This document shows, in pieces, positions 1 through 64,000 of a stretch of 64,000 nt of DNA (the stretch's first letter is position 1; every line of letters starts with the position of its first letter). This DNA is from Litorivivens lipolytica (GTDB taxonomy: Bacteria; Pseudomonadota; Gammaproteobacteria; Pseudomonadales; Spongiibacteraceae). The stretch spans positions 496,001 to 560,000 of the forward strand of contig NZ_JACHWY010000002.1 in NCBI RefSeq assembly GCF_014191715.1. Reading direction: 5' to 3'. The notes beneath the pieces were generated by a model. It worked only from the letters and a program-made list of their open reading frames with translations. It made no database searches and was not told where the DNA came from. A program made the position numbers and the translations under genes.

Positions 1-2576
1 AGCTCCAGTTTTTTGTTTGGATCACAGGCGCTGCCCGAGTTGGCTGCCCGTTCAATCAGGCTTTGGGCTACCAGTGAGGCGCCGCCGGTGGCCATAGCGG
101 CGCCGGTTGAAAGGGCCGAGGTCAGCAGGCCGCCGGCGTCGACGCCGATGCCGGGCGAGGTGATGGGGCCAGTCAGCTTGACCAGCTTAACCACCTGACT
201 GAGGTTGACGCCCAAGCCCTTGCGGGCAATGGGCGTGAAGTTCATCGACAGCCGCTCCTTGCGAAGATTGACCTTGCCCTTGCCGATAATTTTCATTTTG
301 CTGGTTTCAACGTGCATGGCGCGGTCGCTGGTCATAATCCCGTCTTTGACATCAAAGTACAGGGCCACACATTCCAGTTCAGTGGTTGGGTCGGACTTGG
401 CAAAGGGATTCAGTTTGCCCACCAGCTCGCTAAAGATATCTGAGCCGATCAGGTTGACCTTATTGTTGTTCATCACCATATCCTGGGCTTTGACATCAAT
501 GGTGCCGTTGAGCGCGCTGGCCAGTTCATGGGGGCTAAGGCCTTCGGTGCGGAGTTTGATGGTGACCTTGCCGTGGCCATTGCGAATCTGGGCGGCTTGA
601 TCCAGCCCCAACCCACCTAGGTTTTTGCTGTCCATCAGCAATTCCGTGCGCACTTTGGTATTTTTGTCGGTGAACTGGCTATCCAGACTGAGATCTACCG
701 AGCTTTCAGGAAGCGCAACGCGGCTATTGCGGGTCGTCAGGCGGCCATCCTTGAGCTGGGCGATAATTGCGACTTCATCAATCTGGTTGATGCCGGTGCG
801 CAGGGATTTGATATCGAGGGAAATCTCCGCGTCCATGTCACGAAGCATTGTCGTGTCAATCGGCTCGCGCGAAAACAAGGGGGCATCCTCGTCTGAGGCC
901 GCGTTGTCGGCTGCGGTCTGCGCAGCCTGAGGTGCGTCAGTTTGTTCCGCTTCCATAAAGCGGGTGTCGAGGTTGCGACCGTTGGCAATAACCTTCAGAA
1001 GTGGCCGGTCGCCATCGGTGTAGCGGGCTTCAATATCCAGCTGCTGCTCGCCCAGGGCGATGGCCAGATCGGGCGTCAGGGTTTTATCGTCGCTGTTGAA
1101 GGTGCCTGTGATCGCCAGAGCGCCGGCCTCGCGGTAGGGCAGGTTGGCAATTTTCCAGAGTTCGGCGGTGTTTGGGCTGTCCACCTTCAACTCCAGTTCC
1201 TGCCCGGCCAGACCATTGAGATTGGCTCGACCGTTTGCTGCGAGCGCTACCGTGCCGTTGAGCTTCGCTGTCAGTGTCACCTTGGCATCGGCGCCTTCCG
1301 TTTGCTTGCCCAGCGCGTGGACTTCGGCGTTCACCGCCAGTGCATCGAGCGCATGTTTGTCATAGCGCAGGTTGCCGCCACTCAGTGCCAGCGCCAGTTT
1401 TGGCGTGCTGTTTTCGCTGCGCAGTACCAGATGGCTTTCCAGTTGCTCGGCGCTCATACCCTGCGCGATCAGTGAGCCGACTTTGATATCGACATCCAGC
1501 GCCAGGTCGCTCAGCGCGCTCCAATCAATGGCCGCCTCACCTTTTTCACCCGGCTCGGTAATGGCCTGCTCCACGTCTTCTGCGCTCTCTTCGGCAGCCT
1601 CATCAAAAGTTTCAGAATTCTCGAACAATGCCTGTAACTGGTCGATATCCAGCGCCGGTGACTCGAGGCTGGCGGTCAGGTGACGTTCCTTGGGTGAAAA
1701 CGTTGCCTTGCCGTTCAGGCGCTGTTCGCCGAGCTGAAGCGCGACATTGTCGAGCTGATAATGGGCACCAATGGCAAAATCGGCGGCCAGCGTAGCTTTG
1801 GGCAGCTCCGGAATTTTGGTGCCGAGCAGGGCGCTCAGAAAAGCCGTATTTTCCAGGCTGAGATTGAGCTTGCCGCGGCTGCCATCAAAGTAGGGGCGGG
1901 TGCTGACCGTTGCCTGTAGCAGGGTTTCCAGCTGCTCGTGGTTAAGGCCGACGTTGAGCGCAAGCTGGTTTTCAGACTCCAGCACAAAGTCGCCGTTTAC
2001 CTTGAAAGTCTGCTCGTCGATGGTGGTCTGCAGGGTCAGGGTGGCCTTTTCGGCGGCGGTGCGTTCAAGGCTGAGGTTGCTGACTTTGATGTTGCGGGCC
2101 TGACCGGGGAGTCGAATTTCCGCCTGACCGTTTTCAATTTCCAGACTGTAAAAGGCAAAGTCTGCGGGCAGCGGCAGGGCAGTAGGTTCGCTCGGCGGCG
2201 CAGGCGGGGCATCGGATTGTGGCCAGTTGCTGCGGCCTTCGTCGTCCATGGTGTAGAAAAACGCGGGAGCATTCAGCTTTAGGGTGAAAAAAGGCGCCGA
2301 TAGGCTCGGCCAGTCCGACAGCGTCAAGGTGACCTGATTGGCGCTGACCAGTGTCTCACCGCGGTAGGCTAGCCTGAACTCGTCGGCTTCAAGGCGGGTG
2401 GGCTTCAGCCCCGTCGTTAATTTGCCAAAGGTGAGGTCCAATCCAGTTTGGTCTGCCACCAGCCGGTTGAGGGGTTTCTTGAACCAGTCGGGCTGAATTA
2501 GAACGAGGGAGACGGTGGTGAGCAGCACCAGCAACAGGCTGGCCAGCACGACGAGAAAAAAACGGAATACCTTCAT
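1..2576 (-). CDS. AsmA family protein (C-terminus cut by window edge)
   Basis: Reading from an ATG at 2576, about 858 residues are open to the window edge with no stop, so the C-terminus is missing. Residues 1-27 form one N-terminal membrane segment (MKVFRFFLVVLASLLLVLL), followed by a long beta-rich periplasmic region. Near the visible end lies the AsmA C-terminal signature, a GHGKVTIKL...LSPHELASALNG stretch. AsmA-like proteins are inner-membrane-anchored periplasmic proteins linked to lipid transport and outer-membrane homeostasis; the exact role here is not visible. An acidic spacer rich in E and D lies near residue 340. The start is only 5 bp after the stop of the upstream MipA/OmpV gene, so the two are probably co-transcribed. 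Family call is firm, function is not. Confidence 0.88.
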   Translation of the reverse strand, partial: MKVFRFFLVVLASLLLVLLTTVSLVLIQPDWFKKPLNRLVADQTGLDLTFGKLTTGLKPTRLEADEFRLAYRGETLVSANQVTLTLSDWPSLSAPFFTLKLNAPAFFYTMDDEGRSNWPQSDAPPAPPSEPTALPLPADFAFYSLEIENGQAEIRLPGQARNIKVSNLSLERTAAEKATLTLQTTIDEQTFKVNGDFVLESENQLALNVGLNHEQLETLLQATVSTRPYFDGSRGKLNLSLENTAFLSALLGTKIPELPKATLAADFAIGAHYQLDNVALQLGEQRLNGKATFSPKERHLTASLESPALDIDQLQALFENSETFDEAAEESAEDVEQAITEPGEKGEAAIDWSALSDLALDVDIKVGSLIAQGMSAEQLESHLVLRSENSTPKLALALSGGNLRYDKHALDALAVNAEVHALGKQTEGADAKVTLTAKLNGTVALAANGRANLNGLAGQELELKVDSPNTAELWKIANLPYREAGALAITGTFNSDDKTLTPDLAIALGEQQLDIEARYTDGDRPLLKVIANGRNLDTRFMEAEQTDAPQAAQTAADNAASDEDAPLFSREPIDTTMLRDMDAEISLDIKSLRTGINQIDEVAIIAQLKDGRLTTRNSRVALPESSVDLSLDSQFTDKNTKVRTELLMDSKNLGGLGLDQAAQIRNGHGKVTIKLRTEGLSPHELASALNGTIDVKAQDMVMNNNKVNLIGSDIFSELVGKLNPFAKSDPTTELECVALYFDVKDGIMTSDRAMHVETSKMKIIGKGKVNLRKERLSMNFTPIARKGLGVNLSQVVKLVKLTGPITSPGIGVDAGGLLTSALSTGAAMATGGASLVAQSLIERAANSGSACDPNKKLE

Positions 2577-2581
2577 GCCGT

Positions 2582-3427
2582 TCAGGGTACCAAGGTTGAA
2601 GATTTAAAGAGTGTACGTGACAGGGCAAAACTTAGATAAATTCCGTAATTTTGTCGAAACAGCGGCCCGTCATCGAAACTGACATTATCCAGATTGTAGT
2701 AAGTCAGGGCTGTGTAGAGATTCCAGTCCTTGCGAAAACGCCAGCGGACAAAGCCTGCCAGCGCGGTTCCGCCATAGCCAGCCTCCGCTTGGTAGATCGG
2801 GCGAATGGGGGTCGCAAACTCCGCATCTACATTGTGAAAAAAGCCGTGATAACCGTCATTGCCGTAGAGAGCTTCGAGACTGGCGCCCCAGCGCACAGAG
2901 CCCGTTTGCTGAAATTCCCAGCGGAGTTCCGGGTTCAGCACCCAGCCCTCGTAGTGCATACCGCTGTCGCCGACGGAGATCAGGGCGCGACTTTTGAATT
3001 CGCCGGTGACGCGATGAGGTGAGTTCAGGGTGAATTTGTAGGTAATGGCAGGCCCGATTTCAAAAGCCGGATCGAGGTCGTCCATGCCTTCCCGGGCACT
3101 GTTATCTTCGCTGTTGACGGGCAGTGAACCGCCGCCACTGATATCCAGCTCCAGTCGTTCACTCTTGAAAAACAGGCCCTGAATGCCGTCGTCGTCCGCT
3201 TTCAGAAAGTCTCCCCGGTAAACCACGGAGGGAAACGGCAGTAAATAAAGGCTCTCTTCATCCGCGCCCAGATAATCCGGGCGGTGCAACATGACCGTGC
3301 CGATGCCCAGCTCCCACAGCGGTTTTTTGCCAGTAGCGGGCACCGGCGCCGCGTCGGGTGTCGCGGTTTCAGCCTGCAAGGGTAGGGCGATGATCAGCCC
3401 CAGCAGCGTCAGCGTGATTATTTTCAA
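2582..3427 (-). CDS. MipA/OmpV family outer-membrane protein
   Basis: 281 residues from a TTG start; no in-frame ATG sits near the signal peptide, and TTG is followed at once by MKIITLTLLGLIIALPLQA, a typical Sec signal cleaved after LQA. The mature part has the family hallmarks: an early WELGIGTVMLHRPDYLGAD stretch, alternating beta strands, and a C-terminal strand ending in LFKSSTLVP. The family covers outer-membrane barrels that scaffold murein hydrolases (MipA) or are of unknown function (OmpV). It is followed after 5 bp by the AsmA-family gene, suggesting a two-gene envelope operon. Confidence 0.85.
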   Translation of the reverse strand: MKIITLTLLGLIIALPLQAETATPDAAPVPATGKKPLWELGIGTVMLHRPDYLGADEESLYLLPFPSVVYRGDFLKADDDGIQGLFFKSERLELDISGGGSLPVNSEDNSAREGMDDLDPAFEIGPAITYKFTLNSPHRVTGEFKSRALISVGDSGMHYEGWVLNPELRWEFQQTGSVRWGASLEALYGNDGYHGFFHNVDAEFATPIRPIYQAEAGYGGTALAGFVRWRFRKDWNLYTALTYYNLDNVSFDDGPLFRQNYGIYLSFALSRTLFKSSTLVP

Positions 3428-3541
3428 GGTCAGGGGTGTCCTGTGGTTGAAGTCGGTCGGGCCAGCGCGCGACGAAACTGTTAGAGTGCGGCTGCCAACT
3501 TATAACATATTCTGAATTCCATAAAATTCCGAGCGTAGAGA

Positions 3542-4264
3542 ATGTCTGATCACTGGATTTGTGCGCGCCTGTTGCGACGCTACAAGCGCTTTTTGGCTGA
3601 TGTGGTGCTGGAGAGCGGCGAAGAAGTTACGGTGCACTGCCCCAATACCGGTGCCATGACCGGTTGCGTGGAGGAGGGCGCCACCGTGTGGCTGTCGGTG
3701 TCTGATAACCCCAAACGCAAGTATCCGATGACTTGGGAGATCATAGAGCGCAGCAATGGTGACGCAATCTGCGTGCACTCTGCGCGCGCCAATGCGGTGG
3801 TGGAAGAAGCGATTACCAAGGGCGTGATCGCAGAGCTACAGGGTTTTTCCCACTGCCAGCGCGAGGTCAAAATTGCCAGCGGCACGCGCGCAGATTTTGT
3901 GCTCAGCGAGCCCGGGCGCTGCGTGGTGGAAGTCAAAAGCGTCACGCTGGGTTTGGGGGATGGCTATGGTGCTTTTCCGGATGCGGTCAGCGACCGCGCG
4001 AGACGCCATGTGGAAGAGCTGATTGCTATCGCCGCGCAGGGTGATCGAGCGGTCTTGGTCTTGCTGGCCATGCACACGGGTATCGAGCGACTGGGCCCTG
4101 CCGATGGCATCGATCCGCGTTATGGCGATACGCTGCGCCGTGCCATCGCTGAGGGGGTGGAGGTCCTGGCTTACGGCTGTGAGGTTGGCCCGGAAGGTGT
4201 TCGCGCGACTGCCGCGCTGGAGTTTCTGCCCCAGTTGCCCGCGGCGATCATTGAGCGAATGTAA
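3542..4264 (+). CDS. sfsA: SfsA, sugar fermentation stimulation protein homologue
   Basis: 240 residues, the normal SfsA length, from an ATG at 3542. Residues 32-41 (HCPNTGAMTG) and the nuclease-like core around D118 (TRADFVL) and E130-V-K132 (VVEVKSVTL) are the conserved family blocks. SfsA has an OB-like N-terminal part and a PD-(D/E)xK-like C-terminal part and has been reported to bind DNA; its physiological role is poorly known. The gene stands alone, divergent from mipA and convergent with the Rieske gene, whose stop is 7 bp away. Confidence 0.95.
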   Translation: MSDHWICARLLRRYKRFLADVVLESGEEVTVHCPNTGAMTGCVEEGATVWLSVSDNPKRKYPMTWEIIERSNGDAICVHSARANAVVEEAITKGVIAELQGFSHCQREVKIASGTRADFVLSEPGRCVVEVKSVTLGLGDGYGAFPDAVSDRARRHVEELIAIAAQGDRAVLVLLAMHTGIERLGPADGIDPRYGDTLRRAIAEGVEVLAYGCEVGPEGVRATAALEFLPQLPAAIIERM

Positions 4265-4270
4265 TATCTC

Positions 4271-4579
4271 TCAGGCCAGATGCACTTCGCCGTCGCGTTC
4301 GCAGATGGCGACCGCTTCCAGCGCCTGTCCCAAACAGGGGCCAGCGACACATTCCCCGCTTTCAATAACAAACAGGGCGCCGTGGGTAGCGCATTGAATC
4401 AGGGCGTTGTCAGCATCCAGAAACTGGTGCTCCAGCCAGTTCAGTTCCACGCCCAGATGGGGGCAGTTATTGCGGTAGGCAAAGACCTGACCGTCGCGCT
4501 TTACGACAAACAATCCCTGCTCGTCGAGCCCGAGGCTGCCCGGGTCGTCGAGTTCGTCGCTGCGGCAAAGAAAGGTCAT
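4271..4579 (-). CDS. Small Rieske [2Fe-2S] ferredoxin-like protein
   Basis: 102 residues from an ATG with a good ribosome site (CAGGAG). Both Rieske cluster boxes are intact: C39-P-H41 followed by LG, and C63-x-x-H66 followed by G. The protein is the Rieske domain and nothing else, with no membrane segment, so it is a soluble electron carrier or a ferredoxin subunit. No dioxygenase or reductase partner lies beside it. Family is clear; redox partner unknown. Confidence 0.88.
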   Translation of the reverse strand: MTFLCRSDELDDPGSLGLDEQGLFVVKRDGQVFAYRNNCPHLGVELNWLEHQFLDADNALIQCATHGALFVIESGECVAGPCLGQALEAVAICERDGEVHLA

Positions 4580-4682
4580 GGCATCTCCTGAGGTTGAGTT
4601 AAGCGGCGCGCATTGTACCAGTCAGGAAAAAGCGCGGGCAGCTCAAGACCTCAAGATTGTCTCCAATGTCAGCCAAGCGATC

Positions 4683-5777
4683 TCAGGTTTTTTGTTCTGG
4701 CTGAGCTTTATCGCCGATTGCTGACTTGGGGTCGGGGTGCACCTTTTCCATGGTGGCACTGACCATCTTGCTGGCGTCCAGTGGTGGCTGGAGTTCTGGC
4801 TCTTCGGGCTCGGGCGGGCGGCGGTGATCATCGTCTGCCAGCTCGAGCGCATATTCGATTTCCGGCCATAGCCGATCCACAACCGCGCGGCCTTCTTCAA
4901 TGGCGTCTGCCGCCCGGGAAAACTCCAGAAAGCCAACATGAGACAGACGGGGCGACAGCGTGACGTCGGCGGGTTCGCCCGCCATCCGGCTGCGGGTGAT
5001 GCGATCCTGCATCACATTGATTGCACTGAGCATCACGTTCAGCGCGCCCGGTGCCTGTGCTTTGTCGCCGCTGCTCCACAGGTTGGTAGCCGCACCTTTG
5101 ATGGATTGGCCCAAGCGGCTCAGCATGGAGAATTCGCTATCGTCCAAAGCTTCGTCAGGAATTTCGGGTTCTGGTTCTTGCGTGTTTACCGAGGTAATTT
5201 TTTTCGGGGGTTTAAGTAAATCGCTGTTGAGATTGACCGCGATAATGGTCTCCGCACCCAGTGCGCGACCGACGGACACCGGCACCGGGTTTACCAGACC
5301 GCCATCCACCAGCCAGTGATTGCCTTGCGCGATGGGGACCAGAATGCCGGGGATGGCGATAGAGGCGCGTACCGCGTCCCAAATCGGGCCTTCCTGCAAC
5401 CAGGTTTCGCGGCCGCGGTAGAGGTCTGTGGCAACGGCGGTGTAGCGCAGCGGGAGATCTTCTATGTTCGGGTTGCCGTAGTTTTTCTTGAAAAAATCGA
5501 TCAGTCGGCCGCCTTGAGCGACGCCGCCGGAGGCCAGTAGGCGAATATCCATATAGTGGAGGATGTCGCTGTTGGTGAGGCCGCTGACCCAGTCGGCAAA
5601 GTGGTCGAGTTTGCCGCAGGCATAAACCGCCGCCACCAGTGCCCCTGCTGATGTGCCGCAGACGATGTCCGGTTTAATGCCGCGTTCTTCGAGGCGCTGA
5701 ATCACACCGATATGCGCCATTCCCCGCGCGCTGCCACTGCCGAGTGCCAGTGCGATTCGCTTTTTATGATCAGCCAT
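4683..5777 (-). CDS. Patatin-like phospholipase (RssA type)
   Basis: 364 residues, ATG start. The patatin active site is complete: oxyanion loop GSGSARGM at 13-20, nucleophile box GTSAG at 41-45 (Ser43), and the DGG catalytic Asp at 158-160. The catalytic domain covers about residues 7-200 and matches bacterial RssA/YchK proteins. About 100 extra C-terminal residues rich in P, E and D (PPEPEEPELQPP) look disordered. Bacterial members are lipid acyl hydrolases, mostly of unknown substrate. Transcribed alone, divergent from the M15 peptidase gene. Confidence 0.9.
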   Translation of the reverse strand: MADHKKRIALALGSGSARGMAHIGVIQRLEERGIKPDIVCGTSAGALVAAVYACGKLDHFADWVSGLTNSDILHYMDIRLLASGGVAQGGRLIDFFKKNYGNPNIEDLPLRYTAVATDLYRGRETWLQEGPIWDAVRASIAIPGILVPIAQGNHWLVDGGLVNPVPVSVGRALGAETIIAVNLNSDLLKPPKKITSVNTQEPEPEIPDEALDDSEFSMLSRLGQSIKGAATNLWSSGDKAQAPGALNVMLSAINVMQDRITRSRMAGEPADVTLSPRLSHVGFLEFSRAADAIEEGRAVVDRLWPEIEYALELADDDHRRPPEPEEPELQPPLDASKMVSATMEKVHPDPKSAIGDKAQPEQKT

Positions 5778-5900
5778 TGCAGAATTCCATTCCGATTACC
5801 CCAGAGGCAGCGTTAACGCGGTCAGTTACCGCACGCTATTGTCGCTATAGTGGGGGCAAGTTATGAAGCCTTCAACGCCGAAGGTCATGGCATAGGGAAA

Positions 5901-6611
5901 ATGTTTGTGAATGTTGCGCAAATCACCGGTCGGGACGAGAGCTTTCTGATTGAGCTGACACCGCCCCATCGGTTGCATCCCCAGGTTGCTGACGCTTTTT
6001 CCCGCTTGCAGGTGCGCGCCCGGAGCGCCGGATTTGATCTGCAGCCGGTGAGTTGTTTTCGTTCCTTTGAGCGTCAGCTCGCGATCTGGAATGCTAAAGC
6101 GAACGGTAGTCGTGCGGTATTGGATGCTGACGGTAAGCCACTGTCGCGCGAACAGTTCAGCGATTGGCAGTGGGTCGAGGCTATTTTGCGTTGGTCTGCC
6201 TTGCCGGGTGCTTCCCGCCATCACTGGGGTACCGATCTCGACGTGTACGATGCGGCGGCGGTAGCACCCGACTACGCCGTGCAACTAACCCCGACGGAAG
6301 TGAATGCCCGCGGCCCATTTGCTCCTCTGCACAGCTGGCTGGATGAGCAGATCGCCGCTGGCAACAGTGAAGGTTTTTTTCGTCCCTATGCCAGAGATAA
6401 AGGCGGCGTGGCCCCCGAGCGCTGGCATTTGAGTTTTGCGCCGTTGGCCGCTGAGTGTGAGCGCTTACTTGAGAGCGAGGTGCTGCTGAAGGTGTTGCGC
6501 GAGTGTGACACACTGGCGTTGGGATCCGCGGTTGAAGCCCATTGGCAGGAAATTTTTACCCGTTTTGTCACGCCGGCCGTTTCGGCTTGCGAGCAGGAGA
6601 ACAGGCAATGA
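5901..6611 (+). CDS. M15 family D,D-carboxypeptidase-like peptidase
   Basis: 236 residues from ATG 5901, chosen because an AGGGAAA ribosome site precedes it; a GTG 51 bp upstream lacks one. Zinc-site motifs of the VanY/M15B family are present: S105-x-H107...D114 (SRHHWGTDLD) and E173-R-W-H176. These enzymes cleave D-Ala or D-Ala-D-Ala-type ends of peptidoglycan stems. No signal peptide is obvious, so the compartment is uncertain. The stop overlaps the cysE start (ATGA), giving a translationally coupled pair. Confidence 0.87.
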   Translation: MFVNVAQITGRDESFLIELTPPHRLHPQVADAFSRLQVRARSAGFDLQPVSCFRSFERQLAIWNAKANGSRAVLDADGKPLSREQFSDWQWVEAILRWSALPGASRHHWGTDLDVYDAAAVAPDYAVQLTPTEVNARGPFAPLHSWLDEQIAAGNSEGFFRPYARDKGGVAPERWHLSFAPLAAECERLLESEVLLKVLRECDTLALGSAVEAHWQEIFTRFVTPAVSACEQENRQ

Positions 6612-7393
6612 GTGTGCAGCACGACAGTGACAAGTTGTGGCAGACCATTCGCGATGAGGTGCGCGAATTCAGTGAGCGCGAGCCGACGCTGGCCAGTTAC
6701 TACTATGCCAACGTCCTCAGCCACCCCTCTCTGGGGTCGGCGCTGAGTTTTCACCTGGCAACGCGCCTAGGATGTGACAGTGTGCCAGAAATGACATTAA
6801 GTGAGGTCTTTACTGCGGCAATGGCCGATGACCCTGCCATACTGGAAGCTGTAGTAGCCGATATTTACGCAGTCTACGAGCGCGATCCGGCCTGCAATCA
6901 CTATGTGCTGCCGGTGCTTTTTTTCAAGGGTTTTCAGGCAGTTCAGGCCTATCGTTTCGCGCATTGGCTGTGGCGAAAATCACGTCGCTCGCTGGCGCTG
7001 TTTCTGCAAAATCGCATTTCTACCACGCTGGATGTGGATATTCATCCGGCGGCGCAGCTTGGCAAAGGCATTATGGTCGATCACGCAACTGGCGTGGTGA
7101 TCGGCGAAACGGCCCGAGTCGGTGATAACGTCTCATTGCTGCACGGCGTTACACTGGGTGGCTCAGGTACCGGTCATCGGCCTCGGCACCCCCAGGTGGG
7201 GGACGGTGTATTGATTAGTGTCGGCGCAAAGTTGTTGGGCAATATCACCATCGGTGAAGGCGCGAAAATTGCCGGGGGTAGTCTGGTCGTTAGTGATGTG
7301 CCGCCGCATGTCACGGTGGCTGGGGTTCCGGCAAAAGTCGTCGGAAAACCAGCTCATTACGCGCCCTCGCTGGATATGGATCACGGCATGTAA
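6608..7393 (+). CDS. cysE: Serine O-acetyltransferase
   Basis: 261 residues; the ATG at 6608 overlaps the stop of the M15 gene. The N-terminal helical SAT domain spans about 1-140 with the conserved ERDPA (D93), followed by a left-handed beta-helix of hexapeptide repeats containing the catalytic DHATGVVIGETA (H159) and the TLGG...GHRPRHP loop. The enzyme acetylates L-serine with acetyl-CoA, the first step of cysteine synthesis. Length and motifs match E. coli CysE. The linkage to a peptidase rather than to cysK or iscR is unusual but not informative. Confidence 0.95.
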   Translation: MSVQHDSDKLWQTIRDEVREFSEREPTLASYYYANVLSHPSLGSALSFHLATRLGCDSVPEMTLSEVFTAAMADDPAILEAVVADIYAVYERDPACNHYVLPVLFFKGFQAVQAYRFAHWLWRKSRRSLALFLQNRISTTLDVDIHPAAQLGKGIMVDHATGVVIGETARVGDNVSLLHGVTLGGSGTGHRPRHPQVGDGVLISVGAKLLGNITIGEGAKIAGGSLVVSDVPPHVTVAGVPAKVVGKPAHYAPSLDMDHGM

Positions 7394-7496
7394 AAATTTC
7401 TATTGAAAGATCGCTCGATAAGCGTAGAGTTAGGCGCACGTAAGTAACGACTAACACGGAACGTTTGTGGCGAAAGCGGGAGGCTGGTGCTGAATT

Positions 7497-7973
7497 ATGA
7501 GCGTTAAATTACTGGATAATCAGGCCTTTTACGGCTACCGAGTGCGGCGTACTGTCGACGGTAAACTGTATCAGGAATATTTCTCGTTAAAAGAGAATGG
7601 CAAGCGACTTGTCGGTGCAAAGAAAAAAGCGATTGAAGAGGCCGCGATGGCCCGCGATCGCGAACTGGAACAGGCGCAGATTAAGGCGCGTGAGGCAGCA
7701 AAGGATATTCGTTGCTTCAACCCGGACGGCAGTGTCAAAGGCATTAGCTATCTCCTCAAAACTGAAAAGAGCGGCAATCTGACGCCGATTTTTCAGGTTG
7801 GCATAGCCTCTGAAGTCGAGCGCAAAACGGTGTGTACCAGCTTCTCGCTGAATGCCCACGGTCGCGAAGGTGCTTGGGAAAAGGCAGTCGACGCTTACGC
7901 CCGACACAAGTCCATCAAGCGTAATTCCAAGCTCTACAAAAAGCTGAAGTCTGCAATGCCGCGCGTGGGCTAA
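7497..7973 (+). CDS. Hypothetical protein, possibly with AP2-like DNA-binding folds
   Basis: 158 residues, very basic and lysine rich, no signal peptide or membrane segment. I do not recognise a named family. Two segments (about 10-60 and 75-140) each look like three strands followed by a helix: FYGYRVRRTVDGKLYQEYFS then an A-rich helix, and PIFQVGIASEVERKTVCTSFS then GAWEKAVDAYARHK. This resembles AP2/integrase-arm DNA-binding domains in layout; that is inference from pattern only. It stands alone after cysE, convergent with the MerR gene. The ribosome site (GGGAGG) is about 12 bases or more upstream of ATG 7497, rather far. Confidence 0.6.
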   Translation: MSVKLLDNQAFYGYRVRRTVDGKLYQEYFSLKENGKRLVGAKKKAIEEAAMARDRELEQAQIKAREAAKDIRCFNPDGSVKGISYLLKTEKSGNLTPIFQVGIASEVERKTVCTSFSLNAHGREGAWEKAVDAYARHKSIKRNSKLYKKLKSAMPRVG

Positions 7974-8008
7974 CACCCGCGCACTAACACCCGCGCACTG
8001 CCTTGTTT

Positions 8009-8437
8009 TTAAAGATGTTTCTCTGCTCTGGCTGCGTCGGACTCCAGTGCCTGCAAAATGGTGCAATGCTCGGCTGATGCCTCTGACCCGTCGCAGGCCG
8101 CAGACACTTTTTCCAGTGCTCGGTACATCTCTTTCAGTTCGCTGATTTTACGCGCGATGGTTGCGAGCTTGTGCTCGGCAATCTGTTTGACGTCGCCACA
8201 AGTGGACGCGTTCTTATCCACCTGAATTGACAGCAACTCGGCAATATCCGCCAGGCTAAAGCCCAGTGACTTTGCGTGAAGGATAAACCTGACTCGTTGC
8301 ACCGAATCCTGTGGGTAATACCGGTAGCCGTTGTTGCCTCGCGGCGGTGGTGGCAGCAGTCCTTCGCGCTCGTAGTAGCGCAGGGTTTCGATGTTGCAGC
8401 TAGTCAGCTTGCTTAGCTCCCCGATTTTATAGCTCAT
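8009..8437 (-). CDS. MerR family metal-responsive regulator (ZntR/CadR/PbrR-like)
   Basis: 142 residues. N-terminal winged HTH (YKIGELSKLTSCNIETLRYYEREGLL) and a long dimerisation helix are typical MerR. Metal-site cysteines C80, C115 and C125 (STCGD; ACDGS...EHCTIL) match in spacing the Zn/Cd/Pb-sensing ZntR class (C79, C114, C124 in E. coli ZntR), not the two-cysteine CueR class. It should activate its target by untwisting a promoter with a 19-bp spacer, and exactly such a promoter lies upstream of this gene. No metal efflux gene is adjacent, so apart from itself its target is unknown. Confidence 0.88.
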   Translation of the reverse strand: MSYKIGELSKLTSCNIETLRYYEREGLLPPPPRGNNGYRYYPQDSVQRVRFILHAKSLGFSLADIAELLSIQVDKNASTCGDVKQIAEHKLATIARKISELKEMYRALEKVSAACDGSEASAEHCTILQALESDAARAEKHL

Positions 8438-8466
8438 AATGCGGCCCTTGATTCAGCAGCTCACGA

Positions 8467-8498
8467 TGATTAACCCTTGAGTTAACTTTAGAGTCAAG
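8467..8498 (-). promoter_or_regulatory. MerR-type promoter with 19-bp spacer and operator dyad
   Basis: On the minus strand, -35 TTGACT (8497-8492) and -10 TAATCA (8472-8467) are 19 bp apart. The spacer holds most of an imperfect 23-bp dyad (8476-8498) whose ends are CTTGA and TCAAG. An over-long spacer with a central dyad is the hallmark of MerR-family promoters. It reads into the MerR gene starting at 8437, so autoregulation is likely. Confidence 0.7.
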
Positions 8499-8520
8499 CG
8501 ACGCTATTCAATAGCCCTAC

Positions 8521-8535
8521 CACGAACGATCGTTA
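8521..8535. promoter_or_regulatory. Palindromic operator-like site, copy 1
   Basis: CACGAACGATCGTTA, containing the perfect 10-bp palindrome AACGATCGTT. An identical 15-mer recurs 176 bp downstream, and both lie in the non-coding region before the lipase gene. Two identical palindromes in one intergenic region suggest a dimeric repressor or activator site (TetR-like size). The regulator is not identifiable here. Confidence 0.5.
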
Positions 8536-8696
8536 TTTTTACAGTGCAAGCTTCTGGATTCCTGATGCAGAGCGATGGCAGGGTGTCTGCTTCGTTATAA
8601 AAATTATAAGTTGCTGTTAAATAAATATTTTATTTGTTCTTTTGACCTGTTTGATAAGCGCCTTCGACGCTGTTGCGCTTTTCCGGTGGGGCTAAA

Positions 8697-8711
8697 CACG
8701 AACGATCGTTA
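8697..8711. promoter_or_regulatory. Palindromic operator-like site, copy 2
   Basis: Second exact copy of CACGAACGATCGTTA. It ends 9 bp upstream of the -35 box at 8721, a position where a bound protein could activate or block the lipase promoter. Confidence 0.5.
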
Positions 8712-8720
8712 GATTTTTTC

Positions 8721-8750
8721 TTGGCAATTGCTGAAACTGCGGTCTATAGT
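8721..8750 (+). promoter_or_regulatory. Sigma-70-like promoter upstream of lipase
   Basis: TTGGCA (8721-8726), an 18-bp spacer, and TATAGT (8745-8750). Both boxes are close to consensus and lie just downstream of the second palindrome. The distance to the lipase start at 8993 implies a leader of about 235 nt. Confidence 0.5.
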
Positions 8751-8992
8751 TAAAACATGGCAGTCCCGAATAACCAATAATTAAGCGGTGGCGTCTATGC
8801 CTTTGATTCAATGGAATCGCTCACTTGCCTTTTGTCGCTGTGCTCTGCGGCGTTTTCCCATTCCTGGCCGAGTCCAACGTTCCGCGTTCATCCCATACTT
8901 GGCAACTCCGGAGAGGTGTTGCTGTTAAGAAGAACCTTTTTCATGTGAGTCATGCTTCAAGGCATGACCGAAACAAGCGAGAGGAGAAGACG

Positions 8993-9697
8993 ATGAGGAT
9001 AAAAATAATGAACCGTGCGCTATTAGTGGTCGCGCTTATGGCCTTCGGTACCGCTGTTCACGCACAGTGCCGTGACGCGGTGGTCTTGGTTCACGGCAAC
9101 ACAGGTGATCCATCCGACTGGGACAATACCTACACGGAGCTCATGTCACGTGGTTACAACAGCTCCGAGATCTTCCGACCCAGTTGGGGGAGTAAGAGCT
9201 GTGCGGCTTGCAACAATCACAACGGTTGGGAAGAAACACCCGTCTACGATGCTTTGAACAGCGCACTTAATGCGTCGTGTACCGGGAAGATCGATGTTAT
9301 CGGTCATTCCATGGGGGTGACGCTGGCGGCCCAGCAAATTAACTACTTGGGCATTCAGAGCAATGTCGATACTTTTGTCGGTGTCGCCGGGGCTTATCGG
9401 GGCCTGTGGTCCTGCGGCACCTACCCCTACAATGTCCAGAATTCGACCTGTGGTTACTGGGGCCTGTCGGTATCCAGCCCCTTCCTCGACTGGCTCTACG
9501 GTAAGCCGATTGCCAACAAGGTCTACTCGATCAAGAGCTGGTATGACCAAGTGGTATGCTCGACCGGCTACTGCACAGTTGGCGGTGTGCATTCGAGTCA
9601 GATCGCCGGCGAGAACGCCAGCTACACCTACAACCAGTACGGCCATTTTTACCTGCAGGCTTATACCTACACCAAGCAGGTTGACCTGATCCAATGA
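8993..9697 (+). CDS. Secreted class 2 lipase/esterase
   Basis: 234 residues from ATG 8993, preceded by a strong GAGGAGAAG ribosome site; longer in-frame alternatives lack one. Signal peptide 1-24 (LLVVALMAFGTAVHA), so the enzyme is exported. VLVHGNTG at 32-39 is the oxyanion region, GHSMG at 104-108 holds nucleophile Ser106, and the C-terminal YGHFYL supplies the likely catalytic His218. It is unusually cysteine rich, consistent with disulfide-stabilised secreted enzymes of the Lipase_2 family. Substrate unknown. It is monocistronic and ends before a bidirectional terminator. Confidence 0.85.
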   Translation: MRIKIMNRALLVVALMAFGTAVHAQCRDAVVLVHGNTGDPSDWDNTYTELMSRGYNSSEIFRPSWGSKSCAACNNHNGWEETPVYDALNSALNASCTGKIDVIGHSMGVTLAAQQINYLGIQSNVDTFVGVAGAYRGLWSCGTYPYNVQNSTCGYWGLSVSSPFLDWLYGKPIANKVYSIKSWYDQVVCSTGYCTVGGVHSSQIAGENASYTYNQYGHFYLQAYTYTKQVDLIQ

Positions 9698-9753
9698 TGC
9701 CAACGATTGTTCGGCGTTATACGTAGCTGAACCGAAAGCATCCGCCGCCAACT

Positions 9754-9792
9754 AAAAAGCCACCAAGCAGCATGTCTGCTTGGTGGCTTTTT
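9754..9792. terminator. Bidirectional rho-independent terminator
   Basis: Perfect 17-bp inverted repeat: AAAAAGCCACCAAGCAG (9754-9770), a 5-nt loop, and its complement at 9776-9792. It ends in T-runs on both strands, so it serves the convergent lipase and ppa genes. Confidence 0.92.
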
Positions 9793-9820
9793 CGATGCCA
9801 AGTAGCCGTAACTACGTGTC

Positions 9821-10351
9821 TTAACTTTCTTCGTGGCGCTTAACGCTATCCAGAATTTCTTGCTTGGCGGCAGCGGCGTCGTCCCAGCCATCAACCTTAA
9901 CCCACTTACCGGCTTCCAGATCTTTGTAGTGCTCGAAGAAGTGTTGGATCTGGTTGCGCAGCAGCTCAGGCAGATCAGTCGCCTGCTCAACATCTTTGTA
10001 AGTCGGGGTCAGTTTGGTAACTGGAACCGCCAGCAGTTTGGCGTCAACACCGGATTCGTCGGTCATTTTCAGAACGCCTACCGGACGGCAGCGGATGACA
10101 GAGCCGGCCAGCAGCGGGAAAGGCGTTGGAACCAGCACGTCTACCGGGTCACCATCTTCAGACAGAGTGTTGGGCACATAACCGTAGTTGCAGGGGTAGT
10201 GCATGCAGGTGGCCATGAAACGGTCAACGAAAATGGCGCCAGAGTCCTTGTCCACTTCGTATTTGATCGGGTCAGCGTGGGCTGGGATCTCGATGATTAC
10301 GTTGATTTCGTCGGGTACGTTCTTGCCGCTTGGCACGTCGTTCAGGCTCAT
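9821..10351 (-). CDS. ppa: Inorganic pyrophosphatase
   Basis: 176 residues, the normal length for the hexameric family I soluble enzyme. The signature [10 protein letters not shown] with its three metal-binding aspartates is intact, as are the IEIP and YNYGYVP-like ([10 protein letters not shown]) blocks. It hydrolyses PPi to two phosphates in the cytoplasm and drives biosynthesis. It lies 161 bp downstream of the BCCT transporter on the same strand and probably has its own promoter. Confidence 0.97.
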
Positions 10352-10512
10352 GGGAATCCTCTGGTGCGTTTATGAAAGAGTGTCGGCTTTGCCTGCGGCA
10401 AGCCATTGAAAGGCGCGCATTATACAGGCTGGAGCCCTCCGGTAGAAGCAAGGTGGTGTTTATTTAACCAGCCATGCAGTGGTAAATCGGGCCCCGTAAG
10501 TTCGTGGGGTTC

Positions 10513-12585
10513 TCAGCGCTGGTTTGGCAACCCGGCATCAAGGTCCTCCGACGAGCTGTTCAGCATCTCGTCGTGCTCCACCATGTTCCACGGCAGGTTG
10601 CCGGGCGAGATCTCGAGAAAAATCAGGTGTTTCTCGAACTTGTCGAGGATGTCGATGATGATGTCGTGCTGGTCGAAACCGAAAATATCGTAGGACTGAC
10701 CGCCGAGGCGCAGGAAGACCTCAGCGCGGTAGTACACGCGATCGGTCTCCTTGCCGTGAGACATTTCCGGGAAAGCGTAATCGGGTAGCTGGTGAGCTAC
10801 GAGGCGGATTTCATAGACAAAATCCACTTTGTCATCGCGCTGCACTTCCAGATAGGTACGGGCGTTTTCTTCATCCACATGCATTTGGGCTGACCAGTCC
10901 TGCTTGGCCAGCTCCCGCTTTACCCGCAGCATGGCTTTGGTCACGGTGGTGGCGATAAAGTCCTCTACCTCGTGCTTGTGCGGGAAGGTGACCAGACCGA
11001 GCAGGCGACGTTTCCACAGGCCGCGCCCGGAGGTGCCGCTGAAGCGATTGTGGATTTCCAGTTGCAGGGTGCGGTGGTGATGGCCCTCGATGATCAGGGC
11101 CCGCCACATACCAATGGCGGAGATGATCATAATGATTGAGAACGGGAGGGCGCTAGCAATCGTCATGGTCTGTAATGCACTGAGGCCGCCGGCCAGCAGC
11201 AGTACCGCTGCCACCGCGCCCTCGGAAGTGGCCCAGAATACCCGGTGCCAGACCGGGGATTCCTGGGCGCCGCCCGAGGCCAGTGAGTCAATCACCAGTG
11301 AGCCGGAATCCGAAGAGGTCACAAAAAACGTGATGATCAATATCACCGTGAGAAACGAGACAATCGACGAGAACGGCAGGATTTCATAGAGCTTGAACAG
11401 GGCGATGGCGTGGTCGGCCTGTACCTCTCCAATCAGCGCGGTGTAGCCCTCGTTCATGATCTTGTGCAGGGCGGTATTGCCGAATATGGAGAACCACAAA
11501 AAAGTGAAAATGGTTGGCACCAGCATCACGCCAACCACGAATTCACGGATGGTTCGGCCGCGGCTGATCTTGGCAACAAACAGACCCACAAAGGGAGCCC
11601 AGGCGATGGTCCAGCCGAAGATAAACAGCGTCCAGTTACCAATCCAGTCACTGCGGGTATAGGCCTGCAGGTTGAAGGTTCGCTCAACAATAAAGTTGAG
11701 GTAGCTGCCGGTGTTTTGCAGAAAACTTTCGAGAATATGAATAGTGGGGCCGGCCACAAAAACAAATAACATCAGCGAGACCGCCAGAATCATATTCAGA
11801 ATGGACAGGCGTTTAACCCCTTTGTCCATGCCCGCCACTACGGAAAAGATGGCCAGGCCAGTGATCAAAAAGATGCTGACAATCTGCACGGTGGTACTGA
11901 CGGGGATCTCCGGCCAGAGGTAGTTCAGCCCCGCATTGATCTGGGCAACGGACAGGCCGAGCGTCGTGGCAATCCCAAAGAGTGTGCCGAGAATCGCGAA
12001 CACGTCGACTACATGACCCGCCGGGCCGTAGATTTTGTCGCCAATCAGTGGGTAGAGCGCAGAACGCATGGACAGCGGGAGACCGTGGCGGAAGGCGAAA
12101 TAAGCCAGCACCAGCGCCACCAACCCGTAAATTGCCCAGATATGAAAGCCCCAGTGAAAGAAGGCAATCTGCATGGCCTGCTTGGCAGCGTCGACCGTTT
12201 CACCGGCGCCGGTGGGCGGCGAAGCATAGTGCAGTACGGGTTCGGCCACCCCGAAGAACAGCAGAGCGATGCCGTAACCGGCAGAGAACAGCATGGCAAA
12301 CCAGGCCGGAAAACTGTACTGGGGATCGGCGTGGTCCGGCCCTAGCTTGATATGGCCCCAGTCGGTAAAGGCAATGCCGACGATAAAGATCAGGAAGAAG
12401 GCCACCGACAGCATATAAAACCAGCCAAAGGTGTCGGTGATGTAGCTCAGGGTGGCGCTGAAGGCGTTGCCCGCCAACTCCGGATTGCTGATGGTGCCAA
12501 TCACCAGCAGCACAATCACCACAACGGCCGGCACAAACACGGGAACAAGAATGCTGCCGGTGCCCGTGAGTTTATCCTTGGTCAT
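10513..12585 (-). CDS. BCCT family choline/betaine transporter (BetT-like)
   Basis: 690 residues, ATG with ribosome site GGGAGA. Twelve membrane segments occupy about residues 10-520. The family core includes the tryptophan-rich segment FGWTIAWAPFVGLFVAKISRGRT and the GMDKGVKRLS loop. A C-terminal cytoplasmic extension of about 170 residues (521-690) is characteristic of BetT-type choline transporters, where it senses osmolality; short BCCT proteins lack it. Import of choline, betaine or a similar trimethylammonium compound is expected. No betaine synthesis genes are adjacent, so the substrate is inferred. Confidence 0.9.
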   Translation of the reverse strand: MTKDKLTGTGSILVPVFVPAVVVIVLLVIGTISNPELAGNAFSATLSYITDTFGWFYMLSVAFFLIFIVGIAFTDWGHIKLGPDHADPQYSFPAWFAMLFSAGYGIALLFFGVAEPVLHYASPPTGAGETVDAAKQAMQIAFFHWGFHIWAIYGLVALVLAYFAFRHGLPLSMRSALYPLIGDKIYGPAGHVVDVFAILGTLFGIATTLGLSVAQINAGLNYLWPEIPVSTTVQIVSIFLITGLAIFSVVAGMDKGVKRLSILNMILAVSLMLFVFVAGPTIHILESFLQNTGSYLNFIVERTFNLQAYTRSDWIGNWTLFIFGWTIAWAPFVGLFVAKISRGRTIREFVVGVMLVPTIFTFLWFSIFGNTALHKIMNEGYTALIGEVQADHAIALFKLYEILPFSSIVSFLTVILIITFFVTSSDSGSLVIDSLASGGAQESPVWHRVFWATSEGAVAAVLLLAGGLSALQTMTIASALPFSIIMIISAIGMWRALIIEGHHHRTLQLEIHNRFSGTSGRGLWKRRLLGLVTFPHKHEVEDFIATTVTKAMLRVKRELAKQDWSAQMHVDEENARTYLEVQRDDKVDFVYEIRLVAHQLPDYAFPEMSHGKETDRVYYRAEVFLRLGGQSYDIFGFDQHDIIIDILDKFEKHLIFLEISPGNLPWNMVEHDEMLNSSSEDLDAGLPNQR

Positions 12586-12667
12586 GGTTATCTCCCTGAA
12601 TTCAGACTGTTTTTCTTCAGGGGACTTACCCTAAAGCACTGAACGCAGGAATGATAGGGTGAGCCGG

Positions 12668-13150
12668 TCAGGCGGCGGGTTCTAACACCATCAATGGGAT
12701 CGTGCGCCCTGATACGGCAGAGGCACGCTCCTGGTAGTCATCAAAGCCTTTATAGATCTCTAACATCTTGTTCCACAGCGCCTCTTTTTCTGTGCCTTGC
12801 GCTTCACGAGCTACCATGGCGACCGGTTTGCGGCCAATTTGCATGCTGCACTCAGGATTGGCCTGCAGGTTGTAGTACCAGGCCGGGTGACCGGCGCAGC
12901 CGGCTTTGGAGGCGATCAGCACAATCTTGTCGTCCACTTCGCCATACACCAGACAAATTTCCCGCCATTCCCCGGATTTTCGGCCCTTGCAGGTGAGAAT
13001 GCCAACGGGTGACATAAAGAAAAAGGTGCGCATGAGGCGCCCACCGCTTTTCTTGAACACCCACGCCTGAATGCGACTCATGCGCTGCATGATCTTGATG
13101 GCGGCGGGTTCCCTCTCCTGCGAGAAGAGTTTGAGTTTCTGCTCTGCCAT
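12668..13150 (-). CDS. Deazaflavin-dependent nitroreductase-family protein (DUF385)
   Basis: 160 residues. The pattern (RSHI-like MSRIQAWVFKKSGGR, LTCKGRKSGEWREICLVY, GHPAWYYNLQANPE) is that of the Ddn/F420-dependent quinone reductase family, a split beta-barrel. In actinobacteria members use F420; in gammaproteobacteria the cofactor is unproven and may be a flavin. No cofactor F420 genes occur in the window. Monocistronic between the BCCT transporter and rlmI. Confidence 0.82.
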   Translation of the reverse strand: MAEQKLKLFSQEREPAAIKIMQRMSRIQAWVFKKSGGRLMRTFFFMSPVGILTCKGRKSGEWREICLVYGEVDDKIVLIASKAGCAGHPAWYYNLQANPECSMQIGRKPVAMVAREAQGTEKEALWNKMLEIYKGFDDYQERASAVSGRTIPLMVLEPAA

Positions 13151-13259
13151 AACACTCTCTGAGAATCGTTTTCGAAGGGCGAATTATCGTTGAGAGGCGG
13201 TTTGCAACCTATGACAAAATTGTCATGCCTCCAATTGGCAGACAGCTTTTAACACTGAC

Positions 13260-14447
13260 TCAGCGACTGATACGGCTCAGCACCGCTTTCAAATAGCGCG
13301 TTTCCGGAATCGCCGGGTGCACCGGATGATCTGCTCCTTGCATGCCTTCCATCAACACCTGGGCATTGCGATCAATGTGACGCGAGGCGGCACGAACAAT
13401 ATCGAGTAGTTCCTCGCGGGGCATGTGCATGGAACAGGAGCCGGAGATCAGGTAACCACCGTAATTGAGCAGGCGCATGGCCAGTTCATTGATGCGGCGA
13501 TAGGCGAGGGCGCCTTCTTTCAGGTCTTTTTTGCGTTTGATAAACGCTGGCGGGTCGACGATTACAATATCAAAACGCTCGCCGTCATCTTTTAACTGGC
13601 GCAGCGCTTCAAAGGCGTCGCCTTGCAGGGTTACCAGCTTGTCGCCAACAGCATTGAGCACCGCGTTTTCATGGGCTTTTTCCAGTGCGAGTTCGGATGC
13701 ATCGTTGCACCAGACTTCGCTGGCACCAAAGGCTGCCGCCTGTACCCCGAAACTGCCCACATAACTGAACACATCCAGCACCCGCTTGCCCGGTGCCAGT
13801 TCGCGCAGCCAGGCTCTATTGGGCCGCTGGTCGTAAAACCAGCCGGTTTTCTGGCCAGAGGCCAGCGGAGCAAGAAAGCGCACGCCGTTTTCGACCAGTT
13901 CAACATCCTCAGGCGATTCACCGTGGACGCATTCCACCACTTCCGGCAAGCCTTCCAGTTTGCGTACGCTGGCATCATTACGCAGCAGGATCGACTGCGG
14001 CTGCAGTACCTTTTGCAGGGCTTGGAGCACCGGTTCGCGCAGGGCTTCCATACCGGCGGTGTTGAACTGTACCGAGAGGTGATCGCCAAAACGATCCACC
14101 ACCAGTCCCGGCAGCCAGTCGCTTTCACCGTACACCAGTCGGTAGCAAGGCTCTGGGTAGAGCTGCTCGCGCAATTCCAGCGCCTGACGAAGGCGTTGAT
14201 CGATCTGTTTTTGGCCGAAGGCTTTGCTGTCCGAGTCCAGCAAGCGGGCACAGATCAGCGAGTTGGGATTCACATAGGCTACGCCTAGGGCCTTTCCTTG
14301 CGATGATTCCACCAGCACCTGCTGGCCGGCGTCAAAGCCTTTGAGGGGCGTCGCTTTGCTGTCTACCTCATTGCTGTAAATCCACAGGTGACCTCCGCGC
14401 AGGCGGCGTTCTTCGTTTTTGTTGAGGCGCAGGGTCGGTAGGCTCAT
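13260..14447 (-). CDS. rlmI: 23S rRNA m5C methyltransferase RlmI-like
   Basis: 395 residues from ATG 14447 (MSLPTLRLNKNEERRLRGG), matching the E. coli RlmI length; longer in-frame starts only add non-conserved residues. An N-terminal PUA domain (about 3-80) precedes a SAM methyltransferase with motif I VLDVFSYVGSFG and catalytic motif IV VDPPAFIKRKKD. RlmI methylates C1962 of 23S rRNA. Divergent from the MAPEG gene. Confidence 0.93.
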   Translation of the reverse strand: MSLPTLRLNKNEERRLRGGHLWIYSNEVDSKATPLKGFDAGQQVLVESSQGKALGVAYVNPNSLICARLLDSDSKAFGQKQIDQRLRQALELREQLYPEPCYRLVYGESDWLPGLVVDRFGDHLSVQFNTAGMEALREPVLQALQKVLQPQSILLRNDASVRKLEGLPEVVECVHGESPEDVELVENGVRFLAPLASGQKTGWFYDQRPNRAWLRELAPGKRVLDVFSYVGSFGVQAAAFGASEVWCNDASELALEKAHENAVLNAVGDKLVTLQGDAFEALRQLKDDGERFDIVIVDPPAFIKRKKDLKEGALAYRRINELAMRLLNYGGYLISGSCSMHMPREELLDIVRAASRHIDRNAQVLMEGMQGADHPVHPAIPETRYLKAVLSRISR

Positions 14448-14619
14448 GGCGGTCACGGCAGGAATAAATGTGGCCGCCATTATCCGCGTTGCACTGACGC
14501 ATTGCCAGACTGTGGCAAGATTCCGCTCTGCTGCTTGCCATGCCATAGCGGAACAGCGAGGATGAGGCTCGACATTTTGTCGCAGACCAAACAATGACCA
14601 ATAACAAGAGGGGAGTCTC

Positions 14620-15045
<426 letters not shown>

Positions 15046-15053
15046 CGGAAGGC

Positions 15054-15389
15054 ATGACGATGCAGTCACCAATTGGGTTTGACCCTGACTACCATCAGGA
15101 GGCTCCGGAGCGGAGCGCGCTGGAGGCCTTGTCCGGCGATACGCTGCTGGAGTTTGGCACCTCATGGTGTGGTCATTGTCAGCGCGCAGCGCCCTGTGTG
15201 GAGCAAGCCTTGACTGCGGCCTCCTTGCGTCATGTGAAAGTGGAAGATGGCAAGGGGCGGCGTCTCGGCCGGAGCTTTGGTGTAAAGCTGTGGCCGACGC
15301 TAATCTTGCTGCGTGATGGTGTTGAGGTGGGGCGTATTGTGCGACCGACCTCAACGGAGGATGTGATGGCGCTGTTGGAAACGCCTTGA
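15054..15389 (+). CDS. Thioredoxin-fold protein with CGHC active site
   Basis: 111 residues with one thioredoxin domain; active site W38-C39-G40-H41-C42. CGHC is the motif of protein disulfide isomerases and many bacterial thioredoxin-like proteins, more oxidising than CGPC. The expected cis-proline block is LWPTLILLRDG. No signal peptide, so it is cytoplasmic. Start codon 8 bp after the MAPEG stop with ribosome site GGAAGG. Confidence 0.9.
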   Translation: MTMQSPIGFDPDYHQEAPERSALEALSGDTLLEFGTSWCGHCQRAAPCVEQALTAASLRHVKVEDGKGRRLGRSFGVKLWPTLILLRDGVEVGRIVRPTSTEDVMALLETP

Positions 15390-15432
15390 AGTCTCGCGAA
15401 CACCTCGCGATTCGTGGAGTAGGGAACGCAAA

Positions 15433-16380
15433 ATGAAAGTCGTAATTATCGGCACCGGCTTTGGCGAAAACGTTGTCGCTCCGGCCTGGCAAAGTCTGGG
15501 TTGCGAGGTCGAGATCGTTTCGCCGCGTGATGACGTAGCTGTCCGCAAGGCGCTTGCGGGCAAGCCCGACTTGGTTTCCATTCACTCGCCACCGTTTATG
15601 CATAAAGCGCATGTGCTGAGCGCATTGGAGTCCGGTAGTGCGGTTCTCTGTGACAAACCCTTCGGTATCAGTACCGGAGATGCGCGGGCCATGTATGACG
15701 CGGCGATGGAGTGTGGAGCGCCGAACTTTCTTAACTTTGAGTTTCGCTGCCGGGCTTCAAATCTGAAAGTCAAAGAGCTGGTCGACAGCGGTGCCATCGG
15801 CACCTTGCAACACGGCAGTTGGCAGGCCTGGAATCATCTACTGCGCGAGCGGAATCACGGCTGGCTGTTCGACGCTGCATTAGGCGGTGGCTGGCTGGGC
15901 GCCTATGGGTCTCACCTGATCGATAATATTTTGTGGTTGACCGGCAGTCGGGTAATTGAGTGCGGTGGCGTCAGTTCGATCAGTCAGACGCAGCGACCCG
16001 ACCGCGAGGGTAAATTGCAGGACTGCACCGCAGAAGACGCCGCTTGCTTTCAATTGCTGCTGGAAAACGGATTTACCGCGAATGTCGATATCAGCGCGGC
16101 GGCGCCCCTCTATGTGGAGCCGCGTATGACCTTGATCGGCAGCGATGGAATTATTGAGCTTTACAACGATGAAGCCTTGGTGCTCAAACGCCCGGATCAA
16201 CGCGAGGAAAAGTTCACGATAGAGGGTGAACATAACCAGTTTATGGGCGCGCAAACAGCCTGGCTGAAAAACGTTAAACAGGCTTTGCTTGATGAGGCGC
16301 CGCTGTCGCCTTCCTTTGCAGACGGTCTGGCGACTGCGCGGGTATTGGAGCAATTAAAACGATCTTTGGAGAGACCATGA
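15433..16380 (+). CDS. Gfo/Idh/MocA family oxidoreductase
   Basis: 315 residues. N-terminal Rossmann fold with GTGFGENVVAPAW at 8-20 and the family CDKPFG block near residue 75, then the C-terminal alpha/beta domain. Members are NAD(P)-dependent sugar, inositol or amine dehydrogenases; the substrate cannot be read from sequence. Its stop overlaps the DJ-1 start (ATGA), so the two are translationally coupled. Confidence 0.88.
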   Translation: MKVVIIGTGFGENVVAPAWQSLGCEVEIVSPRDDVAVRKALAGKPDLVSIHSPPFMHKAHVLSALESGSAVLCDKPFGISTGDARAMYDAAMECGAPNFLNFEFRCRASNLKVKELVDSGAIGTLQHGSWQAWNHLLRERNHGWLFDAALGGGWLGAYGSHLIDNILWLTGSRVIECGGVSSISQTQRPDREGKLQDCTAEDAACFQLLLENGFTANVDISAAAPLYVEPRMTLIGSDGIIELYNDEALVLKRPDQREEKFTIEGEHNQFMGAQTAWLKNVKQALLDEAPLSPSFADGLATARVLEQLKRSLERP

Positions 16381-16967
16381 CTAAACATATAGGCATCTAT
16401 CTCTATCCCATGGCCGAGGTGCTGGATTTCTCTGGCCCCTTTGAGGTTTTTACCACAGCGTCTCGCGTTTGCGCTGGCGACGAACCTTTCGCCGTAAGCC
16501 TGATTAGCGAGACGGGTGGTGCGGTGGTAGCGCGTGCCGGTTATCGCGTGGAAACTGATTTTGCCATCGATCGGCATCCGCCTTTAGATGCTCTGGTTGT
16601 GGTAGGCGGCGTGCACCATCAAGAAATGGAAAAACCTCGGGTCATTGACTGGATACGCCGTCAGGCAAGCCAGATACCAGTGGTGGCGTCGGTGTGCACG
16701 GGCGCTTTCTTATTGGCGAAAGCCGGCTTGTGTGAAGGTAAGCGGGTGACCACTCACTGGGAAGATATTCCCGATCTTAAACAGCAGTTTCCCCAGCTTG
16801 AGGTGGTTGGCAATGTGCGCTGGGTCGATCAAGGCAATCTGGTGACATCAGGGGGAATTTCCGCCGGCATAGATATGAGCCTGCATCTGGTGGATCGCCT
16901 GTATGCCCGCTCGCTGGCAGAGCGTACGGCTAAACAAATGGATTTTGACTGGCGGGAAAATCGCTAG
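16377..16967 (+). CDS. DJ-1/PfpI family protein (isonitrile hydratase-like)
   Basis: 196 residues. Class I glutamine-amidotransferase-like fold with the reactive cysteine C107 in ASVCTGAFLLAKAG and a nearby histidine in TTHWED, the pattern of isonitrile hydratase and of the sensor half of AraC-type GATase regulators. There is no HTH, so it is a stand-alone enzyme or chaperone. Coupled to the preceding oxidoreductase gene. Confidence 0.87.
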   Translation: MTKHIGIYLYPMAEVLDFSGPFEVFTTASRVCAGDEPFAVSLISETGGAVVARAGYRVETDFAIDRHPPLDALVVVGGVHHQEMEKPRVIDWIRRQASQIPVVASVCTGAFLLAKAGLCEGKRVTTHWEDIPDLKQQFPQLEVVGNVRWVDQGNLVTSGGISAGIDMSLHLVDRLYARSLAERTAKQMDFDWRENR

Positions 16968-16979
16968 CGCGAGTAAGGT

Positions 16980-17013
16980 GGCCAGCCACAGCAATCGTGC
17001 ACTGTGACTGGCC
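16980..17013. terminator. Hairpin between convergent genes
   Basis: GGCCAG-C-CACAG (16980-16991) pairs with CTGTG-A-CTGGCC (17002-17013) around a 10-nt loop. It lies between the DJ-1 and nirD stops, but neither strand has a T-run after it, so terminator function is uncertain. Confidence 0.4.
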
Positions 17014-17038
17014 GGGGGGGAGACGTATCGTGTTGTTG

Positions 17039-17374
17039 CTAGGCGGCAGCTTGGGCTTCGGCGGCGATCAACACCGTATCGCCATCGAGTTTGACATTGT
17101 AAGCCGCAATGGATTCATTTTCGTCTTCAATACAGCGGCCGGTAGCCAGCGCAAAATGCTGCTTGTAGATCGGTGACGCGACCACCAGTTCGCCTTCAAG
17201 GCTGCCGACGATACCGCGAGAAAGCACGTTGGCGCCACTAAAGGGATCGAAGTTATCCAGCGCGAAAACCGCATTATCGATCTTGAATATGGCAATCTGT
17301 TTACCGTCGACCAGTGCACAGACGCCGGCGTTCGGAGGAATGTCGTTGGTGGAGCACACGGCTGTCCAGTTCAT
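17039..17374 (-). CDS. nirD: Nitrite reductase small subunit NirD
   Basis: 111 residues from ATG 17374, preceded by AAGGAAG; longer in-frame starts add only non-conserved residues. It has the Rieske-like fold of NirD (WTAVCSTNDIPPNAGVCALVDGK; ENES-x-AAYNVKLDG), but as in other NirD proteins lacks the cluster ligands. It partners NirB in the cytoplasmic NAD(P)H-dependent reduction of nitrite to ammonium. It follows nirB by 44 bp and closes the operon. Confidence 0.95.
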   Translation of the reverse strand: MNWTAVCSTNDIPPNAGVCALVDGKQIAIFKIDNAVFALDNFDPFSGANVLSRGIVGSLEGELVVASPIYKQHFALATGRCIEDENESIAAYNVKLDGDTVLIAAEAQAAA

Positions 17375-17418
17375 GTTGTCTTCCTTTTTAAATATGTCTG
17401 TCATCATCGGCCTCGCTA

Positions 17419-19968
17419 TCAGGCTACCGCGATCAGGTCTTTCCCCAGCTCGCGCTCTTCGTCAGTAGCGGGACGAATCTGGCCGCGCTCCTGTACAAAG
17501 ACCACGTTGCTGTCGCCGCTGTCGCTGTTAACAAAGCTGCGGAACATTTTGACCTTGTCTTCGTTTTCGATGGTGGTTTTCCATTCGCACTGGTAGGTGC
17601 CGATCACGTGCGCCATTTCGGCTTCCAGTTCTTCAGCGATGCCCAGTGAGTCATTGATGATGACGTTCTGCAGGTATTCCAGGCCGCCTTCGAGGTTGTC
17701 CATCCACACGCTGGTACGCTGCAAGCGGTCAGCGGTGCGCACGTAGAACATCAGGAAGCGGTCGATATATTTGATCAGGGTTTCGGTGTCGATGTCCGAG
17801 GCAAACAGATCGGCGTGGCGCGGCTTCATACCGCCGTTGCCACACACGTAGAGGTTCCAGCCTTTCTCGGTGGCGATCACGCCTACGTCTTTGCTCTGGG
17901 CCTCGGCGCATTCTCGGGTACAACCGGACACGGCCATTTTCAGTTTGTGCGGTGAGCGCAGGCCCTTGTAGCGGTTTTCGATATCAATCGCTGCGCCAAC
18001 ACTGTCCTGCACACCGTAGCGGCACCAGGTGGAGCCGACACAGGATTTCACCGTGCGCAGGGACTTGCCGTAAGCGTGGCCAGATTCAAAACCGGCGTCG
18101 ACCAGTTCTTTCCAGATAACGGGCAGTTGATCGACGGTAGCGCCGAACAAATCGATACGCTGGCCACCGGTGATTTTGGTGTAAAGATTGTACTTCTTGC
18201 CGACTTCACCCAGCACGATCAGCTTTTCCGGAGTGATCTCACCACCGGCCACGCGCGGTACGATGGAGTAGGTGCCATTCTTCTGCATGTTTGCCAGCAT
18301 GCGGTCGTTAGTGTCCTGCAGGCCGGCGTGTTCGGCTTCCAGAATGTAGTCATTCCAGCAGCTGGCCAGAATCGAGGCGGCGGTGGGCTTGCAGATATCA
18401 CAGCCGTGGCCTTTGCCGTGTTTTTCCAGCAGCTCTTTAAAGGATTTGATCTTGCCCACGCGCACCAGGTGATAGATTTCCTGACGGGTATAGGGGAAGT
18501 GCTCACACAGATCGGTGTTCACTTCGAGGCCGAGCTTGGCAAGTTCCGCGTTCAAGACCTGGCCGACCAGTGCGCTGCAACCGCCGCAGCTTGTGGCTGC
18601 TTTGGTGCAGGCTTTCAGGTCGCCCAGGGTGTGGGTTCCTTCGGCAATCGCGCTGCACAGATCGCCTTTGGTTACGTTGTTACAGGAGCAGATCTGAGCA
18701 CCTTCAGGCAGGGCATCGACACCCAGACCGGCAGCGGCTGTACCGTCCAGCGAGGGCAGAATCATGGCCTCGGGGTGCTCGGGCAACTCAATGCCATTCA
18801 GCGCGTACTGCAACAGGGTGCCATAATCGTCGGCGTCGCCAATCAACACGGCGCCGAGCAGTTTGCTGGCGTCTTCGTTTACGACCAGCTTCTTGTAGAC
18901 CTCAAGCTGCTCGTCGATAAAGGTGTAGCACTTCGCGCCCGGAGTGTTGGCGTGGGCATCGCCAATGGAGGCAACGTCGACACCCATTAGCTTGAGCTTG
19001 GTGCTCATATCTGCGCCGAGAAATTGCTTGTCTTCTGCGCCGCCCAGAATGTGGTCCGCGGCTACGCGCGCCATTTCGTTACCGGGGGCAATGAGGCCGA
19101 AGATACGGCCATTCCACAGGGCGCATTCGCCAATGGCATAAATAGAAGGATCAGAGGTCTGGCAGTTATTGTTGATCACAATGCCACCGCGCTCGCCAAT
19201 GTCCAGTTCGCTTTGGCGTGCCAGCGCATCCTGTGGGCGAATACCGGCGGAGAAGACGATCAGATCTGTTTCCAGTTCTTCGCCATCGGCAAAGCACATT
19301 TTGTGAGTAGTGTTGTCGCCGTCGATAATCTGCTGGGTGTTTTTTCCGGTGTGCACGGACACGCCCAGATCTTCAATTTTCTTGCGCAGCAGTTTACCGC
19401 CACCGTCGTCTACCTGAACGGCCATCAGGCGCGGTGCAAATTCCACGACGTGAGTTTTTATACCGAGATCGTGCAAGGCCTTGGCTGCTTCAAGGCCGAG
19501 CAGGCCGCCGCCGACAACTGCGCCAATTTTTCCGTTTTTACTGGCTTCGGTGATCGCTTCCAGATCTTCAATAGTTCGGTAAACAAAGCAGTTCTCGCGA
19601 TCGTGACCCGGCACCGGGGGAACGAAGGGATAAGACCCGGTGCCGAGCACGAGTACATCGTACTCAGCGGTGGTGCCGCAGTCAGTGCTAACCACTTTGT
19701 TGGCGCGATCAATGCTCGAAACTTTTTTGTCGTTGTGCACGATCATGCTGTGACTTTCGTAAAAGCCTTCAGTCACCATGTTCAGCGATTCCGCTTTGCG
19801 GGTTTCAAACCACGCGGTCAGGTGCACGCGGTCATACGCCGGGCGCGGCTCTTCACCGAAAACGGTGATGGAAAATTGGTCGGCCTTGCCACTCTCGACA
19901 AGTGTTTCCAGAAACTGGTGGCTTACGGGTCCGTTGCCTACCACTACGAGACGTGTTGTTCCGCTCAT
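17419..19968 (-). CDS. nirB: Assimilatory nitrite reductase [NAD(P)H] large subunit
   Basis: 849 residues, full length. In order: FAD/NAD-binding oxidoreductase (RLVVVGNGPVSHQFLE; GAVVGGGLLGLEAA), BFD-type [2Fe-2S] domain (CSCNNVTKGDLC...CGGC), ferredoxin-like half domains, and the sirohaem/[4Fe-4S] site with SCVGSTWCRYG and SGCTRECAEAQSKD. It reduces nitrite to ammonium. It is transcribed divergently from the nitrate transporter and preceded by a consensus sigma-54 promoter, pointing to nitrogen-limitation control and an assimilatory role. Confidence 0.97.
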   Translation of the reverse strand: MSGTTRLVVVGNGPVSHQFLETLVESGKADQFSITVFGEEPRPAYDRVHLTAWFETRKAESLNMVTEGFYESHSMIVHNDKKVSSIDRANKVVSTDCGTTAEYDVLVLGTGSYPFVPPVPGHDRENCFVYRTIEDLEAITEASKNGKIGAVVGGGLLGLEAAKALHDLGIKTHVVEFAPRLMAVQVDDGGGKLLRKKIEDLGVSVHTGKNTQQIIDGDNTTHKMCFADGEELETDLIVFSAGIRPQDALARQSELDIGERGGIVINNNCQTSDPSIYAIGECALWNGRIFGLIAPGNEMARVAADHILGGAEDKQFLGADMSTKLKLMGVDVASIGDAHANTPGAKCYTFIDEQLEVYKKLVVNEDASKLLGAVLIGDADDYGTLLQYALNGIELPEHPEAMILPSLDGTAAAGLGVDALPEGAQICSCNNVTKGDLCSAIAEGTHTLGDLKACTKAATSCGGCSALVGQVLNAELAKLGLEVNTDLCEHFPYTRQEIYHLVRVGKIKSFKELLEKHGKGHGCDICKPTAASILASCWNDYILEAEHAGLQDTNDRMLANMQKNGTYSIVPRVAGGEITPEKLIVLGEVGKKYNLYTKITGGQRIDLFGATVDQLPVIWKELVDAGFESGHAYGKSLRTVKSCVGSTWCRYGVQDSVGAAIDIENRYKGLRSPHKLKMAVSGCTRECAEAQSKDVGVIATEKGWNLYVCGNGGMKPRHADLFASDIDTETLIKYIDRFLMFYVRTADRLQRTSVWMDNLEGGLEYLQNVIINDSLGIAEELEAEMAHVIGTYQCEWKTTIENEDKVKMFRSFVNSDSGDSNVVFVQERGQIRPATDEERELGKDLIAVA

Positions 19969-20035
19969 GCTGCTTACCTTTATCAGTTCTCCCCGAAGGT
20001 GCGGATGTCATGCGCACCGAATGTGCAGGCTATCT

Positions 20036-20052
20036 AGCAAGGCATGTGCCAA
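20036..20052 (-). promoter_or_regulatory. Sigma-54 promoter of nirBD
   Basis: On the minus strand TTGGCACATGCCTTGCT, with invariant GG at -24 and GC at -12 ten bases apart; it matches TGGCAC-N5-TTGC. The start point would fall near 20025, giving a nirB leader of about 57 nt. Confidence 0.85.
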
Positions 20053-20111
20053 GTGGATGCGGGTGATCTAATGCTATGAATTTAAAGGGTTTAATTCGCT
20101 GCGTGCGAAAG

Positions 20112-20163
20112 TGCACCAAAATTGAGACCTGCTAACCGGGCGTGATGGCACCAAAAGGATGCG
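20112..20163. promoter_or_regulatory. Two NtrC-like enhancer sites
   Basis: TGCACCAAAATTGAGAC (20112-20128) and GGCACCAAAAGGATGCG (20147-20163) each match 13 of 17 positions of the NtrC consensus TGCACCAAAATGGTGCA. They lie about 62 bp and more upstream of the nirB -24 box and 131-182 bp upstream of the narK -24 box, normal enhancer distances for both. A weaker half site (TGCACCTAAT) occurs at 20213. Confidence 0.62.
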
Positions 20164-20291
20164 CTGGTGCAGTGCGCCGCCACCTCGTTGTGCGCGGGTG
20201 GGGCATTTCGTTTGCACCTAATGTTTATCGCGAACGAGTTATAGCGAAAAAAATCGTTATCCGTCATGGGCTTGGTATTTTTTTCAGGTGG

Positions 20292-20308
20292 TTGGCATAA
20301 GCCTTGCT
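20292..20308 (+). promoter_or_regulatory. Sigma-54 promoter of the nitrate transporter gene
   Basis: TTGGCATAAGCCTTGCT with GG at 20294-20295 and GC at 20306-20307, ten bases apart. It sits about 40 bp upstream of the gene start at 20349, so the leader is short. Confidence 0.82.
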
Positions 20309-20348
20309 CAAGGCCCGACAGAATCTTTAATTATTCATGGAGTCTGTT

Positions 20349-21821
20349 ATGTCTGGCGGTAACCTCAACCTCCTGGATGTGAAGCAGCCGAATATTCGTC
20401 TGTTGCACCTGTCCTGGTTTGCTTTCTTTCTAACGTTCATGGTGTGGTTTAACCACGCCCCCATGCTCGCCTCTATTAAGGAAGCTTTTGACCTGACCAG
20501 CCAGCAGGTAAAAGCGCTAATGATTCTGAATGTGGCGCTGACCATTCCATCGCGTATCGTGATCGGTATGCTGGTAGATCGCTTTGGTCCGCGCATTATC
20601 TACACCATTCTTTTGCTGATTGGCGGCGGGCTCTGTTTGGGTTTCGCCTTCGCTGATTCCTACGAAACCATTGCGCTGATGCGATTCCTTATGGGCTTTA
20701 TCGGTGCAGGCTTTGTGATCGGTATCCGCCTGGTTAGCGAATGGTTCCCGGCGCGACAGGTCGGTTTGGCGGAAGGCGTTTACGGCGGTTGGGGCAACTT
20801 TGGTAGTGCGGCCTCTGCCATGATCCTGCCGACACTGGCCCTGATCTACGGCGGTGAAGACGGCTGGCGCTATGCCATCGCGACCACCGGTGTGATGGCG
20901 ATTGCATACGGCCTGTTTTTCTACACCCGTGCACGCAACACCCCCAAGGGCTCTACCTACTTCAAGCCGAAGAAAAATGGCGGGCTGGAAGTGACCAGCA
21001 AGCGCGACCTCTACTTTTATATCGGTATGTGCCTGCCCATGTACGCGGCGCTCGCTACTCTGGCCTGGAAACTGTCGCCGGCCAACCTCGGTCTGCTGAC
21101 CCAAACCGCAACATATGCAACCTATGCCGTACTGGCAGTCGTGGGTGTGGTGCAGATCAGTCAGATCCTGCGGGTGAACAGCCACCTATTTACGGATGAG
21201 ACGGTTCCGGAGTTTCAGCGCTACAAGTTCAAGCAGGTCGCTATTCTGAATGTGTCCTACTTTGTCACTTTCGGTTCCGAGCTCGCAGTGGTTTCCATGC
21301 TGCCCCTGTTCTTTATGGAAACCTTTGAGTTAGATGCAGTAAAAGCCGGCCTGCTCGCGTCAGGTTTTGCCTTTATGAATCTGGTGGCGCGCCCGACCGG
21401 TGGTTTCTTCTCGGATAAATTCGGTCGTCGCAAGTCGCTGACGATTCTGATTGCTGGTTTGGCGGTGGGCTATCTGACCCTGAGCCAGATTACCTCCGGC
21501 TGGCCGATTGTGCTGGCGGTAATGGCTACCATGATGTGTTCCTTCTTTGTGCAAGCAGGTGAAGGTGCGGTATTTGCGATTGTGCCTCTGGTCAAGCGCA
21601 GTATGACTGGCCAGATTGCCGGCATGACTGGCGCCTACGGCAATGTGGGTGCGGTGATTTACCTGACGGCGCTGTCGTTTGTGGATGCGTCTTCGTTCTT
21701 CATGCTGATCGCTGCCTCTGCCGCCTTCGTGTTCATTGCGGTACAGTTCCTTGATGAGCCCCGCGGTCACATGGCCGAGGTGAACGATGACGGTTCGGTG
21801 GAGCTGATTGAAGTTACCTAA
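20349..21821 (+). CDS. Nitrate/nitrite MFS transporter (NarK/NasA family)
   Basis: 490 residues from ATG 20349, chosen because GGAG at 20340 is the only ribosome site; an ATG 12 bp earlier overlaps it. Twelve membrane helices. The two nitrate-signature glycine motifs are present: GGWGNFGSA in the N-half and GAYGNVGAV in the C-half. It should import nitrate for reduction and then NirBD action; the assimilatory nitrate reductase is not in this window. It is driven by a sigma-54 promoter and followed by a terminator-like hairpin before the kinase gene. Confidence 0.92.
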
Positions 21822-21852
21822 GCTGGCAACCCTCTCTCGAGGGAATAGTCAG

Positions 21853-21882
21853 AGCCGGTTGCCTTCGCGCGACCGGCTTTTT
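21853..21882 (+). terminator. Terminator-like hairpin after the nitrate transporter
   Basis: AGCCGGTTG (21853-21861) pairs, with one mismatch, with CGACCGGCT (21870-21878), followed by a T-run. It may end or attenuate transcription before the kinase gene 24 bp downstream. Confidence 0.72.
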
Positions 21883-21905
21883 GCGTTTTGCTGACGGGAG
21901 TGAGC

Positions 21906-23636
21906 ATGCATCTGGATGGAACGCTGAAATTCAGCCTCGGGCAGGCGACCTTTGCCGGCGTCAAAAGCGACAACGAAGACAGCATCGGTATTCGTATTCC
22001 CGAAGGTCACCTGCTGACCACCAAGGGCGCGGTGGCGATTATTGCCGACGGTGTTTCTGCGGCGGAGGCGGGCAAGGAGGCCAGTGATACCTGTGTGACC
22101 TCTTTTCTGTCTGATTATTTTTCCACGCCGGAATCCTGGACCGTAAAAAAATCCACCCAACAGGTGCTCAACGCCCTTAACCGCTGGCTCTATGGTCAGG
22201 GGCAGCGTTTTCTTCAGCCGGAGAAGGGCTACGTTTGCACCCTGAGCTTGGTTATCTTCAAAAGTCGAACGGCTCATATATTCCATGTGGGTGATACTCG
22301 CGTTTATCGCTATCGTCAAGGCGAGTTGGAGCAGGTCACTCGTGATCACGCCACGCGTATCAATAAAGAGCAGTCCTATCTGACCCGCGCCATGGGGCTG
22401 GATATGTGGCTCGACGTGGACTATCGCACCGTCGATCTGGAAGAAGGCGATGTGTTTCTGCTGACCTCGGACGGTGTGCACGACTTTTTAAGCCGGGCTG
22501 AGTTGCGCGAACGGCTCGGCCACTTGAGCGCAGATCTGGAAGAAGACTGCAACACCATGATTGCCAGTGCTTTGGAAAACGGCAGTCACGATAATTTGAG
22601 CGCTCAGCTGATTCGGGTAGACCGATTGCCCAGCGAAGAGGCGGACGATGCCTTCCTCAAGTTAACCGAGCTGCCGTTCCCGCCGCCCCTCAGTGTCGGG
22701 ATGACAGTAGACGGTTTTCTGATTGAAAAAGAGCTCCACGCCAGCTCACGCAGTCAGCTGTATCTGGTGCAGGATACTCGCAGCAACGATCCCGCCCGTT
22801 ATGTGATGAAAACGCCATCGGTAAACTTTGTGGATGATGCGGCTTATATCGAGCGTTTTATTATGGAGGGCTGGATTGGCCGGCGTATCGACTCGCCCCA
22901 TGTGGTTCGGGTGCTGGATGAAGATCGGGAGCGCAGTTGTCTCTACTACCTTGCTGAGTATGTTGAGGGGGAAACCCTTGAGCAGTGGATCAAGCGCCAC
23001 CCGAAACCGAATATTCATTCCGTAATGGATATTGCGGAGCAGCTGATCAAAGGCGTGCGTGCTTTTCACCGCCGGGAAACCTGGCATCAGGATATTCGGC
23101 CGGCCAATATCATGATTGATGATCAGGGCCATGTAACGCTGGTGGATTTCGGCTCTTGTTTTGTGGGCGGCGTGGCTGAGATTTCAACGGTGATTGAGCG
23201 CGATGCGATTCTGGGTACGGCGCAGTATTCTGCTCCCGAGCAGATTCTTCGGCGCCAGGTGACGGCGGCAGCGGATCAGTTTTCGGTAGCGGTGGTGCTC
23301 TACGAAATGCTGACCGGCAAGCTGCCCTTTGAGGGGCAGCTGGAGCACTGTACCAGTATCGCAGCCTATTCCCGTCTGAGTTATGTGCCCGCCTATCACT
23401 ACAATCCGTTAGTGCCGACCTGGATGGACGCGGCTATTCGCAAGGCGCTGAGTATCAGCCCGGAGCTGCGCTATCAGGACGTGTCCGAGCTACTGCACGA
23501 CCTCCAAAACCCCAATCGCGATTTTGTGCAGCAGGCCAGCCGGCCACTGGCTCAGCGAAACCCGCTGCGCTTCTGGCAGGTGGTTGCCGCCGTACTTTTC
23601 GTCACCCAGATCATTACATTGGGCATGCTGTTCTAA
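21906..23636 (+). CDS. PP2C phosphatase-Ser/Thr kinase fusion, membrane anchored
   Basis: 576 residues from ATG 21906 (ribosome site GGGAG). Residues 8-240 are a PP2C phosphatase with metal aspartates D48 (ADGVS), D189 (TSDG) and D229 (SHDN). Residues about 262-540 are a Hanks-type kinase with lysine K302 (YVMK), catalytic H394-Q-D396 followed by IRPAN, DFG at 414-416, and APEQ. The glycine-rich loop is replaced by ELHASSRSQ, so the nucleotide grip is atypical. A C-terminal helix (about 552-575) anchors it. A similar kinase gene sits between nirB and nasA in Pseudomonas aeruginosa, so a role in nitrate assimilation is likely, but its target is unknown. Confidence 0.9.
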   Translation: MHLDGTLKFSLGQATFAGVKSDNEDSIGIRIPEGHLLTTKGAVAIIADGVSAAEAGKEASDTCVTSFLSDYFSTPESWTVKKSTQQVLNALNRWLYGQGQRFLQPEKGYVCTLSLVIFKSRTAHIFHVGDTRVYRYRQGELEQVTRDHATRINKEQSYLTRAMGLDMWLDVDYRTVDLEEGDVFLLTSDGVHDFLSRAELRERLGHLSADLEEDCNTMIASALENGSHDNLSAQLIRVDRLPSEEADDAFLKLTELPFPPPLSVGMTVDGFLIEKELHASSRSQLYLVQDTRSNDPARYVMKTPSVNFVDDAAYIERFIMEGWIGRRIDSPHVVRVLDEDRERSCLYYLAEYVEGETLEQWIKRHPKPNIHSVMDIAEQLIKGVRAFHRRETWHQDIRPANIMIDDQGHVTLVDFGSCFVGGVAEISTVIERDAILGTAQYSAPEQILRRQVTAAADQFSVAVVLYEMLTGKLPFEGQLEHCTSIAAYSRLSYVPAYHYNPLVPTWMDAAIRKALSISPELRYQDVSELLHDLQNPNRDFVQQASRPLAQRNPLRFWQVVAAVLFVTQIITLGMLF

Positions 23637-23639
23637 GGG

Positions 23640-23664
23640 CCGTGGCCCCGACTTGGGGCCACGG
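23640..23664 (+). terminator. Strong hairpin after kinase gene
   Basis: CCGTGGCCCC (23640-23649) and GGGGCCACGG (23655-23664) form a perfect 10-bp stem with a 5-nt loop just after the kinase stop. The following T-run is short, so it may only slow polymerase or protect the mRNA end. Confidence 0.5.
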
Positions 23665-23695
23665 TGCACCTTTCTGAATTTACGACTTTCTGCCA

Positions 23696-23712
23696 TGCAC
23701 CAAAATAAATTT
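23696..23712. promoter_or_regulatory. NtrC-like site upstream of porin promoter
   Basis: TGCACCAAAATAAATTT: the left half equals the NtrC consensus (first 11 positions), the right half is degenerate. It lies about 106 bp upstream of the porin -24 box, a usual enhancer distance, and matches the half sites in the nirB-narK region. Confidence 0.45.
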
Positions 23713-23780
23713 CAGGTAGAGTAGGCGCGCGCGTCAAAATCGTGCGGCAGAGGGTTTTGTGCTCCGCGCTTGCGCAAAAT

Positions 23781-23811
23781 AGCCACTTTTATTGGCAGGA
23801 GTGGCTTTTTT
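23781..23811 (+). terminator. Rho-independent terminator before porin promoter
   Basis: AGCCACT (23781-23787) pairs with AGTGGCT (23800-23806), followed by TTTTT. It lies just upstream of the porin sigma-54 promoter and isolates porin transcription from the kinase gene. Confidence 0.75.
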
Positions 23812-23815
23812 CTTT

Positions 23816-23832
23816 TTGGCACGCTAGTTGCT
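23816..23832 (+). promoter_or_regulatory. Sigma-54 promoter of the porin gene
   Basis: TTGGCACGCTAGTTGCT is an essentially perfect match to TGGCACG-N4-TTGCT, with GG at 23818-23819 and GC at 23830-23831. The porin start at 23895 implies a leader of about 50 nt. Confidence 0.87.
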
Positions 23833-23894
23833 CTTACGTGAGTAGTCGATCGCAAAAAACCTATTCACTACAAACTGCTATTGGGGAAACACCG

Positions 23895-25088
23895 ATGAAG
23901 AAATCAGCTTTAACCTGTGCGGTTCTGGCGCTTGCTGGAGCTGGGCCAACCGCCGCCGATGCGTTTATCGACGCCGTGACCGGTGGCAAGGCCTCGGGCG
24001 ACTTTCGTCTGCGTTATGAGGATGTCAGTCAGGACAACGCCGTCAAAGATGCCTCCGCGCTGACCCTGCGCACCCACCTCGGCTATGAAACCGCCGAGCT
24101 AAATGGCTTCTCCGCGAAGATTGAAATGGAAGACGTGCGGATTGTGGCAGGGCAGGGCGACTACACCGTCGGTCCAACCGGCTATAACCCCGGTGAGTAT
24201 TCCGTTATTGCGGATCCCGAGCACACCGAGCTGGATCAAGGTTATGTGCAGTACAAAACTGATGGCTTCACCGCTAAGCTGGGTCGTCAGGTCATGACCT
24301 ATGATGGTCATCGCTTTATCGGCCACGTGGGCTGGCGTCAGGATCGTCTAACCTACGACGCGCTAAAACTGGATTATGCGCCTATGAAAGGCGTTAACCT
24401 TAGCTATGCCTACCTCGATCAGCGCAACGGTATTTTTGCCGAACAGGCTGACGTAGATAGCAAGGATCACCTCTTAAATGCAGCGATTGATACACCGGTC
24501 GGCAAGCTGGTGGTTTACAGCTATATGCTCGAGGTGGACAACGGTACCGATAACGTGCTGGATACGACCGGCGTTAGCTTGAAAGGTGACACGTCACTCG
24601 GTGAGGTGAAAGTGATGTATGCGCTGGAGTTTGCCCAGCAGGATGCGGAGCAGGGCACCGTTGATCGCGAAGCCGATTACAGTTTGCTTGAGCTGGGCGC
24701 GGCGGCTGCAGGCCTCACCATCAAAGCTGGCATGGAAACCCTCGGTTCCGATGACAGCCTGTATGGCTTTAGCACGCCGCTGGCGACGCTTCACAAGTTC
24801 AACGGCTGGGCTGATACCTTTCTCGCCACACCGGCCGTAGGGCTGGTGGACACTTACGTCAGTGTCGGTGGCAAACTGCTGGGTGGCGGCTGGACCGTAG
24901 TTCATCACCAGTACGATGCGGACGAGGAAACCACCGCGCTGGACAAGCTGGGTAATGAATTGAACGTGGTTTACGCCCGCAAGTTCGGCAAGTACTACAA
25001 CGCCGGGATCAAATACGCGGACTACAACGCAAAAGACTTTTCTGTCGATACTGAAAAGCTCTGGGTTTGGGTGGGTCTGAGCTTCTGA
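23895..25088 (+). CDS. Outer-membrane porin, alginate-export-like fold; candidate nitrate porin
   Basis: 397 residues from ATG 23895. Signal peptide 1-23 (MKKSALTCAVLALAGAG, cleaved near AADA), then a beta-barrel of alternating strands ending in the C-terminal aromatic signature WVWVGLSF needed for BAM insertion. Features such as ASGDFRLRYEDVSQDN and LGRQVMTYDGHRFIGHVGWRQD recall alginate-export/OprD-like porins. It has its own sigma-54 promoter with an upstream NtrC-like site, as do the divergent nitrite reductase and nitrate transporter. I infer nitrogen-limited expression and passage of nitrate, nitrite or another nitrogen source. Substrate is not proven by sequence. Confidence 0.82.
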   Translation: MKKSALTCAVLALAGAGPTAADAFIDAVTGGKASGDFRLRYEDVSQDNAVKDASALTLRTHLGYETAELNGFSAKIEMEDVRIVAGQGDYTVGPTGYNPGEYSVIADPEHTELDQGYVQYKTDGFTAKLGRQVMTYDGHRFIGHVGWRQDRLTYDALKLDYAPMKGVNLSYAYLDQRNGIFAEQADVDSKDHLLNAAIDTPVGKLVVYSYMLEVDNGTDNVLDTTGVSLKGDTSLGEVKVMYALEFAQQDAEQGTVDREADYSLLELGAAAAGLTIKAGMETLGSDDSLYGFSTPLATLHKFNGWADTFLATPAVGLVDTYVSVGGKLLGGGWTVVHHQYDADEETTALDKLGNELNVVYARKFGKYYNAGIKYADYNAKDFSVDTEKLWVWVGLSF

Positions 25089-25114
25089 TCCAACAAGCCT
25101 GTCTCCTCCACACT

Positions 25115-25138
25115 GGCCTGCTTTCGCAGGCCTTTTTT
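25115..25138 (+). terminator. Rho-independent terminator after porin
   Basis: GGCCTGC (25115-25121), TTTC loop, GCAGGCC (25126-25132) and six T. Confidence 0.92.
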
Positions 25139-25221
25139 ATCCCTCGAAAATCCTCCGTCTGATTAGTGACAGTCGCCCGGCCAGTGCTAACATGCGCACT
25201 GACAAAACAGGCTGATCAGCA

Positions 25222-26580
25222 ATGCATATTCATATTCTCGGTATCTGCGGAACCTTTATGGGCGGGGTCGCCCTGCTGGCACGGGAGCTCGGCCACCGGG
25301 TCACCGGCTCGGATGCCAATGTTTACCCGCCCATGAGCACCCAGCTGGAAGAGCAGGGTATCGAGCTGATGGAGGGCTATCTGCCCGAGCACCTGGAGCC
25401 GGCGCCGGATCTGGTCATCATTGGCAACGCCCTGTCGCGCGGTAATCCGGCCGTAGAACATGTGCTGAACCGAGGCCTGCCCTACGTTTCTGGCCCCCAG
25501 TGGCTGGGCGAGCAGTTTCTGCAGGGGCGCTGGGTGCTGGCCTGCGCCGGCACCCATGGTAAAACCACTACCAGCAGCATGCTGGCGTGGATTCTCGAAG
25601 ATTTGGGTTACGAGCCGGGCTTTCTGATTGGCGGTGTGCCCGGTAATTTTGGCCTTTCCGCTCGCGCCGGGGGTGGCCGCTTTTTTGTGATGGAGGCAGA
25701 TGAGTACGACACGGCCTTCTTCGATAAGCGCTCAAAATTTGTTCACTACCGCCCGCAGACGGTCGTACTGAATAACCTTGAGTTTGACCACGCGGATATT
25801 TTCCCTGACCTCGCCGCCATTCAGCGCCAGTTTCACCATTTGATTCGCACCGTACCCGGTATTGGCCGGATTATTCTGCCCGCCGGTGAGCCCGCGCTGG
25901 AAGAGGTGCTGGATATGGGTTGCTGGAGCGAGCAGACCCGGGTGGGCCTGAGTGATAGAGAGGCCGACTGGCAAGCCGAGATTCTCGCGGAAGATTGCTC
26001 CCATTTGCGGATACATCACAAAGGCAGTCGAGCTGAACTGAAGTGGGGGCTGACTGGGCGTCACAACCTGTTCAATGGGCTTGCGGCTATGGCGGCAGCC
26101 AATCACGTGGGCGTCACTTTGGCTGATGCGGTGGATGCTCTGTCGCGCTTTGAGGGCGTGAAACGACGCATGGAGTTGCTCGGTACACCGCGCGATATCG
26201 CCGTCTACGATGACTTTGCCCACCACCCGACCGCTATCGCTTCAACGCTTGATGGTCTGCGCCGCCGGGTTGGCTCGGCGCGGATCTTTGCGGTAATTGA
26301 ACCCCGTTCCAACACCATGCGACTCGGTCAGCACCGGGCCGCACTGGCGCCGTCCACAAACTTGGCCGATGAGGTATTGTGGTTTTCACCCCCGGGGCTG
26401 GGTTGGTCGCTGGATGATGTGGTGGAACAATCCGAGGCACCCGCGGCGGTTTACCCGGAAATAGATCAGATCATTGCTCATTTGCGTACTAACGCCAAGG
26501 CGGGCGATCATATCGTCATTATGAGTAACGGTGGCTTTGCAGGTATACACCAGAAGCTGCTGACAGCATTGGCAGAGTAA
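25222..26580 (+). CDS. mpl: UDP-MurNAc:L-Ala-D-Glu-meso-DAP tripeptide ligase
   Basis: 452 residues. N-terminal Rossmann-like domain ([27 protein letters not shown]), central Mur ligase ATP site [10 protein letters not shown] at 110-119, and a C-terminal domain with the family [11 protein letters not shown] and RSNTMRLG blocks. Mpl recycles murein tripeptide by attaching it to UDP-MurNAc. It lies 1 bp before the ubiX start, so the two are co-transcribed. Confidence 0.96.
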
Positions 26581-26581
26581 A

Positions 26582-27217
26582 GTGACTCAGACGACCTCGA
26601 CTACAGCTCCACAGCAAAGCCGTCGCGTGACGCTGGCGATGACCGGCGCCTCGGGAGCGCCTTATGGTCTGCGTCTCTTGGAGTGTTTGCTGGCGCAGCA
26701 GGTGGAAGTACATTTTATGATTTCCAAGGCGGCGCTGATGGTGCTGGCTACGGAAACTGAGTTCGCCCTGCCAGACAAAACAGCGCCAATGGCGCGCAAA
26801 TTGCGCGAGCAGTTTGGCGCCAGCGAGGAGCAGCTCAAAGTGTATGGTCGCGAGGACTGGATGGCACCGGTTGCCTCCGGCTCTGGCGCACCTTCGGCTA
26901 TGGTGATCTGCCCCTGTAGTACCGGCACGCTTTCTGCCATCGCCACGGGTGCCAGCAACAACCTGATTGAACGCGCAGCAGATGTTGCGCTCAAAGAGCG
27001 TCGGCAGTTGATTGTGGTGCCGCGCGAAACGCCGCTATCGAGTATTCACCTGCAAAACATGCTGACCTTGAGCCGGGCCGGCGTGACGGTGATGCCCGCC
27101 AGCCCCGGCTACTATCACAAACCCCAGTCGGTCAGTGATATGGTCGATTTCATGGTCGCTCGGGTGCTAGATCACCTCGGATTGGAACAGACTCTCGTCC
27201 CGCGCTGGGGCGAATAA
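26582..27217 (+). CDS. ubiX: Flavin prenyltransferase UbiX
   Basis: 211 residues from a GTG start 1 bp after mpl; coupling may compensate for the weak ribosome site. The first about 15 residues are non-conserved, then [17 protein letters not shown] marks the flavin-binding fold; [25 protein letters not shown] and [15 protein letters not shown] are the UbiX blocks. It makes prenylated FMN for the UbiD decarboxylase in ubiquinone synthesis. Confidence 0.95.
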
Positions 27218-27253
27218 CCGCGCTTGCGGGAACAACACAATAAGGAAAACGGA

Positions 27254-29782
27254 ATGCGTAGTGCTTTTATGGCGGTATACGAGCGCGTGATCATGCGACG
27301 CCCCTTGCTTGCACTGTTAGCAGTGCTGGCGCTGATTGGTGGTCTGGCGAGCTTTTTGCCAAACCTCAAACTGGATGCGTCTTCCGATTCGCTGGTGCTG
27401 GAGGGCGACAACTCCCTCAAGTTTTTCCGCGAAATCAACAAGCGCTTTGAAACTGAAGAGTTTCTGCTGGTGGTGTATCAGCCCGATGGCGAGCTGATGT
27501 CCGATCACACCCTGAGCGAATTGAGCCGCTTGCGCGATGAGCTGGCAGCGCTGCCCATGGTGTCGTCGGTGGTATCCATTCTCGATGTGCCCCTGCTCGA
27601 CAGCCCGCGCGTTAGCCTGACGGAAGTGGCATCGGGCAAGATTCCCATGCTCAAGCATGAAGACACGGATCGCGAGCTGGCACTGAAGGAGCTTTCGACC
27701 AGCCCCCTTTATAAGTCTCTACTGACCAGCACCGACGGCACTACCACCGGCTTGCAGGTGAATATCAAGCGTGACGAAACCTATGCCCGCCTGCTGGAAA
27801 ATCGCGAGCGCCTGAAAGAAAAGCGTGCCGAGTCCGGCCTGACACCGCTGGAAGAGCGTGAACTCGAAGTGGCCGAAGCCGAGTTTCAGGACTACCTGCC
27901 GAAAACCCAGGCCGCCATGACTGAGCTGGTGGAGAGTGTTCGCAGCATTCTCGATAAATACCGCGATGACGCCACGCTCTACCTCGGTGGGGTGCCGATG
28001 ATTGCGGCCGACATGATTGCCTTTGTACAGAGCGATCTGGTGGTGTTCGGTACCGGTATTATCCTTTTTATTATTTTGCTGCTGGTGGTGATTTTCCGCA
28101 GTGTGGTGTGGACCTTGCTGCCGCTCGCGACCTGTGTGTTATCAGCTGTCTTCATGCTCGGCCTGCTGGCCATGCTCGACTGGCGCATGACGGTTATTTC
28201 CTCGAACTTTGTGGCTCTGCTGCTGATTATTACGCTGTCGATATCTATTCATTTGGTGGTGCGCTATCGAGAACTTGCGGCTAATAACGCCAACTGGGAT
28301 CAACAGACTCTGGTGGCCACCACCGTACAGCAGATGGCCAAGCCCTGCTTTTATACGGCCCTGACTACACTGGTGGCCTTTATGTCGCTGGTAGTCAGCG
28401 GTATTCGTCCAGTGATTGATTTTGGCTGGATGATGACCATCGGCGTTGTTGTAGCACTGGTGCTGACCTTTATTGTGTTGCCGACGGTATTGCTGCTGAT
28501 CAACAAGCCTCTGCGCTCGGCGGATGCGGATAACAGCAAAGGCTTTACCCTGCGTTTTGCCTCTGTGGCAGAGCATCATGCGGGTCTTATTTCTCTGGTG
28601 GCGGGCGTTCTCTTTGTGGGCAGTCTGTGGGGTATTTCCCAGCTCAAGGTCGAAAACCGCTTTATAGATTACTTCGACGAAAACACCGAAATCTACCAAG
28701 GCATGGAAACCATCGACGCCAAACTCGGTGGCACCATTCCGCTCGATATCATTATCAACGCGCCTGAACAGGAAGACATCGCGGAAGAGTTCAGCGACGA
28801 CTTTGCTGACGATTTCGGTGACGACTTCAATGATGATTTTGGCGACGATTTCGGAGATGACTTTGGTGACGGCAAGCCGGCTGCCAAATCTTCGCACTGG
28901 TTTACCATCGCCGGTTTGGAACGGATCAAGTCGGTTCACGACTATGTGGATAGCCTTGATGAAACCGGTAAGGTGCTGTCGCTGGCCACACCCTATGAGT
29001 TGGTAAAAATGATCATGGGTGAAGGCATCGACGACCTGCAACTGGCCTTGGTGCAGCGTTCACTGCCTGCGGATATTAAGCAGATCGTGGTGGATCCCTA
29101 TCTGGCTACCGAAACGGATCAGGCGCGTATTTCTGTGCGAGTAATGGAAACCAGCCACAGCCTGCAGCGGGCCGAGCTTCTAGAAGAGATCCGCACGCAC
29201 TTGATTGAGGATATGGGCTTTGCCGAGGATCAGGTGCAACTGACCGGCATGCTGGTGCTCTACAACAACATGCTGCAAAGCCTGTATACCTCGCAGATTC
29301 TGACCTTGGCGGCGGTGTTTGTCGCGATTCTGGTGATGTTCTTGGTCTTGTTCCAGTCCTTGAGCTTGGCACTGATTGCACTGGCGCCGAATCTGCTGGC
29401 GGCCGGTGCGGTGCTGGGTGGTATGGGTTTGTTCGGCATTCCGCTGGATATGATGACCATTACCATTGCGGCCATCACTGTGGGTATCGGGGTGGATCAC
29501 GCGATTCACTACGTGCACCGCTTTAAAACCGAGTTCCCGAACGATCGTAATTACCTCGCAACCATGTACCGCTGCCACGGCAGTATTGGCAAGGCCATGT
29601 ACTACACCTCGGTGATTATCATTTTCGGTTTCTCGATTTTGGCCCTGTCCAACTTTACGCCGAGTATCTACTTTGGCTTGCTGACCGGTGCGGCTATGCT
29701 GGCAGCGCTGATGGGCTCTATGCTGCTGTTGCCGCGTTTGATCATCTTCTTCAAGCCGCTGGGTAAAGAAGCCGATGGCTGA
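27254..29782 (+). CDS. RND superfamily exporter (MMPL/SSD type) with DDFx repeat insert
   Basis: 842 residues from ATG 27254 (ribosome site AAGGAA; a TTG upstream lacks one). Two MMPL halves, each with one helix, a periplasmic domain and five clustered helices, as in hydrophobe/amphiphile exporters. The first periplasmic domain contains the coiled stretch ENRERLKEKRAESGLTPLEEREL. The second carries an acidic insert of six DDFx repeats at 515-538. Family members move lipids, hopanoids or sterol-like molecules; the substrate here is unknown. It overlaps the LON-domain gene by 8 bp. Confidence 0.9.
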   Translation: MRSAFMAVYERVIMRRPLLALLAVLALIGGLASFLPNLKLDASSDSLVLEGDNSLKFFREINKRFETEEFLLVVYQPDGELMSDHTLSELSRLRDELAALPMVSSVVSILDVPLLDSPRVSLTEVASGKIPMLKHEDTDRELALKELSTSPLYKSLLTSTDGTTTGLQVNIKRDETYARLLENRERLKEKRAESGLTPLEERELEVAEAEFQDYLPKTQAAMTELVESVRSILDKYRDDATLYLGGVPMIAADMIAFVQSDLVVFGTGIILFIILLLVVIFRSVVWTLLPLATCVLSAVFMLGLLAMLDWRMTVISSNFVALLLIITLSISIHLVVRYRELAANNANWDQQTLVATTVQQMAKPCFYTALTTLVAFMSLVVSGIRPVIDFGWMMTIGVVVALVLTFIVLPTVLLLINKPLRSADADNSKGFTLRFASVAEHHAGLISLVAGVLFVGSLWGISQLKVENRFIDYFDENTEIYQGMETIDAKLGGTIPLDIIINAPEQEDIAEEFSDDFADDFGDDFNDDFGDDFGDDFGDGKPAAKSSHWFTIAGLERIKSVHDYVDSLDETGKVLSLATPYELVKMIMGEGIDDLQLALVQRSLPADIKQIVVDPYLATETDQARISVRVMETSHSLQRAELLEEIRTHLIEDMGFAEDQVQLTGMLVLYNNMLQSLYTSQILTLAAVFVAILVMFLVLFQSLSLALIALAPNLLAAGAVLGGMGLFGIPLDMMTITIAAITVGIGVDHAIHYVHRFKTEFPNDRNYLATMYRCHGSIGKAMYYTSVIIIFGFSILALSNFTPSIYFGLLTGAAMLAALMGSMLLLPRLIIFFKPLGKEADG
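28796..28867 (+). repeat. Six tandem 12-bp units encoding DDFx
   Basis: Six in-frame copies encode DDFA, DDFG, DDFN, DDFG, DDFG, DDFG within the exporter. Codons vary silently (GAC/GAT, TTC/TTT), so the amino-acid pattern seems to be kept while the DNA diverges. The unit resembles acidic calcium-binding repeats only in composition. Confidence 0.92.
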
Positions 29783-30368
29783 TCGGGAAGTCGCCTTGTT
29801 CCCACTGGGCACGGTGCTTATGCCCGGTGGGCGTCTGTCCTTGCAGATTTTCGAGCAGCGCTATCTGACGCTGGTGCGTCGTGCCATGAAGGGCGAGACT
29901 GAATTTGGCGTTGTGTTGCTGACACAGGGGCGAGAAGTGGGTCGCCCCGGCGTGAATACCCGCTTTGAACAAACCGCAGTATCTGCGCAGATTGTGGATT
30001 GGGATTCCCTGCAAAACGGCTTGCTGGGCATTGTGATCGAGGGTGGGCAACGCTTTAGCATCGGTAATTCACGTCAACAGGAAGACGGCCTTTGGCTCTG
30101 TGACGCGAGCTTTTGGGACGACGAGCCCGAGGTTCCCCTGCCGGAAGAACACGCAGAATGGACAGCCTTGCTGCAGCGATTGGCTGAACACCCCCATGTG
30201 CAGCGTTTGGGCATTGAGGTGGAAACTCGCGACGCGACGCGTTTGAGTAACCAGCTCGCCCAGCTGCTGCCCTTGCCGGAAAGCGATCGCTACGAATTGC
30301 TGACTTTACGCGATCCCATAGACCGTCTGGACGCCATTCACGATCTGCTCAGCCAATACGAAGAATAA
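29775..30368 (+). CDS. LON substrate-binding (N-terminal) domain protein
   Basis: 197 residues. It matches the stand-alone LON N-terminal domain family: VALFPLGTVLMPGGRLSLQIFEQRYLTLVRRAM at the start, then a helical second half. It has no ATPase or protease domain, so it is not Lon. Function is unknown; the domain binds unfolded substrates in Lon. Its ATG lies inside the end of the exporter gene (8-bp overlap), so the two are coupled. Convergent with the TonB receptor gene, 9 bp apart. Confidence 0.9.
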   Translation: MADREVALFPLGTVLMPGGRLSLQIFEQRYLTLVRRAMKGETEFGVVLLTQGREVGRPGVNTRFEQTAVSAQIVDWDSLQNGLLGIVIEGGQRFSIGNSRQQEDGLWLCDASFWDDEPEVPLPEEHAEWTALLQRLAEHPHVQRLGIEVETRDATRLSNQLAQLLPLPESDRYELLTLRDPIDRLDAIHDLLSQYEE

Positions 30369-30377
30369 GTAACGGCG

Positions 30378-32810
30378 CTAGAAGCGATAACTCGCCTCCA
30401 CACCCCAGCTTTTCGGTGGCCCGGAAAGAAAATAGGTGTAGCCAAAGGAGGCCTGCAAATCGATGGCGTAGTAGTCGTATTCCACGTCTTCGATATTTTT
30501 CACAAAGGCGGCCAGGCTGTAGCGGTCATCTGCAGAGAACCAGCTCAGGCGCGCATTGAGCAGGTGGTAGGCATCCTGTTTGGTCGCTTCGTATTCCGCG
30601 TCATCGTTGTAGGCGCTAAACCACTGTTTGCTCTGATAGGACCCATTAACGTTGAGGGAGAGGTAGCCGTAGTCGGTGACCAGCACATCCCAGTCCACGG
30701 AGATATTAAAGTTCACATCCGGTGCTGAGATCAGATCGTTGCCGGCGAGATCCACCTGATCCTCGGGGTTGGCCAAGGTGGTGGTGTCGGCGAGCATAAG
30801 CTCCTTGTATTCAGTATCGAGCAGGCCAACGCCGGCATTCAGGAACAGGCGTTGACTGATCTGATATTGAAACTCTGCTTCCACCCCTTGAATCTCTGAG
30901 GCGCCGGCATTTTCCAGAAAGACGGAAATACCCACCACGTTGACAAATTGCTGGTCGGTGTAGTCGTAATAGAAGGCGGCAGCATTAAAGCGGGCGCGGC
31001 CATCGAGCAGGTCGGCTTTAACACCGATCTCATAGGCATCGATAAATTCAGGCCGGGCATAGGCCTCTTCCAAGTCGCGCTCAAGGTAGTACACGCCGCC
31101 GTTGTAGCTGCCGCTACGATAGCCGCGGCTGTAAGAGGCGTAGAGCAATATGTCCGGTGTCAGCGCATAGTCGGCGCCGAGTTTGCCTGTCCATTCCTTT
31201 TCAATGGCTTCCAGCGGATCCTGGGATTCCAGTGTGTAATCGCCGTGGGTGTATCCGGGGGTGCCGCTGCAAGCACCGGGATTAGCCGCGCAATAGGCAA
31301 TCTGGTTAGGCGAAACAATAAGGGGCGTAAAAGCCTCGTCGCGGCCGGTGGAGTTGGCCGGCACCCAGGTGCCGATGGGGCTGCCATCGTAGCCGATTCG
31401 CGAAGTGTTGTAGTAGGGCATGTCGTTGCGATCTTCGGTATAGCGCATGCCCAGATCAATGCCGAAACGCTCGGTGGGCTCAAAGCGCACTTGGCCGTAG
31501 ACGGCGCGGCTGTCTTTTTCGGTGCGCAAGCGCTGATCTACACAGCCAAAGCCCACGAGGAAGGGGGCGAGGCCCGCGGTATCCGAGTTTTCTTCGCCCA
31601 CGCGCGTGTCTGGAAGGTCTTCAAAAATACAGTAGATATTCTGCAAGCCGAGATTTTCATAACCGTAGTAAACGCCGGCGATCAATTGAAAGGGACTCGC
31701 CCACTCACTGACAAAGCGCAGATCCTGGCTGTAGTAAACCGTGTCGGATGACCAGTCGATCTCCAGCAAACGCAGGGGTGAACCGTCTGTGTTGGCATCC
31801 TGAAAATACTGAGCGTCGCCGTAGGAGCTGACTGAGACGATAGAGAAGGTCTCGTAGTTCATTGTCACGTTCAGCACGGCGGTGTCGGTAGTGGTAATCA
31901 ATGGCCCCATCTTGTTGGACTCGATTTCGTGAAAGTCGAGGTCTTCATGGGGGCGCGAGTAACCGGTGTAATCGATAAAGCCATTGGAGTTGGCGGTACT
32001 GGAGGTATTGCGGATGTCCACGCCCGGCTCATTGCGCACTTGCGCGGTATTGGCGTCATTTTCGGTGCGGGTGACCTTGAGAATGGCCGTGGTGTTGTCA
32101 TTGATCGCCCAGTTCAAGGCCAGTCGGCCACCGCGAGTATCGGTCTGGGCACCGTTGGCGCCGCCGAGGGGATTTTCCTGATAGCCGTCATCCTTTTTGA
32201 ACATCAGTGCAACCCGCGCGGACAGGGTCCCGGGTAGCACAGTGCCTTCCACAGCAGCTTCAGCCACGGTAGCGTCATAGGAACCGACGCCAGCGCGAAT
32301 ACGTCCATTGAAAGGGGTGTCAATCTCCGGTGTGCGGGTAATCATGTTGATGGCGCCACCGGTGGTGTTTTTGCCGTAAAGCGTCCCCTGCGGCCCGCGC
32401 AGTACCTCAAGTCGCTCCAGATCAAAGAAGTTGGCACCGTGGGAGTAAACCGCAGGCTGGTAGGCCTCATCCACGTAAACGCCAATGGGGCTGGCCTGAT
32501 TGGAGTTGTAGTCCGACATGCTCACGCCGCGGATGGCAAAAATGGGCTGCACCTCGCCGTAGGGGCCGCTGACTTGCATATTGGGCACCTGCGCACCCAC
32601 ATCATTGGTGCTTTCCACGCCAAACTTTTCTATCGCATTTCCGGTAAAGCCGGTGATGGCAACGGGGATATCCTGAGTGCTTTCGCTGCGGCGCTGGGCC
32701 GTGACGATGACTTCCTCCAGCACCTGAGCCGTGGGCTGGCCTGAGCTGGAGCTAAGTGGAGCAAACACTGATGCGGACAAAACGCAGGCCGGAATCAGGT
32801 ATTTTTTCAT
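30378..32810 (-). CDS. TonB-dependent outer-membrane receptor
   Basis: 810 residues. Signal peptide 1-24, then the EEVIVTAQRR segment typical of these receptors, plug domain about 40-160 (DIPVAITGFTG...IRGVS), and a 22-strand barrel ending in the aromatic WGVEASYRF. It imports a substrate across the outer membrane using TonB energy. The receptor class is common for siderophores, sterols, plant and algal metabolites. It is divergent from a hydrolase lipoprotein, which suggests that both act on one ester-like or peptide-like nutrient; that link is inference. Confidence 0.93.
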   Translation of the reverse strand: MKKYLIPACVLSASVFAPLSSSSGQPTAQVLEEVIVTAQRRSESTQDIPVAITGFTGNAIEKFGVESTNDVGAQVPNMQVSGPYGEVQPIFAIRGVSMSDYNSNQASPIGVYVDEAYQPAVYSHGANFFDLERLEVLRGPQGTLYGKNTTGGAINMITRTPEIDTPFNGRIRAGVGSYDATVAEAAVEGTVLPGTLSARVALMFKKDDGYQENPLGGANGAQTDTRGGRLALNWAINDNTTAILKVTRTENDANTAQVRNEPGVDIRNTSSTANSNGFIDYTGYSRPHEDLDFHEIESNKMGPLITTTDTAVLNVTMNYETFSIVSVSSYGDAQYFQDANTDGSPLRLLEIDWSSDTVYYSQDLRFVSEWASPFQLIAGVYYGYENLGLQNIYCIFEDLPDTRVGEENSDTAGLAPFLVGFGCVDQRLRTEKDSRAVYGQVRFEPTERFGIDLGMRYTEDRNDMPYYNTSRIGYDGSPIGTWVPANSTGRDEAFTPLIVSPNQIAYCAANPGACSGTPGYTHGDYTLESQDPLEAIEKEWTGKLGADYALTPDILLYASYSRGYRSGSYNGGVYYLERDLEEAYARPEFIDAYEIGVKADLLDGRARFNAAAFYYDYTDQQFVNVVGISVFLENAGASEIQGVEAEFQYQISQRLFLNAGVGLLDTEYKELMLADTTTLANPEDQVDLAGNDLISAPDVNFNISVDWDVLVTDYGYLSLNVNGSYQSKQWFSAYNDDAEYEATKQDAYHLLNARLSWFSADDRYSLAAFVKNIEDVEYDYYAIDLQASFGYTYFLSGPPKSWGVEASYRF

Positions 32811-32925
32811 GGTTATCCCCTTGCCGGTTTAAGGTTATACAGGCCTTAACTTACTGACCTGACGGTTTTTTATCAATTGCGGGCGGGTTTCCACGAGCGG
32901 AAATTAAAAAATCCGCTTAGGGGGT

Positions 32926-32935
32926 ATACGCGTAT
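32926..32935. promoter_or_regulatory. Possible operator between receptor and hydrolase genes
   Basis: ATACGCGTAT is a perfect 10-bp palindrome in the 199-bp divergent region (32811-33009). It is short, so chance is not excluded. Confidence 0.25.
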
Positions 32936-33009
32936 GTACTAAGTTCGGATGTCAACAGGGTAGACCATCCTGTTAGACTGTGTCAGGTGTAAACATAGTG
33001 AGAAATAGC

Positions 33010-35106
33010 ATGCCTGTAGTTCGTATTGTGAAGGCCTTGTTGGTCCTGCCTGCCGTTGTGATTCTCAGCGCCTGCAATGACAGTAGTTCATCGGATTCGC
33101 CTGAGCCAGTAACGGCATCCAGTGTCCCCGTAGTTACCGCGCCGCCGCCGACTCTCCAGTGTGATGAATCTGAGCGATTGCCCCGGGATGAGGAGGTTCG
33201 GGTTGTTAAGGTCACCAACAACTTACGGAACGTATACGATACGGACAATTATGATTTCGATCTCCTTGAGATTGACAGCACCACCTTTGAAGTGAGCATT
33301 GCCCTACCAGAGCGCTGCCCCGGTGATCGGTTTCCGGTGGTTATTGACTCTCACGGCTACGGCGGGGAACTGTCGGGCGAGATTGATGAAGACGGTGTTG
33401 TAGATGAGACGGCACACTTTCCTCAGATTCGGGATCTGTTTCGGACCCTCCCTCATTTTGGTTACGTCGCAGTTTCCTTTAACCAGCGCGGCCACGGCGA
33501 ATCCCAGCCGGATAACGGTGGTGGTCTGGCGCGAGTAATGGATCCTCAAGCCGAAACGCAAGATGCGATTCGCTTGCTCGACTGGCTGGCTGAAAATGCG
33601 GCGACTTACAGTATCTACACTGAAGACGACACCGGCATTGCCAATGACTTTCGTGTCGGCCTGATCGGCTACAGCTACGGCGGAGGTTGGCAGTTCGCGC
33701 TTGCCCAGTTGGACAAACGTGTGGATACCATTGTGCCAGTAGGTACCTGGCACAGCCTGATTAATAGCCTCCTGCCGGGCGATGCTGTGAAGCTCTCATT
33801 TGATGGCTTGCTTTGCCTGTTTGCCGAAGGTACGGGTGGCCCGGACAATCCCGACGTTACCAATACTCCTGCGGTTGAGGATATGTGCGATCTGATTGGC
33901 TACAGAAGTGCTGAGGCCAATTTCATTCGTACGAAAGATGATTTGATGAGCCGGCTGGAGAACGATCATGGCTACAAGCGTGATGTGGTGCTGCAGATGT
34001 TTAACCGCCATATGCGTCATTTCCAGAATCAAAATGGTAAAGGGCCCTGGTGCGATACAGATCGCCCCGGCTGCACTGATACCAGCACCTTTGTAGCACG
34101 CAACGTTCCTACCTTGCTGATTCAGGGCAACCGCGATGTACTCTTTAACATGACCGAGGCGTATTGGAACTACAAGTTCCTGTCTTCGCTGGGCGATCAA
34201 AAAGTGGCAGTGCTTACCAATGAGGGCGGTCATATGAACCCCCTCGATAACCTGTATGAAGGCGACTCCCATTGCGGCGACGTTGACGGCCTTGAGGTAA
34301 TTCGCAAGTGGTTTGCTTATTATCTCAAGGGCGAAAGCTCGGAGGACTACGAGAACCTGTCTACCGTATGTATCTCGGTGGCGGATACCGATGATGCGCA
34401 TAAAGCACAGGCCCAGGGGTTGTTACTCGATGATTTCCCCAAAGGTAGCCAGAGCGTGGCAACCGGTGGCGTGCCCACACGGCTGGAAAGCGGCAGCATC
34501 AGCATTGGTGCCGGCAGCGGGGGAACTGACGTGGCAACGCCTGCGTTCCTAGAGGTATTCACTGTTCCGGAAAGTGCAGGCGATAACTACGTCCTTGCGG
34601 GAATCCCGAGCATCGATGAAATTACCGTTCAAAATGTCGAGGGCAACCCCAATACCGCGATCGCCTTCTTCGGCGTTGGTATTCAACGCGGGGTTCGCAA
34701 CATTCTGGTGGACGCTGAGGTGACTGGGCTGGTGGAAAACCCAGACTCAGGCGTGCCCTATACCGGTAATCCAAACGTCGTTGGTACCGACAGCTTTCTG
34801 TTGCCGGGAGTTGGCGAGCGCCTACAACCAGGGGATCGCGTAGGCTTGTTGTTTTATCAGCGACATGTGCAATTCAGCGCTGTGATCAGTGGTTCATCGG
34901 CCACCGGTGGCACAACCTTGGTACAGACCGCAGGGGGCGAACAGCTGCCGGTCGACCCTGTCGCATCCGCGGTCAACGCAGCGAATCCAGATATCAACGA
35001 GCCAAACCCCTATACCGTGCAGGTGCGCGGCATCGAATTGCCGATTTTTGACCTGCGTTTGCTGCCTGCCAACGCGCTCAGTCAAGGCCCGGAACCGGCT
35101 AACTGA
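33010..35106 (+). CDS. Large alpha/beta-hydrolase lipoprotein
   Basis: 698 residues from ATG 33010. Lipoprotein signal with lipobox LSAC, followed by an S-rich linker. Hydrolase core: oxyanion region VVIDSHGYGGE, nucleophile elbow GYSYGGG, acid IQGNRD, and histidine NEGGHMNPL, a complete triad. The C-terminal about 230 residues form a beta-rich domain reminiscent of CocE/NonD and X-Pro peptidase enzymes. Many cysteines suggest disulfides. It is anchored in a membrane facing the periplasm or surface. Divergent from the TonB receptor, so it may process what that receptor imports. Substrate unknown. Confidence 0.82.
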   Translation: MPVVRIVKALLVLPAVVILSACNDSSSSDSPEPVTASSVPVVTAPPPTLQCDESERLPRDEEVRVVKVTNNLRNVYDTDNYDFDLLEIDSTTFEVSIALPERCPGDRFPVVIDSHGYGGELSGEIDEDGVVDETAHFPQIRDLFRTLPHFGYVAVSFNQRGHGESQPDNGGGLARVMDPQAETQDAIRLLDWLAENAATYSIYTEDDTGIANDFRVGLIGYSYGGGWQFALAQLDKRVDTIVPVGTWHSLINSLLPGDAVKLSFDGLLCLFAEGTGGPDNPDVTNTPAVEDMCDLIGYRSAEANFIRTKDDLMSRLENDHGYKRDVVLQMFNRHMRHFQNQNGKGPWCDTDRPGCTDTSTFVARNVPTLLIQGNRDVLFNMTEAYWNYKFLSSLGDQKVAVLTNEGGHMNPLDNLYEGDSHCGDVDGLEVIRKWFAYYLKGESSEDYENLSTVCISVADTDDAHKAQAQGLLLDDFPKGSQSVATGGVPTRLESGSISIGAGSGGTDVATPAFLEVFTVPESAGDNYVLAGIPSIDEITVQNVEGNPNTAIAFFGVGIQRGVRNILVDAEVTGLVENPDSGVPYTGNPNVVGTDSFLLPGVGERLQPGDRVGLLFYQRHVQFSAVISGSSATGGTTLVQTAGGEQLPVDPVASAVNAANPDINEPNPYTVQVRGIELPIFDLRLLPANALSQGPEPAN

Positions 35107-35180
35107 GGGATTGTTGAGTCGGTCATAGGCCTTTGGTATAGTACCGCGCCTCGCCGATATGGCGAGGTTCGCGAGTCAAT

Positions 35181-35257
35181 CGGAGTGTAGCTCAGCTTGG
35201 TAGAGCACTGTCTTCGGGAGGCAGGGGTCGGAGGTTCAAATCCTCTCACTCCGACCA
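35181..35257 (+). tRNA. tRNA-Pro (CGG)
   Basis: A 77-nt cloverleaf: acceptor CGGAGTG/CACTCCG, D loop AGCTCAGCTTGGTAGAGC, anticodon stem CTGTC/GGCAG with loop TTCGGGA (anticodon CGG), T arm GGAGGTTCAAATCCTC, and encoded ACCA end. It closely resembles E. coli proK. Confidence 0.95.
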
Positions 35258-35295
35258 TTTTTAGATGGTCCAAAAGATACGGTTGACGCGGGTTT

Positions 35296-35325
35296 AAGAG
35301 GTTTTCGTTCAAGAAGCCTCTTTCC
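35296..35325 (+). terminator. Terminator after tRNA-Pro
   Basis: AAGAGGTTT (35296-35304) pairs, with one G-T wobble, with AAGCCTCTT (35314-35322), followed by T-rich sequence. Confidence 0.6.
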
Positions 35326-35379
35326 TTTTCCCTTCTGAAAAATGCCTAAGCCTTATAAGAAACGCGGTAGTCTCAGGGC

Positions 35380-36874
35380 TTACTCTTTAACGGGTTTAAA
35401 CACCTGAATACCGCCCACGGGCTCAAAACCGCTTCTTAGAAAGAAGGGTAACTGCGGATCAACGCCGTACTTAAAGATCGAGGTCGCGGTACCTGAGAGC
35501 GTCAAGTAAAGGTTGTTGTCAGCATCCGGGACAACAGGCACCGGAAGCATCCCGGCTATCAAAGGTCGCAATCACCTCGCCAGAGCCCGGGTCAATCTGC
35601 GCGACAACGACTTTGCGTGGCTGGGGAAAAGGAGTTGCGCCGAGATCGACCTGATAACAGAGATCGAGAAACGTCCATAAGCCGGTGTCTGTGACGGTAA
35701 TCAATCCGTCTACGGTTGCAACACGATCAAATAATAGATGCCAATTCAGCTGTTCCTTGGCGACGTGGTGGTAGTCCCGGCGCCACTTGATAGCCCCAGT
35801 TTTTCCATCTATAGCGACAATCGTTCCCTGCTCGCCATTAAAGGAATAGACGGTGCCGTCAGGTCCAATGGATGGGGAGGCCTGCCCCATGGTATCGCTG
35901 GCGCTCCACTTCACATCACCGCTTTCGCTGTCGACGGCGATCATTACGCCATGGTCGTCAATCGCGTAGACAAGTTTCCCGTCAGGAGAAATGGCCGGGC
36001 TGGTGCCGGAGCCGCCCCCCATTGGTGTGGCAAATGCGATCTTTATTTTTGAGTCGGCGATGTCTATGCCGAACAGTACGCCGTCTTCGGGGTTTTCTGC
36101 GGCGGAGGTGATGAACAGGCGGCCAGAGGTATTGTGAATCGCCGGGGTATTGGTGACCGCCATATTGCGACCGTAGAGAATATCCCACAGTGGCTGGTGA
36201 AAGACTTCAGCGATCAAGCCGCCTTGCCAAATACCCGGCGGCAGGTCAGCGGAGGGTTTGCCCTGGCTTACTGGCAGCGTTAGAACGGGGGCAGCCAGCT
36301 TGCCGCTGTCGCGATGAAAAAACGCCACTTTGCCGTCGCTGCTGACGCCGCCGATCCAGCCATTGGGATGAAAGACGGGAGTGATAAACAAGCCATCGAT
36401 GCGGTGATCCTTGAAATTAACAACCCAGCGTTTTTCGCCCTCCGGCGTAAACGACCACAACTGATTCAAGTCGTTGGAGTAGACATTATTGTCAGTATCG
36501 ATAATGGGCGCAGAAATGACGGCGCCGTAATCAACATCATCAAGTGACTGCATGGGCGGTGTTTCCCACAGCAGCTTCCCGTCGCGGCTAAAGGCATGCA
36601 GATGACTGGTGCCCTGTCCGCGACCGGTGGGCACATACAGTTGACCTTGGGTGTCAAAAATCGGCCCAACAAAAATCGCGGCGCCCTCAAGTGCTTCCCA
36701 ATAGGGTTCAACCTTGGTGCTTGGCGAGAGAGGAACATAATCCGAGTTGTGGCTGTCACCGTGCACACTCACCCAGTGACTGTTAGCGTAGGGCTCGGGG
36801 CTGGTAGCAGCGACTGTCTGACTAAAGAATCCCAACGCCATGGCTGCCGAACACGATCTTATTATTCTTTTCAC
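35380..36874 (-). pseudogene. PQQ-like beta-propeller protein gene with a frameshift near its 3' end
   Basis: The GTG at 36874 (ribosome site GAGGAG) starts a signal peptide (VKRIIRSCSAAMALGFFSQT) and a BamB/PQQ-like propeller with repeated blades such as GKLVYAIDDHGVMIAVDSESG and GTVYSFNGEQGTIVAIDG. The frame ends at 35519 in a run reading ASGACCPGC. The next frame continues the same fold without a gap: PVVPDADNNLYLTLSG to a stop at 35380. So one full gene of about 498 residues is broken around 35525-35560 by one extra base or two lost bases. It may be a real lesion or a sequencing error; nearly the whole protein is still made. Confidence 0.75.
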
Positions 36875-37068
36875 GCTTTGGGTCTCCTCGAGCGATAAAT
36901 CCGATGTGGGCGATTGAACTACGCATCGTAAAAACACAGCCGTGCTGTCAGATTGCCATAGGAGTGGTTTATGGAAGCATCCCGCATTTGGATGAGAGGA
37001 AAAGTGACCCTGCAAGCCATTTGCACTACAGTCCGGATGCTCGATATCGGGTTTTACAGAGGGTTCGG

Positions 37069-37935
37069 ATGAGTAAGGTAAAGCGCTCAATTGGGATAGG
37101 TGTCAACGCCTGGGTATGGACCTCGCCGTTTGATGATAGCGCAATACCGCTGATTCAAAAGGCGGTGGATATGGGCTTTGATGCATTTACCGTACCGGTC
37201 GAGGCGCCCGAGCTGATCAATGTCAGTAGCATCCGGTCTGCCCTGCAAGATTCCCCGGTTCGTTTGCATGTGTCCGGCGCCTATGGCCCCGACCGGGATT
37301 TAACGCACGACGATCCTGCCGTTCGTAAAAACAGCCTGAATTATATCCGTGACACGCTTCGGCTCTGTGAACAACTAGGCGTGAAAATATTGGCAGGACC
37401 GGCCTATTCTGCTGTGGGTAAGCGTCGGCAAATTAGCGCGGAACAAAAGAAAGTCGAGTGGGAGCGGGCGGTCGAGGGGCTGACGCAGGCGGGCAAGATG
37501 GCCGCGGATCATGGCGTGACGATGGCGATTGAACCTCTGAATCGTTTCGAGACCGATCTGATCAATACGGCTGCTCAAGTTAAGCAATTGATTCGTGATA
37601 TCGATTTGCCCTCAGTCAAAATTCATCTGGATACCTTCCATATGAATATTGAGGAAAAGTCGGTTCTGGATGCAGTACGTATAGCGGGAGACGATCTGGT
37701 TTATGTCGATGCCAGTGAAAGTGACCGGGGCGCTCCGGGCTCGGGTCAGGTGCATTGGCAAGAGCTGGCCCAGGGGCTTGCCGAGATTGGCTACCGAGGT
37801 GACTGCATTATTGAGTCATTTACTCCCGATTGTAAAACCATTGCGGATGCTGCAGCTATCTGGCGGCCGCTGGCTGCCAGTCAGGATGATCTGGCAAAGG
37901 ACGGCAGGAAATTCCTGGTTCAGCTTCTCCAGTAA
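37069..37935 (+). CDS. Sugar 3-epimerase-like TIM-barrel protein with altered metal ligand
   Basis: 288 residues from ATG 37069. The AP-endonuclease-2-like barrel matches D-tagatose/D-psicose 3-epimerases. Compared with the known metal ligands E152, D185, H211 and E246 of the Pseudomonas cichorii enzyme, the equivalents with a constant offset of +3 are E155 (IEPLNR), D188 (LDTFHM), D214 (VDASESDR) and E249 (IIES). The histidine is thus an aspartate. It may still bind metal or may have a different activity. It is divergent from the beta-propeller gene and followed by a Gfo/Idh/MocA gene 105 bp downstream. Confidence 0.85.
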   Translation: MSKVKRSIGIGVNAWVWTSPFDDSAIPLIQKAVDMGFDAFTVPVEAPELINVSSIRSALQDSPVRLHVSGAYGPDRDLTHDDPAVRKNSLNYIRDTLRLCEQLGVKILAGPAYSAVGKRRQISAEQKKVEWERAVEGLTQAGKMAADHGVTMAIEPLNRFETDLINTAAQVKQLIRDIDLPSVKIHLDTFHMNIEEKSVLDAVRIAGDDLVYVDASESDRGAPGSGQVHWQELAQGLAEIGYRGDCIIESFTPDCKTIADAAAIWRPLAASQDDLAKDGRKFLVQLLQ

Positions 37936-38040
37936 CGGCTGGCTTGCGCGGTAACCGCGTCAGGTGTAAAACAGATCAAATAACATGCAGAGGCCTCGGT
38001 TGTTAAGGTCTGACAATAATCATAAAGATGGCATAGAGAA

Positions 38041-39039
38041 ATGACGCAAAAAGTTCTTCGAATCGGTGTACTGGGAGCGGCTCGTATTACGCCGATGGCA
38101 CTGGTCTCTCCTGCACGGGAAAACCCGCAGATTGAGCTGGTCGGTATCGCTGCCCGTGATGTAAAACGCGCACAAAAATTTGCGGCCAAGCATGGGCTTA
38201 CCCAAGTGTTCTCGTCTTACGAAGAGCTTTTGGCCTCGCCCGATATTGATGCCATCTACAACCCCCTGCCGAATGGTTTGCACGGTCATTGGACTATCGC
38301 GGCGTTAGAAGCGGGCAAACATGTGTTGTGTGAGAAGCCGTTTACCGCGAATGCCGAAGAGGCCGAGAGAGTGGCGGAGGTTGCACGACGTAGCGGTCTG
38401 GTCGTGATGGAGGCCTTCCACTACCGCTATCACGCGCTGACTGCGCGCATGCTTGAAATAATCGCTTCAGGTGAATTGGGTGAGCTGCGTCATGTTAAGT
38501 CGTGGATGCATATCCCGCTGGTTATCGAAGATATCCGTTGGGATTACCGACTCGCGGGAGGCACCTTGATGGACGTAGGTTGCTACGCGATACATCTGTT
38601 GCGGACGCTGGCGGGGCAGGAGCCTGAAGTGGCATCGGTCGAGACGAAACTGAAACGCGAAAACATTGATCGCCGAGTCGATGCCGAGTTTACGTTTCCC
38701 GGCGGTTTTACTGGAGAAATGCATATCTCGATGCTGTCTCGCAAGCTGATCGGGGCGGGCGCGGAAGTGACGGGGTCGCTCGGATCAATGCGAGTATTCA
38801 ATCCGATTGCGCCGCAGCTATTGCATCGATTGACAGTCACTGCGGGAGGCAAGTCGCGCAAGGAGACAGTGCCGAAACAGCCATCGTCCTATGCGGCTCA
38901 ACTTCAGGCATTTGCCGATGCGGTTTTGGATGGAGCCCCCTTTCCAACGACGGCCGACGATGCCATCGCGAATATGAAAGTGATTGACGCTTGTTATCGC
39001 ACGGCCGGCTTGCCATTGCGACAACCGACACCTGTGTAA
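38041..39039 (+). CDS. Gfo/Idh/MocA family sugar dehydrogenase-like oxidoreductase
   Basis: 332 residues. Rossmann start IGVLGAARITPMAL, CEKPFT near residue 98, and a C-terminal domain with GGTLMDVGCYAIHLLR, the arrangement of D-xylose/1,5-anhydrofructose and dihydrodiol dehydrogenase-like members using NADP(H). With the epimerase before it, it probably forms a two-gene sugar conversion unit. Substrate unknown. Confidence 0.88.
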   Translation: MTQKVLRIGVLGAARITPMALVSPARENPQIELVGIAARDVKRAQKFAAKHGLTQVFSSYEELLASPDIDAIYNPLPNGLHGHWTIAALEAGKHVLCEKPFTANAEEAERVAEVARRSGLVVMEAFHYRYHALTARMLEIIASGELGELRHVKSWMHIPLVIEDIRWDYRLAGGTLMDVGCYAIHLLRTLAGQEPEVASVETKLKRENIDRRVDAEFTFPGGFTGEMHISMLSRKLIGAGAEVTGSLGSMRVFNPIAPQLLHRLTVTAGGKSRKETVPKQPSSYAAQLQAFADAVLDGAPFPTTADDAIANMKVIDACYRTAGLPLRQPTPV

Positions 39040-39048
39040 AGGCTTATC

Positions 39049-39990
39049 TCAGCGGTAGAGTCGTCGGATCAGGCTGGAAACTACTTTCAGCCGATTCACC
39101 AACAGCGACAGAAAGATCAAACCGCAGCCGATCAGCTGCGCGCCGCTCATGCTTTCCGCGAACCAGAAGGCGGCAATAATCGCCACCCATACCGGCTCCA
39201 GAATCATAATCACCACCCCGTTGCTGTGGCGCGTAAGGCTCTGGGCATAGGTTTGTACCAGAAAGCGCAACGCGGTACTGATCAGGGCCGAGGCGATAAT
39301 CCAGAAGGCGAAAATGGGTTTGAACTCGGTAAGGGTTTTTGTCCAGGGTTCGAGCATCAGGGATAGCAAGCCGGTAATGATGCCCACCGAACCGAGCACG
39401 ACGGTGGTTAATGCCAACACAGGAATTTTGGCGGTTTCACTGGTTCGGCCATCGGCCAGTGTGGTGGATTGGCTGTTGGCGGCCCGGGTGTTGAGATTGA
39501 AATACAGGGCAAAGATAGCGGCGGAAACCAGTAGCAGAATCTGTGCGCTTTCAAGTCGCAGGCCGTGACTTAATGACAAAAAGGCCAGACCCGTGACGGC
39601 AAAGGGCATGGCCAGCCAGGTATAGAAAGGAATGGCCTCACCGAAGAACAGCCGGGCGATCAGCGGGACCATGATGACGCCCAAGCTGGCGATAAAGGCC
39701 GCTTCGCCCACGTGGCTGGATTGCTGTAAGCCAACGACCCAAAAACTCATGGCGATGCCAAATACAGCGCCAACGCGCAGGCAGCGAATTAATCCCGACA
39801 GACCGATGGTGGGCAGCTGCTTGCGTGCAAATAGCGCCAGAAAGGCACTGGCCAGCAAAAAGCGAATTGACATGAACTGCAGGGGCGGCATCACGGTAAC
39901 GGCTTCTCTGGACAGTATCCAGCCCAGCGCCGCCAGCAGTGTGACAACGAGCAGGAGCAAGTCTGATTTTGCGGTGTTGTCCAGCGGCAT
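39049..39990 (-). CDS. EamA/DMT family transporter
   Basis: 313 residues, ten predicted membrane helices in two EamA repeats (ALGWILSREAVTVMPPLQFMSIRFLLAS; SLTRHSNGVVIMILEPVWVA). DMT proteins export amino acids or metabolites, or import nucleotide-like compounds; direction and substrate are not readable. Convergent with the oxidoreductase gene, 9 bp apart. Confidence 0.88.
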   Translation of the reverse strand: MPLDNTAKSDLLLLVVTLLAALGWILSREAVTVMPPLQFMSIRFLLASAFLALFARKQLPTIGLSGLIRCLRVGAVFGIAMSFWVVGLQQSSHVGEAAFIASLGVIMVPLIARLFFGEAIPFYTWLAMPFAVTGLAFLSLSHGLRLESAQILLLVSAAIFALYFNLNTRAANSQSTTLADGRTSETAKIPVLALTTVVLGSVGIITGLLSLMLEPWTKTLTEFKPIFAFWIIASALISTALRFLVQTYAQSLTRHSNGVVIMILEPVWVAIIAAFWFAESMSGAQLIGCGLIFLSLLVNRLKVVSSLIRRLYR

Positions 39991-40162
39991 GGCAGGAACG
40001 TTTGTCGAGATAGAGGAAGCATTCTAACGGAAGATGCCCTCAAAGACTTGGTTCCAGAGCGCTTGCCGGGTCATTGTGCAAAGGTGAGTTATAGTTAATC
40101 CTGCAGGGCCACCTGCTTGGCATACTGCGTGAACCTCCCCAACGACAAGCAACGGTGATCCT

Positions 40163-41461
40163 GTGTCGCATACCCAGTTCAGCCCCGGTTATCGAAACTA
40201 CGTACTCGCTATTCTGACGCTGGGTTACCTGCTGAATTTTGTTGACCGTCAGGTGATGACGATTCTGCTGGAGCCGATCAAGGCGGAGTTTGGCGCCACT
40301 GATACGCAGATGGGTTTTCTTACCGGGTTTGCCTTCGCGTTGTTTTACGCCACGCTCGGTGTGCCGGTAGCGAAACTGGCCGATAGTTGGTCGCGAACCA
40401 ATGTGCTTTCCATATCCATGAGTGTGTGGAGTCTGGTGACGGCACTGTGTGGTATGGCGGTTAACTTCTGGCAGCTGGCCTTGCTGCGCATTGGGGTCGG
40501 CGTTGGTGAGGCTGGTGGTACGCCGCCATCCCAGTCGCTGGTGGCCGATTATTTCCCCCCGGAAAAACGTTCGTTTGCTCTCGGTGTGCTGTCGACCGCG
40601 CCCAATATTGGTGTGCTGGTAGGTTTGTTTGGTGGGGCGATTATTGCCGATATGTATGGCTGGCGCATGGTGTTTTTTGTGTTTGGCATTCCGGGTATTT
40701 TTCTGGCGCTATTACTGAAATTTACCGTGCGCGAGCCGGTAAAGGATAGCGGACCACTGATGCCCGAGGGTTTTATGCAGGGCATTAAGAATATTCTGGC
40801 TGTGCCGGCCTTCCCTTATATTGCGTTGGCAGTGGGCTTTACCGCGATCAGCGGCTACGGTTTTGGCGTCTGGTCACCGAGTTTTCTGATTCGGGTGCAC
40901 GAAATCAGTCTGATAGAGGCGGGTCTGTATCTCGGTTTGATTGGGGCTTTCGGGGGTGGCCTGGGTACTGTGCTGGGCGGCTATATCTGTGATCGTATGG
41001 CGGCGAAGGATGTGGTTTGGCAGTTGCGCCTGCCCATGCTCGGTATTTTGATTTCACTGCCCTTGCAGATTGCCTTTCTGCTATGGCCGGAGGGTTCGGT
41101 ATTTACCCTGTTTGGAAAAACCATTCCCGTTGCGATTCTTTTTATGGCGGTGTCTTCGGTCTTTGCCGGTTTCTGGATCGGGCCGACCTATGCGGCGGTG
41201 CAGAACATCGTGCCGTCTCACAGTCGCACTCAGGCTGCGGCATTGCTGCTACTTTCGTTTAATTTGCTGGGGATGGGGCTCGGACCTACGCTGGTTGGTC
41301 TGATCAGTGATGCCATTTCCGGGTACGGCGTTAGCTCGATTCGCTACGCCCTGTTGCTGAGCTTGTCGACCACGCTGGTGGGCGCCTTTTTATACTGGAA
41401 GGGCGGTAGTCACTATGTTTCCCAGATGAATGTGTCTCAGATGAAAAAGCCGCAGGCATAA
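40163..41461 (+). CDS. MFS transporter (spinster-like)
   Basis: 432 residues, 12 membrane helices, GTG start (VSHTQFSPGYRNYVLAILTLGYLLNFVDRQVM). NFVDRQ in helix 1 and GVGEAGGTPPSQSLVADYF in helix 4 are typical of the spinster-type MFS found in sphingomonads and marine gammaproteobacteria near organic-acid or aromatic degradation genes. Substrate unknown. Its stop lies at a terminator that faces the opposite strand. Confidence 0.87.
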   Translation: MSHTQFSPGYRNYVLAILTLGYLLNFVDRQVMTILLEPIKAEFGATDTQMGFLTGFAFALFYATLGVPVAKLADSWSRTNVLSISMSVWSLVTALCGMAVNFWQLALLRIGVGVGEAGGTPPSQSLVADYFPPEKRSFALGVLSTAPNIGVLVGLFGGAIIADMYGWRMVFFVFGIPGIFLALLLKFTVREPVKDSGPLMPEGFMQGIKNILAVPAFPYIALAVGFTAISGYGFGVWSPSFLIRVHEISLIEAGLYLGLIGAFGGGLGTVLGGYICDRMAAKDVVWQLRLPMLGILISLPLQIAFLLWPEGSVFTLFGKTIPVAILFMAVSSVFAGFWIGPTYAAVQNIVPSHSRTQAAALLLLSFNLLGMGLGPTLVGLISDAISGYGVSSIRYALLLSLSTTLVGAFLYWKGGSHYVSQMNVSQMKKPQA

Positions 41462-41483
41462 AAAAGCGCAGCGGGGCTGCGCT
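41460..41483 (-). terminator. Terminator for the FadH-SnoaL transcript
   Basis: AGCGCAGC (41465-41472), GGG loop, GCTGCGCT (41476-41483). On the minus strand the stem is followed by a T-run, so it ends transcription from the SnoaL gene. Confidence 0.75.
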
Positions 41484-41512
41484 CTCAGAGTGGGGGTGGT
41501 TTTGCTGTGTAA

Positions 41513-41959
41513 TCAGGGGCGATTCTTTACCTTGAAGTCGGGCATTGCATTGCCGACGCGCTCTGCCATGGCAGCACCAAGCGCCTGCAGGCCGTTCAAA
41601 GGTCTGATCATTACTTCAAAGTCGGTAATCAAACCCTGTTCGTCAAAGCGAATCATATCGATGCCTTTAAGGGTTTTGTCACCCACCTTGGCACTGAATT
41701 CCAACACCACATTCAGACCGTCTTCACTGCCAAACTGGCGGTGGTAGGTAAAGTCTTCGAATATCGTGATGACGGTGCTCAGCGCAAGAATCAGCGCCGG
41801 TGCCGGGGTGTAGGGGTTGATCGACATGGGCGAGCGGAAAGTCGCGTCCGGGTGGACGATCTTTTCCAGCGCTGCGAGATCCAGCTTTTCTACCATCTCG
41901 TGCCAGGCCGCCAGTGATTTGGCGACCGCCGGATGCAGGTTGTTCGGTGCTTCTGTCAT
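41513..41959 (-). CDS. SnoaL-like (NTF2 fold) protein
   Basis: 148 residues from ATG 41959 (ribosome site GGGAGA). Cone-shaped NTF2-like fold: KSLAAWHEMVEKLDLAALEKIVHPDATF is the opening helix and strand, with a pocket of W, D and H residues. Such proteins are small isomerases, hydratases or ligand carriers. It follows the FadH-like gene by 31 bp in the PadR-flanked transcript, so it probably serves the same pathway. Confidence 0.82.
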   Translation of the reverse strand: MTEAPNNLHPAVAKSLAAWHEMVEKLDLAALEKIVHPDATFRSPMSINPYTPAPALILALSTVITIFEDFTYHRQFGSEDGLNVVLEFSAKVGDKTLKGIDMIRFDEQGLITDFEVMIRPLNGLQALGAAMAERVGNAMPDFKVKNRP

Positions 41960-41990
41960 GCTGTTCTCCCTTTTATTGTTGAACCGTCTG

Positions 41991-44092
<2,102 letters not shown>

Positions 44093-44142
44093 ATAATTTT
44101 GGATCGGTCAGACTTTGTCGAAATTGCCCTGTGGATGAATCT

Positions 44143-44694
44143 ATGTCCCTCCGTCACGCCCTGTTGACTGCCTTGATTGAAAAGCCGGCCTCCGGTCTTG
44201 AGCTGGCCAAGCGCTTTGATCGCTCTATCGCCTACTTCTGGAACGCGACCCACCAGCAGATTTATCGGGAGCTGTCGCGAATGGAGAGCGAAGGCTTGAT
44301 TGAATCCACGCCCGAGGAAAACGCGCGCGGGGTGAAGAAAAAGCACCGTGTCTTGCCGGCGGGGCGAAAGGAACTGAAACGCTGGATCAGCGAGGGCAGT
44401 GAGCCGGCGCCTTTGCGCGACCCGATGATGGTGCGATTGCGGGCAGAAGGGGTGGTGGGGCCGGCTGGTCTGGCGGATTCCCTGCGGGCTCAGCGCAAGC
44501 AGCATTTGGCCAAACGCGCGCTCTATCGGGAGTTTGAGGCGAAAGATTACAGTGAACCGCCGAAAGATCGCGCGGCGGCGCTGCGCTACGTAGTGCTTAA
44601 ATCCGGTCTCAAATATGAAGACTACTGGATCGAGATGTTGGATGAAGCGCTGGCGGTACTTGAAGAGTTTGACGCCCAGCCTACCGAAAATTAA
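44143..44694 (+). CDS. PadR family transcriptional regulator
   Basis: 183 residues from ATG 44143. N-terminal winged HTH (ALLTALIEKPASGLELAKRF...HQQIYRELSRMESEGLIES), then the helical VirR-like C-terminal dimerisation arm. PadR proteins usually repress, with release by a ligand such as an aromatic acid. It is divergent from the FadH-like gene with paired operators between, so it likely represses that gene and itself, and perhaps the aldehyde dehydrogenase downstream. Confidence 0.9.
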   Translation: MSLRHALLTALIEKPASGLELAKRFDRSIAYFWNATHQQIYRELSRMESEGLIESTPEENARGVKKKHRVLPAGRKELKRWISEGSEPAPLRDPMMVRLRAEGVVGPAGLADSLRAQRKQHLAKRALYREFEAKDYSEPPKDRAAALRYVVLKSGLKYEDYWIEMLDEALAVLEEFDAQPTEN

Positions 44695-44771
44695 CGATTC
44701 CACGCATTGTGCAGCCGCAAGCTGAGCGGTAGGGTTGAGCACCTGAGATCAATAACAACGCGGGGCAGATT

Positions 44772-46202
44772 ATGCACACAATTTCCAAGCACTATATCAA
44801 CGGCGAGTGGCTTGCTTCAGATGCCGTCAGCTCGGTTCACAGCATTATCAATCCGGCGACGGAAGAGGTAGTCGGCGAGCTGCATTTTGGCGGCAAGGCT
44901 GACGTGGATCGTGCGGTGCAGGCAGCGCGCGCGGCTTTCCCGGCGTTTGCTTCTTCGTCTTTGCAGAGTCGGGTCGATATTCTCAAGGCCATTGTGGCTG
45001 AGTACGAAAAGCGTTTTGACGATCTGGCTAAAGCGGTCAGCACAGAAATGGGGGCGCCGCTGGAGCGCATTGCCAAGGGCGCGCAGGTGCCGATTGGCAT
45101 GGGGCATTTTCAGACCGCGATTGCCTTGGCAGATAGCATTGAATGGGAAACCCGCCGCGGCAGTGCGATCGTAACGCGTGAGGCCGCCGGTGTTTGCGCC
45201 CTGATCACGCCCTGGAATTGGCCGCTGAATCAGATTGCTTGCAAGGTGGCGCCCGCGCTTTTGTCTGGGTGCACTATGGTGCTGAAGCCCTCGGAATTTG
45301 CGGCGCTGTCTGGGCAGATTTTTGCCGAAATTATGGATGCCGCCGGGGTGCCCGCGGGTGTGTTTAACGTGGTCTGGGGCAGCGGTCCGGACATTGGCCC
45401 GCACATGGCGTCTCACCCGGAAGTTGATGTGGTTTCACTGACCGGTTCCACTGCAGCCGGTGCTTCCGTATCGCGCAGCGCGGCGGACTCGATCAAGCGC
45501 GTATCGCTTGAGCTGGGCGGTAAATCACCCAATATCATTCTTGAAGATGCACCGCTGGAAGAGGCGGTGACAAAAGGTGTGCTCCACCTTCTGAATAACA
45601 GTGGTCAAAGCTGCAACGCGCCGTCGCGGATGTTGGTGCCCGAGTCGCGTCTGGCCGAAGCCGAAGCCATCGCCGTGGCGGCGATGGGCTCGGTAAAAGT
45701 GGGCGATCCACTGGCGCCGGATACCACTACCGGGCCGCTCGCCAACGGTCGTCAGTTTGAGCGGGTGCAGGCTTTGATTGAGCGTGCCGAATCAGAAGGG
45801 GCACGCAAGCTGGTTGGTGGAACCGGCCGCCCCGAGGGATTAGATAAAGGCTACTTCGTCAAACCCACCTTGTTCTCGGTGCCGGATAACAAAGCAACCA
45901 TTGCCCGGCAAGAAGTCTTTGGGCCGGTGCTGACAATGATTCCCTATCGCGATGAAGCCCATGCGGTCGAAATGGCCAACGACACAGAGTATGGCTTATC
46001 GGCCTATGTCTATGGCGGTTCGATTGAAAGTGCACGCAAGGTCGGTCGTCAGATTCGCGCTGGGCAGGTTCACTTGAATGGCGCAGGGCCAGATTTGCAG
46101 GCGCCGTTTGGTGGCTTTAAACAGTCAGGTCTCGGCCGCGAGTGGGGGCCTGCCGGGGTAGAGGAATTTACCGAGCTTCGCGCCATGCTGGGCGCTGAAT
46201 GA
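44772..46202 (+). CDS. Aldehyde dehydrogenase family protein
   Basis: 476 residues. NAD(P) dehydrogenase with the ITPWNWPLNQIACKVAPALLSG block, general base in LELGGKSPNI, and nucleophile cysteine in NSGQSCNAPSR. It belongs to the class that oxidises aldehydes to acids. It lies 77 bp after padR on the same strand, possibly in one transcript, so it may handle an aldehyde formed in the FadH/SnoaL pathway. Substrate not predicted. Confidence 0.93.
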   Translation: MHTISKHYINGEWLASDAVSSVHSIINPATEEVVGELHFGGKADVDRAVQAARAAFPAFASSSLQSRVDILKAIVAEYEKRFDDLAKAVSTEMGAPLERIAKGAQVPIGMGHFQTAIALADSIEWETRRGSAIVTREAAGVCALITPWNWPLNQIACKVAPALLSGCTMVLKPSEFAALSGQIFAEIMDAAGVPAGVFNVVWGSGPDIGPHMASHPEVDVVSLTGSTAAGASVSRSAADSIKRVSLELGGKSPNIILEDAPLEEAVTKGVLHLLNNSGQSCNAPSRMLVPESRLAEAEAIAVAAMGSVKVGDPLAPDTTTGPLANGRQFERVQALIERAESEGARKLVGGTGRPEGLDKGYFVKPTLFSVPDNKATIARQEVFGPVLTMIPYRDEAHAVEMANDTEYGLSAYVYGGSIESARKVGRQIRAGQVHLNGAGPDLQAPFGGFKQSGLGREWGPAGVEEFTELRAMLGAE

Positions 46203-46270
46203 AATGATTGGCTAAACCCGAAAACTGGCGCATAGTACGCGACTTATTTTACCCGTTTGTGAGTCGCGCT

Positions 46271-47086
46271 ATGCCGGTTTTCAATCCTCTTTCCCGTTCT
46301 GTATCTCTTGGTCTGACCGTCGCCGCTGTTGTGGTGGCAGGTTGTACTGTTACTCACCAGCAGGCTTTAGAGCCGCTGGACTGGGTGGGAGCAGACATTG
46401 AGCGCTATCCCGTAACCGGCGCCGGTAGTTGGGCGCGACTGCGCAAGCAACCTTTGTTGTTCGGCCCGTTTACTGGCGAGGTCGTTGCGCAATCCATCTG
46501 GAGCTTGCTGCCCGCCACCACAAACTCTGACGTGCAAGTTTCTGTGGGCAGTGACAGTCCGCGTGGTCACCAGCTGAACAGCGGTACCGTGACCCAGCAC
46601 AACGAATCCGAATTGCAGGTAAATTTCAGTGGGCCGGAAGGTCCGCTGGCTAATCTGCGTTGTCGTCAGATGCTTCATATTGAAGAAAAGCAAACCGGCA
46701 TTCGTCGCAATGATGGCACCGACTCCATGTCGATGAAGGAAAACGTTGCCTATACCGCCGCGTTGAACTGCAAATCTAAAGGAGCGGGCCCGCAGTGGCC
46801 TCAGTGGCAACTGGATATGAGCACTAATGAGCCTGAACCCATGCAGGGTGTTCTGGAGGTTGCCGGTACCCGCTTTGATGTGGTGGGCAGTCAAGCGTCG
46901 ACCATTGGCCAGGCACCGTCGACGGTCAGTTACGAAATCCGCCGTGGCGAACATACCCTGGCGCTGATTGATCGCAGTGGTGATGGCACGGTGAGTCTGT
47001 CCATGCCGGCGGGTGATCGTCAGCACAATGCCTTTGCCGGCGCCGCTGCGGTGCTGCTGCTCGCCAACGATCCTCTCCAGCCCTGA
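46271..47086 (+). CDS. Putative lipoprotein of unknown function
   Basis: 271 residues from ATG 46271. Signal peptide with lipobox VVAGC near residue 25, so it is a periplasmic or outer-membrane lipoprotein. The rest is mixed alpha/beta with no motif I recognise; a basic pair of cysteines (NLRCRQM; ALNCKSK) may form a disulfide. It is flanked by the aldehyde dehydrogenase and the sugar operon, but separated from the latter by a promoter, so it probably has no link to it. Confidence 0.72.
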   Translation: MPVFNPLSRSVSLGLTVAAVVVAGCTVTHQQALEPLDWVGADIERYPVTGAGSWARLRKQPLLFGPFTGEVVAQSIWSLLPATTNSDVQVSVGSDSPRGHQLNSGTVTQHNESELQVNFSGPEGPLANLRCRQMLHIEEKQTGIRRNDGTDSMSMKENVAYTAALNCKSKGAGPQWPQWQLDMSTNEPEPMQGVLEVAGTRFDVVGSQASTIGQAPSTVSYEIRRGEHTLALIDRSGDGTVSLSMPAGDRQHNAFAGAAAVLLLANDPLQP

Positions 47087-47102
47087 CAGGGCCTGTACGC
47101 GC

Positions 47103-47131
47103 TTGACAGGGTATTCTCGGGAAACTAATGT
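47103..47131 (+). promoter_or_regulatory. Promoter of the sugar-oxidation operon
   Basis: Perfect -35 TTGACA (47103-47108), 17-bp spacer, and -10 TAATGT (47126-47131) with the key T, A and final T. The LacI-type operator overlaps the -10. Confidence 0.55.
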
Positions 47132-47142
47132 AAACGTTTACG
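47129..47142. promoter_or_regulatory. LacI-family operator
   Basis: TGTAAACGTTTACG is a near-perfect palindrome with the central CG typical of LacI-family sites. It overlaps the promoter of the operon and lies upstream of a LacI gene at its end, as expected for local repression. Confidence 0.7.
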
Positions 47143-47185
47143 TTGCGTCATTGCTGTCCCTGTTTCTGTAACGCGAGTCTAGGAT

Positions 47186-47467
47186 ATGAATAACAACAGA
47201 CCGCAGCTGAGCCGGCGGCGCCTTATTGGAGGTGTCGCGGTCGCGATCTTTCTCCTCTGGTGTCTTGAGCCTACGGCCTGGCTCTTTTACGAGCTGTACC
47301 ACCTTAGCGGTATCGGCCCCGTTTACTACGGTTACAGCCTGTTTCGCGCGGGCGGCTATTTCTTTGGTCAGTCGCCTTTACATGTACCAGTGAGTTTTCT
47401 GGCTGGACTTATGATTGCGCTGCCCTGGTGGCAGGCCCTGAAATCCTTGATCGGGAGGTCATCATGA
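47186..47467 (+). CDS. Small membrane protein of the dehydrogenase operon, unknown
   Basis: 93 residues. It begins with a twin-arginine-like SRRRLIGG directly followed by a hydrophobic helix (about 14-32) and has a second helix (about 65-82, PVSFLAGLMIALPWW). No haem CxxCH and no iron-sulfur motif. Its start is 55 bp below the promoter/operator, and its stop overlaps the subunit III start (ATGA). I do not recognise the family; by position it could anchor the GMC dehydrogenase complex or link it to the quinone pool. Confidence 0.68.
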   Translation: MNNNRPQLSRRRLIGGVAVAIFLLWCLEPTAWLFYELYHLSGIGPVYYGYSLFRAGGYFFGQSPLHVPVSFLAGLMIALPWWQALKSLIGRSS

Positions 47468-48087
47468 ATCGCAGGCAGTTTCTGGAATGCGCCGCACTGC
47501 TGATTACCGGCGCCACGGCGGCTCAGGCCGGATTTACCTTGACCGAAGAACAGCGGGTCTATCTGGCCACGGCCCCTAACTATATCGCCAAGCCTGGTGA
47601 ATTTCTGCCCGCTGAGCAGAAGGCAACGCTCGCCATGCTCACTGAAACCATTATTCCGCGCACAGAGACGCCGGGTGCAATCGATGCCGGTGTGCCACGT
47701 TTTGTGGAACTGATGGTCTTTGAATGGCTGACTCCAGAGGAGCGCGCCATTTTCCTGAATGGACTCAATGATCTGATGGCGACCACGAAGGAATCCTTTG
47801 GGGCACCTTTTGAAAATTTGAGTGAGAAGCAGAGAACCGGGATTCTGGAAGAACTTGAGGCTGACGCCAGTGACTCTCCTTGGTATGACCTGGGGAATAC
47901 CGGGATGGGAGAGTTTGTTAGCGATGCTCCGTTTATCTGCAAGCTAAAGGAATTCACTATTTGGGGTTTTTTTACTTCTGAGGTGGGCGCGACTCAAGTA
48001 CTGCGTTATGAAGCTATGCCGATGCGCTTCGATGGAGATTACCCGCTAGGTGAAGACGACAGCTCGTGGTCTGGCATGGTGATTTAG
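47464..48087 (+). CDS. Gluconate 2-dehydrogenase subunit 3-like protein, Tat exported
   Basis: 207 residues. The N-terminus MNRRQFLECAALLITGATAAQA is a Tat signal. The body matches the gluconate 2-dehydrogenase subunit III family (LTETIIPRTETPGAIDAGVPRFVE; KQRTGILEELEA). This small subunit folds with a GMC flavoprotein and carries it across the membrane by hitch-hiking, since the GMC partner has no signal. The next gene, 8 bp downstream, is that partner. Confidence 0.88.
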   Translation: MNRRQFLECAALLITGATAAQAGFTLTEEQRVYLATAPNYIAKPGEFLPAEQKATLAMLTETIIPRTETPGAIDAGVPRFVELMVFEWLTPEERAIFLNGLNDLMATTKESFGAPFENLSEKQRTGILEELEADASDSPWYDLGNTGMGEFVSDAPFICKLKEFTIWGFFTSEVGATQVLRYEAMPMRFDGDYPLGEDDSSWSGMVI

Positions 48088-48095
48088 GGGGAAGG

Positions 48096-49796
48096 ATGAA
48101 AGCGATTAATCAGGATTTTGATGCGATTGTCGTGGGCTCTGGCATCTCTGGCGGCTGGGCGGCGAAGGAACTGACTGAGAAAGGTTTGAAGGTGTTGGTG
48201 CTGGAGCGCGGCGCCGAGCTTCGTCACAGTGTGGACTACCTCGGTGAGCACGCGCCCGACTGGAAGTTGCCCTATCAAGGCAAAAAACCTCGTGAGCTCT
48301 ACCGCGAAGAGTATCCGGTACAGAGCACCAGTTACGCCTTCAGTGAAGCAACGCGTCACTTTTTCAACAACGACAAACAGAACCCTTACGTTCGCGACGA
48401 AGGCAAACCCTTTAACTGGATTCGCGCCAACGTGGTTGGCGGGCGTTCTCTGCTCTGGGGGCGTCAGACCTACCGCTGGAGCGAACAGGATTTTCAAGCC
48501 AACGCTCAGGACGGACATGGTATCCCCTGGCCCGTTAGCTACAAGGACCTCGCGCCCTGGTATTCCTACGTAGAAAAATTTATTGGCGTCAGCGGTGAGC
48601 CGCTGGGGCTGGATGAGTTGCCCGACAGCGAGTTTTTGCCGCCGATGGGAATGCACAAAATTGAAAAAACCATCAAAGGACGACTGAAGCGCAAAGCGCC
48701 CGATCTCAAATTGACAATGGGGCGTGCGGCGATTCTGACACAAGATCATAAGGGGCGTGCTGCCTGTCACTATTGCGGCCCTTGTCATCGAGGCTGTTCG
48801 ACCGGTAGTTATTTCAGTTCCCAAAGCTCAACCCTGCCTGCCGCCAAGGCTACCGGCAAACTGACCCTGCGGCCGGACTCTGTTGTCGAAAAACTGATTT
48901 ATGATCCCGACACAAAGCGCATCAGTGAAGTGCGCGTTATCGATAGCCGCACAGGAGAACGTTTCTCTTTCCGCTCCAGAATCGTTTTCCTGTGCGCTTC
49001 GACGGTGGGTTCAACCCAAATTCTGATGAACTCCGCAAATGAATACTTTCCTGAAGGTTTAGGCAATCGCAGCGGTGCTTTGGGTCGTTACATGATGGAT
49101 CACGCGCTGGGAATGTCGGCGTTAGGATTCTTTGTCGATGACATGGATAGCTATTGGTACGGCAATCGACCAAACGGCACCTACATTCCTCGCTTCAGGA
49201 ATCTGAAGCAGCAGGATGAATCACTCGATTTTGTACGAGGTTACGGTTTTCAGGCCAATGTGGTGAGAATGAATTGGCAAACCGGCTTAAACAAGAAAGG
49301 CTTTGGTGCAGACCTGAAAAACTCCCTCCGCAAGCCCGGTATGTGGGTTTGGGCTTTGTCGGCTTTTACCGAGTGTCTGCCTGATAAGCGTAACCGGATG
49401 ACGTTGCACCCAACAAAGAAAGATCGTTTTGGTATTCCGCAAGTCGTGTTTGATGCCACTTGGCGGGAGAACGAGTACAAGTTGTGGGCGGATGCCGTAC
49501 AGCAGGCGGATCGTATTATGAAAGCGGCTGGCGCGGTTTTCTCGATCCAGCAGGACAGCATAGAAGTACCTATGGGGTCCGGTATTCACGAGATGGGTAC
49601 GGCGCGAATGGGGGCTGATCCACAACAGGCGGTGGTTAACGCTAATAATCAAGTGCATGGCATTCCCAATCTGTTTGTGACGGACGGCGCGGCCATGACA
49701 TCCTCATCTTGCGTAAATCCCTCACTTACCTATATGGCCTTTACCGCGCGCGCCTGTGATTTTGCGGTTAAGCAATTGCAAGCGGGTAAGCTTTGA
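48096..49796 (+). CDS. GMC oxidoreductase with ferredoxin-like cysteine motif
   Basis: 566 residues from ATG 48096 (ribosome site GGGGGAAGG). FAD Rossmann motif GSGISGG at 14-20. The C-terminal catalytic part has GIHEMGTARMG and CVNPSLTYMAF, as in GMC sugar dehydrogenases. C224-x2-C227-x2-C230-x3-C234 (CHYCGPCHRGC) suggests an iron-sulfur cluster, as in FAD-glucose and gluconate dehydrogenases. No signal peptide, so it depends on the Tat subunit. Predicted to oxidise a sugar, possibly at C3, in the periplasm. The electron acceptor is not evident, because no cytochrome c gene is adjacent. Confidence 0.88.
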   Translation: MKAINQDFDAIVVGSGISGGWAAKELTEKGLKVLVLERGAELRHSVDYLGEHAPDWKLPYQGKKPRELYREEYPVQSTSYAFSEATRHFFNNDKQNPYVRDEGKPFNWIRANVVGGRSLLWGRQTYRWSEQDFQANAQDGHGIPWPVSYKDLAPWYSYVEKFIGVSGEPLGLDELPDSEFLPPMGMHKIEKTIKGRLKRKAPDLKLTMGRAAILTQDHKGRAACHYCGPCHRGCSTGSYFSSQSSTLPAAKATGKLTLRPDSVVEKLIYDPDTKRISEVRVIDSRTGERFSFRSRIVFLCASTVGSTQILMNSANEYFPEGLGNRSGALGRYMMDHALGMSALGFFVDDMDSYWYGNRPNGTYIPRFRNLKQQDESLDFVRGYGFQANVVRMNWQTGLNKKGFGADLKNSLRKPGMWVWALSAFTECLPDKRNRMTLHPTKKDRFGIPQVVFDATWRENEYKLWADAVQQADRIMKAAGAVFSIQQDSIEVPMGSGIHEMGTARMGADPQQAVVNANNQVHGIPNLFVTDGAAMTSSSCVNPSLTYMAFTARACDFAVKQLQAGKL

Positions 49797-49853
49797 TCTT
49801 TTAAATCTCAGGTTGTCTGTAAAGCAGGCTCGTTTTTAAAAAGGAAGTTCACA

Positions 49854-50708
49854 ATGAAAAACTGGCTAAAACCCGTTTTGCTGAGTTTTCTGGTGCTGCT
49901 GATAGCACTGCTTGGCTATGGCTATTATCAGTTAAAAGCCAACGGGATCATTCCCCGAAAGATTTATGAAACCGAAGCTCCCGTAGTATCTGTTTTCGAC
50001 AAACCGGCGATTCTGGTGTTTACCAAAACCAACGGTTTTATTCACAAAGATGCGATTCCTGTCGCCAAGCAAGTACTGGGTGAGTTGATAGTGGCTGAGG
50101 GCTGGATCGTTTACCAGACCGACAACGGTGCGATTCATACACCGGAGCTGCTGGAAAAGTTCGATGCTATCGTCTGGAACAACGTCTCCGGTGACGTGCT
50201 GACCGCTGATCAGCGTGAGGCCTTGAAACAATGGATTGAAAACGGGGGAGGCTGGTTGGGCATTCACGCTTCCGGCGGCGATTTCAGTTATGAGTGGGAC
50301 TGGTATGTCGACACGCTGATTGGCGCGCAGTTTATTGGTCACACCATGGATCCTCAGTTTCAGGATGCCGATGTCATGGTGGCTGACAAGACCGTCGAGC
50401 TTACCTCGCACCTGCCTGATCCGTGGAGCGTTAAACAAGAGGAGTGGTATGCCTTTGATCAGAATGTACGAGAGAAGGGTTACGAGATTCTGTTAACTCT
50501 GGATGAGTCTAGTTACATCACGCAGGGCGAAACCTGGATAGGCAATGACCGTATGCCCGGCGAGCACCCCATTGCGTGGCGTCATAAACTGGGGCAGGGG
50601 CGTGTACTCTATTCGGCTATTGGTCACCAGCCGCACACCTACAAAGTACCGGAGTATCAAACCTTCCTGACCAAGGCCTTGCATTGGGTGCGGGGCGAAC
50701 AGCAATGA
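49854..50708 (+). CDS. ThuA-domain protein, membrane anchored
   Basis: 284 residues. An N-terminal membrane segment (about 6-25, PVLLSFLVLLIALLGYGYYQL) precedes a ThuA domain: ILVFTKTNGFIHKDAIPV, GGGWLGIHASGGDF, and GQGRVLYSAIGHQPHTY. ThuA proteins take part in trehalose and other 3-keto-disaccharide pathways and have a GATase-like fold. The anchor suggests a periplasmic site, matching the periplasmic GMC enzyme. Overlaps the next start (ATGA). Confidence 0.88.
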   Translation: MKNWLKPVLLSFLVLLIALLGYGYYQLKANGIIPRKIYETEAPVVSVFDKPAILVFTKTNGFIHKDAIPVAKQVLGELIVAEGWIVYQTDNGAIHTPELLEKFDAIVWNNVSGDVLTADQREALKQWIENGGGWLGIHASGGDFSYEWDWYVDTLIGAQFIGHTMDPQFQDADVMVADKTVELTSHLPDPWSVKQEEWYAFDQNVREKGYEILLTLDESSYITQGETWIGNDRMPGEHPIAWRHKLGQGRVLYSAIGHQPHTYKVPEYQTFLTKALHWVRGEQQ

Positions 50709-51898
50709 CAACTATTCCGCGCAAAATCCGCATGGGCATGGTCGGGGGTGGCCCCGGTTCCATGATCGGCCCGATTCACCGCGCCGCTGCTAATCTGGAT
50801 GGTCAGATTGAATTGGTTTGTGGTGTTTTTTCCAGCAAAGCAGATATCTCTAAAGCGCAGGGACGCGAGCTTTTCCTGCCTGATGAGCGCTGTTACGCCT
50901 CATTTGAAGAAATGATGCAACGCGAAGCCCAGTTGCCGAAAGGGGAGCGCATGGATTTCGTCGCGGTCGTGACGCCCAATCACCTGCATTTCCCCGTCGC
51001 AAAAGCAGCGCTGGAAAATGGTTTTCATGTCTTGAGCGATAAACCGGCTACCTTGAATCTGAGCGAGGCTGAGGCGCTGGCGGAATGCGTGCAGAAAAGC
51101 AGTTTGCTCTATGGTCTGACCCATACTTATGCCGGTTACCCGATGATCAAACAGGCCCGCGACATGGTGCGCGAGGGTCGCTTGGGCAAGGTGCGCAAAG
51201 TCTTAGTCGAGTATCCGCAGGGCTGGTTGTCTCAGGCGGGAATAGAAGCGGGTAGCAAGCAGGCCGAGTGGCGGCTTGATCCCGCGCGATCCGGTGCGAG
51301 TACCTGTGTCGGTGATATTGGCTCACACGCTGCACATCTCTCTGAATACGTGATCGGTAGCGCGATTACCGCGATATGCGCCGACCTCGGGTCGGTGGTG
51401 GAAGGTCGTCAAATGGACGATGACGCGGCAATTTTGCTGCGTTTTCAGAACGGCGCGCGCGGGGTGCTGATTGCCAGTCAGATCTGTGCGGGCGAAGAAA
51501 ACAATCTCAAAATTCGGGTTTACGGAGAGCATGGGGGGCTGGAGTGGAATCACACCGACCCGAACACGCTACTGCTTAAACCCCTAGATGCTAACCCACA
51601 AGTATTTCGCGCAGGTGGCCCGGACATGACGCCACTGGCGGCGGCTAATTGTCGTACCCCCGGTGGCCACCCGGAAGGCTATCTGGAAGCCTTCGCCAAT
51701 CACTATCGCAACTTCGCCGGTCAGGTGCGTGCGCGCATTGAAGGTCGTGCTGCGACTGATGTTGAGTTGGATGTTCCGGGCTTGTCTGACGCCCTGCGTG
51801 GCATGCGTTTTATTGAATCAGCGGTGGCGGCTTCGGCCAGTGAAACGAAGTGGTTTTTGCTGCCTGAGCTTCAGCTTTTACAGGAGAACACACCATGA
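50705..51898 (+). CDS. Gfo/Idh/MocA family oxidoreductase
   Basis: 397 residues from ATG 50705, overlapping the ThuA stop. Rossmann start MGMVGGGPGSMIGPIHRAA, family SDKPATLN block, and a long C-terminal domain. It is the length class of inositol- and keto-sugar-acting members found in glycoside operons, where a Gfo protein reduces a 3-keto-sugar or interconverts it with NAD(H). Coupled to the isomerase (ATGA). No signal peptide, so cytoplasmic. Confidence 0.88.
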   Translation: MTTIPRKIRMGMVGGGPGSMIGPIHRAAANLDGQIELVCGVFSSKADISKAQGRELFLPDERCYASFEEMMQREAQLPKGERMDFVAVVTPNHLHFPVAKAALENGFHVLSDKPATLNLSEAEALAECVQKSSLLYGLTHTYAGYPMIKQARDMVREGRLGKVRKVLVEYPQGWLSQAGIEAGSKQAEWRLDPARSGASTCVGDIGSHAAHLSEYVIGSAITAICADLGSVVEGRQMDDDAAILLRFQNGARGVLIASQICAGEENNLKIRVYGEHGGLEWNHTDPNTLLLKPLDANPQVFRAGGPDMTPLAAANCRTPGGHPEGYLEAFANHYRNFAGQVRARIEGRAATDVELDVPGLSDALRGMRFIESAVAASASETKWFLLPELQLLQENTP

Positions 51899-52944
51899 AA
51901 GGTCCGGCTATATTTCTAGCGCAATTTGTTGGCGATGAGCTGCCTTTCAACAGTCTGGATGGGCTCTGTCGCTGGGCCGCAGACCTTGGCTACAAAGGCA
52001 TTCAGCTCCCCACCTTTGAGCGGGGCCTGATCAATCTCGAACAGGCGGCAGAAAGTCAGGATTACTGCGATGAGTTGAAAGGGCGCATCGCCGATGCAGG
52101 GCTCGAAATTTCCGAGCTGTCGACGCATTTGCAGGGCCAGCTGGTTGCGGTGCATCCCGCCTACGATGAGTTGATGGACGGTTTCGCGATTCCCGAAGTG
52201 CGCGGCAATCCCGCTGCGCGACAGGCCTGGGCCGTGGAGCAACTGAAGCTGGCAGCAAAGGCCAGCGAGCGTCTGGGGCTGAAAGCCCATGCGACATTCT
52301 CGGGTGCCTTGTTGTGGCACACCTTTTACCCCTGGCCCCAGCGCCCGGCGGGCCTGGTTGAAACCGGTTTCGAAGAACTCGGTAAACGCTGGCGGCCGAT
52401 TCTGGATGCCTTTGACGAGGCGGGCGTGGATTGCTGCTTCGAAATTCATCCCGGTGAAGACTTGCATGACGGCGCCAGCTTCGAGCGCTTTCTCGAGGCG
52501 GTCGATCACCATCCGCGCGCGGCGATGTTGTACGACCCCAGCCACCTGATTTTGCAACAGCTCGATTATCTCGCCTTTATTGATCACTACCACGATCGCA
52601 TTAAGGCTTTCCATGTGAAGGATGCGGAGTTTCGTCCCAATGGTCGCAGTGGTGTATACGGCGGCTATCAGGGCTGGGTAGATCGCCCGGGGCGCTTTCG
52701 TTCACTGGGCGATGGTCAGATCGACTTCAAAGCCATCTTTAGCAAATTTGCTCAATACGGTTATGAAGGCTGGGCGGTGCTGGAATGGGAGTGCTGTCTG
52801 AAACATCCGGAAGATGGCGCCCGCGAAGGCGCACCTTTTATCCGCGATCATATGATTCGCATGACGGATCGTGCGTTCGACGACTTTGCCGGCGTGGATG
52901 CCGATGAAGCCTTTAATCGTAGGCAGCTCGGTCTTGAAAACTAG
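51895..52944 (+). CDS. Sugar phosphate isomerase/epimerase family TIM-barrel protein
   Basis: 349 residues. AP-endonuclease-2 barrel with apparently complete metal ligands: E in CFEIHPGED, D in LYDPSHLI, H in AFHVKDAEF, E in VLEWEC. Contrast with the altered epimerase at 37069. Translationally coupled to the Gfo gene. It likely isomerises or epimerises an intermediate of the same pathway. Confidence 0.88.
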   Translation: MKGPAIFLAQFVGDELPFNSLDGLCRWAADLGYKGIQLPTFERGLINLEQAAESQDYCDELKGRIADAGLEISELSTHLQGQLVAVHPAYDELMDGFAIPEVRGNPAARQAWAVEQLKLAAKASERLGLKAHATFSGALLWHTFYPWPQRPAGLVETGFEELGKRWRPILDAFDEAGVDCCFEIHPGEDLHDGASFERFLEAVDHHPRAAMLYDPSHLILQQLDYLAFIDHYHDRIKAFHVKDAEFRPNGRSGVYGGYQGWVDRPGRFRSLGDGQIDFKAIFSKFAQYGYEGWAVLEWECCLKHPEDGAREGAPFIRDHMIRMTDRAFDDFAGVDADEAFNRRQLGLEN

Positions 52945-52952
52945 TGAACCAA

Positions 52953-53028
52953 GCGTCATTGCGAGCCCGCGAAGTAATCTAGTTATCAACAAGAGATTGC
53001 TTCGTCGCAGGGCTCCTCGCAATGACGC
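52953..53028. repeat. Palindromic intergenic repeat inside the sugar operon
   Basis: Arms GCGTCATTGCGAGCCCGCG (start 52953) and, on the other strand from 53028, GCGTCATTGCGAGGAGCCC form a 76-bp imperfect inverted repeat; the left arm lacks 7 nt present in the right. The CGTCATTGCGAG...AAGCAATCT sequence resembles a mobile palindromic element common between genes in many bacteria. As RNA it would fold into a long hairpin between the isomerase and the permease. Confidence 0.82.
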
Positions 53029-53074
53029 AGACAGCAAATAATAAAGGCTCTTAAGGGCCTATAAGAGGAATCGT

Positions 53075-54361
53075 ATGAACACGCCACTTGATCGCAAACG
53101 ACTCTTTTTGGTCGGCAACCTTTCGATCTTTATGATTGGCCTCGGCTTTGCCGTACGCGCCAGTATTGCCTCCGACATTCAAGGCGATATTTTCAATCAA
53201 CTGGACCTTGCCCGCTCGGCCGGTTTGGTGGGTGAGGTGTTAGGCGCAACGTTTATCGGCTTTGCGCTTACCTTACTGTTTGGCAGTGCGCTGGTCGACA
53301 AGGTCGGTATGCGTGCCATGCTGCTGTTTTCGGCGCTGGGTTATATCGTCGGCAGTATGCTGGTCGTGGCAGCATCGTTTATGCCGGTGACCAGTGTGAC
53401 CTATTGGCTGATCTTTTTGGGTTTTCTGTTGACCGGTTTGGGATGGGGAGCGGTCGAGGCGGCCAGTAATCCTATGGTGACGGCAATTTACACGGAAGAG
53501 AAAACCCATCGCTTGAATGTACTGCACGCCTGGTGGCCGGCAGGTATCGTAGTTGGTGGCGTGGCGGGCCTTGGCTTTGCCGCACTGGATTTGCCATGGC
53601 AGACCAATCTCCTCATGCTGATCTTGCCGGGTGCGGTACTCGCGTGGCTGACCTTGTCGACGGTATTCCCTGTGACGGAACGCGTTCAGGCAGGTATTTC
53701 TTACGGCGATATGTTTCGTGAGCTTTTCCGCGCACCGGGCTACGTGGTCTGGTTTTTTATCATGATGATCACTGCTGCTGCAGAGTTGGCGCCGGGGCAA
53801 TGGGTAGACCTAGCGCTGTCTAACATTGTGGGTATGCCCGGTATCATCGTTCTGATTTACGTCAGCATGCTGATGTTTGTTATGCGTCATTTTGCCGGCG
53901 TCATCGCCCATCGGATTTCGTCAGTGGGGCTGCTGTTCTTCGGCTGTATTTTTGCGGCAGCTGGGCTCTACGGGCTGAGCTTGTCGACGTCTCCCTTGCT
54001 CGCTTTTATATCCGCCACTTTCTGGGGTATAGGGGTGTGTTATTTCTGGCCGACCATGCTGTCTGTGGTCAGCGAGCGCTATCCGCGCGGTGGCGCTTTG
54101 TTCCTGGGGCTGACGGGTTTCGCGGGTGGTTTGTCGATCCAGTTTGTATTGCCGCAGATGGGCGCCATTTTTGACACAGCGAAGATTCAGGCGGCCGGCG
54201 GTGTGGATCAATTGGCGACTTTGAGCGGGGCCGAGTTGCAGGAGGTCTTGCGATTTGCCTCAGTCGAGTCTTTTCAGGCGGTGGCGCTTTTGCCCCTGTT
54301 ACTGCTGCCGGTATTTGGCTTGATCTGGTGGCGTGACCGTCGGGTATCCAGCGGATCTTGA
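53075..54361 (+). CDS. Sugar MFS transporter (FucP-like)
   Basis: 428 residues, 12 helices. Features such as FLLTGLGWGAVEAASNPMVTAIY and LNVLHAWWPAGIVVGG match fucose permease/FucP-like sugar:H+ symporters. It should import the sugar or keto-sugar handled by the operon. Set apart from upstream genes by the palindromic repeat, followed by the LacI gene. Confidence 0.9.
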   Translation: MNTPLDRKRLFLVGNLSIFMIGLGFAVRASIASDIQGDIFNQLDLARSAGLVGEVLGATFIGFALTLLFGSALVDKVGMRAMLLFSALGYIVGSMLVVAASFMPVTSVTYWLIFLGFLLTGLGWGAVEAASNPMVTAIYTEEKTHRLNVLHAWWPAGIVVGGVAGLGFAALDLPWQTNLLMLILPGAVLAWLTLSTVFPVTERVQAGISYGDMFRELFRAPGYVVWFFIMMITAAAELAPGQWVDLALSNIVGMPGIIVLIYVSMLMFVMRHFAGVIAHRISSVGLLFFGCIFAAAGLYGLSLSTSPLLAFISATFWGIGVCYFWPTMLSVVSERYPRGGALFLGLTGFAGGLSIQFVLPQMGAIFDTAKIQAAGGVDQLATLSGAELQEVLRFASVESFQAVALLPLLLLPVFGLIWWRDRRVSSGS

Positions 54362-54398
54362 GCGCATTAAACTACGTGCGAAATCCGCAGGGAATTCT

Positions 54399-55403
54399 AT
54401 GGTTACCATCAAAGATGTAGCAAAAATGGCCGGCGTATCTATTGCGACGGTCTCGCGAACGCTGGCTGAACCTGAGAAAGTCTCGGAGAAGACGCGCGCA
54501 AAGGTGATGAAGGCCGTGGAGAGTAGTGGCTATGTTACCAATACGCTGGCGCGAAATTTTCGGCGCCGCCGCAGTAATATGGTGGTGGTGCTGGTGCCGG
54601 ATATCGCCAACCCCTTTTTCTCCAATATTATTCAGGGCATTGAACGTGTTGCGCGGCGCCACCAGTACCGCATTCTGCTGGGCGATACCCAGGGCGATGT
54701 GGCAACGGAAAAAGCCTACGCCGATCTGGTTTCCCAGCGACAGGCTGACGGTGTGATCTGTCTGGGGCGCAATATTCCCTTTGCTTACAAAAAAGGCCGA
54801 AAGACGGTCGATCCAAATTGGCCGCCGTTTGCGATGGCCTGTGAATACCATGGTGACATTCCTGTGCCAACCGTGTGTATTGATAATGTGGCCGCGGCCC
54901 GTGATGCGGTAAATCACCTGCTATCGCTGGGTCACCGTCACATCGGGTTTATTAATGGCCCTGAAGATTCACCGCTTTGCGAGGACCGCTTAATCGGTTA
55001 CCGGCAGGCTTTGAAAGCGGCGAAGGTTAAAACCCAGGCCGTCTTCAACGGTGATTTTTCCTTGCAGTCCGGCTATGACCGCATGAATGATTTGCTGAAG
55101 CGTGGCGATTTCACTGCGGTATTTTGCGCCAACGATGAAATGGCCATCGGTGCCCTGCAGGCTTGCCGGGATGCTGGGCTGAAACCTCCCGAAGATATGT
55201 CAGTGGTTGGTTTTGACGATATTGCCTTTGCCGAGTATACCCACCCCAGATTGACCAGCATTCATCAGCCGCGCAATCGAATTGGTGAGCAAGTTATGAA
55301 CTTGATGCTATCCATGCTTGCCGGCAATGCGCCTGACACGCCGCGGCTCGTGTTGCCTCATGAGTTAGTGGTCCGCGAGTCATCGGTCGCCAAGGTAGGG
55401 TGA
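54399..55403 (+). CDS. LacI family transcriptional regulator
   Basis: 334 residues from ATG 54399 (ribosome site AGGGAA). HTH at the N-terminus (TIKDVAKMAGVSIATVSRTLAEPEKVSEKTRAKV), hinge, then a periplasmic-binding-like sugar domain (ADGVICLGR; GFINGPEDSPLCEDRLIGYR; VVGFDDIAFAEYTHPRLTS). It likely represses the operon through the site at 47129. As it lies at the end of the operon, it may be self-regulated. Confidence 0.92.
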   Translation: MVTIKDVAKMAGVSIATVSRTLAEPEKVSEKTRAKVMKAVESSGYVTNTLARNFRRRRSNMVVVLVPDIANPFFSNIIQGIERVARRHQYRILLGDTQGDVATEKAYADLVSQRQADGVICLGRNIPFAYKKGRKTVDPNWPPFAMACEYHGDIPVPTVCIDNVAAARDAVNHLLSLGHRHIGFINGPEDSPLCEDRLIGYRQALKAAKVKTQAVFNGDFSLQSGYDRMNDLLKRGDFTAVFCANDEMAIGALQACRDAGLKPPEDMSVVGFDDIAFAEYTHPRLTSIHQPRNRIGEQVMNLMLSMLAGNAPDTPRLVLPHELVVRESSVAKVG

Positions 55404-55417
55404 ACTTTACGCTACCG

Positions 55418-56929
55418 CTAGTTGTGCAGTGTGCAACGCCAGAAGCTGATGCTGTAAGTGGGCACCTTTCCTGTAAAGGACTTAGCCGGGAAATCTGCCA
55501 GCGAAACCTTACCACTGCGCCAGCGCAGCTTTTCGCCATTCAGCCGTAGCCGCCGACTATCGAGTTTTTTGGCGATCAGTTCAAAGCCTTCGGTGGCTTC
55601 AAGGTGTGGTGGCAGGCTGATTTTCACTTCGCTGGCAATCAGATTGATCAGCAGGAGTATCCAGCCCTTGCCATCACGCGCCCGATGCAGATAGGCGCGC
55701 AGACCATCGGCGCGACTGTCGATGGCGTATACGTCCTGGCCCATCAATTGTCCCCACATCCAGCTGACCCAGTAGTCAGGGCGTGGCTTTAAGGTCAGGC
55801 GGGCAATCATGCCGTAGTCACCGCCCAGTAAGGACTGGCGCACCATGACTTTGTGTCCGAGGCGAGCGCCTTGTCCGAGTTGATCCGCCCACCAGAAACT
55901 GGAAGCCCAGCGATCTGACAAATCCGGTTGGCCGCCGCACTGGGCAGACCCCGTTTCCCCCGTCCAGAGTTCGGCATTGGGTTGAAATCTATCCCGAAGT
56001 TTTTTAAGGCGCTTGCTGTAACGCTCAAAATCTTTGAAAGAAGCGGGGTTGATCAGCGTTTTCAAGCGCGCTCTTCGCGTACGCAAGGGGCTGCGATCAC
56101 TCTGAAATGGGTAGTAGTGCCAGTCGACTATATCGAGGGGCGTCGTCAGCGAAGCGAGAAAACGCGGCGTGATATTGCTGACGGGACGCACCGTTTCGCC
56201 GAGCCTTGGCCAGAAGGCGCTGCCGGGTCCGCAGATACGTGCTTTGGGGAAGCTCGCTCGAACCAGCTGGCTGAAGTGTTCGTAATCTCGGGCGAGATCT
56301 GTGGCTTTGGGTTGTGCGCGCAGACCGTGAAAGGCCCAATAGGCATTGAGTTCGTTGCCGAGCTCAAACACGTCGATAGTATAGCCCCGCGCTTTGCTGT
56401 AGTTGACGAGCTCTGCGACCTCGCTGCCTTGCCAGCGGCCGTGTTCCTTTCGTGAGAACAGACCGTACTTGCAGGTGAAGAACAGTTTTAGCTGGTTGCG
56501 CTCGACAAAGGCGTGCAGGTCGTCCCATTGCTGATGCGTAAGAACCAGAGCATCGGGCTCACTGACAGGGCGATCAAAATAATGGATTTTGTCCGCTTCG
56601 GAGCCGCCAATACGCAGATAGGCGGGCCCCAGTTTCTGCACCAGCTTGTCCAGCTTTTTGGTATTTAGATTCATTGGAGGCACGCGCAGGGTGCCGAGGC
56701 CGCGCTTTGTGTCGAGGGCTCCTTCCCACCAGTAGCCACCAGCCAGTACGGAAATATCGATAGAAAAGGACAGAAAGCGACGATCGACGAGAGCCACGGG
56801 TTCTGTGACTGGCAGGCTTAGAATGACAGTGTGATCTGCGCGTTGGCGAAGCCCTCGACTTTTTTGCCAGTGCGTCAGCAGAAATTTCAGGTGTTTGTAG
56901 AGACGACGAAGAAGAAAGGTGGCGCGCAT
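55418..56929 (-). CDS. Heparanase-like GH79 glycoside hydrolase
   Basis: 503 residues from ATG 56929; a TTG 9 bp upstream is less likely. The (beta/alpha)8 fold keeps the GH79 anchors: YLRIGGSEADK near 104-114, acid/base E193 in ELGNELN, and nucleophile E325 in WTGETGSAQCGG, closely paralleling heparanase. A C-terminal beta domain follows. GH79 enzymes remove glucuronic acid or cut heparan-like chains. No clear signal peptide, so it may act on imported oligosaccharides or use a non-classical exit. Convergent with lacI (14 bp), divergent from the Entner-Doudoroff operon. Confidence 0.8.
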   Translation of the reverse strand: MRATFLLRRLYKHLKFLLTHWQKSRGLRQRADHTVILSLPVTEPVALVDRRFLSFSIDISVLAGGYWWEGALDTKRGLGTLRVPPMNLNTKKLDKLVQKLGPAYLRIGGSEADKIHYFDRPVSEPDALVLTHQQWDDLHAFVERNQLKLFFTCKYGLFSRKEHGRWQGSEVAELVNYSKARGYTIDVFELGNELNAYWAFHGLRAQPKATDLARDYEHFSQLVRASFPKARICGPGSAFWPRLGETVRPVSNITPRFLASLTTPLDIVDWHYYPFQSDRSPLRTRRARLKTLINPASFKDFERYSKRLKKLRDRFQPNAELWTGETGSAQCGGQPDLSDRWASSFWWADQLGQGARLGHKVMVRQSLLGGDYGMIARLTLKPRPDYWVSWMWGQLMGQDVYAIDSRADGLRAYLHRARDGKGWILLLINLIASEVKISLPPHLEATEGFELIAKKLDSRRLRLNGEKLRWRSGKVSLADFPAKSFTGKVPTYSISFWRCTLHN

Positions 56930-57008
56930 GGACGGCAAGTTCAGCTCGGCAAAAAGTTTATTGCACCGCAGAACTGTTAAATTCTAATGAATATGGGTTA
57001 GATCTAAA

Positions 57009-57023
57009 TGTAATTAAATTACA
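57009..57023. promoter_or_regulatory. HexR operator upstream of edd
   Basis: TGTAATTAAATTACA is a perfect palindrome with a central A and matches the gammaproteobacterial HexR consensus. It lies 88 bp before edd and 80 bp before the GH79 start, so it could control both. Confidence 0.88.
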
Positions 57024-57111
57024 ATGGAGTGTGGTTTTGTGGGTGCTTGAGGCGTATCATAATTAATCTTGTAAATAGTGCTGAATACGTCGTTCAGGCG
57101 GGGAAAGTGCC

Positions 57112-58923
57112 GTGCCACATGCAGAGATAGAGCGAGTTACCCAGAGAATTGTTGAGCGCAGTCGCGATACGCGGCAGTGCTATTTGGAAAAAATTCGCAG
57201 TGCGCACCAGCCGGGGGTATCCCGGAGCCATCTGTCCTGCGGCAATCTAGCCCACGGTTTTGCCGCCTCCGACGCGCATGACAAGTCGGCGCTGGCGGTC
57301 GACAGGGCGGCAAACTTTGCCATCGTGTCGGCCTACAACGATATGCTGTCGGCGCATCAGCCTTTCAAGACCTACCCCGATCAGATCAAGCAGGCCGCCC
57401 GCGAAGTCGGCGCGGTGGCCCAGTTTGCCGGCGGCGTGCCCGCCATGTGCGACGGGGTGACTCAGGGTCGAGAGGGAATGGAGCTGTCGTTATTCAGTCG
57501 CGATACTATTGCCATGGCCACGGCAGTTGCGCTGTCGCATGATATGTTTGACGGCACATTGGCGCTGGGGGTGTGCGACAAGATTGTGCCGGGGCTCGCC
57601 ATCGGCGCGCTTGCCTTTGGTCATCTGCCAACGGTATTTGTGCCCGCCGGTCCCATGGAGTCCGGCCTGCCGAATGCCGAAAAAGGGCGCATTCGTCAGC
57701 TTTATGCCGAAGGCAAGGTCGGGCGCAAGGAGCTGCTGGAGGCGGAAAGCCAGTCCTATCACAGCGCCGGCACCTGTACCTTTTACGGTACCGCCAACAG
57801 CAACCAGATGCTGATGGAAATCATGGGCATGCAATTGCCCGGCAGCTCGTTTATCAATCCCGGAACGCCGCTGCGCGAGGCTTTGACCCGCGCGGCAGTC
57901 ATGCGACTGAACGAGATCTCGCCGCTGTCTCCAGATTTTCTGCCCTTGGGCGAAATGATCGACGAGAAGAGCATCGTTAATGGAATTATTGGCTTGCTCG
58001 CCACCGGCGGCTCCACCAACCACACGATTCATCTGGTCGCGATAGCCCGTGCGGCGGGTGTCGTCATCGACTGGCAGGATATGGCTGATCTGTCCGCCGT
58101 GGTGCCGCTGCTGTGTCGTATATATCCCAATGGCTTGGCCGACGTGAATCACTTCCAGGCTGCCGGAGGGATGGCGCTGCTGATCAGAGAGTTGCTGGAT
58201 AACGGTTTGCTGCATGAGGATGTTAAAACGATTGCCGGTGATGGCGGGATGCGCCGCTATTGCGAGGAACCCTTCCTGAAAGAACACGGCAGCGTGGAAT
58301 GGCAGGAAGGCCCTGCCAGCTCGCTGGATGCTGAGGTGGTCGCGAGTTGTGCAAAACCTTTCAGTCGCGAAGGGGGGCTACGTTTGATGCAGGGCAATCT
58401 CGGTCGTTCAGTGATCAAGACCTCGGCGGTCAAACCTGAGCACCGGGTTGTGCGTGCGCCTGCGGTGGTGTTTGAAGATCAGAATGAAGTAAAAGAGCGT
58501 TTTGACGCGGGTGAGCTGGATCGTGATTTTATTGCGGTGGTTCGTTTTCAGGGGCCGAAAGCCAATGGTATGCCCGAGCTGCATAAACTGACGCCCGTAC
58601 TGGGCGTGTTACAGGATCGGGGATTCAAGGTGGCACTGGTTACCGATGGGCGTATGTCGGGTGCCTCGGGCAAGGTTCCGGCGGCTATACACCTGATACC
58701 CGAGGCGCTGGATGGTGGGCCGATTACCTCACTACAGGATGGCGACATGATTGAGCTGGACGCAGAGCAGGGTATTTTACGCGTTGTGGACGACGCTGCA
58801 TTAAAGCGCGAGTCAGCCAGCTATCAGGGTGGTCATCAGCAAGGTATGGGGCGGGAACTGTTTGCCGGTTTCCGGAAACTGGTTAGCAATGCCGAGGCTG
58901 GCGCTTCTGTGTTGGAGGTGTAA
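57112..58923 (+). CDS. edd: Phosphogluconate dehydratase
   Basis: 603 residues, normal for Edd, from a GTG start with GGGGAAAG upstream; no in-frame ATG is near. IlvD/Edd family with Fe-S cysteines in [10 protein letters not shown] and [15 protein letters not shown], and the C-terminal [15 protein letters not shown]. It converts 6-phosphogluconate to KDPG in the Entner-Doudoroff pathway. First gene of edd-zwf-pgl-eda, downstream of a perfect HexR site. Confidence 0.96.
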
Positions 58924-58953
58924 GCTCTACCTATGATGGACGCAGGACGCGCT

Positions 58954-60423
58954 ATGTCTCAGCCCTTTGATATCGTTATTTTTGGCGGTGCCGGTGATCT
59001 GGCCTACCGCAAACTTTTACCCGCCCTCTACCGAACGGTGGCCGAGGGCAAGTTGCCCAATGGCTCGCGAATGATCGCCTGCTGCCGCAATCCCGACGAC
59101 GTGGCGACCTATCACGAGAAGGCTTATGCCGCGTTGCGCGAGCATCTTTCAGAAGGCGAATACAAGTCCGATTGCGCGAAGCAGTTTCAGCAGCATCTGC
59201 AGTCGTTTGAACTCGATATCGGTAGTGCCGACCAGCGCTGGCAGAACATGGCTGAGCTGCTCGACAGCGAGGCCGACCGGGTGCGGGTGTATTACCTCGC
59301 GATACCGCCGACCATTTTTGGTGTCTGCTGCCAGAATCTGCATGCTTTCAAGCTGATTAACGCCAACAGTCGCGTGGTGGTGGAAAAACCGCTCGGCTAC
59401 AACGCCGCCAGTGCTAACGCCATCAACGAAGAAATTGCGCGTTACTTTGATGAATCTGCGATCTATCGCATTGATCACTATCTGGGTAAGGAAACGGTCC
59501 AGAATCTGATGGCGCTGCGCTTTACCAATGTCATCTTTGAGCACCTCTGGGATGCCAAAACCATTGATCATGTTCAGATCAGTATTTCAGAAACGGTCGG
59601 TTTGGAAGGCCGTGCCGGTTTTTACAACGAGGCCGGTGCGCTGCGCGATATGGTGCAAAACCATTTGCTGCAATTGCTCTGTCTGGTGGCCATGGAATCT
59701 CCACACAAAATGAAAGCGAGCAGTATCCGGGCAGAAAAAGTCAAAGTGTTGGAAGCCTTGCGCCCGCTGCGCGGTGACGACGTACTGCGTAACACGGTGC
59801 GTGGCCAGTATGTGGCAGGTAATCACAAGGGTAAGCTGGTACCGGGCTATCTTGAAGAGTTAGGTGAGGCCAGCAGCAACACCGAAACCTTCGTCGCGCT
59901 GCGCGCTCATATCGACAACTGGCGCTGGGCGCGGGTGCCGTTTTATCTGCGCACCGGCAAGCGCATGAAGCAGCGTTGTGCCGAGATTGTTATCCAGTAC
60001 AAGGAGGTGTCGCACCGTGTATATGACGCGGAGGCGGGAGCACTCACCCCCAACCGATTGATCATTCGCCTGCAGCCCGAAGAAAGTATCCAGCTGACCA
60101 TGATGGCCAAGGATCTCGATACCCTGGATATGCGCTTGCAACCAGCGGCCTTGAACCTGAACTTTTCCGACACTTATAAACGCTTTAAGAGTGATGCTTA
60201 CAAGCGATTGATACTGGATGCGGTGGCGGCCAACCCCAGCCTCTTTATTCACCGCGACGAAGTGGAGCACGCCTGGGCTTGGATCGACCCGATTATTGAA
60301 GCGTGGCAGTCATCTGACGATACGCCGCATCTATACCGCGCCGGAACCTGGGGGCCGCCGGAGTCCGACGAGCTCCTGGCCGAGTATGGCTCAGCCTGGT
60401 TTAACGCCGGGGAGCGCGCGTGA
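58954..60423 (+). CDS. zwf: Glucose-6-phosphate 1-dehydrogenase
   Basis: 489 residues from ATG 58954 (AGGA at 58943); ATGs 21 and 18 bp upstream lack a well-placed ribosome site. FGGAGDLAYRKLLPALY is the NADP fold, and RIDHYLGKETVQNL carries the G6PD signature with the catalytic His-Lys. It oxidises glucose-6-phosphate to phosphogluconolactone. Its TGA overlaps the pgl GTG, coupling the two. Confidence 0.96.
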   Translation: MSQPFDIVIFGGAGDLAYRKLLPALYRTVAEGKLPNGSRMIACCRNPDDVATYHEKAYAALREHLSEGEYKSDCAKQFQQHLQSFELDIGSADQRWQNMAELLDSEADRVRVYYLAIPPTIFGVCCQNLHAFKLINANSRVVVEKPLGYNAASANAINEEIARYFDESAIYRIDHYLGKETVQNLMALRFTNVIFEHLWDAKTIDHVQISISETVGLEGRAGFYNEAGALRDMVQNHLLQLLCLVAMESPHKMKASSIRAEKVKVLEALRPLRGDDVLRNTVRGQYVAGNHKGKLVPGYLEELGEASSNTETFVALRAHIDNWRWARVPFYLRTGKRMKQRCAEIVIQYKEVSHRVYDAEAGALTPNRLIIRLQPEESIQLTMMAKDLDTLDMRLQPAALNLNFSDTYKRFKSDAYKRLILDAVAANPSLFIHRDEVEHAWAWIDPIIEAWQSSDDTPHLYRAGTWGPPESDELLAEYGSAWFNAGERA

Positions 60424-61127
60424 GCCAGATAAAAGAAGTTTTCTTTGACGGGCGCGTGGCAATGGTTGAGGCGCTGGTCACTCACCTGGCGGAAACCCTG
60501 AAGCAGGCGGTTGCGGAACAAGGTCAGGGTGTCATGCTGGTTTCCGGTGGCAGCAGCCCGCAGCCCGTTTATGAAGCGCTATCCCAGAAAGACCTTCCCT
60601 GGTCTGCGATTAGCATTGTGTTGGTGGATGAGCGCTGGGTGGATGTGGATCATCCCGCCAGCAATGAAGCCTTCATCCGTAGGCATTTGCTTGCCGGTGC
60701 GGCATCTTCGGCCAGATTTTTCGGCATGAAAACGTCCGCAGCTTCGCCACAAGCGGGTCAACGCGAATGTGAGCAGCGCCTCGCGGTATTGCCAGCGCAG
60801 GCAGACATCTGCCTTCTGGGGATGGGAAATGACGGCCATACGGCTTCGCTGTTTCCTTACGCTCAGGGGCTGACTGAGGCGCTTTACGGCAATCAGCGCT
60901 GCGCTGCGATTGTCGCCGAGCAGAGTGAGGTCACTGGAGAGCACACTGAACGCATGACCCTCACAGCGCCCCATTTGCTGGCGGCAAAACAGCGCGTGCT
61001 GATGATGACCGGAGATGAAAAACTGTCCACCTACCGGAAGGCCGCAAATGGAAAGGATATTGAGGCCATGCCCGTGCGCGCCATTTTAAATGCGTCAGAA
61101 CCGGTGAGCGTGTTCTGGTCGCCGTAA
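60420..61127 (+). CDS. pgl: 6-phosphogluconolactonase
   Basis: 235 residues, GTG start overlapping the zwf stop (GTGA). DevB/Pgl type: VLVDERWVDVDHPASNE and GMGNDGHTASLFP. It opens the lactone made by Zwf. The tight coupling supports a shared job. Confidence 0.95.
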   Translation: MSQIKEVFFDGRVAMVEALVTHLAETLKQAVAEQGQGVMLVSGGSSPQPVYEALSQKDLPWSAISIVLVDERWVDVDHPASNEAFIRRHLLAGAASSARFFGMKTSAASPQAGQRECEQRLAVLPAQADICLLGMGNDGHTASLFPYAQGLTEALYGNQRCAAIVAEQSEVTGEHTERMTLTAPHLLAAKQRVLMMTGDEKLSTYRKAANGKDIEAMPVRAILNASEPVSVFWSP

Positions 61128-61143
61128 GCTAATCAGGAATCAA

Positions 61144-61770
61144 ATGATGGAAAGCCTCGACCATATTATGGGCCTCTGCCCGGTCATACCTGTGATCGTT
61201 ATCGATCAACCGGAACAGGCGGTGCCGCTGGCGAAGGCCTTGTATCGCGGTGGTTTGAAGGTTCTGGAAGTTACCTTGCGTACGGAGTACGGTCTGCAGG
61301 CGATCACGGATATCAGCAAGGCGCTACCCGATGCGGTGGTGGGTGCCGGTACTGTCATCACCGCGGACGATGTAAAAAAGTCGAAGCAGGCAGGCGCTCG
61401 TTTTCTGGTTAGCCCGGGTTGTACCCCCTCGCTGGTAAACGCGGCGCAAGCAGAAGATATCGCACTGTTGCCCGGCATTAATACGCCGAGTGAGGCGATG
61501 GCTCTGTTGGAATTTGGCTTGACGCATTTGAAGTTTTTCCCGGCCGAGGCGGCAGGTGGCGTGCCGATGTTGAAGTCTATCGCCGGGCCATTGCCGCAGC
61601 TGCGATTCTGTCCGACCGGCGGGGTAAATCCCGATAATGCCCGCGACTATCTGGCCTTGCCCAATGTCGCCTGTGTGGGTGGTACCTGGATGCTGGATAA
61701 GGCGGCGATTGCCAATGGCGATTGGGACGTGATTGAAACGCTGTCTCGAGAGGCCGCCCGTTTAGGCTGA
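61144..61770 (+). CDS. eda: KDPG aldolase
   Basis: 208 residues. Class I aldolase barrel: VLEVTLRTEYG, AGTVITADDVKKSKQAGARFLVSPG and Schiff-base lysine in LKFFPAEAAGG. It splits KDPG into pyruvate and glyceraldehyde-3-phosphate, closing the Entner-Doudoroff route. Last gene of the operon; convergent with hexR, 1 bp apart, with no clear terminator between. Confidence 0.95.
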   Translation: MMESLDHIMGLCPVIPVIVIDQPEQAVPLAKALYRGGLKVLEVTLRTEYGLQAITDISKALPDAVVGAGTVITADDVKKSKQAGARFLVSPGCTPSLVNAAQAEDIALLPGINTPSEAMALLEFGLTHLKFFPAEAAGGVPMLKSIAGPLPQLRFCPTGGVNPDNARDYLALPNVACVGGTWMLDKAAIANGDWDVIETLSREAARLG

Positions 61771-61771
61771 G

Positions 61772-62629
61772 CTATTTGCGTTTACGTGAGCTGGTTTTGG
61801 TGGCGTCGAGACTGTTTTTAATTTTCTTAAGCTGATATTCCACCTCCGACCCCAGCGCCAACGTCATGCCGGTAGCCAGAATATCGATGATGGTTAGAAT
61901 CACAATGCGCGTGGTCATCGGCACGTAAACGGTGGTGTCTTCCAGTTCATCGCCCGAGGTAATGGTAAGGTCTGCCAGTTTTGCCAGAGGTGACGTCGGG
62001 TTGGTAATGGCGACGAGGGTGGCGCCGCTGTTTTTAACCAGCTCCGCGATCTCAATTGAAACCCGCGTGCGACCGGTGAAGGAAAACACCAGAAAACAGT
62101 CGTCGCTGGAGGCGCCGGCCGCCGCCATGCGCAGCATCAGATGGTCGTCATAAGCCACCGTGGGAATGCCGAGCCGGAACAGTTTGTGATGAGCGTCTTG
62201 TGCGATGGCCGCCGCTCCGCCCATACCGGCAATAATAATCTGGCGCGCACTGCAGAGTGTATCAACCGCTTGATCCACCGTTGTGGCGTCAATGTGGGAG
62301 CGCAGATATTCCAGTGCCGCCTGATTGGCGTTGATGCGTTTTTCAATAATGGTGTTGGCGCTGTCGCCGGTGGATACTGCCTCGGTTATAAAACTGGATT
62401 TCTTGGCCAGGTCGCGCGCCAACCTGACTTTAAAATCAGGAAAGCTTTTACAGCCAAGGTTGCGACAGAACCGGGACACCATCGGGTCGCTGACACCAGC
62501 ACGGCCGGCCAGCGTCGCCGTTGCCAGATTCACGGCATCGTCGGGTGCAGCCAGAATCACATCGGCGATCTTGGTTTCGGCACGGCTGAGCGTGTCGTAG
62601 CGTGATTTCAGCAGGCTGAGAATACTCAT
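61772..62629 (-). CDS. hexR: HexR, MurR/RpiR family regulator
   Basis: 285 residues. N-terminal RpiR HTH (ADVILAAPDDAVNLATATLAGRAGVSDPMVSRFCRNLGC) and C-terminal SIS sugar-phosphate domain. Gene context (edd-zwf-pgl-eda and glk) and a perfect HexR site before edd support the name. HexR represses these genes until KDPG binds. Divergent from glk. Confidence 0.9.
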   Translation of the reverse strand: MSILSLLKSRYDTLSRAETKIADVILAAPDDAVNLATATLAGRAGVSDPMVSRFCRNLGCKSFPDFKVRLARDLAKKSSFITEAVSTGDSANTIIEKRINANQAALEYLRSHIDATTVDQAVDTLCSARQIIIAGMGGAAAIAQDAHHKLFRLGIPTVAYDDHLMLRMAAAGASSDDCFLVFSFTGRTRVSIEIAELVKNSGATLVAITNPTSPLAKLADLTITSGDELEDTTVYVPMTTRIVILTIIDILATGMTLALGSEVEYQLKKIKNSLDATKTSSRKRK

Positions 62630-62786
62630 GTCGAATCCGTTATCAGTCTGCCTACAGTATATTACGCAACAAGGGAGAAGGCTCGGTTCAGTGCCGGTGC
62701 GGCGGAGTGATAAACTGTCGGTCTTGTCCGATCGCTCCGCGACGCAGACCTACACCCTAAACCTCGCATCAGGTAATTGAAAGCGC

Positions 62787-63740
62787 ATGCACAATCCTAC
62801 ACAAGCCATCTACATCGTCGCAGACATCGGTGGCACCAATGCCCGCTTTGCCTGGGTAAGGGCGGATAAGCGCGATCTGAATGGCATTGAGAAATTTCCC
62901 TGCGCTGACTTTCCCCTGTTTGTTGAAGCGGTACGTGCCTATATAAATCGTGGCCATGCCGAGTCAGTCGCCGGCATTTGTCTGGCCGTGGCCGGTCCGG
63001 TGGAGCAGGACTGGATCGACCTGCCCAATAATCACTGGGCGTTCAGTCGCCGGGAACTGGAACAGCAATTGGGCATGCCCGTCACGATAATTAATGATTT
63101 TAGTGCGCAGGTGCTGAGTATTGCGGCGTTGCGTGAAGACGCGTTGCACTGGATTGGCGAGCCTCGCCCGGCCACTGATCAGCCTGGCGTCACGGCGGTG
63201 TTGGGGCCCGGTACCGGCTTGGGTGTTTCCGGGATGATGCCTAGCGGCGAAATCATTCCGTCCGAAGGTGGGCATGTGGGGTTTGCGCCGACCACTCGGC
63301 ACCAGAGTCAGTTGCTGGATGTCTTGTGGACCCGCTATGAACGGGTGTCGGTGGAGCGTCTTTTGTCGGGCATGGGGCTGGCTAATCTGTATTGGGCCAA
63401 TGCGCGTTTGCTCGGTCAGGAAAAAGAACTGCCTGCGCCGGAGGTAACCACCGGGGCGCGGGCGGGTGATACCTTATGTGTTCAAGCGGTAAAGGACTTC
63501 ACCGACATTCTGGGTGCGGTTGCCGGTGATACCGCGCTGGCGATGGGCGCCTATAAAGGGGTTTATCTTTCCGGCGGCATTCTGCCCCAGATGATGGACG
63601 TGATTGATGTAAATGACATCCGCCGCAGTTTTGAATTCAAGGGGCGTTTCAGCCCGCTGTGTGCCGAGATTCCGCTGGCGATTATCGTGGCGGAGCATCC
63701 CGGACTAGTGGGCTGCGCCCAAGCACTGAAATCGTCCTAG
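62787..63740 (+). CDS. glk: Glucokinase
   Basis: 317 residues. Bacterial glucokinase family: phosphate loop VADIGGTNARFAW, substrate motif GPVEQDWIDLPNNHWAFSR and catalytic IINDFSAQ, then GPGTGLGVS and GVYLSGGILPQ. ATP-dependent, feeds glucose-6-phosphate to Zwf. Divergent from hexR in the same sugar-catabolic locus. Confidence 0.96.
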   Translation: MHNPTQAIYIVADIGGTNARFAWVRADKRDLNGIEKFPCADFPLFVEAVRAYINRGHAESVAGICLAVAGPVEQDWIDLPNNHWAFSRRELEQQLGMPVTIINDFSAQVLSIAALREDALHWIGEPRPATDQPGVTAVLGPGTGLGVSGMMPSGEIIPSEGGHVGFAPTTRHQSQLLDVLWTRYERVSVERLLSGMGLANLYWANARLLGQEKELPAPEVTTGARAGDTLCVQAVKDFTDILGAVAGDTALAMGAYKGVYLSGGILPQMMDVIDVNDIRRSFEFKGRFSPLCAEIPLAIIVAEHPGLVGCAQALKSS

Positions 63741-63762
63741 AGCGGTTCATTCAAATTCGCTA

Positions 63763-63791
63763 TTGACCTGCATCAGCTCACTTCATAGGCT
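63763..63791 (+). promoter_or_regulatory. Possible promoter of the Old Yellow Enzyme gene
   Basis: TTGACC, 17-bp spacer, TAGGCT. Good -35, weak -10, located about 75 bp before the gene start. Confidence 0.33.
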
Positions 63792-63865
63792 GAAAACATT
63801 TTAATAACTATGCTTTTGGGGCGCAGACGTTTTTGGCGTGCCAAGCAAGGCTTGTCGAGAACACT

Positions 63866-64000
63866 ATGAAATTGCTGGAACCCACCCGCATCGGAACCAT
63901 GGCGCTGAAAAACCGCATGGTGATGGCGCCGATGACCACCAACTACGGTAATGAAGATCAGACGCCTTCAGAACGCTTGATCGCCTTCCTGCTGGAGCGA
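63866..64000 (+). CDS. Old Yellow Enzyme-family flavin oxidoreductase (5' part only)
   Basis: 45 residues from ATG 63866 to the window end, no stop. MKLLEPTRIGTMALKNRMVMAPMTTNYG is the classic start of OYE/FadH-like FMN enzymes, including the KNRMVMAPM block. The full gene may be a simple OYE or a longer FadH-type enzyme; the rest is outside the window. Confidence 0.83.
   Translation, partial: MKLLEPTRIGTMALKNRMVMAPMTTNYGNEDQTPSERLIAFLLER

Follow-up and report, generated by a model that had tools for sequence, protein, structure and literature searches.

Introduction

For bacterial nitrate assimilation, good descriptions exist of the inner-membrane transporters and the enzymes; the outer-membrane step of nitrate uptake is usually left to general porins. 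A porin gene in a 64-kb stretch of Litorivivens lipolytica DNA, here called the window, raises the question of whether a barrel that carries an alginate-based family name serves this step instead. A reading made from the letters alone (the sequence-only reading) had proposed a candidate nitrate or nitrite porin under nitrogen control. Computation brought out the barrel fold, the promoter anatomy and the recurrent linkage of relatives to nitrate genes, and on these grounds we consider the porin to be probably an outer-membrane channel dedicated to nitrate/nitrite assimilation and part of its regulon.

Results

The porin gene and its neighbours in the window

The features of the locus follow in the order nirD and nirB (both on the minus strand), a common promoter region, narK, a gene for a PP2C/kinase fusion, a hairpin, the porin gene, a second hairpin and mpl (Table 1). 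The transport/regulation block that the porin had been said to follow thus consists of NarK and the PP2C/Ser-Thr kinase fusion. A gene for such a fusion adjoins narK in many relatives as well. The two terminator-like hairpins compare with a mean of 1.6 in shuffled windows, so their number is not above chance.

Table 1. Features of the porin locus, in coordinates of the window
Feature	Position	Strand	Basis or remark
nirD, nitrite reductase small subunit	17039..17407	-	TIGR02378, 120.1 bits (cut-off 74.65)
nirB, assimilatory NAD(P)H nitrite reductase large subunit	17419..19968	-	TIGR02374 and NF011565 above cut-off
nirB sigma-54 site	20036..20051	-	exact
TGGTGC / TGCACC half-site cluster between nirB and narK	20112..20218		half-site scan
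narK sigma-54 site	20293..20308	+	1 mismatch
narK-type nitrate/nitrite MFS transporter	20337..21821	+	TIGR00886, 324.3 bits (cut-off 311.7)
PP2C phosphatase / Ser-Thr protein kinase fusion	21888..23636	+	Pfam
NtrC-like half-site TGCACCA, ~120 bases upstream of the -24 element	23696..23702	+	half-site comparison
Terminator-like hairpin and T run, kinase gene to porin promoter	23781..23806	+	hairpin scan
Porin sigma-54 (-24/-12) promoter	23817..23832	+	exact consensus match, TGGCACGCTAGTTGCT
Porin ORF, candidate nitrate/nitrite channel, PF13372 by Pfam	23895..25088	+	397 residues, ATG at 23895, stop ends 25088
Signal peptide, residues 1-23, putative cleavage after ADA by eye	23895..23963	+	sequence; low model pLDDT at residues 1-20
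Terminator-like hairpin and T run behind porin	25115..25132	+	hairpin scan

The N-terminus of the porin, MKKSALTCAVLALAGAGPTAADA, looks by eye like a Sec signal peptide, as the sequence-only reading had it. The predicted aromatic C-terminal strand was also confirmed: in an alignment of 62 sequences (at least 48% identity), W390 is invariant, and W392 and the final residue, F397, are nearly so. The same alignment contains 50 invariant columns, and R140 and R148, both in the loop of residues 134-152, are invariant in it. One relative's porin copy, broken by runs of N, was left out of the interpretation. Searches of the own genome revealed no second porin copy by sequence (E up to 0.001) and no second match to the Pfam family Alginate_exp (E up to 0.01), and the porin had no match in the phage collection.

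Barrel fold, pore lining and family name

An AlphaFold2 model built on the alignment of 62 sequences gave a barrel of 18 strands with a mean pLDDT of 89.6 and a pTM of 0.85. Its nearest solved folds, found by VIA-align and also by Foldseek, were a BenF-like porin and the OccK, OccAB, OccD and AlgE chains, which were near-tied (VIA-align Z 28-33). By sequence, neither the single protein nor the 62-sequence profile found a related solved structure, with chance-level matches only. The lining of the predicted pore was assigned from strand alternation, with no coordinates used. K/R make up 13.7% of the lumen-facing positions and D/E 12.2%, and the conserved, inward-facing R40, R59, K373 and K388 are balanced by about as many acidic positions; the net charge of the mature porin is -25. 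The predicted pore has no clear basic or anion bias, so that nitrate selectivity stays a matter of inference, and pore charge was discarded as proof of anion selectivity, since the two shares are not decisive for an anion channel.

The sequence-only reading had described the barrel as resembling alginate-export porins and had warned that a family name based on alginate would mislead; both statements held. PF13372 (Alginate_exp) matched the porin with 34.8 bits against a cut-off of 25.2, and AlgE, the 18-stranded exporter, is among its near-tied folds (Z 29-31). However, the Pfam match is partial, covering only porin residues 54-162 and profile positions 32-131 of 395, and no AlgE chain was found by sequence at E up to 10, either with the single porin or with the 62-sequence profile. 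AlgE exports, whereas the window porin would import, and its relatives sit in nitrate clusters. As claimed, no alginate genes lie nearby: none was identified in the window ORFs that were scanned (by Pfam 17 other than the porin, by NCBIfam only four more; two of all these had no family), nor at five annotated plasmid loci with a porin homologue.

The OprD/Occ channels (OccK, OccAB, OccD) and the BenF-like porin, which are uptake channels for small solutes, likewise share the 18-stranded barrel with the window porin. They differ from it in that identity is only 8-14% and the OprD Pfam profile gave no match on the window porin at E up to 0.01. As to the basic ladder in the lumen of OprD/Occ channels, the porin model offers the conserved basic residues named above beside about as many acidic positions, which does not establish a ladder. 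The NCBIfam model NF033923 (Opr family porin) matched 53 of the 62 aligned sequences at E up to 0.001, but the window porin reached 45.2 bits against a curated cut-off of 150, and it is not a member by that standard.

Linkage of porin relatives to nitrate genes

To see where homologues lie, the best 80 of 537 relatives were kept from a scan of genome contigs, their flanking ORFs were clustered and the cluster representatives were identified. With a bit-score rule on named queries, whose thresholds were set after a first look at neighbour scores, a nitrate/nitrite gene was found in the fetched flanks of 55 of the best 80 relatives (46 of the 61 with full flanks) and in 18 of 32 regions of an even class sample, the own genome left out. 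By comparison, the rule found no linkage in any of 40 control regions drawn from these genomes; ten of these were shorter than 15 kb, and the result was likewise 0/30 for those of at least 15 kb. Removing the periplasmic reductase NapA, which alone makes L059, L079 and L149 linked, left 53/80, 17/32 and 0/40, respectively. The two sets overlap at least once, L044 being the same locus as L160. Thus the check proposed by the sequence-only reading, whether homologues sit beside nirB, turned out in its favour for nitrate/nitrite genes at large.

A looser, cluster-based rule placed a nitrate-related gene within about 10 kb of the porin in 59 of 79 loci and directly adjacent to it in 47 (L059 has no porin ORF in the cluster, hence n = 79 here and in the sigma-54 counts below). 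Six loci linked by this rule fail the bit-score rule (L011, L034, L035, L038, L039 and L064), and L079 is linked by the bit-score rule only, through a napA hidden by a long shadow ORF. The porin lies directly behind nrtC in 33/79 loci and behind the kinase gene in 11/79. Its placements vary, being behind nrtC, the narK-kinase pair or nirD, or before nirB or narK, and the clusters identified around it comprise nitrate, molybdenum-cofactor and siroheme genes.

No nitrate gene was found by the bit-score rule for 25 of the best 80 relatives and 14 of the 32 sample regions, some of them on short contigs. The neighbours of these copies (one or two each, for 12 of the 25 and 10 of the 14) had no common theme; they are mixed and include one ANTAR gene, one NMT1-type ABC protein and one glnD. 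The bit-score rule does not count L164, where the gene immediately upstream is of ANTAR type, or L148, where a formate/nitrite-type transporter is encoded nearby. The sequence-only reading had named a location mostly near unrelated sugar genes as the finding that would count against it; this was not borne out, and no sugar-uptake or alginate cluster was present beside the scanned unlinked copies. On a quick FastTree tree, from which four short contigs were left out, linked and unlinked copies required 27 changes against a shuffled mean of 29.7, with 72 of 500 shuffles as low; the copies are intermingled, so linkage extends beyond any single clade.

Co-occurrence was analysed in the even class sample of 149 genomes, of which 32 contain a porin homologue (E up to 1e-40) and 13 contain NirB at E up to 1e-200, a strict cut-off that misses NirB-like proteins of about 38% identity. 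Both were present in eight genomes including the own one, and in six of these eight they share a contig, with no more than about 12 kb between them. With the own genome left out, the porin occurs in 7 of 12 genomes with NirB versus 24 of 136 without (Fisher p 0.0035).

Of the 22 plasmid records that matched, five were read, and these annotated plasmids offered further examples. The annotated order in Pseudoalteromonas donghaensis is porin-nirB-nirD-cobA, and Catenovulum provides another case of linkage to nitrate genes. A Novosphingobium plasmid carries nasT-nasS-nrtABC-porin-nirBD-reductase-cobA (porin 34% identical) and a Sphingobium plasmid nrtA-nrtB-nrtD-porin (33% identical). In Sulfuricurvum the link is looser: the homologue has nnrS as its neighbour and napA at a distance of about 4 kb. 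Altogether the distant plasmid homologues with nitrate-gene neighbours are 33-39% identical to the window porin, and these records extend the linkage pattern to Alphaproteobacteria and, more loosely, to Sulfuricurvum.

A different arrangement was seen in Ferrimonas, where the porin of L056 and L077 follows modB/modC-type genes with no nitrate gene; in L056, the one of these two that was scanned, modB scored above and modC below its cut-off. Two other Ferrimonas copies, in L059 and L079, have napA nearby. These loci hint at a family that may carry molybdate as well, or at a former common locus of mod and nitrate genes.

Sigma-54 promoters and NtrC-like half-sites

The porin had been credited with a near-perfect sigma-54 promoter, and the match is in fact exact. 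A scan of the 64-kb window with at most one mismatch returned three sites, upstream of nirB, narK and the porin. Shuffled windows contained 3.17 sites on average and 65 of 100 reached three, so chance explains the number of sites; their placement before these three genes is not expected by chance. Genome-wide, 14 exact sites were found versus three for a reversed control pattern. A TGGTGC or GCACCA in the 300 bases upstream was found at only four of the 14, namely those of glnA, nrtA, nirB and the porin, and the other ten, which by eye include flagellar ORFs and one ammonium transporter, have no such half-site. TGGTGCA is half of the NtrC site. Matches to the full NtrC palindrome with up to three mismatches were no more frequent in the window than in shuffles (38 versus a mean of 42); the palindrome scan was therefore of no help, and only the half-site comparison is informative for NtrC.

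The comparison also covered the host family. Among the 17 other host-family genomes with the porin, 11 have a sigma-54-like site before it with at most one mismatch and 16 have a credible one with at most two, versus 17/571 and 58/571, respectively, of control upstream regions from the 80 related loci. In the seventeenth genome (L089) a two-mismatch site was counted as chance, as it lies 413 bases upstream in an apparent preceding ABC gene. In 16 of the 18 host-family genomes with the porin (L085 and L089 left out), TGGTGC was the most over-represented 6-mer upstream of it, with 27 occurrences versus 2.6 expected, in promoters that are related by descent and hence not independent. It is present in 15 of the 16 regions, and in seven of them same-strand copies lie 43-44 or 54-55 bases apart. 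The NtrC-like half-site of the sequence-only reading is accordingly present as TGCACCA before the window porin and enriched in its family, and the proposed nitrogen control gains support, since sigma-54 sites and half-sites both exceed their controls; the control itself would be predicted from promoter comparison.

Eight host-family genomes (L091-L098) have, at the porin's place near mpl, a much more divergent version that is 39-42% identical and has the same promoter type; it looks as though the pore at this constant site had been swapped or had undergone rapid evolution.

Across the 79 copies, an own sigma-54 site precedes the porin in six, four of them in the host family and 2/75 outside it, so nitrogen control outside the host family would need an operon promoter. 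Most copies there sit behind nrtC, the kinase gene or other genes. In the 80 related loci, a sigma-54 site was found before narK in 13/21 cases, nirB in 6/18, nasT in 7/23, the nrtA/nasS cluster in 12/51, nasA in 1/27 and the kinase gene in 0/25, versus 14/578 for control genes.

Other nitrogen genes of the own genome

Elsewhere in the genome, glnA, ntrB and ntrC are adjacent, each scoring above a cut-off. An nrtABC cluster accompanied by a NasS-like protein (PF13379) was also present: its binding protein is 80% identical to a relative's PF13379 protein, its permease matched a nitrate permease model below the cut-off, its ATPase matched a nitrate model above the cut-off, and mod genes diverge from nrtA. 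The nearest models to the molybdopterin reductase were those of NasA and formate dehydrogenase, both matched below their cut-offs.

The gene after this NasA-like reductase encodes a fused 4Fe-4S/DmsC protein (L107:7462-11522), and relatives of both stand beside the porin in L030. The enzyme is possibly a nitrate reductase linked to quinol rather than, as is usual, to NADH or ferredoxin.

After nrtABC and the NasS-like gene comes a gene for a NasT-like protein of only 152 residues (L127:10062-10517). The protein has no Pfam domain and thus no ANTAR (RNA-binding) domain. The frame is similarly short in another genome of the genus (158 residues, 73% identical), and the NasT-like open frames of 17 other matching host-family genomes have 194-298 residues. 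A NasT protein search of the own genome gave weak receiver-type matches only, and an ANTAR family search was uninformative because no control genome gave a match. Judging from frame lengths, antitermination by NasT may have been lost in this genus, with control then falling to NtrC.

Discussion

The candidate nitrate/nitrite porin reading is supported by linkage to nitrate genes above that of controls, with a substrate that is suggested by this gene context. Under nitrogen shortage, NtrC would bind TGGTGC-type sites about 90-210 bases upstream and activate sigma-54 RNA polymerase at 23817, as promoter anatomy and comparison suggest. The 18-stranded barrel would then be exported by the Sec and BAM routes and let nitrate and/or nitrite diffuse into the periplasm; NrtABC and NarK would pump these inward, and the NasA-like enzyme and NirBD would reduce them. 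We infer the substrate, the inward direction and the NtrC control in this scheme, and also that the pore would matter mainly at low nitrate. A wider proposal is that a nitrate/nitrite-selective channel family, widespread in Gamma- and Alphaproteobacteria, possibly also in Campylobacterota, and labelled 'alginate export', constitutes the outer-membrane step, which NtrC and sigma-54 would here co-activate with glnA, nrtABC and nirBD; for this proposal we regard the case as evenly poised.

The main rival is a general nitrogen-starvation porin that shares the regulation and location of nitrate genes but is an unselective pore, raising permeability to many small solutes. It would fit a lumen with no clear charge bias, a fold near-tied among Occ channels and AlgE, and promoter features common to the porin and glnA. 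However, the linkage is specifically to nitrate-type genes (nrtABC, nasST, nirBD, narK), the clusters among those neighbours that were identified are the nitrate, molybdenum-cofactor and siroheme genes named above, and 50 invariant columns amount to strong conservation, so that we think this explanation unlikely. Far less probable still is a channel whose substrate is molybdate or some other oxyanion that nitrate reductase requires. Apart from the two Ferrimonas copies behind modB/modC-type genes, it could draw on mod genes near the nitrate cluster in six Pseudoalteromonas loci and on those diverging from nrtA in the own genome. Yet the porin lies directly behind modC in 2/79 loci versus the 33/79 behind nrtC, and in the window it sits with narK and with nirBD, whose nitrite reduction requires no molybdenum.

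A true alginate exporter, as the Pfam name implies, is scarcely credible. PF13372 does match all 62 alignment members and AlgE is among the near-tied folds, but the window porin covers only 100 of the 395 profile positions, no AlgE chain was recovered even by profile search, no alginate gene was found among scanned window neighbours and the relatives have a nitrate gene context. Alginate export was rejected on this genomic context together with the missing sequence match to AlgE chains. We therefore return to the dedicated nitrate/nitrite channel as the best explanation.

In the open-access literature (most subscription papers and all preprints were outside the scope), no nitrate porin and nothing connecting this family with nitrate was found among the matches listed. 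Substrate-specific barrels are a known kind, and a nitrate-dedicated family appears to be unnamed within the open-access literature searched. The nearest published idea found was OpdQ of Pseudomonas aeruginosa, an OprD-family porin that is raised by nitrate through NarXL (PMC4694141). OpdQ is like the window porin in that an OprD-fold porin responds to nitrate, and OpdQ structures are among the fold matches of the window porin; the two differ in that OpdQ is controlled by NarXL in low oxygen, whereas the window porin has an NtrC/sigma-54 type promoter, and no sequence relation between them was found. An ntrC mutant of Burkholderia cenocepacia had lower expression of nitrate genes and of five genes named no further than outer membrane protein or porin, and higher expression of one porin gene (PMC5491218), and nitrate genes of Pseudomonas stutzeri are under NtrC control (PMC8443478). 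Nitrate assimilation is also discussed in a metabolic curation of Alteromonas macleodii, in which the word porin does not occur (PMC12021255).

If the reading is true, the automatic product name 'alginate export family protein', which hides the function, would be corrected. The outer-membrane step of nitrate assimilation would gain a gene, one that in many bacteria is linked to nrtABC, nirBD and nasA, and the finding would be relevant to the competition of marine bacteria for scarce nitrate.
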